A DNA stretch of 42,216 nucleotides from Gammaproteobacteria bacterium (GTDB taxonomy: Bacteria; Pseudomonadota; Gammaproteobacteria; Steroidobacterales; GCA-2729495), in assembly GCA_030066665.1 (NCBI GenBank), contig JASJBD010000055.1, forward strand, positions 1-42,216, read 5' to 3'. The notes below the pieces were generated by a model. The model worked only from the letters and a program-made list of their open reading frames with translations. It did no database searches and was not told where the DNA came from. Positions 1 through 42,216 of this stretch are shown piece after piece. Position numbers and translations under genes: made by a program. How positions within the stretch are numbered: position 1 is the stretch's first letter; each line of letters opens with the position of its first letter.

Positions 1-353
1 CCCGGCTCGGAACCAAGATTGATGAAAGCGACGCCGGTAATCCCCTGGTATGCAAGGCTCGCATAGGTGCTGCTATTCACCGGCGTCGACTGCGCGATGT
101 CAATCTCAACTTCCACGGCCATCGGATTAGAGGGCGACAGGCTAATCGCATCCACCTGGCCCACATCCACGCCGAGGTACCGAACCGGGCTGCCTTCGCT
201 CAGTCCATTGACGTCCCGCACAAACAGAATGGTGTAGCGCGAAGTGGATTCCGTCTGACCGGCCCCGCCAACCCAGACACCAACGGCAAGCAACGCGATT
301 GCACCGAGCAGGATAAAACTGCCCACTGCCAAGAAATTAGTGTTCTCGTCCAT
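1..353 (-). CDS. mlaD: MCE-domain lipid-transport protein MlaD (partial, C-terminus outside window)
   Basis: This is the N-terminal 117 codons of a membrane-anchored MCE protein, the periplasmic lipid-binding ring subunit of the Mla ABC transporter, which moves phospholipids between the two membranes. Reading from the ATG at 353, a short cytoplasmic start (MDENTNFLAVG) is followed by one hydrophobic helix (about residues 8-27). The beginning of an MCE domain then appears, with the typical stretch VNGLSEGSPVRYLGVDVGQV and later STYASLAYQGITGVAFINLG. The start codon lies inside the end of mlaF (17-bp overlap, different frame), which supports translational coupling. The rest of the gene, including the C-terminal coiled coil or helical tail, lies beyond position 1. 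Family assignment is firm. Whether it is strictly MlaD or another MlaD/PqiB-class paralogue is inferred from operon order. Confidence 0.9.
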   Translation of the reverse strand, partial: MDENTNFLAVGSFILLGAIALLAVGVWVGGAGQTESTSRYTILFVRDVNGLSEGSPVRYLGVDVGQVDAISLSPSNPMAVEVEIDIAQSTPVNSSTYASLAYQGITGVAFINLGSEP

Positions 354-1104
354 TGGTATTCTCCATTTGTTGTGCCCGCCGGGCACGGGGATCGTTGAAG
401 TAATCGTGGATCCATGGATGCTGCGACTGGGTCAATTCATCCAGGGTGCCAATCACCACCTTCTTGTCCACCAGCACAGCCACGCGATCGCAAATGCCGA
501 ACAGGCTGTCCACATCGTGAGTCACCATCACGATCGTAAGATTCAGGCTGGACTGCAGATAGGTAACCAGCTTGTCGAATTCGGTTGCGCCGATCGGATC
601 GAGCCCTGCGGTCGGCTCGTCGAGAAAAAGTATCCTGGGCTCCCGCGCCAGGGCGCGCGCGAGTGCCGCGCGTTTTACCATGCCGCCGGATAACTCCGAC
701 GGGTATTTATCCAACGCGCTAACGGGCAGGCCGGTCATACGGACTTTCAGCTCTGCCAGTTCACGACGCGTGGCCGCAGGCATGTCCGAATGCAGCGCAA
801 TCGGCAACTCGACGTTCTGTCGAACCGTTAAAGCCGATAGTAATGCGCCTTTCTGAAACAACACGCCCCAGTATTGCTGCGGGCCGGGTCCGCTCCCGTA
901 CACATCGTGCCCCAGTACGCGAATATCTCCGGCCTGGGGCCGGCGCAGGCCAAGGATGCTCCGCATTAGCACGGATTTGCCGGTGCCGGAACCGCCGACG
1001 ATGCCAACTATCTCCCCCGGCATGATCTCCAGGCACAGTTGGTCGTGGACTCGAAACGTCCCGAATGCATTCACAAGATTGCGGACTGAAACGACGGGTT
1101 CCAT
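337..1104 (-). CDS. mlaF: ABC transporter ATP-binding protein MlaF
   Basis: This is the ATPase subunit of the MlaFED phospholipid transporter on the cytoplasmic face of the inner membrane. All ABC motifs are visible in the 255-residue protein: Walker A GGSGTGKS (37-44), Q-loop Q84, signature LSGGM (138-142), Walker B ILFLDEP (158-164) followed by the D-loop, and the H-loop His196 in VTHD. The length fits the family. The ATG abuts the TGA of mlaE with no gap, and the 3' end overlaps the start of mlaD by 17 bp, so the three genes form one compact operon read leftwards. The signature carries Met after SGG, as is common in Mla-type ATPases, and not the usual Q. Confidence is high for function as a Mla/Ttg2A-class ATPase. 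Confidence 0.93.
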   Translation of the reverse strand: MEPVVSVRNLVNAFGTFRVHDQLCLEIMPGEIVGIVGGSGTGKSVLMRSILGLRRPQAGDIRVLGHDVYGSGPGPQQYWGVLFQKGALLSALTVRQNVELPIALHSDMPAATRRELAELKVRMTGLPVSALDKYPSELSGGMVKRAALARALAREPRILFLDEPTAGLDPIGATEFDKLVTYLQSSLNLTIVMVTHDVDSLFGICDRVAVLVDKKVVIGTLDELTQSQHPWIHDYFNDPRARRAQQMENTNGREH

Positions 1105-2229
1105 TCAAATACCCAAGCGGATAAAGATAATGGTGAACACGGCATCCGCCGCGATGATCAACGCGATCGCCTGCACCACAGCCGTCGTGGTCAGTCGCCC
1201 CAGCTGCTCGGCAGATGAAGTTACCTGCAGGCCACGCAGGGTACCGACCGCGCCGATCAGAAATGCGAATACCGGCGCTTTGACCAGACCGACAAACAAC
1301 GTCGTCAGATCAGCGCTGTTCGCCGCGCGATCGATGAACTGAACCGCAGAGATATCCAGCAAAGTCACACTGAGGAAAAGGCCACCGGCGAGGCCCGCCA
1401 GATCGGCAAAAACGGTCAGCAGTGGCAGCGCGATGATCAAGCCGATCAGTCTTGGTGCAACCAGCACCTGGTTCGGGTTAAGTCCCATCACGCGCAGCGC
1501 GTCCAGCTCTTCATTCAACTTCATGACGCCCAGCGACGCGGCAAACGCGCTGCCCGAGCGCCCCGCAACCATGATCGCCGCCATGATGACGCCCATCTCC
1601 CGCAGTATGGATATGGTGACCAGGTCGACAACGAATATGTCGGCGCCGAACTTGGCGAGTTGGTTGGCGCCTTGATAGGCGACGACCACGCCCATCAGGA
1701 AGCTGATCAGGGAGATGATAGGTATAGCTTGTACGCCCGTCTGATAGACCTGTCGCACCGTTTCGCGGACCGCGAGCTTGGACGGTTTGGTAATGCCCTG
1801 CAAGATGGTCATGGCGATGAAGCCAATGTCCTGTAAGCCCGACGTGGCGGCCTTGCCCAGCGACTCCAGTGCGTCTTGCGCCCGCTGCCTGGGGACGCGA
1901 GGTGCTGCCTCGTGATCGGTGGCAATGCTCGAGCCACCAGCCTGAGTGACGTTCTTAAGAAACTTGAAGTGAGCGGCTTTGAAACCGCGAAAGTCCGTAT
2001 CGCACCCGGTGGTTTCGAAATTCTGCGATTTACGGAACAGCACCCAGGCGCCGGCTATATCGATGTTTTGCAACCCGCCGCACTGAAAGGTCACCGCACT
2101 GGCACCGCTTGCATCGACATCCGCCAGTGCCGATTCGAGATCCTGTACGTTGCCGAACACCCAGTCGCCCTTAAGGCTGACGGTGACGGAGTCAGTGTCG
2201 CGATCTGCGTTTAGGAATGCGTTTTCCAC
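1105..2229 (-). CDS. mlaE: MlaE-type lipid ABC permease with fused N-terminal STAS domain
   Basis: This is the permease of the phospholipid ABC transporter, 374 residues. The first ~105 residues form a soluble STAS-like domain (VSLKGDWVFGNVQDLESAL, then GLQNIDIAGAWVLF), the role played by separate MlaB in E. coli. The remainder is the MlaE/YrbE permease domain, with several hydrophobic helices and the hallmark stretch GANQLAKFGADIFVVDLV, then REMGVIMAAIMVAGRSGSAF and ELDALRVMGLNP. It starts with GTG at 2229. No strong Shine-Dalgarno is visible, so the exact start is less certain than the family. It is the first gene of the mlaE-mlaF-mlaD operon. Fusion of STAS to MlaE is a known architecture and explains the absence of a separate mlaB gene in the visible part. 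Confidence 0.92.
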   Translation of the reverse strand: MENAFLNADRDTDSVTVSLKGDWVFGNVQDLESALADVDASGASAVTFQCGGLQNIDIAGAWVLFRKSQNFETTGCDTDFRGFKAAHFKFLKNVTQAGGSSIATDHEAAPRVPRQRAQDALESLGKAATSGLQDIGFIAMTILQGITKPSKLAVRETVRQVYQTGVQAIPIISLISFLMGVVVAYQGANQLAKFGADIFVVDLVTISILREMGVIMAAIMVAGRSGSAFAASLGVMKLNEELDALRVMGLNPNQVLVAPRLIGLIIALPLLTVFADLAGLAGGLFLSVTLLDISAVQFIDRAANSADLTTLFVGLVKAPVFAFLIGAVGTLRGLQVTSSAEQLGRLTTTAVVQAIALIIAADAVFTIIFIRLGI

Positions 2230-2440
2230 CGACGTCGCTTATTGGTCTTCTGGCCCGTGAGGTTGACCCGCTCGGGCAGCGCGTGCCCGGGATGAGCGGG
2301 GGCAGTGCCAATTCTAGCAGGCGGCATGCGCGTCTCGTCCGCGATTGTAAGGCACAGCAGACCGCTTAGTGGGCCCCTCCAGCTTTTGCTAATCTGAGCG
2401 GATGCCAACCTGATCTGAACTCATCCGGAGGAAACTTGAG

Positions 2441-3133
2441 ATGGGCGGCGCTATTTCCATCTTTGTGTTGCTGAGCCTGTCAGTGTTCGTTATTCGTATC
2501 GCCTCGGTCGCGATGCGGCTGACGGGACTCGACGATTCGAGCGCTAGATTTCAGGCACTCTCGGCATTTTCGGGCACGGGCTTTACCACTAAAGAGGCCG
2601 AGATGATCGTCAACTACCCGGTGCGGCGGCGTATTGTGAGCTTGCTCATGATCATCGGTAACCTCGGGCTCGTCGGAGTGCTGGCCACGCTCGTTACCTC
2701 ACTCGTGCAAACGGAGGGCGAGATGTATGCGGTACTAAGGCAACTTGCCTGGCTTCTGGCCGGACTTGCACTACTCTGGTTTCTGCTGCTCAACGAGACC
2801 GCGGATCGGTTGTTGTGTAGGATGATTGACAGGTTCCTCAAGGCGACAACGCAGCTGGGCCGCCGCAGATACCAGCGCTTACTGCAGCTCGCTGATGGCT
2901 TCAGTGTCTGTGAACACCCGCTCGAAACGACGATCGAGACCGATACCCTAAACTCGCTGGGACTAAAGGTCCTCGCCGTGCGTGACCACGACGGCAATGT
3001 GCAGACCATGCAGAGTGACACGATCTGTCCCGACGACGGCGGCTGGCTGATCGCGTTCGGCGACGATACCGGCCACGAGACGCTGGCCGAACGCGCGCTC
3101 CAATGGGAACCGGCGACAACGTCGCATTACTGA
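2441..3133 (+). CDS. TrkH-like half-pore membrane protein with C-terminal TrkA-C domain
   Basis: This is a 230-residue inner-membrane protein. A hydrophobic helix (about 3-22) is followed by a loop with SGTGFTT (44-50), which resembles a K+-channel/TrkH selectivity-loop segment. Two more helices follow (about 66-88 and 100-118). After a basic linker, residues ~148-220 look like a TrkA-C (RCK-C) ligand-binding domain: NSLGLKVLAVRDHDG, then GGWLIAFGDD. The start is supported by a strong GGAGGAA ribosome-binding site about 9 bp upstream. Proteins of this layout are usually annotated as TrkA-C domain or potassium-transporter-like. Cation transport or its regulation is an inference. It diverges from the mla operon across a 211-bp gap and may share a promoter region with it. 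Confidence 0.7.
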   Translation: MGGAISIFVLLSLSVFVIRIASVAMRLTGLDDSSARFQALSAFSGTGFTTKEAEMIVNYPVRRRIVSLLMIIGNLGLVGVLATLVTSLVQTEGEMYAVLRQLAWLLAGLALLWFLLLNETADRLLCRMIDRFLKATTQLGRRRYQRLLQLADGFSVCEHPLETTIETDTLNSLGLKVLAVRDHDGNVQTMQSDTICPDDGGWLIAFGDDTGHETLAERALQWEPATTSHY

Positions 3134-3252
3134 TGTTGGCTTTAGTGTGAGGCGCCCGGGCTGCCCGAAGGCCGGATAGTCGGTGCTTTCTGCGTACTGG
3201 CCGGCGCACCTCCCAGACTATGCTTGGCGCAAAACCGCAACCAGGAAAGCTA

Positions 3253-3798
3253 ATGTCCAATCAAAACCCGCTCGATTGTCTCAGCCGTCGTGAACTTGTT
3301 ATGGGCGCCGGTATGCTTGCGGTGCTCGGCATGCAGGAAGCCATGGCCGGCGGCCACACGGGCCCGAGGGTTGAGCTGACGAGAGAACAACAGGCGGCGC
3401 TGGAGAAAGCCAACGACACGCTGGTCGCGAACTTTGTCAGAGACTACGCCACGCGCGATGCCGATGTGTTGGACAAATACGTGGCCGATGACGTCGTGTA
3501 CCAGATCACGGAAGGAATGCCTGAAGTGGTGGGTCGCGACGCGTTTTACAAACACAACGACGACATGTTCAAAGGGCTCGAAAAGGTCGACTGGGTCAAC
3601 CTGCGGCAGTTCGCCATTGGCCAGATCGTGGTGAACGAACGCATCGACGAGTTCTACCCCTACCCCGGCAGCAAGACACCGCGAATGCGCTTTCACGTGG
3701 CAGGATACTTCTTGATCGAGGACAACCAGATCAAGGTTTGGCGGGATTTCTCGTACCCGGGTGCCAAGCAGCTGATCGAGCCGGCGCCGAAGGCGTAA
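3253..3798 (+). CDS. Tat-exported limonene-1,2-epoxide-hydrolase-like protein
   Basis: This is a 181-residue protein with a twin-arginine-type leader (SRRELVMGAGMLAVLGMQ, 11-28, then a likely cleavage after AMAGG). The mature part is an NTF2/SnoaL-like fold. It carries the residues expected of a limonene-epoxide-hydrolase active site: Arg130 and Asp132 in ERID, and Trp163/Asp165 in WRDF. These match the Arg-x-Asp and Trp-x-Asp of the known enzyme. The ATG at 3253 follows AGGAAAG. An in-frame start 33 bp upstream would put the Tat motif far from the N-terminus and was not chosen. It is the first gene of a four-gene operon (gaps 21, 19 and 19 bp). Hydrolysis of an epoxide is inferred from residues only, and the substrate is unknown. 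Export by Tat is unusual for this family. Confidence 0.75.
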   Translation: MSNQNPLDCLSRRELVMGAGMLAVLGMQEAMAGGHTGPRVELTREQQAALEKANDTLVANFVRDYATRDADVLDKYVADDVVYQITEGMPEVVGRDAFYKHNDDMFKGLEKVDWVNLRQFAIGQIVVNERIDEFYPYPGSKTPRMRFHVAGYFLIEDNQIKVWRDFSYPGAKQLIEPAPKA

Positions 3799-3819
3799 CG
3801 GTCTATTTGGAGCACGGAC

Positions 3820-4524
3820 GTGGCAACACTCCTCTTTTCCCTTTATTCGCTGGCACATTTTGCGACGGTCGTGTTTGCGTTGCGCATCCTGCGCCGGTAT
3901 TCGGCACCGGGTGCGCTGATCATCGCCGTGCTGTCTGCAGGGCTGGTATACGACAATAGTCTGATCGCGCTCGGTAGCAGCATTGGCATTGGCGAGACCC
4001 TGGAACGACTCAGCTGGCCCCGCTTCATCCTGCACGCGCTGGTGACGCCATTCATGATCGTCGCCGTCGTGCAAATCGCGATCGCGGGTGGCATTCGCTG
4101 GTTGAGCACGCGCGCCGCGTGGACCGGGGTCTGGCTCTTGACGGCTGCGATGATCGGTTACGGCATTTACGAGCTGACGCTCCTGGAACTGCAGCCAGCC
4201 TGCTTCGGCGGTATCACCCGGTACACCAGCAGCGCTTCGGCGGCGCAGTTCTGCTTTGAAGGGCAGCAGTCACTGCCAGGTACCGGCCCGCCAATTCCGT
4301 CCATCCTCGCCGTATTCCTGGTCATGGGTGTCGGCGTGGCGCTGTGGCGACGGCATCGCTGGCCGTGGTACGGCCTCGGCGGCCTGCAAATGCTGCTCGC
4401 TGCCGCCGTCCCGTTCAGCGACTTCGGCCTGCTGCCCGGCAACGGTGGCGAAGTGATTCTGCAGTTTGCATTCGTATCAACGGCCTACCGTCTGTCCAGC
4501 GGCTGGCGCCACGCCCGGGAATAG
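3820..4524 (+). CDS. Polytopic membrane protein of unknown function
   Basis: This is a 234-residue, strongly hydrophobic protein with about six predicted transmembrane helices (roughly 2-22, 32-52, 70-92, 100-122, 150-170, 180-200). A Cys-containing extracytoplasmic loop lies around residues 125-150 (PACFGG, then AQFCFEG). It starts with GTG at 3820, preceded by GGAG about 8 bp upstream. It sits 21 bp after the epoxide-hydrolase-like gene and 19 bp before the FG-GAP gene, so co-translation is likely. I do not recognise a family. The two loop cysteines and the exported neighbours suggest a function at the outer face of the inner membrane, but that is inference. Confidence 0.65.
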   Translation: MATLLFSLYSLAHFATVVFALRILRRYSAPGALIIAVLSAGLVYDNSLIALGSSIGIGETLERLSWPRFILHALVTPFMIVAVVQIAIAGGIRWLSTRAAWTGVWLLTAAMIGYGIYELTLLELQPACFGGITRYTSSASAAQFCFEGQQSLPGTGPPIPSILAVFLVMGVGVALWRRHRWPWYGLGGLQMLLAAAVPFSDFGLLPGNGGEVILQFAFVSTAYRLSSGWRHARE

Positions 4525-4543
4525 CACCCGCGGGGCTTCGACA

Positions 4544-6145
4544 ATGCGCGGCTATCGCAACGGCTTGCTACTGGCACTCGTGGTTTTATGCGGGACGGAC
4601 GCACTACAAGCGGCGGACACCGCATTCTGTCCGGAAATCTATCGCAAGGGAGTGCTGGAGGCACCGTTCAACGTCGCCTTCCTGCATGTGCAAAAGTTCA
4701 ATCAGCCAGACGGCGGCACGCGGGAAGGCCTGCTGATATCGAGTTTCTTCAACGTCGAGAAAGATCCCGCAGGCAGGCGCGTGATTCAATTCACGCAACG
4801 GGATCTGGTCGCGCGAATCCCGAATCTCGATGCTATCGACTACGAAGATTTTGACGGCCGCCGTGACATCGAGGTGATCACGGACCTGGATGGCGTGCCG
4901 AGACAGGTCTGGCCCAACGAAACGTCGCGCGTACCCGACGGCGTCGTGCCCTTCGAAGCCGTCGTGTCGCCGCAAGGTTTCCTCTCCACGCCACGAGCGG
5001 GCCGCATCTCACTGATCAACCTCAGCGACCCGGAGCGCGCGGAATACATCGTTCACCAGAGCACTCTCATCCCCCCGCGCTGCCAGCCAGGCAGCACAGA
5101 CAATCAGCCCTGGTTCTACCATGACGCCCGCTTTATCGACATGGACGGTGACGGCTTGCGCGACCTGGTGACGGTTCGTACGAGCTTTCTGGCCGGTCGC
5201 GGCGCGTTCTGTCCCCCGTCGGGGCAGTTGGTCTGGTTTCGTAATCCGGGTGACGCACTGGACAGGGACACGGCATGGGAAGAACACATGCTGGTCGACG
5301 TCGCGCCCGAACCCGGCGGGCCCGAGGTCAATATGAACGCTCACGACTTCGACGGCGACGGCGTACCGGAAATCGTCGCCTCACACTTCTTCAAGTACGA
5401 CGCGATTACGATTTACGGCGCGCCGGCGGGTAAACGCTGGTCAGATGTCGATCCGGTCAACGGGCCGTTCGTCCGCCAGAAAGACATCATGCGCGGCCAG
5501 GGCGACCCGTTTGCCGTCGAAATCGTCGACATGAATCTCGACGGCCGGGTCGACGTGCTGACGAGTAATCACCAGGGCGATCAGTGCTTCGAGGTGACAA
5601 AGACGGAGATCCCAGGTCGCGCAATCGCCATCGAGCAGCCGGCCGACGGCCGGATTTTCAGCAGCGACTGGACGGTTCACGTCATCAAGGACAACATCCG
5701 CGCCGCACCGACGTTTCCGGAGCCGGAGCGCGGTCCCGGCCGGCTGGCGCCTAATCGTGCGGTCGCTTTCTGGCCGCAACGCTCGATGCGGGGCCGCACC
5801 AAACCCTGGGTCATCCTCGGCGGTGACGAGGCAGCTAAAGTCTGGGTCCTTCAACCAGAGTCCGAATCAGAGGACGATTGGCGGTATCGGTCCGCGGTCG
5901 TGTTCGACATCAACGACTATTTCGGGCCAAACACCACGCAGACGCTGCAGGACGATCCGCAGGGCGTCAGCATTTCCACCATTGGCGGACTAGCGTGGCG
6001 CTACGACAGGCCAGGGCCTGACGGCATGGCCGAATTCTACTTACCCGTCTTCGAAGCCCGGCAAATCCAGGTGCTCTCATTCCGACCGTCCGCGAATGGC
6101 CGGCCGCTCAACTGCCCTGAGGACAGCTACGTCGCCTGCCCGTGA
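4544..6145 (+). CDS. Secreted FG-GAP/VCBS repeat beta-propeller protein
   Basis: This is a 533-residue exported protein. A signal peptide (residues 1 to about 24, ending ALQAA) precedes a series of FG-GAP/VCBS-type repeats with calcium-binding loops: DMDGDGLRD (199-207), DFDGDGVPE (268-276) and DMNLDGRVD (329-337). A weaker copy DFDGRRDIE lies near 102. Such repeats build a beta-propeller used for binding or recognition, and no catalytic motif is seen. The ATG at 4544 is chosen because it begins the signal peptide and lies 19 bp after the previous gene. Upstream in-frame codons overlap the preceding gene. It is a distant relative in layout of the FG-GAP protein at 26244. Its tight operon with a reductase and an epoxide-hydrolase-like enzyme is unusual. 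Confidence 0.75.
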   Translation: MRGYRNGLLLALVVLCGTDALQAADTAFCPEIYRKGVLEAPFNVAFLHVQKFNQPDGGTREGLLISSFFNVEKDPAGRRVIQFTQRDLVARIPNLDAIDYEDFDGRRDIEVITDLDGVPRQVWPNETSRVPDGVVPFEAVVSPQGFLSTPRAGRISLINLSDPERAEYIVHQSTLIPPRCQPGSTDNQPWFYHDARFIDMDGDGLRDLVTVRTSFLAGRGAFCPPSGQLVWFRNPGDALDRDTAWEEHMLVDVAPEPGGPEVNMNAHDFDGDGVPEIVASHFFKYDAITIYGAPAGKRWSDVDPVNGPFVRQKDIMRGQGDPFAVEIVDMNLDGRVDVLTSNHQGDQCFEVTKTEIPGRAIAIEQPADGRIFSSDWTVHVIKDNIRAAPTFPEPERGPGRLAPNRAVAFWPQRSMRGRTKPWVILGGDEAAKVWVLQPESESEDDWRYRSAVVFDINDYFGPNTTQTLQDDPQGVSISTIGGLAWRYDRPGPDGMAEFYLPVFEARQIQVLSFRPSANGRPLNCPEDSYVACP

Positions 6146-6164
6146 CGGGCCAATCGAGACTGGT

Positions 6165-7067
6165 ATGGACAACGAAACCAATCAACAGAAACGGGTCCTG
6201 ATATTCGGCGCCACCGGCTACATCGGTAACGCCGTGGTCGCCGAGTCCGTGCGCCAGGGCTACGAGACCATCGCAATCACCCGATCCATGGATCGTGACT
6301 GCGATTTTCACGGCGCCGAAGTCGTGCTGGCGGATATCACCGACCCGGCATCTTTGGCGAAAGCTTTCGACCGGAAGATCGATATCGTCATTTCCTGTCT
6401 GGCCTGTCACTCCGGCATGCCGAAGGACTTCGACGACATCGACTACAAGGCCACGCTGAGTATCCTGAATGCCGCGCTGGAGAACGGCACCGAGCAGTTC
6501 ATCCTGCTGTCTGCAATCTGTGTGAGAAAACCGGACCTGCCGCTGCAACTCGCCAAGCTGAAGATGGAGGATGCGCTGATTCGGTCCGGGATCGACTACA
6601 CCATCGTCCGGCCGACGGCCTACTTCTGGGTCTTCGAAGCCCAGCACAAACTCATCAAGAAGGGCGGACCGGGCTTCGTGATCGGGGGCGGCGAGCAGGC
6701 CGTGCATAATCCGATCGCCAAAGAGGACCTGGCCGAGTTCCTCATTGGCTCTATCGACAACAGCGAACGCCGCAACCGGATCCACATCATCGGCGGGCCC
6801 GAGACGCCCGACAACATCATCACCTACAGGGAATCGCTCCTGATGGCGTTCGAAGCCCTCGGCAAGGAACCGAAGATCATCAACATCCCCAGCCGGGCGT
6901 ATATGGCTTTAATCCGCGCGACGAGATTCGTCGGGCACTTGTCGAGGAAAGTCGGCGTGTTCTCCGAGTTCCTGCATATCACCTACTACTACCTGCATGA
7001 CGACATGCGTGCCCCCGGCTACGGGACCCGCACACTCAGGGACCATATGCTGGGGGCCGAGCAGTAG
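6165..7067 (+). CDS. NmrA/SDR-family NAD(P)-dependent reductase, BciA-like
   Basis: This is a 300-residue cytosolic oxidoreductase of the atypical SDR class. The nucleotide-binding motif GATGYIG occupies residues 15-21. The central part has SGIDYTIVRPTAYFW, GGGEQAVHNPIAKEDLAEFL and IHIIGGPE. This ordering closely follows divinyl-chlorophyllide a 8-vinyl-reductase (BciA) and its relatives, although the BciA tail motifs are not convincing. The ATG at 6165 follows the preceding stop by 19 bp; it is the last gene of the 3253-7067 operon. No other pigment-biosynthesis gene is visible in the window, so vinyl-reductase activity on a chlorophyll precursor is doubtful. Reduction of another hydrophobic or isoprenoid-type compound would suit the epoxide-hydrolase-like neighbour better (inference). 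Confidence 0.75.
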   Translation: MDNETNQQKRVLIFGATGYIGNAVVAESVRQGYETIAITRSMDRDCDFHGAEVVLADITDPASLAKAFDRKIDIVISCLACHSGMPKDFDDIDYKATLSILNAALENGTEQFILLSAICVRKPDLPLQLAKLKMEDALIRSGIDYTIVRPTAYFWVFEAQHKLIKKGGPGFVIGGGEQAVHNPIAKEDLAEFLIGSIDNSERRNRIHIIGGPETPDNIITYRESLLMAFEALGKEPKIINIPSRAYMALIRATRFVGHLSRKVGVFSEFLHITYYYLHDDMRAPGYGTRTLRDHMLGAEQ

Positions 7068-7164
7068 CAGGAACACGTCGCCGTACGGTTAGTCGTCGGC
7101 CATCATATTGCGCGAAAGATCAGTAAACTGTCGTGGGTACTAAGGTGGTTTGGGGGGACGAAAG

Positions 7165-7605
7165 ATGAATCGACTGCTGCTGATTGTGGGTCTGTCATTC
7201 ACTCTGTACTGGCAACAAGCCCAGTCTGCAGATGGGCACTGCACGGAGACAACTAAGCAAACGAGTGTGGATTTCGACGGACCGGTATTCCGCACCACCT
7301 GCCAGTCATTCGTTGATCTAGACGAACAGGAATTTGCCAAGGAAAAGAAGAACTGCGAGAAGGGGGCGAAAAAGAACCGTGCCAAGGCATGGTTGGCAGG
7401 GGACTGCCCAATAGAGGGACGAATCAGTACCTGCACTATAGAGAAGATCGGGCCTATGACGCTGCCTCAACCACGTGTTATCCACACTTACGAAGAAGAA
7501 GGTGGAAACCTGGACCTCCGTTCACAGATTGAGCTTGCCCGTCAACAATGTTCGCAAATGGGCCTTGGTTCCGCCGGGTTCACGGCAGTCGAATCGGAGT
7601 CGTAG
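7165..7605 (+). CDS. Small Cys-rich secreted protein of unknown function
   Basis: This is a 146-residue protein beginning with a clear signal peptide (MNRLLLIVGLSFTLYWQQA, cleavage near AQSA). The mature part is hydrophilic with six cysteines (26, 46, 64, 81, 90, 129), consistent with three disulphides in the periplasm. The ATG at 7165 follows a G-rich/GACGAAAG stretch and was preferred over the in-frame TTG 15 bp upstream. It lies 28 bp before the CorC-type gene and is probably co-transcribed with it. No known domain is recognised. Confidence 0.6.
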   Translation: MNRLLLIVGLSFTLYWQQAQSADGHCTETTKQTSVDFDGPVFRTTCQSFVDLDEQEFAKEKKNCEKGAKKNRAKAWLAGDCPIEGRISTCTIEKIGPMTLPQPRVIHTYEEEGGNLDLRSQIELARQQCSQMGLGSAGFTAVESES

Positions 7606-7633
7606 TTCCGGGCACAGTTCATCGGAGAGTCTT

Positions 7634-8878
7634 ATGCTGACCTTCATCGCTGCCGTGTCGCTGGCACTGGTAGGTTCCTTTTTGTGTTCGATCATGGAAT
7701 CCGTCCTGTTGACGATCAGGCCCGCGGACGTGGAAACAATGGCCCGTGACGGCAAACGATCGGGACGGCTATTGAAAGTATTCAAGCGCCGCATAGACGT
7801 GCCCATTGCCGCAATTCTGATCGTCAATACGATCGCCCACACCGTCGGGGCATCAGTCGCCGGCGCCAGCTACGAGAACGCTTTCAACAGTCAGACACTG
7901 TGGGTTTTTACGCTCGTCTTTACGGCTGCCGTGCTGCTGTTTACCGAGATCATCCCGAAGACGCTCGGTGTCACCTACGCGACAAGACTCGCGAGCCCGG
8001 TAGCGTACGGGATCCAGATATTGACCGTAACACTGCGCCCGCTGGTCAAACTCAGTGAACTCATCTCGCGGTCTCTGCGCGGGGACGAAGCCAACGCGGT
8101 CACCTCGGTCGAGGAAATCCGCACGCTCGCAGTGCTGGGCCGAAGCGAAGGCGTCGTTGGACCGCGCACGGCTGGCATGATCGTGGGGGCTACCTGGCTC
8201 AGTCATTTGCGGGCGCAGGACGTTATGGTGCCGCGCAACGGTGTGACCTTCCTGTCGGGTGAACGCAGTGATGCCGAAAATCTGGAGGTCCTGAGAAGGT
8301 CAGGCCATAGTCGAATGCCGTTCTCGACTACAGATGACCTGGACCAGGTGGCCGGTATCGTGCTCGTGAAAGAGTTGTTCTTTCAGCTCGAACAGCACCG
8401 CGACAAGGGGATCGACTGGGAGGCTTTGGTCCAGGAGCCATTGATGGTCCCCGAAGCCAAGCCGCTCAACAGTCTGCTGAGGACCTTCCAGGAACAACGG
8501 CGACACATGGCCATTGTTGTCGACGAGTACGGTAACGTCGAAGGCATCGTCACGCTTGAAGATGTCCTGGAAGAGATTGTTGGCGAGATCATTGACGAGA
8601 GTGATTCCGAGGTCCAGGAGCTGTGGCCGCAGGCCGACGGGTCAGTGGAAGTCGTCGCGTCCATCGAAATGAGAAAAGTGGGCGAACACCTGGGATTCGA
8701 ATGGATTTCAGACGCCGAAATTGCAAGTGCCGGCGGCCTGGTGTCGGAGCTCTTGGGCAGGATTCCCGGAAAAGGTGATGCGGTGGAGTGGAACGGTTAT
8801 CGGCTCGAGGTCCTCTCCGCGACCCAGCGGCGGGCCGAGCGCATCCGAATCGCTCCCATTGCAACCGAGGCTGGATGA
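7634..8878 (+). CDS. CNNM/CorC (hemolysin C-like) membrane protein with CBS pair
   Basis: This is a 414-residue inner-membrane protein of the CNNM-CBS-CorC family, implicated in Mg2+/Co2+ or other divalent-cation efflux. The N-terminal CNNM (DUF21) domain (about 1-150) contains TEIIPKTLGVTYA (104-116), a family hallmark. A pair of CBS domains follows (about 195-318), with VVDEYGNVEGIVTLEDVLEE. A C-terminal CorC/HlyC domain lies at about 333-410. The ATG at 7634 is preceded by GGAGAG. Domain order and length are normal for the family. Specific substrate is not inferable. Confidence 0.88.
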   Translation: MLTFIAAVSLALVGSFLCSIMESVLLTIRPADVETMARDGKRSGRLLKVFKRRIDVPIAAILIVNTIAHTVGASVAGASYENAFNSQTLWVFTLVFTAAVLLFTEIIPKTLGVTYATRLASPVAYGIQILTVTLRPLVKLSELISRSLRGDEANAVTSVEEIRTLAVLGRSEGVVGPRTAGMIVGATWLSHLRAQDVMVPRNGVTFLSGERSDAENLEVLRRSGHSRMPFSTTDDLDQVAGIVLVKELFFQLEQHRDKGIDWEALVQEPLMVPEAKPLNSLLRTFQEQRRHMAIVVDEYGNVEGIVTLEDVLEEIVGEIIDESDSEVQELWPQADGSVEVVASIEMRKVGEHLGFEWISDAEIASAGGLVSELLGRIPGKGDAVEWNGYRLEVLSATQRRAERIRIAPIATEAG

Positions 8879-8898
8879 GAACGTGGCACCGGATACCT

Positions 8899-8997
8899 TC
8901 AGTAACCTGAACCTGCTCCGCTGAGCAGAACAAGCAAGGCAAATAGCCACAAGAACAGAAAAGCGGGCATGCGTGGGAAGCTGTTTCGGCGTGCCAT
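8899..8997 (-). CDS. Putative 32-residue single-pass membrane peptide
   Basis: This is a short reading frame of 32 residues: a basic, Met/Arg-rich start (MARRNSFPRM) followed by one strongly hydrophobic helix (FLFLWLFALLVLL) and a small polar end. Three things support it as a gene. There is a textbook GGAGG ribosome-binding site 5 bp before the ATG, a perfect TATAAT box about 55 bp upstream on the same strand, and an otherwise gene-free 418-bp gap. Small single-pass peptides of this kind act as regulators or assembly factors of membrane complexes, but nothing ties this one to a partner. It is transcribed towards the CorC gene and away from the NDH-2-like gene. Confidence 0.45.
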   Translation of the reverse strand: MARRNSFPRMPAFLFLWLFALLVLLSGAGSGY

Positions 8998-9052
8998 TGC
9001 TGCCTCCGGGTTTATTTTGGTGTTTTGGCCGAGAGCCTGCTGACTGAGGTCA

Positions 9053-9058
9053 ATTATA
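9053..9058 (-). promoter_or_regulatory. Candidate -10 box for the 32-residue peptide gene
   Basis: A perfect TATAAT on the minus strand lies about 55 bp upstream of the small peptide start. No good TTGACA-like -35 is present at 16-18 bp, so the promoter call is tentative. Confidence 0.3.
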
Positions 9059-9296
9059 GGTCTGCAATTCGGAAAGTTGCCGCGGATGCGACTTAACGAA
9101 GCCATTCTTGCTCGCGATCCCGGCACCGCAGGCGGGCGACCGGTGCGCCGCCTAAAGAACGGTACGACTTCGGCCACGAGGCGACAAATCTCGAATATTG
9201 GCTCAGCTCTTGGGTCGTCCCGCAAATCTCCTGCAGATGCGCTTGTGCGAGCGCTCAAAAAGCGCACAATAGCGAAGAAAAGCGACTCACGAGAAA

Positions 9297-10520
9297 ATGA
9301 CCACGAGAAAACAGATCGTCATCATCGGCGCCAATTTCGGCGGGCTCACCGCGGCATTGCGGCTGCGAGGCGACGATGACGTCATCGTCATCGACCCATC
9401 ACCGCATTTCGAATTCCTGCCCAACATTCATGAGCTGCTCTCCGGCGTCAAATCTCCCGAGCAGCTTCGATTGTCAAGGCAACGCTTGCTGCAACGGGCA
9501 GGACACCGCTTTATTCAGGATGCCGTGGTCGAACTGAATCCTGCCGATGGCTTCGTCCAGACGCACTCGGGTGAGTCAATTCAATTTGATATCTGTGTGG
9601 TCGCGGTTGGTGGTGTCAACAATACATTTGGCGTTCCAGGAGCAGATGAATTTTCATTTCCTTTCAAATCCGTCGATCAGTGTCACGCTATCGGCAACAC
9701 TTTGAGAGAGAAGTTTGCACACCAGGAGCAGGTAACTATCGGCATAGTCGGCGGTGGCCTGGAAGGTGTTGAATCCCTGGGCGAGATTCTCCGCAGGTAC
9801 CGCGATACACCAGGACTGACCGTGCACCTCATTGACAGCAGCGACCAGCTGCTGTCGGGTCTGCCGGCGCGGCTTGGCCAGGCGGTGCAGCGTCGATGCC
9901 GCAACTATCCCGTCAATTTCCACACCGGCACTCGGGTGCAAGCGGTCACCGAGACTGCCATCGAACTGACGTCCGGTGAGAATTTGCCTGTCGATATCAC
10001 GATCTGGACCGGTGGCGCGACTGCACCCGACTTCCTGTTCGAATCCGGGCTTGCGCCGGAGGCGGACAGCTGGGCGCCGGTACACCAAACCCTGCAAAGC
10101 CGTTTTTTTGACAACGTCTTTGTGATCGGCGACGCGGCCGAGTTGCCACAGCCGCTCAGCAAGCAGGCCTACTTCGCCTCTGATATGGGGGAATGTGTGG
10201 CCGAGAACATCGCGCGATTCATTCAGAATGAACAACTCAGCGACTTCCAGCCTTCCACGAATCTCAGCCTGATCTCTCTGGGTGACCTCGACACTTACCT
10301 GGTGATCGGCAATACGGTTGTTGCAGGTACTGCGCTGAGCGCCGTCAAGGAATTCGTCTATCAGTTCAATATGGCACGTTACGAGCCGCCTTTAAGCCTG
10401 CTCTCGTTCGTTGACCTGCAGATTCGGTTCTGGCGTGGCGTCATCGAGCTGGGCCTGCCGAACTGGCTATCACCCCGGTCACTCTTGCGCCTTGGTTACA
10501 TCCGTCCAATAAGTTTCTAG
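9297..10520 (+). CDS. NDH-2-like FAD/NAD(P)-dependent oxidoreductase
   Basis: This is a 407-residue flavoprotein of the type II NADH dehydrogenase/sulfide-quinone-reductase superfamily, likely peripheral at the inner membrane. The FAD Rossmann motif begins IIGANFGGLTAA (9-20). The second (NAD) Rossmann motif is GIVGGGLEGVE (149-159), and the C-terminal FAD-contact motif is FVIGDAAE (275-282). The last ~50 residues are amphipathic to hydrophobic, as expected for quinone and membrane contact. Length matches the family (about 400-430). The start at 9297 has only a weak AG-rich upstream stretch. The stop codon overlaps that of convergent sodB within the palindrome CTAG. Electron transfer from NAD(P)H to a quinone or other acceptor is inferred, and the exact subfamily is uncertain. 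Confidence 0.8.
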   Translation: MTTRKQIVIIGANFGGLTAALRLRGDDDVIVIDPSPHFEFLPNIHELLSGVKSPEQLRLSRQRLLQRAGHRFIQDAVVELNPADGFVQTHSGESIQFDICVVAVGGVNNTFGVPGADEFSFPFKSVDQCHAIGNTLREKFAHQEQVTIGIVGGGLEGVESLGEILRRYRDTPGLTVHLIDSSDQLLSGLPARLGQAVQRRCRNYPVNFHTGTRVQAVTETAIELTSGENLPVDITIWTGGATAPDFLFESGLAPEADSWAPVHQTLQSRFFDNVFVIGDAAELPQPLSKQAYFASDMGECVAENIARFIQNEQLSDFQPSTNLSLISLGDLDTYLVIGNTVVAGTALSAVKEFVYQFNMARYEPPLSLLSFVDLQIRFWRGVIELGLPNWLSPRSLLRLGYIRPISF

Positions 10521-11107
10521 TTGAGGTTCGCCGCTGCAAACTGCCAGTTCACCAGGTGGGCCAAATACGTGTCAATGTAGCTCGCCCGGTCATTCTGATA
10601 GTCCAGGTAGTACGCGTGTTCCCATACATCGAGCGTGAGGAGAGGCCGTGCCTTGCCAAGCACTGGCGTGTCGGCGTTACCGGTGGTGACGATGCTTAAT
10701 TGGCCATCGTCCTGCACAAGCCAGGCCCAGCCGCTGCCGAATTGCCCGGCTGCCGCCTGCCGAAAGCTGGCGCAGAACTCCTCGAAACTGCCAAACGCCG
10801 TGTCGATCATTCCCGCAAGGTCGCCGGCTGGCGCGCCGCCACCGTCCGGCGCCATGCTGTGCCACAAGAAAGTGTGATTCCACACCTGGGCAGCGTTATT
10901 GAAGATGCCCGCGTCGCCATTTTCGCTCGCGGCGGTCACGATCTGCTCGAGCGAGAGGTCGGCATAGGAGGTGTTTTCGATGGCCGCATTCAGCTTCGTG
11001 ACATAGCCCTTGTGATGCTTGCCGTAGTGAAACTCGAGCGTTCGAGCGGACAGGTGGGGCTCCAGGGCCGCCTGGTCATAGGGCAAGTCGGGAAGTTGAA
11101 TCGGCAT
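10517..11107 (-). CDS. sodB: Superoxide dismutase [Fe]
   Basis: This is a 196-residue Fe-type superoxide dismutase that converts superoxide to oxygen and hydrogen peroxide in the cytoplasm. Metal ligands are visible as His27, His78 (in AAQVWNHTF), Asp160 and His164 (DVWEHAYY). Gln in AAQVWNHTF (position 74) and the GQFGSGWAW stretch are features of the iron enzyme, not the manganese enzyme. The ATG at 11107 follows AGGAG at a good distance. A longer upstream reading frame adds a non-homologous leader and was rejected. The gene converges on the NDH-2-like gene with overlapping stops. Confidence 0.95.
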   Translation of the reverse strand: MPIQLPDLPYDQAALEPHLSARTLEFHYGKHHKGYVTKLNAAIENTSYADLSLEQIVTAASENGDAGIFNNAAQVWNHTFLWHSMAPDGGGAPAGDLAGMIDTAFGSFEEFCASFRQAAAGQFGSGWAWLVQDDGQLSIVTTGNADTPVLGKARPLLTLDVWEHAYYLDYQNDRASYIDTYLAHLVNWQFAAANLN

Positions 11108-11215
11108 GCTGCATCTCCTGTACGTGTAGTTGACGGACATCCGCGATGCCGCGCCGAGGCGCGGACCCGGGCCGTGCAGGGAGATAGATCGTGACAGCGG
11201 GCCATTTGGATGCAC

Positions 11216-11243
11216 AAGAAAACCCGGCACGAGGCCGGGTCTT
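11216..11243 (-). terminator. Rho-independent terminator (constant-loop family, copy 1)
   Basis: On the minus strand a 7-bp stem ACCCGGC/GCCGGGT with loop CTCGT is followed by a T-rich run (TTTTCTT). It lies 26 bp after the stop of the gene ending at 11269 and belongs to the same hairpin family found at 35107, 38588 and 39883. Confidence 0.85.
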
Positions 11244-11268
11244 CATACGAGCATTGATTAGCGGAATC

Positions 11269-13158
11269 CTAAAGCTTGATGTCAGCCGCCGATTCTTCCT
11301 TCTCGGCCTCCAACGCGGCCTGCATCGCCTGGACCTTGTCCGCGACCAGCGAGTGATCGTAAAGAATGAAATCCACGGTCGCTTCGGGATGCGATGGTGG
11401 TGCGTACCTGGTCACGCGCATCATCGGCCCGCACTTCGCCAGTGAATCACGGTTTGCTGCTGCGTAAACCTGATAGATCTCCATGCCGACAACGGTCCGG
11501 TTCTTCGACTGCATCGGCGCCCCGTCGCGACCCACGCCGACCCACGGCGGCGCCGGCGGTTCGGCTCCGGCGATCATGTCGAGCTGCACATCCTCGATTT
11601 CCTGTTGAGCTTGCGCCAGGCAGCCGCGACGTTCGCCGAGGTCACCCCAGATCCACTGCGACGATCCCCAGTCAACGTCGGTCTTGCCGAACTTGGATAC
11701 GAGCGCATTACCCAGCCTGTCATCGGGGACGTTAACGCCGGACGTTCTGCGGGTGATGCCGACCACCCGGCCATTGTTCTCATACAGCGTCACGATGTTC
11801 TTGCCGCCGTCCCCGATCAAGACCATGCCCTCGTCATAGGGATTCGGCGCTCGCTTGTCACCCCTGGACCGCTGGGTCTTCAGGTCGGACATGCGGTAAA
11901 CCGCGTTTACCTCCATCTGTCCGGCAACGGTGGACCTCGCGCGATCAACGCTCATGCCTAATTTCGCGCCGAGAATCTCGAGTGCACCCAGCCGCGCGTC
12001 CTCGGCCAGGGTAGCTTCGGTCTTGACGGCAGCAGCCTCGGCCTGCTTCTGTTGTTCGGCTTGTTGCAGACTTGCGTAAGCTGCCGACGCACTGACGAAA
12101 TCAGCGGCGCTATATGACGCCAACGTTTCGCCTCGCGTACCGAAGAGCGTTCCCTCCAGCAACCGCGCATCGAGATACAGGCGATTCTCGACCATGCGCG
12201 CGCCGGTGAACTCGATCTCAAAGAGGAGAGGAAATGCGCCCATGTACCGCAACATCTCCTTCTGGTTGTCCTCCTGGAGTTTTTGCATTTGTTTTTGATA
12301 CGCCTGGAATTGCTCGACGCTCATCTGGCCCGTCGGCCGTTGCGGCTGCTTGGGTTGCGGCCTCGTTAACATACGCTCGGCATCGGCGACGCTCATCTTG
12401 TACGCCGGGATCTGCGGACGGCGATCCAGCGCCAGGAAGATACCGCCCTGCGCTATCTGACCGCCGCCACCACTCCTGGTCATGCTACTCGGCACGTTCT
12501 CCTGGTATTGGATGTTCGGATCGATGTACTTGCCGCCGAATGCGGCCTCGAGCCGTTGCGCGAGGCCGGCGTTGATCTGGGAAAAAGTACCCATTGTGTA
12601 GACGAAACTGTCGGTAGCCTGCCAGGTGTTGTAGCCAACCTGTTTGACGCCCGGTCCGGCCATCGGCTGCGGGTTGATGAGGTAGTCGGTACCACCGAAC
12701 TGCACATACAGCACGCCGCGGCTTTGGTCATACTGTGGCTTGTTGGCGAAGACCAGAACCGAATACCGATCCGGTACCTTCGCCGCCATCGCCGCAAGTT
12801 TGGACTTGTACGCCGACATGAGTTCCGGCACGAGGAAGTCGACGTTGCGCCCGTCGACTTCGGCCTTCGAGAACAGGGGCGGCTGCCGATTGGCAAGCTG
12901 GCCGGAGCCTGCCGTCAGTTCCGCGTACCTGTAATACGATTGATCGAATGCTATCTGGCTTCTAAGGCGCTGTTCCAGATTCTGGTCGGAAAACACTTCG
13001 GGCATGTACTTGTATGCCAGCATGGTCTCAGAAGCGCCCGGCAGCGGCGCATTCTTCCACGGGACGGCGGCGCTGACTGTCGGCTGCCAGGCCAGGAACA
13101 GGACGACGCCACAGATCAACAACGCGTCAGAAATAGCACTCGTTTTTTTGTGTTGCAT
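11269..13158 (-). CDS. Large secreted protein of unknown function
   Basis: This is a 629-residue protein with a clear signal peptide (hydrophobic stretch LLICGVVLFLAW, cleavage near VSAA at about 31). The mature part is hydrophilic. It has a Gln/Ala-rich helical section (around AEQQKQAEAAAVKTE) in the middle and a Pro/Gln-rich segment before it (PQPKQPQRPTGQ). The C-terminal half contains YDEGMVLIGDGGKNIVTLYE, which reads like a beta-structured domain. The ATG at 13158 is preceded by GGGGGAG at 6-7 bp; in-frame codons further upstream lack such support. Monocistronic: a terminator follows at 11216. I recognise no family. A periplasmic or outer-membrane-associated role is inferred from the signal only. 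Confidence 0.7.
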   Translation of the reverse strand: MQHKKTSAISDALLICGVVLFLAWQPTVSAAVPWKNAPLPGASETMLAYKYMPEVFSDQNLEQRLRSQIAFDQSYYRYAELTAGSGQLANRQPPLFSKAEVDGRNVDFLVPELMSAYKSKLAAMAAKVPDRYSVLVFANKPQYDQSRGVLYVQFGGTDYLINPQPMAGPGVKQVGYNTWQATDSFVYTMGTFSQINAGLAQRLEAAFGGKYIDPNIQYQENVPSSMTRSGGGGQIAQGGIFLALDRRPQIPAYKMSVADAERMLTRPQPKQPQRPTGQMSVEQFQAYQKQMQKLQEDNQKEMLRYMGAFPLLFEIEFTGARMVENRLYLDARLLEGTLFGTRGETLASYSAADFVSASAAYASLQQAEQQKQAEAAAVKTEATLAEDARLGALEILGAKLGMSVDRARSTVAGQMEVNAVYRMSDLKTQRSRGDKRAPNPYDEGMVLIGDGGKNIVTLYENNGRVVGITRRTSGVNVPDDRLGNALVSKFGKTDVDWGSSQWIWGDLGERRGCLAQAQQEIEDVQLDMIAGAEPPAPPWVGVGRDGAPMQSKNRTVVGMEIYQVYAAANRDSLAKCGPMMRVTRYAPPSHPEATVDFILYDHSLVADKVQAMQAALEAEKEESAADIKL

Positions 13159-13353
13159 GAACCACTCCCCCTCGTTGTTATGCGTTCTTGGTTTGTCAGC
13201 CGGCATCGAGCAGCCGGCCAGTCAAATATCGACGGATGCAGTTATGCAGGAAATCTTAGCATTTCATGAGGTAATTCATCTGCTCGTAATGCACCATTGG
13301 AGGAATAGGGGCCAAGGGCTGGAAAACTCTGCCGCAATGAGAGACCGCTGATC

Positions 13354-13860
13354 ATGTCATCGTACAAATTGCCTTTTATAGTGTGCTGTATAGCTGCGTT
13401 CTGGGGTGCCCGGTCTATGTCTGATACCCATGTTGCTGACGGCGGCATTGACGCCGATCAGGCTGCCATGAAGGCTCAGCTGGAAGGCGTAATAGAGGCC
13501 TATAACGCGGCTGATCCGGAAGCGTTTAAATCGGCCTATACAGAGGATGCCTGGGTCATTTCGATGCGTCGCCCCATCAAGGCTTCACGCGAAGAGATTG
13601 GGGCCGCCTTCACTCCCGGAATGTCGCAATACTTGTTCCACACGGATCTGGATGTGCTCGACGTCGAGGTGCACGGCGATATTGCCTACATGATCGGTCG
13701 TAGCAAACTCACCGGTAAACCGCGGGAAGGCGCAACGGTGCCTGCGTTTGTCGAAGAGCGTATTTACACGGCGATCTTCAAACGGGACGGTGACGAATGG
13801 CTCATTCATCGACACATGGAATCGACGTCACCTATTGAGGGGTCGGATCTTCCTGAGTAG
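13354..13860 (+). CDS. Secreted SnoaL/DUF4440-like protein
   Basis: This is a 168-residue protein with an N-terminal hydrophobic segment (LPFIVCCIAAFWGA) and an NTF2/SnoaL-like domain. Typical features are AMKAQLEGVIEAYNAADPEAF, YTEDAWVI and, near the end, IFKRDGDEWLIHRHMES. Such domains bind small molecules or act as isomerases or hydrolases, but no catalytic set can be identified here. The signal segment suggests export, possibly uncleaved. A weak GAGAC lies upstream of the ATG at 13354. It stands alone, convergent with the thioredoxin-CcdA fusion gene. Confidence 0.65.
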   Translation: MSSYKLPFIVCCIAAFWGARSMSDTHVADGGIDADQAAMKAQLEGVIEAYNAADPEAFKSAYTEDAWVISMRRPIKASREEIGAAFTPGMSQYLFHTDLDVLDVEVHGDIAYMIGRSKLTGKPREGATVPAFVEERIYTAIFKRDGDEWLIHRHMESTSPIEGSDLPE

Positions 13861-13920
13861 CCAGAGGCTGCGGAGAATGGCTGAGAGCGGGAGGTCGAAA
13901 GACACTTTCCGCGGCAGGTC

Positions 13921-15210
13921 TCACGCTGCCCGATCCTCGGGCCACAGCCGACTGCAAACATACGTGCCCATTATGGCGAAGCCAATCAGCAGCAGGGTTA
14001 CGCCGATGTGGTTGAGCCATGCTGGCCTGAGCGCCAGCACAAAGCCCAGCGCCAGCATCATGAGCCCCGACAGCAGCTTGAGCAGGCGCCCCTCCCTGTC
14101 CGTCAGCTTGTGTCGACCCAGGGTCAGCGAAAAGGCTGCCACGATCCCCAGCAGCGGCACAATGTAAGCGGCGCAATACAGCGCAAGGTAGGCGTAGTAA
14201 ACGGGGAGCGGCAGAGTCTCCAGCGTCAGGATGCGGGTGAAGACCATCGGCAGGCCAGCGGTGCACAGCAGCTCATAGGCGTTGGCAAATATCGCCAGCA
14301 GCAACGTGGCGACAATCATCGTCGACATGCGCTCGGCGCTGACCAGCTGGCGCATGCGCTGATACAGGCCCGGCTTGGCACGTTCCGGAATGCTCAGCGA
14401 CGGTCCGGCGCCGGGCCGATAGAAGTCCTTGACGTTGAGAGCGCCGATGACGATCGCCAGCAGGCCGGCCGCCAGAGTCATCCAGCCGATCTGGCCGAGC
14501 ACCAGGAACAGATTCAGCCATGCCGCCATGAACAGGAAATAGACGCCACCCGAGACCACAATGAACAAACCGCCGATCGTCAGCATACGCGCGCGGCTGC
14601 GGGCGTTGACCAACAGGCTCAGCAGGAACAGCAGCACGAAAAACGCGCACGGATTGAACGAGTCGAGCAACCCGAGTGTCACGGCGACCAGCGGCAGCGA
14701 CCAGGCGCCGAGATCCACACGGCCGAACCCCGGCAGATAGGCAACGCCTTCGGCCGTCGCCGTCGTCGGGGCAATAGTGGCGCCGGCGTCGAGGGCATCC
14801 TTGCACTCGTGCAGCAAACGCCTCAGCTCAGCGCCGATACCCTGCGCATCGTCGTACCCGGTCACCAGTTGCCCGCAGAACAGGAACGCCGGCACGCTCC
14901 GCGCGCGCTCGCCGATGCTCTGCGCCAACCGCACGTATTCGCGACCGGAGCGCGGGTCGGCCGTCAGATTGTAGGAACGCAGCTCGAGCCACGGCAATTC
15001 GTCGGGCAGCGCTTCCACGTACGGCCGCGCGCGCTGGCAGTGCGGGCAGGCCTCGGTCCAGAAGAAGTGCAGAGACACTCGGTGCGCACCAGCCGCGTCC
15101 ACAGACGACCATGGGTCCTCGTTGGTCGCGGTCTGTGCCGCGGATGCGATGAAACACATCAGCAGTAGCAGCGCTGACCGCACGAGTGAACCTCCGCAAT
15201 ACGTGTTCAT
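13921..15210 (-). CDS. Thioredoxin-fold plus CcdA/DsbD-type membrane thiol-disulphide protein
   Basis: This is a 429-residue fusion. A signal peptide (1 to about 26) precedes a periplasmic thioredoxin-like domain whose redox site is CPHC (Cys55, Cys58) in FFWTEACPHCQRA. Residues ~160-429 form a CcdA/DsbD-beta-like module with six to eight helices. Its two relay cysteines are visible in DSFNPCAFF and YELLCTAGLP, equivalent to the intramembrane cysteine pair of DsbD. The order thioredoxin then membrane domain differs from DsbD, which carries its thioredoxin domain at the C-terminus. The likely role is to pass reducing equivalents from the cytoplasm to periplasmic thiol targets such as cytochrome c assembly or disulphide isomerisation (inference). 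The start at 15210 sits shortly before the signal peptide. Confidence 0.8.
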   Translation of the reverse strand: MNTYCGGSLVRSALLLLMCFIASAAQTATNEDPWSSVDAAGAHRVSLHFFWTEACPHCQRARPYVEALPDELPWLELRSYNLTADPRSGREYVRLAQSIGERARSVPAFLFCGQLVTGYDDAQGIGAELRRLLHECKDALDAGATIAPTTATAEGVAYLPGFGRVDLGAWSLPLVAVTLGLLDSFNPCAFFVLLFLLSLLVNARSRARMLTIGGLFIVVSGGVYFLFMAAWLNLFLVLGQIGWMTLAAGLLAIVIGALNVKDFYRPGAGPSLSIPERAKPGLYQRMRQLVSAERMSTMIVATLLLAIFANAYELLCTAGLPMVFTRILTLETLPLPVYYAYLALYCAAYIVPLLGIVAAFSLTLGRHKLTDREGRLLKLLSGLMMLALGFVLALRPAWLNHIGVTLLLIGFAIMGTYVCSRLWPEDRAA

Positions 15211-15254
15211 GTCAAACGTACTGCCAGTATTACCAGAGATTCCCAGGAATTGAC

Positions 15255-16043
15255 TCAGCGAGCCGTGGTCGACTCGCCGCGTATGACCGGCAGTGAAAGC
15301 TTCGCGGCCGCGGCCTCATCGACGAACCAGCACACTTCGCCCGACGCCGGCCGGACGCTCTGCGCGGGCAGACGCGCGGGATCGGGGGGTCCCTCGAGCA
15401 CCTCGGCCAGTACGTCTGCCTTGTTGGCGCCGATCACGAGAAACATGACCATCGCGGCGCGGTTCAGCACCGGCAGCGTCAGCGTCATGCGCCGCGTGTC
15501 GAGTTGCGGCACATCGTTGGCCGCCACCCAGGCATCGTCGGCGCTGAGTGCTTTGGTGTGCGGAAACAACGACGCCGTGTGACCATCGCTACCAAGTCCG
15601 AGCAGCACCAGATCGAAAACAGGCGCCGCATCATCGACATCCAGCCCGAATACCCGGGCGAGCTCGGTCTGATAATCGGCGGCGGCGGCCGCGAGGTCGG
15701 CCCGCTCCGCGGGCATGCGATGGATGCGTCGCGCCGGAACGCCGAGTGGCGAGAGCATGACGTCGTTCGCCATACGGAAGTTGGAATCGACATGGTCGGG
15801 CGCCACCGCACGTTCATCGCCGAAGAAAATCTCTACCGCAGACCAGTCCAGTTGTTTGCGCCAGATATCCTCGGTCAACTGCGCGTACAGTCGCCGGGGC
15901 GTCGACCCGCCCGCGAGCGCGACCGTGAAACGCTGGCGCGCGGCGAGAGCCCGTTGGCCGAGACTCACGAACAACGCCGCCGCGGCCCGGCTGAGCGCCT
16001 CGGCCGTGGGGTATGCGCGGATTGTCGGGCTTACATGCGACAC
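15255..16043 (-). CDS. pgl: 6-phosphogluconolactonase
   Basis: This is a 262-residue cytosolic enzyme hydrolysing 6-phosphogluconolactone to 6-phosphogluconate, step two of the oxidative pentose-phosphate pathway. Hallmarks are ALAGGSTPRRLY (42-53), FFGDER (73-78) and GLGSDGHTASLFP (149-161), which form the phosphate- and lactone-binding site. Length is normal for the family. It starts with GTG at 16043, and no better start is seen. It diverges from gnd across only 48 bp, so all three pathway genes share one compact promoter region. Confidence 0.92.
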   Translation of the reverse strand: MSHVSPTIRAYPTAEALSRAAAALFVSLGQRALAARQRFTVALAGGSTPRRLYAQLTEDIWRKQLDWSAVEIFFGDERAVAPDHVDSNFRMANDVMLSPLGVPARRIHRMPAERADLAAAAADYQTELARVFGLDVDDAAPVFDLVLLGLGSDGHTASLFPHTKALSADDAWVAANDVPQLDTRRMTLTLPVLNRAAMVMFLVIGANKADVLAEVLEGPPDPARLPAQSVRPASGEVCWFVDEAAAAKLSLPVIRGESTTAR

Positions 16044-16091
16044 GTGTATCGCCGAGTGTAAACTGTCGGCGCATTGTCAGGAGATCACGCC

Positions 16092-17096
16092 ATGCAGCTA
16101 GGTATGATCGGTCTCGGTCGCATGGGCGCCAACATGGTGCGCCGCCTGCTACGCGACGGCCACGAGTGCGTCGTGTACGACGTCGATCCTGCTGCTGTGC
16201 AGACGCTGGCCCACGAAGGCGCGGTGCCCGCTTCGTCGCCGCAGGAGATGGCCGCAAAACTCGCGACGCCTCGGGCGTTGTGGATGATGGTGCCGGTCGC
16301 CTACGTCGATGACACCATCGCGACCTTTGCACCGCTGCTCGAGCCCGGCGACATCCTGATCGACGGCGGCAACACCCGCTACCACGACGATATCCGCCGG
16401 GCGCGGGAACTGGCCGCCGGGCACATCCAGTATGTCGATGTTGGCACCAGCGGCGGCGTCTGGGGGCTGGAACGCGGCTACTGCCTCATGATTGGCGGCG
16501 AGACCGAAACCGTGCAGCACCTCGAGCCCGTGTTCGAATCGCTATCGCCTGCGACCGACTCGGTGCCGCCCACGCCGGGCCGCACCGCCGGCGGTTCGGC
16601 GGAGCGCGGCTACCTGCATTGCGGGCCGCACGGCGCGGGGCACTTCGTGAAAATGGTGCACAACGGAATCGAGTACGGACTGATGGCCGCCTATGCCGAG
16701 GGCATGAACATACTGCGCCATGCCGACGAAGGCCTGCGCACCCGCGACGCCGATGGCGAGACGACGCCGCTCGAACACCCCGAGCATTATCAGTACGAGT
16801 TGCCCATTGCAGAGATCGCCGAACTCTGGCGTCGCGGCAGCGTGATCGGTTCCTGGCTGCTCGACCTTACCGCGAGCGCACTGGCCAAAGATCCCGAACT
16901 CGACAACTTTGCCGGCCAGGTGTCGGACTCGGGCGAAGGTCGCTGGACTGTGCAGGCGGCCGTGGACGCGGGCGTGCCCGTCCACGTGCTGACGGCGGCG
17001 CTCTATGCGCGTTTCAGTTCCCGCGACCGGGCCGAGTTCGCCGATAAACTGCTCTCCGCGATGCGGTTCGAGTTTGGCGGCCACCGGGAGAAATAG
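16092..17096 (+). CDS. gnd: 6-phosphogluconate dehydrogenase, decarboxylating (short GndA/YqeC type)
   Basis: This is a 334-residue enzyme oxidising 6-phosphogluconate to ribulose 5-phosphate and CO2. The dinucleotide-binding motif is GLGRMGANM (7-15). The substrate loop GTSGGVWG (118-125) and the catalytic [10 protein letters not shown] (Lys187, His190, Asn191) are intact. The length of ~330 residues marks the short, dimer-to-tetramer 'GndA/YqeC-like' class and not the 470-residue enterobacterial form. The ATG at 16092 follows AGGAG at 8 bp. The next gene starts 1 bp after its stop codon, indicating translational coupling. Confidence 0.93.
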
Positions 17097-17097
17097 C

Positions 17098-18504
17098 GTG
17101 TCGCCGGCCGCCGTCGACAACGCGACGGGCGCGCAACCGTCGGACGCCCTGGTTATTTTCGGCGCCACGGGTGACCTGGCGTTCAAGAAGATCTTCCCGT
17201 CTCTGCACGAGATGGCCAGAGCGGGCCGCCTGGACGTGCCCGTCGTGACCGTCGCGCGCGAAACCTGGAGCAACGAGCGGCTTTGCGCGCGGGCCCGCGA
17301 CAGCATCGACCAGTACGGTGGCGGCGTCGACGAAGCCGCGTTCGCAAAGCTGTCCGGGCTGCTGCGCTACGTTGGCGGCGACTACAACACGCCCGAGATT
17401 TACGACGATCTGCACACCACGCTTGGCGAGGCCCAGCGGCCTGTGCATTACCTCGCCATTCCCCCCAGCGCGTTTCCCAACGTAATCGAGCGCCTGGCGC
17501 GTTCAGGTGGCGACCGCGACGCTCGGGTGATTGTCGAAAAGCCGTTCGGCCGCGATCTCGAATCGGCCCGGACACTCAACCACACTCTGCGCAAAGCCTT
17601 CGCCGAGCGCGACGTGTACCGCATCGATCACTATCTCGGGAAGGCTGCGGTCCAGAACCTGATGCTGTTCCGCCTCGCCAACACGTTCCTGGAGCCCATC
17701 TGGAATCGGCACTACGTCGACAGCGTGCAGATCACGATGGCCGAGAGTTTCGGCATCGGCGGTCGCGGGCGCTTCTACGAAGAGACTGGCGCGATACGCG
17801 ACGTGGTGCAGAACCACCTGCTGCAGGTGCTGGCACTGCTGACCATGGAACCGCCGATCGGCAACGACAATGAAGCCCTGCGCGACGAGAAGCTCAAGGT
17901 GCTGAAATCAATCCGGCCGATCACGACCGACCGGCTCGTGCGCGGTCAGGTCACGGGCTACCGTGACGAGGACGGCGTCGCGAATGATTCCGACGTGGAG
18001 ACCTTCGCAGCACTCGAACTCGAGATCGATTCGTGGCGCTGGGCCGGCGTGCCCATTTACCTGCGCGCCGGCAAGCAATTGCCGGTCACGGCCACCGAAG
18101 CGCTCGTGCGCCTCAAGCGGCCACCGCAACACTCATTCTCCGGCATCAACCTGACGCCGGGGCCACCCAACTACTTTCGCTTCCGGCTCGGACCCGAGGT
18201 GGAGATTGCGCTCGGGGCACAGATCAAGGCACCCGGCCATGGCCAGGTCGAGCCCGTCGAGCTGCTCGCGTGCAGCGACAAGGACCGGCAGCGCGAGCCT
18301 TACGACGTCCTGCTGAGCGCCGCACTGGCCGGAGATACGCTACTGTTTGCGAGCGCTGAAGAAGTCGAGGCGCAATGGGCAATCGTGGCGCCGACGCTGA
18401 ATCAGGACACACCTCTATTCGAGTACGAACCCGGCACGTGGGGCCCCGAGCAGTTAAGCGAAAAGCTGGGGGCGTTCGGCGGCTGGCACAAGCCCGGGGC
18501 CTGA
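17098..18504 (+). CDS. zwf: Glucose-6-phosphate 1-dehydrogenase
   Basis: This is a 468-residue enzyme oxidising glucose 6-phosphate to 6-phosphogluconolactone with production of NAD(P)H. The nucleotide-binding motif is [10 protein letters not shown] (22-31), VIVEKPFG lies at 144-151, and the active-site motif RIDHYLGK at 175-182 includes Asp177-His178 and Lys182. It starts with GTG at 17098 behind GGGAG, just after the gnd stop. Codons further upstream overlap gnd and have no similarity. Length is at the short end but normal. With pgl and gnd it supplies the whole oxidative branch, and so NADPH, next to the sodB/NDH-2-like redox genes. Confidence 0.94.
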
Positions 18505-18529
18505 CACCCGATCAGTCAACGAAAACACG

Positions 18530-18550
18530 CCGTGCGCGACGCACGGTTGT
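18530..18550 (+). terminator. Candidate terminator after zwf
   Basis: A perfect 7-bp GC-rich stem (CCGTGCG/CGCACGG, loop CGA) lies 25 bp after the zwf stop but is followed by only a short TTGTC. It may be a weak terminator. The rest of the 196-bp gap up to 18701 shows no gene. Confidence 0.35.
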
Positions 18551-18700
18551 CAGCCCGAGAACCAGGAAACAAGTCCCGGGGACGCAGTCGCCTGGTATTG
18601 ATTTCTGTTTGTGCGCAGCCCGTAGCCTTCACGTAGGACGTCCATCTGGCGAGCCTGAGTCGGGATTGCGCCGTCGCTGCATCCACGCCATGATCTGTCC

Positions 18701-18994
18701 ATGATGAGGGCTGCTAATACAGCTCGTTTTCGGGCCTCACGGGCATGGCTGGCCGCCGCGCTGTTGCTGGCCTATGTCGCAATGCTCGCTCATGGAATCG
18801 GGCCCGACCACGTCGAAGCCGACACCTGCGCCGTGTGCATTGCAGCGGAACGCTTTGATGATTCGGCGCACGTTTCGGCCAACGATTTACCCCCCAGCCT
18901 GTTGGGATCCCCGGCAGGCACGTCCCGTGACCGGTCTGTCGCGCCCGCCGAGGTTCCGGTCGCTGCCTCCCGCAGTCCGCCCTTGCCCTGCTGA
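18701..18994 (+). CDS. Small exported CxxC protein (DUF2946-like)
   Basis: This is a 97-residue protein with an N-terminal hydrophobic helix (AWLAAALLLAYVAMLA). It then has His, a short acidic patch and a CxxC pair (DTCAVC) in HGIGPDHVEADTCAVCI, and ends in a Pro/Ala-rich tail finishing in Cys. The helix-HG...DH...CxxC pattern resembles small DUF2946-type proteins that accompany metal-uptake genes. Two adjacent ATG codons (18701 and 18704) are possible starts. It precedes zrgA by 72 bp and is probably part of the zinc cassette. Metal binding at the CxxC is inferred. Confidence 0.55.
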   Translation: MMRAANTARFRASRAWLAAALLLAYVAMLAHGIGPDHVEADTCAVCIAAERFDDSAHVSANDLPPSLLGSPAGTSRDRSVAPAEVPVAASRSPPLPC

Positions 18995-19066
18995 TTCTCA
19001 TGCTCGTGCGTCGGCGCGCAGGTGCTCGCCGGCCGACTCTTTCCCGGTCTCAAGGACAGGAACCTC

Positions 19067-19684
19067 ATGAAACTGGATACCCTTTCGGTTGCCGTGAAGT
19101 TAGCGGTGACTCTGATTCCGCTGGCCACTCTGGCGGCAGGCACTGAACGACGTCAGCTCGACGCCCACGAACACGGTGTGACCACCTTGAATATGGCCTT
19201 GGATGACGACATCCTGGCCCTGGAACTCGAGGGCCCGGCAATGAACTTCGTCGGCTTCGAGCATTTGCCGCGGACGCCTGAGCAGCAACAGGCAATTGCA
19301 GAAACACTCGACATCATCAACGGCGGCAGCCAACTGTTCCAGCCCGATCCGGACGCGGACTGCACGCTGATCGAGGCCAGTGGTCGGCATTTCACCGATG
19401 CCGACGACCACGACGACCATGGCGACGAGCACGACGACCATGACGATGGCCACGATGAGCATGGCGAAGACCACGACGAGCATGAGGCGGAAAGCCGACA
19501 CTCAGAGTTCGTGGGCCAATTCCGCTACCGCTGTGACAAGCCGGGCAAGCTACTCGAGTTGCGTGTCACATTGTTCGAGCGTTTCCCGCTGACCACAGAG
19601 GTCGAGGCGAGTTTTATCGGTCCGGAGGGTCAGACCTTCGAAGCCTTGACCGCAGCCGACCCGGTAATTCGATTGCGTCCCTGA
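19067..19684 (+). CDS. zrgA: ZrgA-family (DUF2796) zinc-binding periplasmic protein
   Basis: This is a 205-residue periplasmic protein with a signal peptide (cleavage near LAAG, about 25). The conserved N-terminal AHEHG (33-37), a long His/Asp/Glu-rich metal-binding stretch at about 113-146 and the C-terminal half (FVGQFRYRC, then LFERFPLTTEVEASF) are typical of ZrgA/DUF2796. The protein is thought to bind Zn2+ and pass it to an importer. The ATG at 19067 follows AGGACAGGA. The next gene lies 7 bp downstream, so co-translation is likely. The His-rich segment also makes nucleotide repeats (GACGACCA/GATGAGCA) that could vary in length. Confidence 0.88.
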   Translation: MKLDTLSVAVKLAVTLIPLATLAAGTERRQLDAHEHGVTTLNMALDDDILALELEGPAMNFVGFEHLPRTPEQQQAIAETLDIINGGSQLFQPDPDADCTLIEASGRHFTDADDHDDHGDEHDDHDDGHDEHGEDHDEHEAESRHSEFVGQFRYRCDKPGKLLELRVTLFERFPLTTEVEASFIGPEGQTFEALTAADPVIRLRP

Positions 19685-19691
19685 AATAACC

Positions 19692-20189
19692 ATGAACCAC
19701 AAACCGTTGAAAAAGCTTCTCCTGCTGGTCGGCCTGGCGATGTTGGCCTTGCCCGCGATTGCGAAGGAACCCGAGCTCTTGATGTGGGACCAGATGATGC
19801 CGGAGGAGGATTTACAACCGCCGCCGCCCATTGCGCCGGACATGACGTACGAAGATTACCTGCCGAACGAAGCATATGGCATGCGACCGGTCGAGGAACT
19901 CGACGGCAAGTTCGTGAAATTGCCGGGTTTCATCGTACCGCTCGATTCAGACGAAGGTGGCGAACTCCAGGAGTTCCTCCTGGTGCCCTACTTCGGCGCC
20001 TGTATCCATGTCCCGCCGCCGCCGCCTAACCAGATCGTTTACGTAACGCTGGAAGAGCCCGTGACGATCATGGCGATCTGGGAGCCGTACTGGATTATCG
20101 GGACGATCGAGACCAGCCCATACCTGGGCGACATCGCCACGACCGTCTACCAGATGGTCGGCGAGCAAGTCGAGGTATACAAGTATTGA
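19692..20189 (+). CDS. DUF3299 protein of zinc cassette
   Basis: This is a 165-residue exported protein with a signal peptide (LLLLVGLAMLALPAIA). Its mature domain matches DUF3299: LDGKFVKLPGFIVPLDSDE, then the hallmark CIHVPPPPPNQIVYV. The single Cys followed by His and the poly-Pro run is invariant in proteins I know of this family, which regularly sit beside ZrgA and a metal transporter. It begins 7 bp after zrgA. The molecular role is not established. A periplasmic metal-handling role is inferred from context. Confidence 0.85.
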   Translation: MNHKPLKKLLLLVGLAMLALPAIAKEPELLMWDQMMPEEDLQPPPPIAPDMTYEDYLPNEAYGMRPVEELDGKFVKLPGFIVPLDSDEGGELQEFLLVPYFGACIHVPPPPPNQIVYVTLEEPVTIMAIWEPYWIIGTIETSPYLGDIATTVYQMVGEQVEVYKY

Positions 20190-20196
20190 GCCAATA

Positions 20197-20298
20197 ATGA
20201 TGCCGGTGCAAGAATCGCCGAACCTGCGACCGCGCATTGATATCGTGCCGGAAGCGCTGCAGAGAACGAAGCTTTATATCCTTCCCGATGACACTTAG
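20197..20298 (+). CDS. Possible 33-residue peptide between DUF3299 and ZIP-like genes
   Basis: A short frame, beginning with two ATG codons 7 bp after the DUF3299 stop, encodes a 33-residue hydrophilic peptide (MMPVQESPNLRPRIDIVPEA, then a Leu/Asp end). Position in the operon is its only support. No ribosome-binding site beyond the end of the preceding gene is seen and no family is recognised. It may be non-coding. Confidence 0.2.
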   Translation: MMPVQESPNLRPRIDIVPEALQRTKLYILPDDT

Positions 20299-20323
20299 AG
20301 CGTGAGGGTCGAGTAGCGTTGGC

Positions 20324-21040
20324 ATGAATCTCATCCTGAGTTTTGTCGCACTTGCGCTCGGCCCCTTACTGTGGGTTGCCTGCCAGAAATCCGAGCCAGC
20401 GCGCGGCTTCCTGGAAAGCTTCCTGTTCGTAACGATCGCTGGAATCGTGTTCGTGCATATCGTGCCGGAAACTTTTAAGGTGGCCGGCTTTTCCGCCGCA
20501 GTCTTCCTGATCCTGGGAATCTTCTTCGCATTCGCCATAGAGAGGCTCGCGACCATGCCGGGCGGCAACCGCTATTCCTGGGTTTTGGTCATTGCAACGC
20601 TCGGGCTTGTAGTGCACGCAATGATTGACGGGCTCGCGCTGTTACCCGAGAGTTCGCAATCGGGAGAATTCGAGGCGCTGCTGAACAACCACATCGCGCT
20701 TGGTGTCATCATGCACCGAATTGCTGTCAGCATGGCGATTTGGTGGATCCTGCGTCCGCAGATGGGTACGACCGTCGCCGTCGCCGCACTGGTGCTGATT
20801 GGCGTGGCGACATCGACTGCCTACTTCGTCGGGGAACCAATCTTGGAACTGCTGATGACCAATAGTATCGCGTGGTTCCAGGCGTTCGTTGCAGGGTCGC
20901 TGCTGCACATCATCGTTCTTTACATCCCAAACCAGGCCGGGAAATCCCACGGAGAAATGCTCTCCATCAATCTGATTGGTGGGCGTCTCGGCATCATTGC
21001 GGGGCTACTGCTGATACTGCTGTTACCCGGCAGTCACTAA
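20324..21040 (+). CDS. ZIP-like divalent-metal permease
   Basis: This is a 238-residue inner-membrane protein with about eight hydrophobic segments. ZIP-family landmarks appear in order: HIVPE (45-49) in helix 2, HAMIDGLAL (98-106) like the helix-4 HNxxDG motif, and His131 (VIMHRIAVSMAIW) in place of the helix-5 HExPHE motif. A further His (195) lies in a late helix. The degenerate helix-5 motif (one His, no Glu) means transport activity is uncertain. It closes the cassette with ZrgA and DUF3299, where an ABC importer is usual, and could take over the import step (inference). The ATG at 20324 is the first good start. Confidence 0.65.
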   Translation: MNLILSFVALALGPLLWVACQKSEPARGFLESFLFVTIAGIVFVHIVPETFKVAGFSAAVFLILGIFFAFAIERLATMPGGNRYSWVLVIATLGLVVHAMIDGLALLPESSQSGEFEALLNNHIALGVIMHRIAVSMAIWWILRPQMGTTVAVAALVLIGVATSTAYFVGEPILELLMTNSIAWFQAFVAGSLLHIIVLYIPNQAGKSHGEMLSINLIGGRLGIIAGLLLILLLPGSH

Positions 21041-21097
21041 AGTTTGCAACTCATTAAGTACATGGCCGTGAACGAAGGCGCACAATCGACTCACGCT

Positions 21098-22129
21098 TCA
21101 TTCCATCTGCAATATCGGCGCAAACATCCGCCGGTACCGGCTGGGCGTGAGGCCAGTCAGCCGTTTGAATAGACGCCTGAAGAACGACGTATCGAGGTAT
21201 CCAACGCTCTCGCTGATTTCCTCAATCGGCAGCGCGCTGCTCTCGAGTAACCGCTTGGCCTCCTCGACCCGCAAATTCTGCAGGTATTCAATCAGTGCAC
21301 TTCCGGTGGCAGCTTTGAAACGACGCTTGAGCGTGCGCTCTGGAATCGTGCTTAACTGCGTCACTCTCCCAATCGCATCTTGATCCTGATAGTGCTCACT
21401 CAACCATTCCTCGCATTCACGCACGATCGAATCATCATGGGGCAAACGGCTGACCAGAGTCGCATAGGGCAAATCTCCCTCGCTGTGCCACTTGAGTAGA
21501 TACACCTTCGCGATGCGCAGGGCTTCGCCAGGACTCGCATGCCGAGCGACAATGTGGAGTGCCAGGTCATGCCATGAGGTGACGCCGCCGGCTGTGACCA
21601 GCCGCCCTGCCTTGTCCGCGTAGCACAGATTAGGAGATGGATCGAAACGCACATCCGGGTAGCTCGTGCGGAACATGTCCTTGTACCCCCAGTGCGAAGT
21701 TGCTGAACAGCCATCAAGCAGGCCCGTCTCGGCAAGTAGCACAGCCCCGGAGCACGCCGAATACAGGCTGGCACCCTGCGCATACTGCTGGCGAAGCCAA
21801 CTGATCAGTTCCGGATGACGCCCCCGGATCGACTCATCGGGCCCTAGCCAGAGCTCGGGGAGTATCACTATCTCAGCAGACGGTTCATCCGTTACGGCAC
21901 AGTCCGGAGTCACCGGTATGCCATTGCCACAGGTAAACGGACGCTCTCCGGCAGCAATGATCCGCACGCGAAACAGCTGTTGCTCGCCGCCCGTCCGTGT
22001 CAGCGTCTGCCAAACGCTGCCCGCCGCCGACAACAGGTCCAACATCCCGTAGAGCGCTGATCCCGCCGTCTCCGGAATGGCAACAATCAGGACGTCGACT
22101 GGCCTTTTCAGACCTTCAGTCGCCTTCAT
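21098..22129 (-). CDS. GlxA-family transcriptional regulator (DJ-1/PfpI plus AraC HTH)
   Basis: This is a 343-residue regulator. Residues ~10-195 form a DJ-1/PfpI-like domain with the 'nucleophile elbow' Cys126 in LYSACSGAVLLA. Residues ~230-340 form an AraC-type double helix-turn-helix, seen as STIPERTLKRRFKAATG and SESVGYLDTSFFRRLFKRLT. The N-terminal domain probably senses a small molecule or redox state without being a true peptidase. It diverges from the OsmC gene over 133 bp, so it may control that gene and itself (inference). Confidence 0.9.
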   Translation of the reverse strand: MKATEGLKRPVDVLIVAIPETAGSALYGMLDLLSAAGSVWQTLTRTGGEQQLFRVRIIAAGERPFTCGNGIPVTPDCAVTDEPSAEIVILPELWLGPDESIRGRHPELISWLRQQYAQGASLYSACSGAVLLAETGLLDGCSATSHWGYKDMFRTSYPDVRFDPSPNLCYADKAGRLVTAGGVTSWHDLALHIVARHASPGEALRIAKVYLLKWHSEGDLPYATLVSRLPHDDSIVRECEEWLSEHYQDQDAIGRVTQLSTIPERTLKRRFKAATGSALIEYLQNLRVEEAKRLLESSALPIEEISESVGYLDTSFFRRLFKRLTGLTPSRYRRMFAPILQME

Positions 22130-22262
22130 CTGACCAAAAATGGCACAAAAAGCGCGTTTTTGTCAAAAACGCATCTTCAAGTCTGTTCCGCCCGGGCGCA
22201 AGCTCTCAGTCACTGTCCGGCGCAGCCCGCGACTGACACAACTGAGTTAGAGGAGATTCACG

Positions 22263-22829
22263 ATGTATGCAGCAACTGAAAAGCAGACGAACCGCATCAA
22301 TGGAGTAGAACTCGACACCCTGTTGGAAACGGTCGCAGCAATCCGACAGGACCCTGAGCTGGGTGTGGCGCGTTTTCGAGCGAGCAATACCTGGATAGAC
22401 GGCAATCGAAACCAATCCACCGTCACGGGCTTCTACGGTGCCAAGCAGGAAATCGCCCATTCGCAAGCCTTCACCATGGACGCGGATGAGCCGCCGATCC
22501 TGGCAGGTCAGGACCAGGCACCGAACCCGGTGGAGCATCTGCTGCACGCATTGGCTTCGTGCCTGACGACCAGCATGGTGGCTCACGCGGCAGTCCGCGG
22601 CATCGCCATCGAGGAACTGGAATCAGAGCTCGAGGGCGACATCGACCTGAACGGATTCCTGGGCCTGGCTCCCGACACACCGAAGGGTTACACGGAGATT
22701 CGCGCCAAGTTTCGTGTGAAGGCCGATCCGGAGGATGTGGATCGAATCAAGTCTCTGGCAGCGTATTCACCTGTGTTTAACACCGTGACTCGTGGCGCGA
22801 AGGTCGACGTCCAGGTCGAACTCAAGTGA
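22263..22829 (+). CDS. OsmC-family peroxide-related protein
   Basis: This is a 188-residue OsmC/Ohr-superfamily protein, a class that reduces organic hydroperoxides using two cysteines. The first, Cys100, is present in HALASCLTTSMVAHAA. The position of the second is occupied by Ser169 in AAYSPVFNTV, as in one branch of the family. A one-Cys mechanism or a different role is therefore likely. The start at 22263 follows GAGGAGATTCACG. A strong terminator follows at 22851. It diverges from a GlxA-type regulator. Confidence 0.88.
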   Translation: MYAATEKQTNRINGVELDTLLETVAAIRQDPELGVARFRASNTWIDGNRNQSTVTGFYGAKQEIAHSQAFTMDADEPPILAGQDQAPNPVEHLLHALASCLTTSMVAHAAVRGIAIEELESELEGDIDLNGFLGLAPDTPKGYTEIRAKFRVKADPEDVDRIKSLAAYSPVFNTVTRGAKVDVQVELK

Positions 22830-22850
22830 GTAAGACGTAGCAGTGTTTGG

Positions 22851-22882
22851 GATCGGGCCCACCAGGGCCCGATCTTGCTTTC
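22851..22882 (+). terminator. Rho-independent terminator after osmC-like gene
   Basis: A perfect 10-bp stem GATCGGGCCC/GGGCCCGATC with loop ACCA is followed by TTGCTTTCG, 21 bp after the OsmC stop. Confidence 0.8.
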
Positions 22883-22947
22883 GTCTATCATTCGCAACTA
22901 CCGGGGCAGAAATGGGCGGCGGGGCGCCAACGGCGGCCCAAGGATAG

Positions 22948-24315
22948 ATGCAAGTATTTCGGCAGACCGCGACCGAGCTCTCCCGCCAAATTCACTCGGG
23001 TGATTTGAGTTGCGTGGAACTGGCGCAGTCTTGTCTGAAGCGCGCCACCAAACTGGAACCAGCGCTCCAGGCATTCGTAGAACGTCTCGACCAGAGCGCA
23101 ATGGAAAACGCCCGCAAGCTCGACCGGGAGCTCGCAAAGCAGAAATCACGAGGCCCTCTGCACGGAATCCCGTTCGTCCTGAAGGATGTATTTGCCATCG
23201 CGGGTCGCCCGACCACCGCGGGGTCGAAAATTACACGCTGTGCTTCAGCCGAATTCACTGCGACAGCTGTTGAAAGATTACTGTCAGCAGGCCTGCTACT
23301 TATTGGCACAACCCGACTACCCGAATTCGCGTTCGGCGGATGGGGCACGAATTCTGTCATGGGCACCCCGAGAAACCCCTGGGATGCAAATCGACATCGG
23401 GTTCCGGGCGGGTCCAGCAGTGGCGCCGCTTGCGCAGTCGCTGCCGGCATTGTCCCGGTCGGTATCGGCACCGACACCGGTGGGTCGGTGCGAATCCCGG
23501 CTTCGTTATGCGGATTGGCAGGACTAAAACCGACTTACGGCCGGATAGCCACCGACGGCATCGTACTGCTGGCAGACAGCCTGGATACCGTAGGATCGCT
23601 CACCCGCAGCGCCAATGACGCTGCCCTGATATATGAATGCCTCAGTGGTCGATCGGTAATGAGTCAACCCGCCAAGCCATGTGACACGCTGCGAATCGGT
23701 GTGCTCGACGACAGCGCGCTGGGCGACATCGACAAAGCCGTTTATGACAACTATTGCGAGATTCTCAAGCTACTGAGATCGCTTGGAGCAACAATCCAGC
23801 GCTTCTCCATGCCGGATGGCCTGGAAGATTTCGTCCAGAGAATTGGGATATTGATCGGCTTTGAGGGCTGGAGACGCCATGGCGAAACTATCGACCAAGC
23901 CAGCGAGTTGATGGATCCGGCCGTGCTCGCGCGCTTTCAAGCCGGCCGTAATGTGACTGCGGAACAATACGCCGCGGCCTGTGATGAGAGAAAGAGAGAT
24001 TTGCAGTCAATGCTGGCACGACTGGAACATGTTGATGCGCTTTTGACTCCAACGACCCCGATCACCGCCATCCCGGTAGAGGACGTCGATGAAAGTCGAT
24101 TGCCTCTCAGCCGGTACACGAGATTCGTCAATTACCTCAATCTTTGTGCTGTTGCCGTACCCTCCGGATTGAGCAACGAAGACTTGCCGACGTCTATCCA
24201 GCTAATCGCCAAACCCGGGTGCGAGGCACTGTTGCTGCAAATGACACTGGCTATCGAACAGCTAAATGGCGCATTCCCTTTGCCGGACATGGTCAACTTT
24301 GAGTCCAATGATTGA
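22948..24315 (+). CDS. Amidase-signature family amidohydrolase
   Basis: This is a 455-residue cytosolic enzyme of the amidase signature family. The catalytic triad is visible: Lys79 in PFVLKDVF, cis-Ser156 in the GGSSSGA motif (154-160) and nucleophile Ser180 in GTDTGGSVRIPA. The Ser-Ser spacing of 24 matches fatty-acid amide hydrolase. Length fits. Aliphatic or acyl-amide hydrolysis is likely, but GatA function is not, as no gatB/gatC neighbours are present. AAGGAT precedes the ATG. It stands alone, 65 bp after a terminator. Confidence 0.87.
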   Translation: MQVFRQTATELSRQIHSGDLSCVELAQSCLKRATKLEPALQAFVERLDQSAMENARKLDRELAKQKSRGPLHGIPFVLKDVFAIAGRPTTAGSKITRCASAEFTATAVERLLSAGLLLIGTTRLPEFAFGGWGTNSVMGTPRNPWDANRHRVPGGSSSGAACAVAAGIVPVGIGTDTGGSVRIPASLCGLAGLKPTYGRIATDGIVLLADSLDTVGSLTRSANDAALIYECLSGRSVMSQPAKPCDTLRIGVLDDSALGDIDKAVYDNYCEILKLLRSLGATIQRFSMPDGLEDFVQRIGILIGFEGWRRHGETIDQASELMDPAVLARFQAGRNVTAEQYAAACDERKRDLQSMLARLEHVDALLTPTTPITAIPVEDVDESRLPLSRYTRFVNYLNLCAVAVPSGLSNEDLPTSIQLIAKPGCEALLLQMTLAIEQLNGAFPLPDMVNFESND

Positions 24316-24393
24316 ACGCTTGCGGAGGCCATGAATGACCGAGAGCGGCACGAGAGCGCACAAGTCCTGTTGTAAGAGATAGACGCCGCATCG

Positions 24394-25059
24394 CTACCAG
24401 ACGGGTTTTACCGTGCCCAGAAAAGCCACGGCGAGCACGAGCAGGTACATCAGCAAGGCCCATGCCATCGTCAGATGTGTCTGCCGCGTCACCTCCGCCT
24501 CGGCTCCGGGCGTCAAACCGTCGGGCCCCATGCGCAGAATCATCGTGAACGGCTGAAACACCGTGTCGATACCGAGGACCACCCAGAACACGAACCCGAA
24601 CAGCAACAACTTGACGGCGAACCAGTCGGCCGTTAGCGGCGCGCCCGTGAGCAGCGATTTCACGCCAATAAACACAAAGATGCCGCCCATCAGCAACTCG
24701 TAGGCCTGGTTGATTCGCGACAGGCCCGCAGCCAAAGCTGTGCCCTTGAATCTCAAAACGGCGAGATGCAGCGTGCCCCAGGCAACGCCGACGATCCATC
24801 CGGTTGCGAGCAGCCAGTCCGGCACCGGGTACAGACTGAAACCCAGCGTCAGATGCAGCCCAACCGGAAGAATCAGGGCAAAGGTCACGCGAGGGAACTG
24901 GTCGATATAGAACGCGAGCTTTATCAGCGTCTTGCGGGTCTCAAAGCTAAGCGTCGGATTCTTGACGAAGCTCATTATCATGTACAAGCCGACGTCCGCG
25001 CCGAGCCAGTACACAAACAACAGGATGTGCACGTACAGCCAGATCGAATGGGTATCCAC
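24394..25059 (-). CDS. Six-helix membrane protein of unknown function
   Basis: This is a 221-residue hydrophobic protein with about six transmembrane helices (roughly 8-28, 55-78, 84-104, 122-142, 150-170, 198-218) and His residues near the ends of several helices. It has a cytochrome-b561/CopD-like look but no motif that settles the family. Reading starts at 25059. It lies downstream of and parallel to the LytTR gene (96-bp gap) and could be co-transcribed with it. Confidence 0.6.
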   Translation of the reverse strand: MDTHSIWLYVHILLFVYWLGADVGLYMIMSFVKNPTLSFETRKTLIKLAFYIDQFPRVTFALILPVGLHLTLGFSLYPVPDWLLATGWIVGVAWGTLHLAVLRFKGTALAAGLSRINQAYELLMGGIFVFIGVKSLLTGAPLTADWFAVKLLLFGFVFWVVLGIDTVFQPFTMILRMGPDGLTPGAEAEVTRQTHLTMAWALLMYLLVLAVAFLGTVKPVW

Positions 25060-25155
25060 GCAGTCGCTCCCCGCTGCCAGTTCAGCGCTCCAGCAGGCCG
25101 GTCAACTGGCCACCCGACGTCGCCCGGTCACTCTCGAATAGAGATCCGGGGGCCG

Positions 25156-26148
25156 CTACACATTACTGCGGCGCTTGATGGCCTCCAGAACCGCGGCCTT
25201 GTGCGCCAGACTCACCGGCACGCGCAGTCCGTTCGACAGGGTCAGCCGCAGGGAACGCCCTTTGCGACGGCACTGGTTGATGGCATCCCAACGAACCCAC
25301 CAGGAACGGTGCACCTGGGCGCCGATGTTGCTGTCCAGTTCCTCCAGAGCATCGCGAAACCTGTAGCGCAACATGTCTGATTCGTTGCAGTTCCATATGT
25401 GTATGTAATGCTCGTCGGCCTTGACGGCCAGCAAGGCGCTGTCAGGCTTGAGCCGGCTGTGCTTCATGAAGGTAGGCACCGTCGCAGTGGCGGCAGCACC
25501 TTCCGCGCCGACCATATTCACAGCAGGCGGCGCAGCCTGTTCTGCCGCAGCGCCTGCGACTTGCTCAGTAACCAACGGAGTTGCCTCGCCTGCCGGCGCA
25601 CCGACGATGTGATTGGTGTCAAACCAGCCAACGCCTGTAATCAGGTTGTAACCGTAAACAGCCGCAATCCACACAGGCAGGAAGGGCAGCGAGTAACGCA
25701 ACAGCTCCAGCAGGTAGCCCCACGAGAACGGCTGGATCGCTGCATCTGCCGCAAGTTCCGGGAAGATCGATGCGAAAAACGATGCATGCCCGTAGTAAAA
25801 AACGATCAGCGGCAACCATGCAATCCAGAACGCTGCACAAAGAATTTGCCAGACGCGGGGCCGATAGTCCCTGAGCACACCGGTCAGCCAGCCCGCTACG
25901 AGACCGTTGATCCACCAGGCAACCAGGACCTGGCTGGCGATATATACAAATCCTGGACCGAAGCCGAGCAACGGCGCCGGTGTCATTCCAATCGCTGTCG
26001 CCCAAGCGGCAAAGCCGAACGGCACCAGCAGGAAGAAAACAACGAAATGCAGCACGTGTCCGGCTGGACGCGCGGCTTGCCCGCCGACGAAGCTCGTCTG
26101 CGAATTCCCGCCACCAGCATGATTCGCGTCACGTGAATGCACGTTCAA
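25156..26148 (-). CDS. Membrane-bound LytTR-domain regulator
   Basis: This is a 330-residue one-component regulator. The N-terminal two thirds have four to five transmembrane helices (first at about 33-55). An Ala/Pro-rich linker follows, then a C-terminal LytTR DNA-binding domain (237-330) with LLAVKADEHYIHIW, VHRSWWVRWDAI and LRLTLSNGLRVPVSLAH. The apparent start is TTG at 26148 with no clear ribosome-binding site, so the N-terminus may be shorter. It diverges over 95 bp from a secreted FG-GAP protein gene, a likely target (inference). No sensor kinase is visible nearby. Confidence 0.85.
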   Translation of the reverse strand: MNVHSRDANHAGGGNSQTSFVGGQAARPAGHVLHFVVFFLLVPFGFAAWATAIGMTPAPLLGFGPGFVYIASQVLVAWWINGLVAGWLTGVLRDYRPRVWQILCAAFWIAWLPLIVFYYGHASFFASIFPELAADAAIQPFSWGYLLELLRYSLPFLPVWIAAVYGYNLITGVGWFDTNHIVGAPAGEATPLVTEQVAGAAAEQAAPPAVNMVGAEGAAATATVPTFMKHSRLKPDSALLAVKADEHYIHIWNCNESDMLRYRFRDALEELDSNIGAQVHRSWWVRWDAINQCRRKGRSLRLTLSNGLRVPVSLAHKAAVLEAIKRRSNV

Positions 26149-26159
26149 GAAAGTTCTTG
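26141..26159. promoter_or_regulatory. Candidate LytTR operator (paired 9-mers, palindrome)
   Basis: Two similar 9-mers, ACGTTCAAG and AAGTTCTTG, lie 10 bp apart and contain the palindrome CAAGAA-AG-TTCTTG over the LytTR gene start. The core resembles LytTR sites, but the spacing is half the usual ~21 bp. Autoregulation is a guess. Confidence 0.2.
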
Positions 26160-26243
26160 TTATTTCAGGACATTATTGTTGTCGGGTGACTTAAATTTAG
26201 CCAAGAATCAGTAACTTGGTCAAGCGGGGAGAGGAGAAAAACG

Positions 26244-27623
26244 ATGTCAAATAGAACCAGGCCTCTGCTGGGCACCGCGGCTCTGGTGTTGCTGCCAGTC
26301 CTGCAGGCAGTGGCCAATCCGATGCTGGAACGCACCACAATCGACGACAACCTGACGGGCGCAGCCTTCGTCATCAGCGGCAACGTCCTCCCGGGGCCGT
26401 ACCGTAAGGAACTGGTCGTCTCAGCCTTCGGTGAGTTTACGTTCGGGCCATTTGGGCCTGTGCCGCCCGCGGCCGGCACCGTGAGCATCTATCGCAACAA
26501 CTGGCGGGGCAGATGGTTCCGCAGCACGCCGCTGGAGCGCCTGCAGAACTGGGACCGTATTGAGATTGTGTCACTCGACGACGGCATCACGTTCCCGAAC
26601 CGTCCCACAGTGGCACGCATTAAGGGACTGCGCAAAGACGTCATCGTACCTGGCGGTTATTTCTTCGATTCGTTCATTGGCAACAGTCGCGGCTCCATCA
26701 CTTGGTGGGAGAACAAGGGCTTCAACCCGGATAGGTGGATCCGCCACGACGTCATCACAGGCAGCAACTTCTCTTATCACTCCGTTGCCTATAAGGATTT
26801 CGACGGCGACCATGTCAAGGATATGATGACGGTTGCCGAGGACGCGGGTAACCCCGGTGACCCGGACGACGACCTGGTTGAACTGCAGTTCATCAAAGGT
26901 CTGGGTCGGGGTCGCTTCGCAGCACCGATCAAGGTCGGTGACGGCGGTGGCGCCCTTATTGTCGCTCACGACGTCAACCATGATGGCCTGTTGGATATCG
27001 TGTCGCCGCAGTTTTTCGGACCAGTCGCCACGCAGCCATTCATCCCCGAGGCTGACCGTGGCGCCAGAGTAGCCTCGTATGTCTGGTTCGAGAACAACGG
27101 CGATGGCACCTACAGCAAGTGGGCCATCGGCACGAATCAAGGCCCGGGCTTCACGATCACTCCGGTCAGGAATCTGTTGGGCGATGGCGTGACTCGCTGG
27201 ATCGCGACGAATCACACCAACCCCAACGTGGCGTTCCCGCCGTTCTCGCTGTACCCGGAACCGTCGGTCTACGAGTTCACGCCGGGCGCAAACCCTCGTC
27301 AACTGTGGTCTGTTCGCACACTGAGCGCGCCCGGCGACTTTCCCGTCACCGGCGGTATCGGCCAGGCAGCCCCCGGCGCGGCTGATGCCGGCGACATCAA
27401 CGACGACGGTCGCCTGGATATTGCCGTTGCGGGTGATGGCTCGCGCGCCGTGTACTGGATGGAGCAACAGCCTGACGGGACGTTCATAACGCATCAACTG
27501 CCGGACAGTGATGGTTACGGCCAAAACGGCGGCCCGGTGATCCGTGATCTGAACTTCAGTGGCAGCAAAGAAATCGTATTCAGCAGCTTCGACCAGGACT
27601 CCGTGTCAATCTGGAGTCACTGA
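26244..27623 (+). CDS. Secreted FG-GAP/VCBS repeat protein (second copy type)
   Basis: This is a 459-residue exported protein. A signal peptide (about 1-24) precedes FG-GAP repeats with acidic calcium loops such as DFDGDHVKD, HDVNHDGLLD and DINDDGRLD. Overall layout resembles the protein at 4544, but sequence identity outside the loops is low. Beta-propeller binding is the usual role, and no enzyme motif is seen. The ATG follows GAGAGGAG. It diverges from the LytTR regulator and ends before a strong terminator. Confidence 0.75.
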   Translation: MSNRTRPLLGTAALVLLPVLQAVANPMLERTTIDDNLTGAAFVISGNVLPGPYRKELVVSAFGEFTFGPFGPVPPAAGTVSIYRNNWRGRWFRSTPLERLQNWDRIEIVSLDDGITFPNRPTVARIKGLRKDVIVPGGYFFDSFIGNSRGSITWWENKGFNPDRWIRHDVITGSNFSYHSVAYKDFDGDHVKDMMTVAEDAGNPGDPDDDLVELQFIKGLGRGRFAAPIKVGDGGGALIVAHDVNHDGLLDIVSPQFFGPVATQPFIPEADRGARVASYVWFENNGDGTYSKWAIGTNQGPGFTITPVRNLLGDGVTRWIATNHTNPNVAFPPFSLYPEPSVYEFTPGANPRQLWSVRTLSAPGDFPVTGGIGQAAPGAADAGDINDDGRLDIAVAGDGSRAVYWMEQQPDGTFITHQLPDSDGYGQNGGPVIRDLNFSGSKEIVFSSFDQDSVSIWSH

Positions 27624-27670
27624 GCCTGTCGCTCCGGCGGTGCCGTCTTCGGTGTCGCCATGACAAGAAG

Positions 27671-27712
27671 GACCGGCCGCGGCAAGAACACTGCGGCCGG
27701 TCTTTTGTTTCT
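27671..27712 (+). terminator. Rho-independent terminator after FG-GAP gene
   Basis: A 10-bp stem GACCGGCCGC/GCGGCCGGTC with a 12-nt loop is followed by TTTTGTTTC, 48 bp after the stop. The remaining gap to 27957 holds an inverted repeat but no supported gene. Confidence 0.85.
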
Positions 27713-27860
27713 CGCACGCGCCGTGGACGAAGCCCCCTTCCAGGGCGTGCTGACTGAAGATCAGAGAAGCATGATCCCGATGACGAGCGCCGACCTCGCC
27801 ATCCTGACCATGAGCTGTGTCGATAACCCGATGTGCTATGGCAAGATCCATCACGTCAGG

Positions 27861-27900
27861 GACGAATCACTGGTCGTTCTTTCCCGATCAGTGATTCGTC
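27861..27900. repeat. Perfect 12-bp inverted repeat
   Basis: GACGAATCACTG (27861-27872) and its exact complement CAGTGATTCGTC (27889-27900) enclose 16 nt. There is no T-run on either side, so it is not an obvious terminator. It lies between the FG-GAP terminator and the end of the DUF2807 gene. Confidence 0.7.
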
Positions 27901-27956
27901 CGGATAGTCGGACGATAGTTGTCTGTCGTCAAGCAATTCTGCTTGCCGGATTTACC

Positions 27957-28658
27957 TTACGGGTTAGTAATCGATCCATCGCCCGCCGTCGAAGACTGAA
28001 CGCTGACGTCGGATCCCAAATAGGACAGATGTGCCGAGCCGGAAACTGCCGCAGTCAGGGTGCCACCGACCATCATGTTGATGATTGCAAGACTCGAGCC
28101 AGCCAATTCCACATTCGCGGCCGCTAACGGCGGCAGGGTTTCCAACAATAGTTGACTCGAACCGTTGAGTCTTGCGGAGACGAAATCGAAACGACTGGTC
28201 GCATCCTCGAGGACCGAATTGCCCGACAGCGTGACTTCGAGGAAGGATTGATCGAACCCGGCCATTGCCACGACCGCAGAGTTGCTCAGCTCGATCCCGT
28301 TAAGCAATGGAAGCGTGACCACCGCCGTCATCGTGTCGGCGCGAATATCGCCGGTGAAATCCCGGCTGATGCCGATCTCAAGGCGTACACCGTTGCGGAC
28401 GACGTCGACCAAGTCCGCGATGTCTTCGTCCATCGTCACGCTGACCTTGAACGAGTCACCCATCTGCACAATCACGTCGAATGAGTTTCGCACAGAGATT
28501 TCGGAGAAGTTATCGACCGGGTACTCGACGGTCTCGACGGCTGCGACGTCGGGCACCGGGGCGGCTCCACCGCCTCCGCCTCCGCCACTGCCGCCGCAGG
28601 CGGAAAGGCCGGAGATCAACACGATGGTGAAAGCAAATCTTTCGGCTGTTTGCTGCAT
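27957..28658 (-). CDS. DUF2807 (GIN-domain) lipoprotein
   Basis: This is a 233-residue lipoprotein with lipobox LSAC (Cys21) followed by a Gly-rich linker. The rest is a GIN/DUF2807-type beta-helical domain: FSEISVRNSFDVIVQMGDS, then repeating turns such as GIELSNSAVVAMAGF and LNGSSQLLLE. Such domains are head-like surface or periplasmic modules. The ATG at 28658 follows GGAGG. An in-frame upstream extension lacks a lipoprotein signal at its N-terminus and was rejected. It diverges from the CadC-like regulator over 160 bp, which may control it. Confidence 0.75.
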   Translation of the reverse strand: MQQTAERFAFTIVLISGLSACGGSGGGGGGGAAPVPDVAAVETVEYPVDNFSEISVRNSFDVIVQMGDSFKVSVTMDEDIADLVDVVRNGVRLEIGISRDFTGDIRADTMTAVVTLPLLNGIELSNSAVVAMAGFDQSFLEVTLSGNSVLEDATSRFDFVSARLNGSSQLLLETLPPLAAANVELAGSSLAIINMMVGGTLTAAVSGSAHLSYLGSDVSVQSSTAGDGSITNP

Positions 28659-28818
28659 AACACCCTCCTCATCGGGTGAATTGCCTTGGAGTGGCTCCAC
28701 CGTAGCCGGGGGTCAGCAGCGCTTGCCTGAAAGCCTGGCCAAGATTTGCAAAAGGTTTCGTGAAGATTGATTGGGCACGTGTAAAATCAGTGACTTGCCG
28801 TCTGATGTGCCTGAAGCA

Positions 28819-30744
28819 ATGGCGACACAAGACCCTGAATCTCCGGAGCGTTACCAGATCGGCGATCTGACGCTGGAAGTCGATACGTTTCGAGTGTTGC
28901 GTGACGGGCAGGAAGTCTCCCTGCCCAAGCTCTCCTACCAGCTACTGACCGTACTGGCCCGCCATGCACCCGAGGTCGTGACGATCGACACCCTGATGGA
29001 CGAGGTCTGGCCGGGCCTGGTTGTGAATCCCGAGACGGTTACGCAGCGCGTCAAACTGGTCCGCGATGCGATCGGCGATGACAGCAAACACCCCAGTTAC
29101 ATTGCGTTGGTGCGTGGTCGTGGCTACCGGCTGATACCACCCGCGGAACAGATCGGGATGCCGCAGGCGGAGCGTCATGGCTCAAATCCGATCGCGCCTC
29201 AGAGTCGCCGGCCGATCGCGACGATACTGCTGCTCACTATTGCTCTGGTCGCCATCCTCGCTGTTTATTCGATTACCAATCAGCCGGCCGTCCAGCGCAT
29301 TGAGACGCGAACAACGCCTTCGCCAAATTCGGTGGCCGTTTTGCCATTTGCCAACCTCAGCCCGAATCCGGACGACGCGTTTTTCGCCGCCGGCATGCAC
29401 GAGGAGGTCATCAACGCACTCGCGAATTTGCGCGACGTCCACGTTATTGCGAGAACCTCGATGCTGCAGTTCGCCGGTAGCGATATGACCATTAGCGAGA
29501 TCGCTGACCAACTCAACGTCGAGTCGGTCATGGAAGGCAGTATTCGGTATGCGGACCAGCGAGTCAGAGTTGTCGCGCAGCTGATTGATCCGGCTTCCGG
29601 CGGTCACTTGTGGTCCCAGGCCTACGAACGCGACCTGGCCGACATTTTTGCTATCCAGTCCGATATTGCGAGCCGGATCGCCACGGCGCTGGAAGCCGAA
29701 CTGTCTCCTGTAGAACAACGTCGGATCGCGCGCGCACCCACCGAATCACCGGAGGCATTCACGTATTTTCTGCAGGCCCAGGCGATCATGAAAGAGGGCG
29801 CTACCGCAGTCAGCGAATCAGCAGCTAAACGCGCCGACATCCAGTCATACCTTGATCAAGCCATTGCTCTGGACCCGGATTTCGCGTCCGCCTATGCGCA
29901 AAAGGCCTATGTTTTCTCATGGTCTCTGGCGTTTGATGAGAATCCGCCAAAGCGCAGCGCCGAGCTCGAGGCGCTGATAACGAAACACGCACAGACAGCC
30001 TTGGCCCTGGACCCGACACTGGGACTTGCGCACACGGCACTCGCCAGGCTGCATCAACTCCATTGGCGCTGGCCGGAGACACGTACGGCATTCGAACGCG
30101 CGCTCGAATTGAATCCTAATGACCCGTACACATTGAACTACTATGCGTGGTTTCGCATGTACATGGGTGAATATGCCGAAGCTATTGAGTCGGCGCGACG
30201 TGCGCTGGAATATGACCCTTACAACGCCCTCGCGTACGATACGCTCGCAACCGCCTACGTGTTTGCAAGGGATTTCGACGCGGCTGCCGAGACTGCCGGC
30301 AAGGGCATTGAAATCAGACCCGCACTAGGCATTACGTACTTGCGTTTGGCTATTGCCGAAGCCGGGCGCGGTAACCGGGCTGAAGCGCAGAACGCACTCG
30401 AGGTCCTCGAGCGGTTACTCCCCGATGATGTGTTTCCGGGCCTCCTGGCCAATCTCGCTTACGCTTATTCGCGAATCGGACAGCTGGATGACGCCGAACG
30501 TATTGTCGCGGATGTCGGACAAATGCTGCCGGCTCGCTACATTCAGCCCGCCGCGCGTGCCTGGCTTGAACTCGCAACCGGTAATAGTGGCGGGGCAATC
30601 GACCGGCTTCGCTCGGCGCTCGATCTACGTGCGGCGGGAGACGTCTATCCTCTGGTATCGATTAGGGTCAACGTTTGGCGGGATCCCATTTTGGAAGAAC
30701 CCGAGTTTGTGGCGATCCGGGATGAACTTAGTTTCTCGGACTGA
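28819..30744 (+). CDS. CadC-like winged-helix regulator with TolB/FlgO-like and TPR domains
   Basis: This is a 641-residue membrane-spanning regulator. Residues ~15-105 form an OmpR/CadC-type winged helix (LTLEVDTFRVLRDGQ, then VTQRVKLVRDAIGDD and YIALVRGRGYRLI). One transmembrane helix (ATILLLTIALVAILAVYSIT) follows. A periplasmic TolB/FlgO-like domain comes next (SVAVLPFANLSPNPDDAFFA, then GHLWSQAYERDLADIFAIQ), and then several TPR repeats to the C-terminus (e.g. ALDPTLGLAHTALARLHQL). The ATG at 28819 is preferred; a TTG start at 28771 is possible. Signals sensed outside are probably transmitted directly to DNA. The divergent DUF2807 gene is a candidate target. Confidence 0.82.
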   Translation: MATQDPESPERYQIGDLTLEVDTFRVLRDGQEVSLPKLSYQLLTVLARHAPEVVTIDTLMDEVWPGLVVNPETVTQRVKLVRDAIGDDSKHPSYIALVRGRGYRLIPPAEQIGMPQAERHGSNPIAPQSRRPIATILLLTIALVAILAVYSITNQPAVQRIETRTTPSPNSVAVLPFANLSPNPDDAFFAAGMHEEVINALANLRDVHVIARTSMLQFAGSDMTISEIADQLNVESVMEGSIRYADQRVRVVAQLIDPASGGHLWSQAYERDLADIFAIQSDIASRIATALEAELSPVEQRRIARAPTESPEAFTYFLQAQAIMKEGATAVSESAAKRADIQSYLDQAIALDPDFASAYAQKAYVFSWSLAFDENPPKRSAELEALITKHAQTALALDPTLGLAHTALARLHQLHWRWPETRTAFERALELNPNDPYTLNYYAWFRMYMGEYAEAIESARRALEYDPYNALAYDTLATAYVFARDFDAAAETAGKGIEIRPALGITYLRLAIAEAGRGNRAEAQNALEVLERLLPDDVFPGLLANLAYAYSRIGQLDDAERIVADVGQMLPARYIQPAARAWLELATGNSGGAIDRLRSALDLRAAGDVYPLVSIRVNVWRDPILEEPEFVAIRDELSFSD

Positions 30745-30754
30745 CTCGCCAAAT

Positions 30755-31098
30755 CTAGACGCCCAGGTCGTCCAGCAGGTCGTCGATTCGTTCCAGTGCG
30801 CCCGGCATGTCGTCCTGGAAGATGCGTTTTGAATTGCCGGGGTGACCGCGGGACCACCCTCCTCCTGTAGCTGCGGCGTTGCGTCGATGGCGATCTTCGA
30901 AGTCTTGCCGGGCACGGCCTGGGATGGCTCGAGCGGAATGCCTTTGGCGTCCTCGATAATGCGTGCGGCCGGATGCTGTTGCCAGCGCGCACCGAGCGTC
31001 TGCCACTCTTCGTCCAGCCGGTAGGGTGAGACTTCGCGATCCACGACGCTGACAAACAGCAGATGAAGACAAAGCTGGCCGAGATCGACAAAGATCAT
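30755..31098 (-). pseudogene. Frameshifted gene remnant, unknown family
   Basis: On the minus strand one frame from 31098 reads protein-like (VVDREVSPYRLDEEWQTLG, then IIEDAKGIPLEPSQAVPG) with GC-rich third positions until about 30830. The signal then continues in the next frame as KRIFQDDMPGALERIDDLLD and stops at 30755. The switch lies at a short A-run (CAATTCAAAAC). This pattern suggests a single-base frameshift in a former gene of at least 115 residues whose 5' part is lost, or a sequencing error. No family is recognised. Confidence 0.35.
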
Positions 31099-31538
31099 TG
31101 GGAGGAAGAGTTTGTTTCAGAGTGATCGTGCGCCTAACAAGTGCAGCCAGCGGACGTATTACGACCCACTACAGCGCTGCGGAGATCGGCAATCCGATCG
31201 CTGCCGCGAACCGTATCAGGTCTTCCCGAAAAGCTCCCGACCTTACAATCCTGAACTTGCAGAGGAAGAAGGTAAGAGCGTGAATGAAATGGTGGTGATG
31301 GGTGGACTTCAAATGACGCTGTCTGTCTGAGCCTGCGCGGCAGGCTCGGAAAGACATCTAGCGGAATTTGTGCGAAGCAAGACCGAAGGTCTTGCGAAGC
31401 TAACCACTGACCTCAGCATTATGAGGACTGACACGAATCGTAAGTAATTGTTTTCATTTTAACCATTCGTGGGCGCCCGTTAGCTCTTTCAATTACTTGC
31501 GGTAACCGGTGATAACCAAGTCCGACAAAAGTCCGACA
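31099..31538. other. Hairpin-rich non-coding stretch
   Basis: No supported gene. Two perfect hairpins stand close together: GAGCCTG-CGCGG-CAGGCTC (31329-31347) and GCAAGACC-GAA-GGTCTTGC (31377-31395). A 9-bp inverted repeat AAGTAATTG/CAATTACTT (31442-31450, 31490-31498) brackets a GGGCGCCC palindrome. A direct repeat AGTCCGAC occurs at 31519 and 31530, immediately before the TerS-like gene. It could be a junction of an integrated element or the leader of the TerS-like gene. Confidence 0.45.
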
Positions 31539-32150
31539 ATGGCAATCCGCACAAACAATTCAGCCATCGACTGGACAGATATCCGCCGCCGCTGGCAGCG
31601 TGGCGAGAGCGCCTACGCGATCAGCCAGAGCCTCGGCGGTAACCCTACCCGTCAGCGGATCAGCCGTAAGGCGGCGGCAGAACGATGGCGTGATGGTGCT
31701 TTGGGAATTGTTTCCGAAACGCACATTAATCCCCCACTACGCAGCCCGACCAAGGACACACCGGCTAAGCGGGAGCGGGTACTGGATATCCTGGCACAGG
31801 GCGGCACGTACCGGCTTGCTGCGAAGTCTGTGGCCGTGCATGAGACCACTTTGCTGACATGGCGCAAGGATGACCCTGAGTTTGCTAAACGCTGCGAGCA
31901 GGCTCAGGCAGACTTCTGTATGGAGCAGCTGAGCAAGGTGCGGCAATCGAAGGACACGAAGGACGCCAGATTTCTGTTGCAGCACCATCCGGTCACAAGG
32001 GAAGACTATCGAGATAATCGAGATGGCAAATCCCAGTTGAATATCGTCATCCGGGTACCGCGCTGTGAGACTGACCTGTCGATCATGGGTTTGATTGAGG
32101 GTGAGGCGGCGAATCGACTTCCAGTGCTCTGCGCGTCTGTGAGCACGTAA
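31539..32150 (+). CDS. Phage terminase small-subunit-like protein (orphan)
   Basis: This is a 203-residue hydrophilic protein. A basic N-terminal helix-turn-helix-like part (WTDIRRRWQRGESAYAISQS) is followed by KRERVLDILAQGGTYRLAAK, then LTWRKDDPEFAKRCEQAQAD and ARFLLQHHPVTREDY. This order matches DNA-binding small terminase subunits that recognise phage DNA for packaging. The ATG at 31539 or a GTG at 31509 are possible starts; neither has a good ribosome-binding site. No large terminase, portal or other phage gene follows, so it is probably a relic or a domesticated DNA-binding protein. Confidence 0.55.
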   Translation: MAIRTNNSAIDWTDIRRRWQRGESAYAISQSLGGNPTRQRISRKAAAERWRDGALGIVSETHINPPLRSPTKDTPAKRERVLDILAQGGTYRLAAKSVAVHETTLLTWRKDDPEFAKRCEQAQADFCMEQLSKVRQSKDTKDARFLLQHHPVTREDYRDNRDGKSQLNIVIRVPRCETDLSIMGLIEGEAANRLPVLCASVST

Positions 32151-32560
32151 CTGGTCGCATGCGAAATCGAAGGTTTCTAGGCGAGGCTGCGATCAAAATA
32201 CCCAAGTGCAGCTGATTTGCCTGAATTGGCATCAAGGTGGGAAATAGCGGATATCCAATTGCCTCAGTTGCAACCAGTTATCAGTAGCTTGCGGTACGAA
32301 CTTCATGTAAGCGCCGGGTGGGAATCCGGGTAATCGGCTGAACCCCGCATGGGTATGCGGTATATAACATATATCAGTTTCTCCGTCTTTCGTGAAAATG
32401 GACCCGAAGTGGGGAAAATAGGGCGCACGAAAAAACCGAAACCGGAGTCGCAATATAGATCCACGTAGTGCGTATATGAGTAAGTGCCGGCCTAGGAGAA
32501 AAAAGAAAAAGAAACTCTGCCGAATTTATCGACATGCCCGGTGGTTACAGGTCCTCATCT
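32151..32560. other. AT-richer stretch without supported gene
   Basis: No convincing gene. There is a hairpin CCGCAT-GGGT-ATGCGG (32345-32360) followed by TATATAACATATAT, which could be a promoter-like AT-rich box or a weak terminator, and an A-rich purine run near 32497-32515. Confidence 0.4.
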
Positions 32561-32770
32561 CTATTCATCATCGCGCCGCTTCGATGAAACAAATGCTCCC
32601 AACAAGACCATGATCGGTACGACTCCCCACCAAAATCCATACCAAAGGAAATCCGACAACCAGAAATCAGGGAAAAAGTAGTGGGGCAGGATTGCAGCAG
32701 CAGCAATTGCCGCGGCCACTAGCGCGCCCGCAAGCTCTCTGGCACCTACATTGTGTGAGCCTTTGCTCAC
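32561..32770 (-). CDS. Small two-helix membrane protein
   Basis: This is a 69-residue protein with two hydrophobic helices (ELAGALVAAAIAAAAILPHY and YGFWWGVVPIMVLLGAFV) separated by an aromatic loop, with a charged C-terminus (SSKRRDDE). The GTG start at 32770 follows AGAGAGG at a good distance. It lies just downstream of another small membrane protein on the same strand (23 bp apart), so the two probably form a unit. Family unknown. Confidence 0.5.
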   Translation of the reverse strand: MSKGSHNVGARELAGALVAAAIAAAAILPHYFFPDFWLSDFLWYGFWWGVVPIMVLLGAFVSSKRRDDE

Positions 32771-32793
32771 AAGTCCTCTCTACGCTCAGGCAA

Positions 32794-33075
32794 TCAAAAG
32801 CGTTCGCCAAGTTCAAGACCATTGGGTAGGTTGACGATGAAGGCGGTCACCGCCGCTAGGATGCCTATTGCCAGACTGACTAATACAAGGACGTTCTCCA
32901 TCGTCAGTCTGTCATTCAGCTCCGAATCTCTATAGATACACCTATTTGCCTTGCCATAAATTCCGTAAGTAATACCACCTATAAGCAGTATGGCAATCCA
33001 ATGAATAAACCATGCGGCGAAGAAGACATTACGGCGAGTGGTGCTATTGAAGGGCATTGTCCAACCAAGGGTCAT
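32794..33075 (-). CDS. Small two-helix membrane protein
   Basis: This is a 93-residue protein with two hydrophobic helices (FFAAWFIHWIAILLIGGITY and NVLVLVSLAIGILAAVTAFI) joined by a charged loop. The ATG at 33075 is chosen, with 33057 as an alternative. The frame stays open further upstream to 33351, but that part lacks membrane or protein-like character and has no good start. Function unknown. It is paired with the 69-residue protein downstream. Confidence 0.45.
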   Translation of the reverse strand: MTLGWTMPFNSTTRRNVFFAAWFIHWIAILLIGGITYGIYGKANRCIYRDSELNDRLTMENVLVLVSLAIGILAAVTAFIVNLPNGLELGERF

Positions 33076-33356
33076 GCCCTGACGGGCCAAAGCCAAGCTA
33101 TCAGTGCAGTCGGAACATCGCTTCTGAGCCTTCCGGCGGTTCCTGTAGTACGCCCGTGACTGCCCCTTGCCGATAGCCCCACGGCAGTAGACTGTGAGAA
33201 CCGACCATCGCGAATAGAGCGATAATACGAGAAGGCCTATCCTACGTTGGACGATCAATGCTAATTTTTGTGCGGTGACCTCCTTAAGGACCCGCAGAAA
33301 ACCAAGAATCGACAGTCGCGATTGGTCCGCACTAATTTGACGTGGAGTCAACCTCT

Positions 33357-34157
33357 ATGTGTTTGTCAGCTCTCTCTCTCAGACCAATCTACGGGGTCTG
33401 CCTTGCAATCGCGCTATTTCTTTCGGGGTGCAGTACCGCAAAGCAACTGCGACAGATGGAGGCTGAGCGACTCACGGCTCATCGAAATGCGCTTATTGAG
33501 ACACGAAACTATCTGACCGAAGTTCCTAACCCAAGAACTGATGCGGACGCCGAGGTTTTCATTGGGCGTTCCTCGCTCAATAAGATTTTCTCGAAAGTTG
33601 ACGGTTTGAGCTTTCCGCTACCAGAAAATAATGAAATCGTTTTAACCGTCAACAGCATTCGTATGAATTTTGGCGGCGGATATCCAGAGGTCCAATTGGA
33701 CATTCGTGCACGACACACTAAGTACGGGTTCGCAGTCAAGGTCAAAGCGCATGCCAATCTGGAAATCGGACTTGTGAACCCAGAAGATCCCAAAGGTTAC
33801 CTTCGTATCCATGTTGCCGAGCTTGTGCCAGAAGCCGAATGGTTTTTCCTACGCATTAGATTCTGGTTATTTATACGGCAATTGTTGCAAGTGGAAGCTC
33901 AAAAATTTGTAGATAGGAAAATGCCCACATCAACATTCCCTGCGAGTATCGTTCTTGGTTATGAAGTCCCATCCAAAACAGCTGTTACTTTCGACTTTCT
34001 GAAGGACGGCAGAGTCATTGGCGGCATGGATGGCTACATCGAGACGCCGGGATTCGATGAGCGATACAGGCTTGCCGTGCACACGCTATTGACTCTCGAA
34101 GACGGTGTGCACGCCTACGGCAAGCTAGAGAAAATGAGTGAGGAGCAAATCGAATGA
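33357..34157 (+). CDS. Lipoprotein of unknown function (accessory pair, first gene)
   Basis: This is a 266-residue lipoprotein with lipobox LSGC (Cys25) after a hydrophobic helix. The mature protein looks beta-rich (VFIGRSSLNKIFSKVDGL, then EIVLTVNSIRMNFGGGYPEV and VQLDIRARHTKYGFAVKVKA), reminiscent of lipid-binding or outer-membrane-assembly folds, but no family is recognised. The ATG at 33357 lies 10 bp after GGAG. Its last codons overlap the next gene by ATGA, showing translational coupling. Base composition is AT-richer than the core genes, suggesting acquisition. Confidence 0.65.
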   Translation: MCLSALSLRPIYGVCLAIALFLSGCSTAKQLRQMEAERLTAHRNALIETRNYLTEVPNPRTDADAEVFIGRSSLNKIFSKVDGLSFPLPENNEIVLTVNSIRMNFGGGYPEVQLDIRARHTKYGFAVKVKAHANLEIGLVNPEDPKGYLRIHVAELVPEAEWFFLRIRFWLFIRQLLQVEAQKFVDRKMPTSTFPASIVLGYEVPSKTAVTFDFLKDGRVIGGMDGYIETPGFDERYRLAVHTLLTLEDGVHAYGKLEKMSEEQIE

Positions 34158-35029
34158 GAAGGTCCTTCACCACATTGTCGCTGCTGTACTTGCTCTCAAC
34201 CCCTTTCGCTCATTCAGCTGACAAGTGTAACGCCAAATGCCTGGAGGCCTTAAGGCGGGAAGTCGAAGGCCTCATCAAAGAGGTTAGACCACTTGCTGAA
34301 CCTCTTCTTATTCCTAATGTTGATGCGCAGGCTTGGTTGTCTGGCGGGGTGCCGGCGTTTGCTTTCCGCGAGTTTAACAAACTGAGTGACCCAAGTAGGA
34401 AAGCGGTATTTCGGTCCTCACAGACTCGAGGCAATTACGCAAAGGATAGCCGGGATTGCCTGGGTGGCACGATTGGATATTCGATTAACCCGAGGGGTCA
34501 CACCGGCCATTCCTTAGAAATGCAAATTGGAAGATTCGAGTACAAATGGGAGCGTAACGCCGGCCTGCGTATATGGGTTAGATTGGACGGGTCCTTCTAT
34601 ACAAACGTGCATTACCATTTGGACGAATTCTGTATTGGAGGAGGAAGAGGTTGGGATGGTTGGGCCAAGGGATCGACGAGCATAGATGCGAGTGCTCTTA
34701 TTGGCTTCGATATCGTAAGCAATGGAGACTACGCACTTGCACTTACAGACATTGAACCGAGTGCTTATCTCGTTGTTGCTCGATTTTCCGCTTATCTAGT
34801 GTCGTGGCCGATTATCCAGCCAACCAAGAAACTACTTGAAAAGCCACTCGCTATTTCGCTTTCGCCCATCTGGCAAGAAGATGGGGAAATCGTTATCGGT
34901 AAAAAGGAGGAAGACGCAATTACTTACCCATACAGTCTGCAACTAGATGCTACGGATAACCGAATTACTAATGAAGGTTATGAGGCTACCTTCAATTTGA
35001 AGGTGAAGTTCCAAGATCCGCCGAGCTAG
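34154..35029 (+). CDS. Secreted protein of unknown function (accessory pair, second gene)
   Basis: This is a 291-residue exported protein. A signal peptide (LSLLYLLSTPFAHSA) is followed by a short Cys pair (DKCNAKC) and a mainly beta-structured body (GFDIVSNGDYALALTDIEPS, then ITNEGYEATFNLKVKF). It overlaps the upstream lipoprotein gene by 4 bp (ATGA), so the two products are made together and probably work together in the envelope. No family is recognised. The gene is AT-rich like its partner, and the pair is the least explained complete operon here. Confidence 0.62.
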   Translation: MRRSFTTLSLLYLLSTPFAHSADKCNAKCLEALRREVEGLIKEVRPLAEPLLIPNVDAQAWLSGGVPAFAFREFNKLSDPSRKAVFRSSQTRGNYAKDSRDCLGGTIGYSINPRGHTGHSLEMQIGRFEYKWERNAGLRIWVRLDGSFYTNVHYHLDEFCIGGGRGWDGWAKGSTSIDASALIGFDIVSNGDYALALTDIEPSAYLVVARFSAYLVSWPIIQPTKKLLEKPLAISLSPIWQEDGEIVIGKKEEDAITYPYSLQLDATDNRITNEGYEATFNLKVKFQDPPS

Positions 35030-35106
35030 ATGGAGTCACTGGCCGGATAGACAATGGCTACCAGCTGCTCACCGTGTGCTCACCACGCCCGCGGCGATAT
35101 TGGCTA

Positions 35107-35135
35107 AAGAAAACCCGGCACGAGGCCGGGTCTTC
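35107..35135 (-). terminator. Rho-independent terminator (constant-loop family, copy 2)
   Basis: On the minus strand, stem ACCCGGC/GCCGGGT with loop CTCGT is followed by TTTTCTTT. It lies 25 bp after the stop of the beta-helix gene ending at 35160 and is identical in the core to the copy at 11216. Confidence 0.85.
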
Positions 35136-35159
35136 ATATGGTCTGACCGGATGACTCGG

Positions 35160-36692
35160 CTATTCGAAGACGATGTTATCGACCCCGAGATCCCAGCCAC
35201 GTGTGAAATGGACTGTCACGGTTGTCGCAGGCAGGCTCCAATCAGTATCGATCTCGATAAGACTGCCGGTCGGAACAAACTGTGAGTAGGATTGCCCAGC
35301 ATCGTCGCTCAGGGTCAGAGTCCCAGACCGCGGCGTGAATACCTGCATCCGTCGCAAGATTCTGGGGCCTTCGGCGAACGAGAAGTTACGGGATTGCCCC
35401 GCGCCTGAGGAGAAGAAAATATGGTTCGTCGGGTTGACGTTGTATGGCCCTTCCCAACGCCATTGGTTTGTACCGAAGTCGATTCCCTCGAAAACGCCGT
35501 TCAGGAAGCTGAATGAACTACCGGGCGGCGTCGGGTCATCGAAATCGATCAGCGTCGGTTCGCTTGGCAGTGGTGGGCATAGCGGCTCGGGCGCGCAATT
35601 GTCGGGCGTGTTGCTCTGGATTATCGAATCTTCACTTACCGATAGTCCAGCAGCGGCAGCACCCACAAACACGCCGCCACCTTCGATTCCCGCGGAGTTT
35701 CCCGTAATTCGGCTCCCGTTTAGGAGGGCCTGCGATCCTGATTCAAGAGAGATTCCACCTCCCGTTTCCTCGGCCGAGTTTCCCACGATGTGGCTACCGC
35801 GAATATTGAATTCTGCTTGAGATCCAATTAGGCCACCGCCTCGCTCGCTAGAATTTCCTTGAACGACACTGTTGTCGATATCTACAACGACCCCCCCAGC
35901 GCCCGCGGAGATTCCGCCTGCGTTGTATCCGATAAAGCTGTTGACGACACGTGTCGTTGTCTGAGTTCCAACGAGGATTCCCACCCCACCGTTGTTCTGT
36001 ACGCTGCTATCGATGACGTCAAGCGGACCTCGGCGCGAAAGGGCTATCCCAGCGCGACCATTATTCCTAATCGTTGTGCCAACCACGCTGATAGTACCCC
36101 CCTCTGTCGCGCTCTCGATTCCGTCGCGTGCATTATTCTCGATGATGCTGTTTATTGCGGTGACGTCAAATTGTATAAACGCCCCTCTTATGCCACTGCC
36201 AAGACTGTTTCGGACCACGGAATTGATGATTCTGCCTACGCGGCCCGACTGCAAATAGACGCCGTCAGTCGCGCTGTTTTCAACGATGCAGTCAATCAGT
36301 GTAAGGTTCACCCAATCAGATCTAATGCCACCACCCGATACGGTCAGGTTTTGTAGCGTTAACGTTGAAATGCCGGATTGCCCAGCAAGCACGGTCAGGA
36401 CGCGTCCCACAATTGCAACTTGCTCCGCACCGTAGCCTTCAATTGTCAGGTTCTTCGCAGGAATCTCGAGGTCACCTAGCGTTAGCTGAAAAGTAGCGGG
36501 CAGAAGACTGCGATCAAACACAATCACGTCACCGTCTACCGCGTCCTCAACCGCCTCCCGGAGCGACAGAACGCCATCTGACGGATTAATAACGTCCGCA
36601 GTCGTTGTAACCGTGAGTGTGGCTGCAGCTCCCGGAACCGCGTATGCAAAAAAGAAAATGGCAAGAAGAGACATGGTCAGACTACGGCGCAT
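35160..36692 (-). CDS. Secreted right-handed beta-helix protein with C-terminal beta-sandwich (paralogue A)
   Basis: This is a 510-residue exported protein. A signal peptide (MSLLAIFFFAYAVPGAAA) leads into a CSLREA-like start (VTTTADVINPSDGVLSLREA, with Leu in place of the usual Cys). About twelve beta-helix turns with NS/NN ladders follow (e.g. VVRNSLGSGIRGAF, SSVQNNGGVGILVG). A Cys-containing linker (DNCAPEPLCPPLP) leads to a ~130-residue domain (IDFDD, then WRWEGPYNVNPTNHIFF and RGWDLGVDNIVF) of galactose-binding-like type. ATG 36692 is chosen for the signal peptide and upstream GGGGGA; the longer frame to 36899 overlaps the end of the neighbour and is not protein-like. Adhesion or glycan binding is inferred. 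Confidence 0.75.
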   Translation of the reverse strand: MRRSLTMSLLAIFFFAYAVPGAAATLTVTTTADVINPSDGVLSLREAVEDAVDGDVIVFDRSLLPATFQLTLGDLEIPAKNLTIEGYGAEQVAIVGRVLTVLAGQSGISTLTLQNLTVSGGGIRSDWVNLTLIDCIVENSATDGVYLQSGRVGRIINSVVRNSLGSGIRGAFIQFDVTAINSIIENNARDGIESATEGGTISVVGTTIRNNGRAGIALSRRGPLDVIDSSVQNNGGVGILVGTQTTTRVVNSFIGYNAGGISAGAGGVVVDIDNSVVQGNSSERGGGLIGSQAEFNIRGSHIVGNSAEETGGGISLESGSQALLNGSRITGNSAGIEGGGVFVGAAAAGLSVSEDSIIQSNTPDNCAPEPLCPPLPSEPTLIDFDDPTPPGSSFSFLNGVFEGIDFGTNQWRWEGPYNVNPTNHIFFSSGAGQSRNFSFAEGPRILRRMQVFTPRSGTLTLSDDAGQSYSQFVPTGSLIEIDTDWSLPATTVTVHFTRGWDLGVDNIVFE

Positions 36693-36817
36693 GATTTCAT
36701 CCCCCGAAAGAATACTTTTCGTTTGTTGTCGTAAGGCGTATTGGCAAGCTGGAGCCCTTGTCGATCTGTCGGGTCGGTTGACGCGCCAAGGCCACAAGAA
36801 ATGGCCACACTGTCGCT

Positions 36818-38380
36818 TCACTCGTAGACGATATTGTCGACTCCCAGGTCCCAGCCTCTCGTGAACTGGACCGTGACAGTCATGGCGGGCAGCGTCCAAC
36901 CGGTCTCGATCTCAATCAGGCTGCCGGTCGTTATGGGTTTTGAATAAGTCTGGCCGGCATCATCGGTCAGCGTCAGGGTGCCCGCGCGTGGCGAAAACAC
37001 CTGCATCCCACGCAGAATCCGTGGCCCACCGTCAAACGAGAAACTACGCGATTGTCCCGCGCCGGATGCGAAGAAGATGTGATTCGTTGGGTTGACGTTG
37101 TACGCACCTTCCCAACGCCATTGGTTGGCGCCAAAGTTGATGCCTTCAAAAACGCCGTTCAGGAAACTGAACGAGGAGCCCAGTGGCTTGGGGTCGTCGA
37201 AATCAACCAGCGTCGGTTCGCTTGGCAGTGGTGGGCATAGCGGCTCGGGCGCGCAGTTGTCGGGCGTGTTGCTTTGAATGGTCGAGTCCGAACTTACTGT
37301 GAGTTCAGAGATCGTAGCCGCAACGAAGGCGCCTCCGCCCTGATTGCCAGCCTGATTTCCAGAAACCCGGCTTCCGAAAAGCGACGCCGTGGCACCGCCG
37401 CCGCTGAGGTAAATGCCGCCGCCCTCATCGTCAGCACTGTTGCCAAGTATCTGACTGCCCCTGACCACAAAGTCAGCTGCGACTCCACCGAACAGGCCAC
37501 CACCGACTTGTGCCGAGTTGCCCTGCATAATGCTGTTCACAATTTCGACGAAAACACCGCCGCCGGCTCCAACTATTCCAGTCTCGCCGTTGTAGCTGAT
37601 GAAGCTGTTGACGATTCTTCCGCTCGTTAGTGTCCCCAAATTCACTCCTGAATCGTCATTGTTGTGTATGTTGCTATCAACAACGGTGAGAGTACCGCCC
37701 CGGCGGCTAAATATGCCATCGCCGCCATTGTTTCGTACCGTAGATCCAATTATCAGTGTTGTATCAATTCCGTCACCACCCAGCGATACTCCGTCAAGCG
37801 CGTTGTTTTCTATCACGCTATTGATGATAGTCACATCCTTGCCAAGAAAATCGTTTCGAATACCGGCACCAAGATTGTTGCGGATTGTAGTGCCCACAAT
37901 AGTTGCTGTTTCCGGCGACGAGCCAATCGACTCTATTCCGTGAGTATTGCTGTTTTCCACAATGCAATCGGAAATTTCGAGATTGAAGACTGGCGTCGCC
38001 AATAACCCACCGCCTGAAAGTGTCAAACTACGAAGAGCGATGGTTATCCGACCAGGAACCCCCGCAGGAGAATTATCAAGCAAAATCCGACCGTCAATAG
38101 TGATTTGGTCCGCGCCATAACCTTCGATGGTCAGATTCTTTCGTGTGAGAATGAGGTCACCAAGGGTCAGCTGAACAACTCCCGGCAATAGACTGCGATC
38201 AAACACGACAACGTCACCGTCTGCAGCATCCGCAACGGCCTCCCGCAATGACAAAACACCATCGGACGGGTCAACAGCATCCGTAGTAGTCGTAACAGTG
38301 AGCGTGGCGGCATTCGCTGGTATCGCGGTTCCAAATGAGATAACCGCAATCAAGGCGGCAAAAAGGCTGCTGTGCTTCAT
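36818..38380 (-). CDS. Secreted right-handed beta-helix protein with C-terminal beta-sandwich (paralogue B)
   Basis: This is a 520-residue exported protein, tandem paralogue of the 35160-36692 gene, with the same four parts. These are a signal peptide (LFAALIAVISFGTAIPANA), the CSLREA-like entry (VTTTTDAVDPSDGVLSLREA), NN/NS-laddered beta-helix turns and the Cys linker plus C-terminal beta-sandwich domain (RGWDLGVDNIVY). The two genes are 125 bp apart and same-strand. The C-terminal third is far more similar than the helix turns, and a 48-bp block of the linker is nucleotide-identical (37208-37255). The ATG at 38380 follows GGGGGA. The role is probably surface binding. Confidence 0.75.
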   Translation of the reverse strand: MKHSSLFAALIAVISFGTAIPANAATLTVTTTTDAVDPSDGVLSLREAVADAADGDVVVFDRSLLPGVVQLTLGDLILTRKNLTIEGYGADQITIDGRILLDNSPAGVPGRITIALRSLTLSGGGLLATPVFNLEISDCIVENSNTHGIESIGSSPETATIVGTTIRNNLGAGIRNDFLGKDVTIINSVIENNALDGVSLGGDGIDTTLIIGSTVRNNGGDGIFSRRGGTLTVVDSNIHNNDDSGVNLGTLTSGRIVNSFISYNGETGIVGAGGGVFVEIVNSIMQGNSAQVGGGLFGGVAADFVVRGSQILGNSADDEGGGIYLSGGGATASLFGSRVSGNQAGNQGGGAFVAATISELTVSSDSTIQSNTPDNCAPEPLCPPLPSEPTLVDFDDPKPLGSSFSFLNGVFEGINFGANQWRWEGAYNVNPTNHIFFASGAGQSRSFSFDGGPRILRGMQVFSPRAGTLTLTDDAGQTYSKPITTGSLIEIETGWTLPAMTVTVQFTRGWDLGVDNIVYE

Positions 38381-38587
38381 TAGATTCCCCCGGACCAGCT
38401 GTTGTTCGTCTTGTAATGCTTATTGGTGGCCAGAACCTTCGTATTCTTCTTGAGAGATCGGCACGCGAAAGGGGCGCAAAACGCCCATATACATAACCAT
38501 CCCGCCGATGGGCTTTGTGTGTCAATAAGTAGATGTCGCGGCAGGGCCGTTATGTCAAAACAGGCCTAGATAAGCAGCTGTCGAATA

Positions 38588-38616
38588 TAGAAAACCCGGC
38601 ACGCAGCCGGGTCTTC
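38588..38616 (-). terminator. Rho-independent terminator (constant-loop family, copy 3)
   Basis: On the minus strand, stem ACCCGGC/GCCGGGT with loop TGCGT is followed by TTTTCTAT. It lies 34 bp after the end of the interrupted YegP-type gene. Confidence 0.8.
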
Positions 38617-38649
38617 TCTTGCAGGGCTTTGACCACAAGTGGGTCGAGG

Positions 38650-38982
38650 CTAGGTCAGATCTTTTACCTTGGCCTCCGCTGCACTCTTGCCGACGCTCTT
38701 GATGCCATTTCGTGCGGCGGCGTCCGTCTTGTACATCTGGCTAGCGCGAATTACCTGATGATTGGCCGCTTTCAAGACGAAGTGCGCTTTGCCGTTCTTG
38801 GCTGTCTTCACTTCAAACCGATCCGTGCTACCAGCATTCTTCTGGACCGACGTAATCCCGTTCATGCAGGCGCGTCTCGTTGTGTACCCCTCGCTTGCCA
38901 AAATCGGCTAGCCGTTTGCGGCTTTGAGCCGAAAGCGAAATTAACCTCTCTTGTCCTTGTAGACTTCAAACTGTGCTGGCAT
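38650..38982 (-). pseudogene. yegP: yegP (DUF1508) gene interrupted by two in-frame stops
   Basis: Read from the ATG at 38982, the frame encodes 110 codons, exactly the length I recall for the E. coli YegP protein, with two tandem DUF1508 repeats. The first is QFEVYKDKRG-stop-FRFRLKAANG-stop-PILASEGY; the second is RFEVKTAKNGKAHFVLKAAN. The stops are TAA at codon 14 (38941-38943) and TAG at codon 25 (38908-38910). Both fall where homologues have Gln or Glu, and each is one C-to-T change away from CAA or CAG. The remaining frame and the terminator are intact. Internal restart at a TTG (38901) would give only the second half. Recent inactivation is the simplest reading. Confidence 0.85.
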
Positions 38983-39052
38983 TTATGTGTCTCTTAGTTT
39001 GGGCACGCCGGAAGCCGAAGATATCAAGGTTTGGCGTAATTCCTCCCGGCAA

Positions 39053-39082
39053 AGAAAAACCCCGCCACGAGGGCGGGGCAAA
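39053..39082 (-). terminator. Rho-independent terminator (constant loop, different stem)
   Basis: On the minus strand, stem CCCCGCC/GGCGGGG with loop CTCGT is followed by TTTTTCTTT, 50 bp after the gene ending at 39132. The stem differs from the other copies, but the loop is the same. Confidence 0.85.
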
Positions 39083-39131
39083 TCGTGAGCTATTTCAGAA
39101 TTTCTCGGTCAGAAACGTTGTACCCGCCATG

Positions 39132-39740
39132 TCACGGCATCGGCTGGGAAGGCTCGTCATCGGAGCGCAACATATCTTCCACAATTGGACATTTCGCAAC
39201 CCTCTCGACGGCGGGCGGTGGAAAATATCCTGAGGGAATCGAATCGAAGAGGTCTGCCGGGCAGGCTCGTTCTAATCCAACAGTAAGGAACGGCACGCTA
39301 CAAATCCAAGGATCTTCCACTGTGTCTCGGGCGCAACCGAAGTAACTCTGTGGGCACAGACTCGTTACCCCTACGTCGCCCTCCGCAGCAATGTACGGCT
39401 CCTCATTTGCGCCACAAAATACGGCGTAGCTCGTGTCAACCAAAGTGAAGCACTGATTGCTTTGTCCGGGCCATAACAAGGTGCCCTGGACCTTAATGAT
39501 TGGGCCAAGCCTTTCCCCCAGTCTCTTGCCCTCACAATTAAAAAGACCATCAGGGTCTTTGGTGAGCCGTGGTCGTTGAGCCTCCAAGGCCATTTCATTC
39601 CACGCAATCGCACTATCGATATCCGAGACCGGCTCGTCGGTTACCCCCAAGTGCTTGCCGCCATGAGCAGGCGGCATACCCGAAATAAGAGCAACGACAA
39701 ATAAGGTCAGTGAAACCGACTTGAATAGATAGGCAACCAT
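39132..39740 (-). CDS. Cys-rich secreted protein of unknown function
   Basis: This is a 202-residue exported protein. A signal peptide (LFKSVSLTLFVVALISG) precedes a hydrophilic body with eight cysteines (in FNCEG, NQCFT, VFCGA, SLCPQ, FGCARD, WICS, RACPAD and AKCPI), suggesting four disulphides. The ATG at 39740 follows GGGAGGGAG, a very strong ribosome-binding site. A terminator follows at 39053. No family is recognised. Confidence 0.6.
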   Translation of the reverse strand: MVAYLFKSVSLTLFVVALISGMPPAHGGKHLGVTDEPVSDIDSAIAWNEMALEAQRPRLTKDPDGLFNCEGKRLGERLGPIIKVQGTLLWPGQSNQCFTLVDTSYAVFCGANEEPYIAAEGDVGVTSLCPQSYFGCARDTVEDPWICSVPFLTVGLERACPADLFDSIPSGYFPPPAVERVAKCPIVEDMLRSDDEPSQPMP

Positions 39741-39882
39741 ATCGACTCCCTCCCATTGTTCGGCGCTCGCACAACCAGAGCGCGCTTGTTATTGGTCTCG
39801 ATGGCAATGCAAACAGACAGTAGCCTGTAAGCCAGATGAGGTTAATTCAGGCGGGTTTTCGTTGCAACGCGGCGACAGCGCC

Positions 39883-39913
39883 AAAAGAAAACCCGGCACG
39901 CGGCCGGGTCTTC
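39883..39913 (-). terminator. Rho-independent terminator (constant-loop family, copy 4)
   Basis: On the minus strand, stem ACCCGGC/GCCGGGT with loop CGCGT is followed by TTTTCTTTTGG. It lies just after the PEP-CTERM tail (39932) and is the first terminator seen downstream of the BNR gene. Confidence 0.85.
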
Positions 39914-39931
39914 AGTTGGGAAACAATCTGT

Positions 39932-40129
39932 TCAGCTTGGCCTGCGTTTCAGCCAGCCGAGCAGGCCGAGTGCGGAGCCGAAGAGCAAGAGCGTGGTTGG
40001 GATCGAGACTGGCGGTGTTAACGTGAAGTCCAATTGGTAGATCCAATCGGACAAAGCACAGCCATTGGCGAACGTATACATTGGAAGAGTGTATACGATT
40101 CGCTCGGACGCCTGCGCTCGAATACCCAC
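39932..40129 (-). pseudogene. Orphan PEP-CTERM sorting tail
   Basis: The 65-residue frame ends in a clear exosortase (PEP-CTERM) signal: Pro-rich PPVSIP, then hydrophobic TTLLLFGSALGLLGW and a basic end KRRPS. No signal peptide and no ribosome-binding site precede it, so it is not a complete gene. It is in the same frame as the BNR protein gene ending at 40178, separated from it by TAG (40178-40180) and one more in-frame stop (TGA), with no terminator between. It may be the detached tail of that protein, or a remnant of another PEP-CTERM gene. Confidence 0.5.
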
Positions 40130-40177
40130 CGGTGGCTCACGTCAACGACCGGACGGCATTGGCGGCTGGGAGGCCGG

Positions 40178-42216
40178 CTAGTCGCTGCTGGCGCGCGACT
40201 TGTTAGCTTCCCCGTCCTCTGGCTCGTCACCCGGCACGGCAAGCGCCGTCGTGCGCACCACTGAAAGCCGATGCCCTTTCTGTTGCTTAACAACTATTTC
40301 GTGAGATCCCGCAACTGGATCGACAGTGATCGTTGCACGCAAACGCCCGGTCTTGTCGACCTCCGCATCGTCGATGGACAGACGCCCATCGACAGCGACC
40401 GTGGTCCTGGTGTCAGTTTCGGAGGGCGCGAAGCCGCGCCCATAGATTGTTAACTTTTCTCCCGGCTCAACAATAGGCACGCCTCCGACTGCGAATCGCG
40501 AGAACGCCCGAATTTCCGGGACTGTTGGGGCCTCAACAGGAAGTTCCGATTCAGATAGGATTACGCCACGCAGTTCTCGATCCTCTACGACGATTCCCCG
40601 AACGGTAAGATTGCCGTCGCGCTTGGGAGACAGATCGTCGAGAAGAGTAGCAATTTTCGGGGATGGGGCCATAGGATCATAGACATTCGGTATGTCGAGC
40701 TCGATCTCATTGCCGTATCCGTCGAATTGAGTAATGAAGCCCCCGTTCATGGTGATCTGGGAAACTTGACCGTTTGACAGTTGGAGGTCAGTGATCATGC
40801 CTCCGTGTGTTAAGACGATATAGCTGCATTCCGGGCACCACTTAGAAGGTTGATCGGGTGGCAATCTTAGGGACCGCTCGGCTTTGTTCGCGATGTCCCA
40901 AACTGATGGTCGTGGCAGTTGATGCGGGACAACCTCGAGTCGCAGGCAATTGGGTACAGTTGGGCGGGATACTTTAAGTCTCCAGAGGCCGCGACCGTAG
41001 GTGGAAACGAGGATCGGACCCTTGGGAGGGAAATAGAAGCTCGAAACATTGGCGGCATGGCCAGATGCCTTGACACGGACCCAGCTGAATCCGCCATCTG
41101 TCGAGCGGAAAATACCGTTTTGGACCGTGCCGACGAGGATATGGCACCGCGAATAGGGATCAAACGCGATAGTCGTCGCCATTGGGAACCTCGTGTAGCG
41201 GAAGCGCCAGCGTCCATCGTCGGTCAGAAGCTTCGTCAATTTGGTGTCGACGCTCCAATTCTGGCCACCGTCCAAGCTGTACTTCATCTCCTCGGTCTCG
41301 ACATCGGCTACGATGAGGTGACTCGGGTTCCAAGGATTGGCTCCAAGTACCGGGTACCAAGCGAACATAGTCGGAAAGATACCTACACTCCCGAGACCGG
41401 TGACGTCGGCATCAACGACCGTCGCTCCGGAGGGATCATATAGTCTGCTTATCTTCATCAACCCGAGCCTCGGGAAACCGTTTGCCGTCGTGCCTGGGCG
41501 CTCTACCGTTTGGTAAACGTAAGGGTCTTCGGGCGCGCCGACGATGACGGGCCGCAAGAACGGGTTCGGATTGATAGCCGAAACGTCAGACCAGTCGCCC
41601 CCATGGTTGGTGGTTAGCTTGAAGGTGGAGACAAAGGGATTTTGGTCGTTGTCTACGGTCCGTTGAATGTAGTGACCCGGTGTAGGCAACAGGAAAGGAT
41701 TACCGTCCACATCGTTGGCAATAGAGTCACCGTCCGGCGGGTTTGGCCAGCCCTCCAAGTTCGTCAAGTGCTGGTCAGCGATGAAATTCATGCACCCCCC
41801 CCCGCAACGCACGCCCGTAACTTTGGCCGTGGAATGATTCACGCTGCGCGGAGGCGTCTCCAAGAAGAAGCCCTCACAGCAAGTTCTGTGGTCCCAGGTC
41901 GTACCGCCATCGCTGGAGCCCACGATGTCGTTGTCTTGAGTTCCGTAATATAGATCCTCGTGGGGTTCAGAGCCGGACACTACTTGGCCAGTGATTTCTG
42001 TCATTTGGAGCGCGTTGTAGCCACCTGGTCCTGCGCCGCTAAGCCTCCATATGACTCCTCCATAAGAAATCGCCTGAGTCCAATCGCTCGACCAATTATC
42101 AGTGTACGTGCGAGTGCCAACCGTCCCATCGGCATTCATTTGATGGATGTGGATCTCACCATCGCCTTCTTTGAGAAGAAGGAGGTAGGTATTTGGACCG
42201 GCCCTGAAGAAAGATA
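40178..42216 (-). CDS. Asp-box/BNR-type secreted repeat protein (partial, N-terminus outside window)
   Basis: The frame is open from the window edge (first codon from 42214) for at least 678 residues to the stop at 40178, so the start and any signal peptide lie outside. The visible part has Asp-box/BNR repeats of sortilin- or sialidase-type propellers: DNDIVGSSDGGTTWDHRTC, then KYSLDGGQNWSV and IFRSTDGGFSWVRV. The C-terminal part (GEKLTIYGRGFAPSETDTRT) looks like an IPT/TIG-type beta-sandwich, and the end is hydrophilic. The role is binding or surface attachment; no catalytic residues are seen. A PEP-CTERM tail in the same frame lies just downstream (39932-40129). Confidence 0.75.
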   Translation of the reverse strand, partial: SFFRAGPNTYLLLLKEGDGEIHIHQMNADGTVGTRTYTDNWSSDWTQAISYGGVIWRLSGAGPGGYNALQMTEITGQVVSGSEPHEDLYYGTQDNDIVGSSDGGTTWDHRTCCEGFFLETPPRSVNHSTAKVTGVRCGGGCMNFIADQHLTNLEGWPNPPDGDSIANDVDGNPFLLPTPGHYIQRTVDNDQNPFVSTFKLTTNHGGDWSDVSAINPNPFLRPVIVGAPEDPYVYQTVERPGTTANGFPRLGLMKISRLYDPSGATVVDADVTGLGSVGIFPTMFAWYPVLGANPWNPSHLIVADVETEEMKYSLDGGQNWSVDTKLTKLLTDDGRWRFRYTRFPMATTIAFDPYSRCHILVGTVQNGIFRSTDGGFSWVRVKASGHAANVSSFYFPPKGPILVSTYGRGLWRLKVSRPTVPNCLRLEVVPHQLPRPSVWDIANKAERSLRLPPDQPSKWCPECSYIVLTHGGMITDLQLSNGQVSQITMNGGFITQFDGYGNEIELDIPNVYDPMAPSPKIATLLDDLSPKRDGNLTVRGIVVEDRELRGVILSESELPVEAPTVPEIRAFSRFAVGGVPIVEPGEKLTIYGRGFAPSETDTRTTVAVDGRLSIDDAEVDKTGRLRATITVDPVAGSHEIVVKQQKGHRLSVVRTTALAVPGDEPEDGEANKSRASSD

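Follow-up and report, generated by a model that had tools for sequence, protein, structure and literature searches.

A yegP-like reading frame broken by two in-frame stop codons in a gammaproteobacterial draft genome

Stop codons inside an otherwise well-preserved reading frame may mean that the gene has been lost, that the assembly is wrong, or that the organism reads these codons as amino acids. This question is raised by a yegP-like reading frame on the minus strand at positions 38650–38982 of the window (the whole stretch of DNA analysed, 42,216 nucleotides), which is the whole of contig C151 in a draft genome of 3.64 Mb, 171 contigs and 87% completeness.

The yegP-like frame and its two stop codons

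Translation of this region gives 110 codons and a terminal stop, with a TAA at codon 14 (38941–38943, minus strand) and a TAG at codon 25 (38908–38910, minus strand), so that the two-domain frame is not uninterrupted. Both DUF1508 domains were found in this one frame, at 70.7 and 67.5 bits and with "1 TAG, 1 TAA" inside; each exceeds the curated cut-off of the Pfam DUF1508 model (PF07411), which is 22 bits, and the read-through frame as a whole scores 142.2 bits. The read-through protein also aligns nearly end to end, over residues 3–110, with two YegP proteins of solved structure, 2k49 and 2k8e. To judge from these comparisons, the frame is far beyond a chance frame. It resembles the YegP / UPF0339 family (PF07411, DUF1508; PDB 2k8e and 2k49) in its two tandem DUF1508 domains, its equal length and the aligned residues, and differs from it in the two in-frame stops and in an Arg at codon 79. 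The translation and the domain matches thus bear out the first-pass annotation, which had described a 110-codon YegP frame carrying these two stops, and the translation likewise confirms that there is no frameshift and that the terminator is intact. A profile search of the genome gave no second DUF1508 match.

The codons that occupy the two sites in other genes were examined in an alignment of 35 homologues, kept out of 40 rows after five of at most 100 residues had been dropped (L069, L023, L076, L086 and L092; L069 is a piece of the window locus itself). Codon 14 corresponds to Glu in 16, Gln in 10, Lys in 4, Ala in 2 and Asn in 1 of the 33 homologues with a letter there, and codon 25 to Glu in 14, Gln in 12, Lys in 5, and Gly, Arg, Ser and Ala in one each of the 35. 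The stops had been said to stand at expected Gln positions; they do stand at Glu/Gln sites, but these are not Gln sites proper, Glu being slightly the commoner residue at both. The nearest relative, of the same genus (G003), has GAA at codon 14 and GAG at codon 25, while CAG occurs at codon 25 in several relatives and CAA/CAG are also found among more distant ones. A C-to-T step from CAA/CAG, proposed as deamination-type damage, would be possible on paper, but it is unsupported, since the change from the codons of the nearest relative would be G-to-T. The comparison suggests G-to-T from GAA/GAG at both stops, with the ancestral codons unsettled, above all that of codon 25.

The nature of the sites says little by itself. 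Of all the single steps by which codons of the 35 homologues could become TAA or TAG, about one third (411/1244) start from Glu or Gln codons, and in the gene of the nearest relative 8 of 32 do so. The position of the stops at Glu/Gln sites is therefore weak evidence of anything, and the locus serves as a reminder that such a position argues only weakly for recoding. According to a 2021 survey in eLife (PMC8629427), there is a tendency in pseudogenes for certain codons to become stops by a single step.

Relatives and constraint outside the stops

DUF1508 was found in 9 of 60 genomes of the genus, family and order, in 2 of the 5 genus genomes searched and in 2 of 36 other family genomes; the first two counts include the source genome, as does that of a class-wide draw, in which 33 of 369 genomes had a match. 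This patchy presence, 2/5 in the genus and 2/36 in the rest of the family, indicates that yegP is dispensable in the group. The order-level and class-wide draws overlap by the source genome and G042, which leaves 39 other genomes with a match. None of these 39 has a stop inside the DUF1508 match, and the source genome is the sole case among the 40; in-frame stops thus occur here where the relatives have sense codons.

The nearest relative is the intact yegP of G003, with 72% protein identity, whose coding sequence is identical to one in contig JANQPY010000047.1. No closer yegP record or sister strain was found in genome_contigs (6 relatives confirmed; best other match 72%), and viral_contigs held no viral relative. 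When the whole window was compared by blastn with 14 kb around the G003 gene, the gene alone was matched. As a separate observation, a yegP relative of a Magnetospirillum MAG (L023:3001–3337) has its matches in two different frames and looks frameshifted.

Apart from the stops and one Gly-to-Arg change, the protein shows hardly any sign of decay. Its differences from G003 number 28, 10 and 65 at codon positions 1, 2 and 3, and dN is 0.18 with dS saturated, codons 14 and 25 being excluded from the count. In a tree of 36 proteins its end branch is 0.17, as against 0.29 for the intact G003 protein, and it ranks 8th of 36 by a leave-one-out conservation score. The sole residue that goes against a strongly conserved column is the Arg at codon 79 (38744–38746, minus strand), where 30 of the 35 homologues have Gly, 4 have Ala and 1 has Cys; judged from the alignment, this change reads as a sign of slight further decay. 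The statement that there is no other decay was accordingly nearly right: the branch is short and the conservation score normal, with Gly79Arg as the exception. Almost all the divergence thus took place under constraint, and the break, if it is real, must be recent. Taking nonsense to make up 37 of 990 single changes, and supposing 10 neutral changes, the probability of at least one further stop is 0.32 and that of at least two is 0.05. That two nonsense changes should come with hardly any other decay is a mild surprise, and this combination leaves room for a consensus error.

The same data bear on the antisense frame at 38533–38997 (plus strand, 154 codons), which is open and in codon register with yegP. 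If it were a real gene, the sense stops might be tolerated for that reason, a reading to which we give almost no weight. It was rejected because it has no Pfam match and because the in-register frame is open in 15 of the 35 homologues, as expected of a by-product; the 28/10/65 distribution, moreover, is characteristic of a sense frame under selection.

The genetic code and a second interrupted gene

A reading of TAA and TAG as Gln (or Glu), through an altered code or through a suppressor tRNA, would agree with the location of both stops at Glu/Gln sites and with the constraint on the remaining protein, and in the former respect the locus resembles stop-codon reassignment. The release factors, the terminators, the tRNA genes found and the uup site all argue against it. 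The source genome carries two RF-1-domain genes, both free of stops, which we take from their motifs to be prfA and prfB. The 238 long frames in 437 kb of the source genome end in TAA (39), TAG (62) and TGA (137), so that both codons in question are in use as terminators. The search for tRNA-Gln suppressors proposed in the first-pass annotation gave no stop-reading anticodon among the 39 tRNA genes detected, a set whose incompleteness (it lacks tRNA-Phe and comes from an 87%-complete draft) makes this absence no proof; the tRNA-Gln genes found have the anticodons TTG and CTG. ABC-domain matches are without a stop in 43 of 44 cases.

The remaining ABC-domain match belongs to a uup-like ABC-F gene, 635 codons long, whose otherwise intact frame carries a lone in-frame TAA at residue 150 (L101:1699–1701, minus strand, corresponding to contig C71 of the source genome near 17500; the same place is seen in L116). 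The best NCBIfam model is Uup, at a score under the curated cut-off (820 of 900 bits). Residue 150 is Ala, Pro or Gly in the 11 closest rows and Asp or Pro in eight more distant ABC-F rows. As Gln or Glu occurs there in 0 of the 19 aligned relatives, this TAA gives no support for Gln. The closest relatives have no internal stop, and the codon may mark another recent loss or else another consensus error. In addition, the known bacterial reassignments of stop codons involve UGA, according to the eLife survey (PMC8629427).

Genome-wide recoding was rejected on the release factors, the tRNA genes, the terminator use, the ABC-domain matches and the uup site, and the source bacterium in all likelihood uses the standard code. 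The suggestion that TAA/TAG are read through as Gln is contradicted by the same findings, and we consider the chance that these codons are read as Gln or Glu in this organism to be very small. Read-through at a useful rate, with Gln, Glu or another residue inserted and full-length YegP made under selection, would fit the unaccelerated YegP branch; it too appears extremely improbable, and recoding or read-through as a whole is close to excluded. If true, read-through of TAA/TAG alongside two retained release factors would matter.

Scans of coding potential were used to look for other interrupted genes. The first version was far too permissive, with 200 candidates in the source genome, and a codon-usage version gave 7 candidates there and 6 in G003 and missed both known cases. 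The third version, for which uup was the positive control, gave 15 candidates in 437 kb of the source genome and 13 in 314 kb of G003; it missed yegP, as short genes escape it. Among the candidates in the source genome, uup was the one clear interruption. The other 14, judged by eye alone, were terminators followed by a gene in the same frame, or had a weak downstream signal. In the same genome, two partial ABC-domain matches lie on opposite strands at the extreme end of contig C106 (77841–78105; L102), perhaps an assembly fold-back.

Readings of the stops and features around the gene

Taken together, the comparisons make it probable that yegP was recently inactivated here and is now a nonsense pseudogene in a standard-code bacterium. 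The gene is intact in a relative of the same genus, where both sites hold sense codons, which argues for recent loss, and outside the stops the protein is as well conserved as its intact counterparts; very recent inactivation, which the first-pass annotation had put forward, remains the best reading. Both stops would have arisen in this lineage after the split from the nearest relative, translation would now end after 13 residues and leave no working first domain, and the remainder of the gene would have had little time to decay. The locus shares with nonsense pseudogenes of bacterial drafts the stops that are one base step away from sense codons, the otherwise intact frame, the intact relatives and the dispensability of the gene; the pairing of two stops with scarcely any further decay is less typical of them, and poses the choice between mutation and error. 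The alternative that the stops are absent from the organism, and come from a low-coverage or strain-mixed draft assembly, is the less likely of the two but deserves to be taken seriously. The genome is a draft in 171 contigs, the rest of yegP shows no relaxed constraint, and uup, intact in the aligned relatives, also has one nonsense codon, so that yegP is not the only gene affected by loss, or error; furthermore, Cooley and Wright (2024; PMC11017572) report that internal-stop pseudogenes in bacterial assemblies are in many cases errors. Such an error would nevertheless be unusual, since the two substitutions, which are 33 bases apart, both fall in the first domain and no indel accompanies them, and a draft with one clear further case in 437 kb is not riddled with in-frame stops of this kind, as far as a scan blind to short genes can tell.

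The loss may also be partial, the first domain being gone and the second surviving as a short protein started at the ATG of codon 40 (or the TTG of codon 28). The candidate internal frame from this ATG (38650–38865, minus strand) has 71 codons and covers the whole second DUF1508 domain, at 81.8 bits. Single-domain relatives are known (3bid, 64 residues; 6q2z, 60; 2k7i, 83), and frames of about 60 residues occur at L076, L086 and L092. By eye, however, no good ribosome-binding site precedes codon 40, intact two-domain relatives often have a Met at this position, so that it was not gained for a short protein, and Gly79Arg, the one conspicuous missense change, falls in the second domain. A surviving short protein thus seems improbable, and the loss of the whole gene is the reading that we prefer. 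A broken yegP would then matter little, being one more small, patchily kept gene that was lost.

The flanks of the gene were also inspected. A sigma-70-like promoter was not found in 38400–39200, which says little, and the region of the two stops shows no remarkable RNA fold (z −1.14). A weak Shine-Dalgarno-like stretch, AAGAGA, was noted by eye before the first ATG (38990–38995, minus strand). Downstream of yegP lies a G+C-rich, terminator-like inverted repeat (38594–38612), which the scan flagged on the plus strand only. The G+C-rich hairpin sequence there (38589–38616) recurs at 39886–39913, 35105–35135 and 11217–11244 with 90–96% identity, and is perhaps a repeated terminator or a small repeat. 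Finally, two neighbouring overlapping frames of 579 and 520 codons are found in the window at 35160–38380 (minus strand), each with a right-handed beta-helix/NosD-like region.
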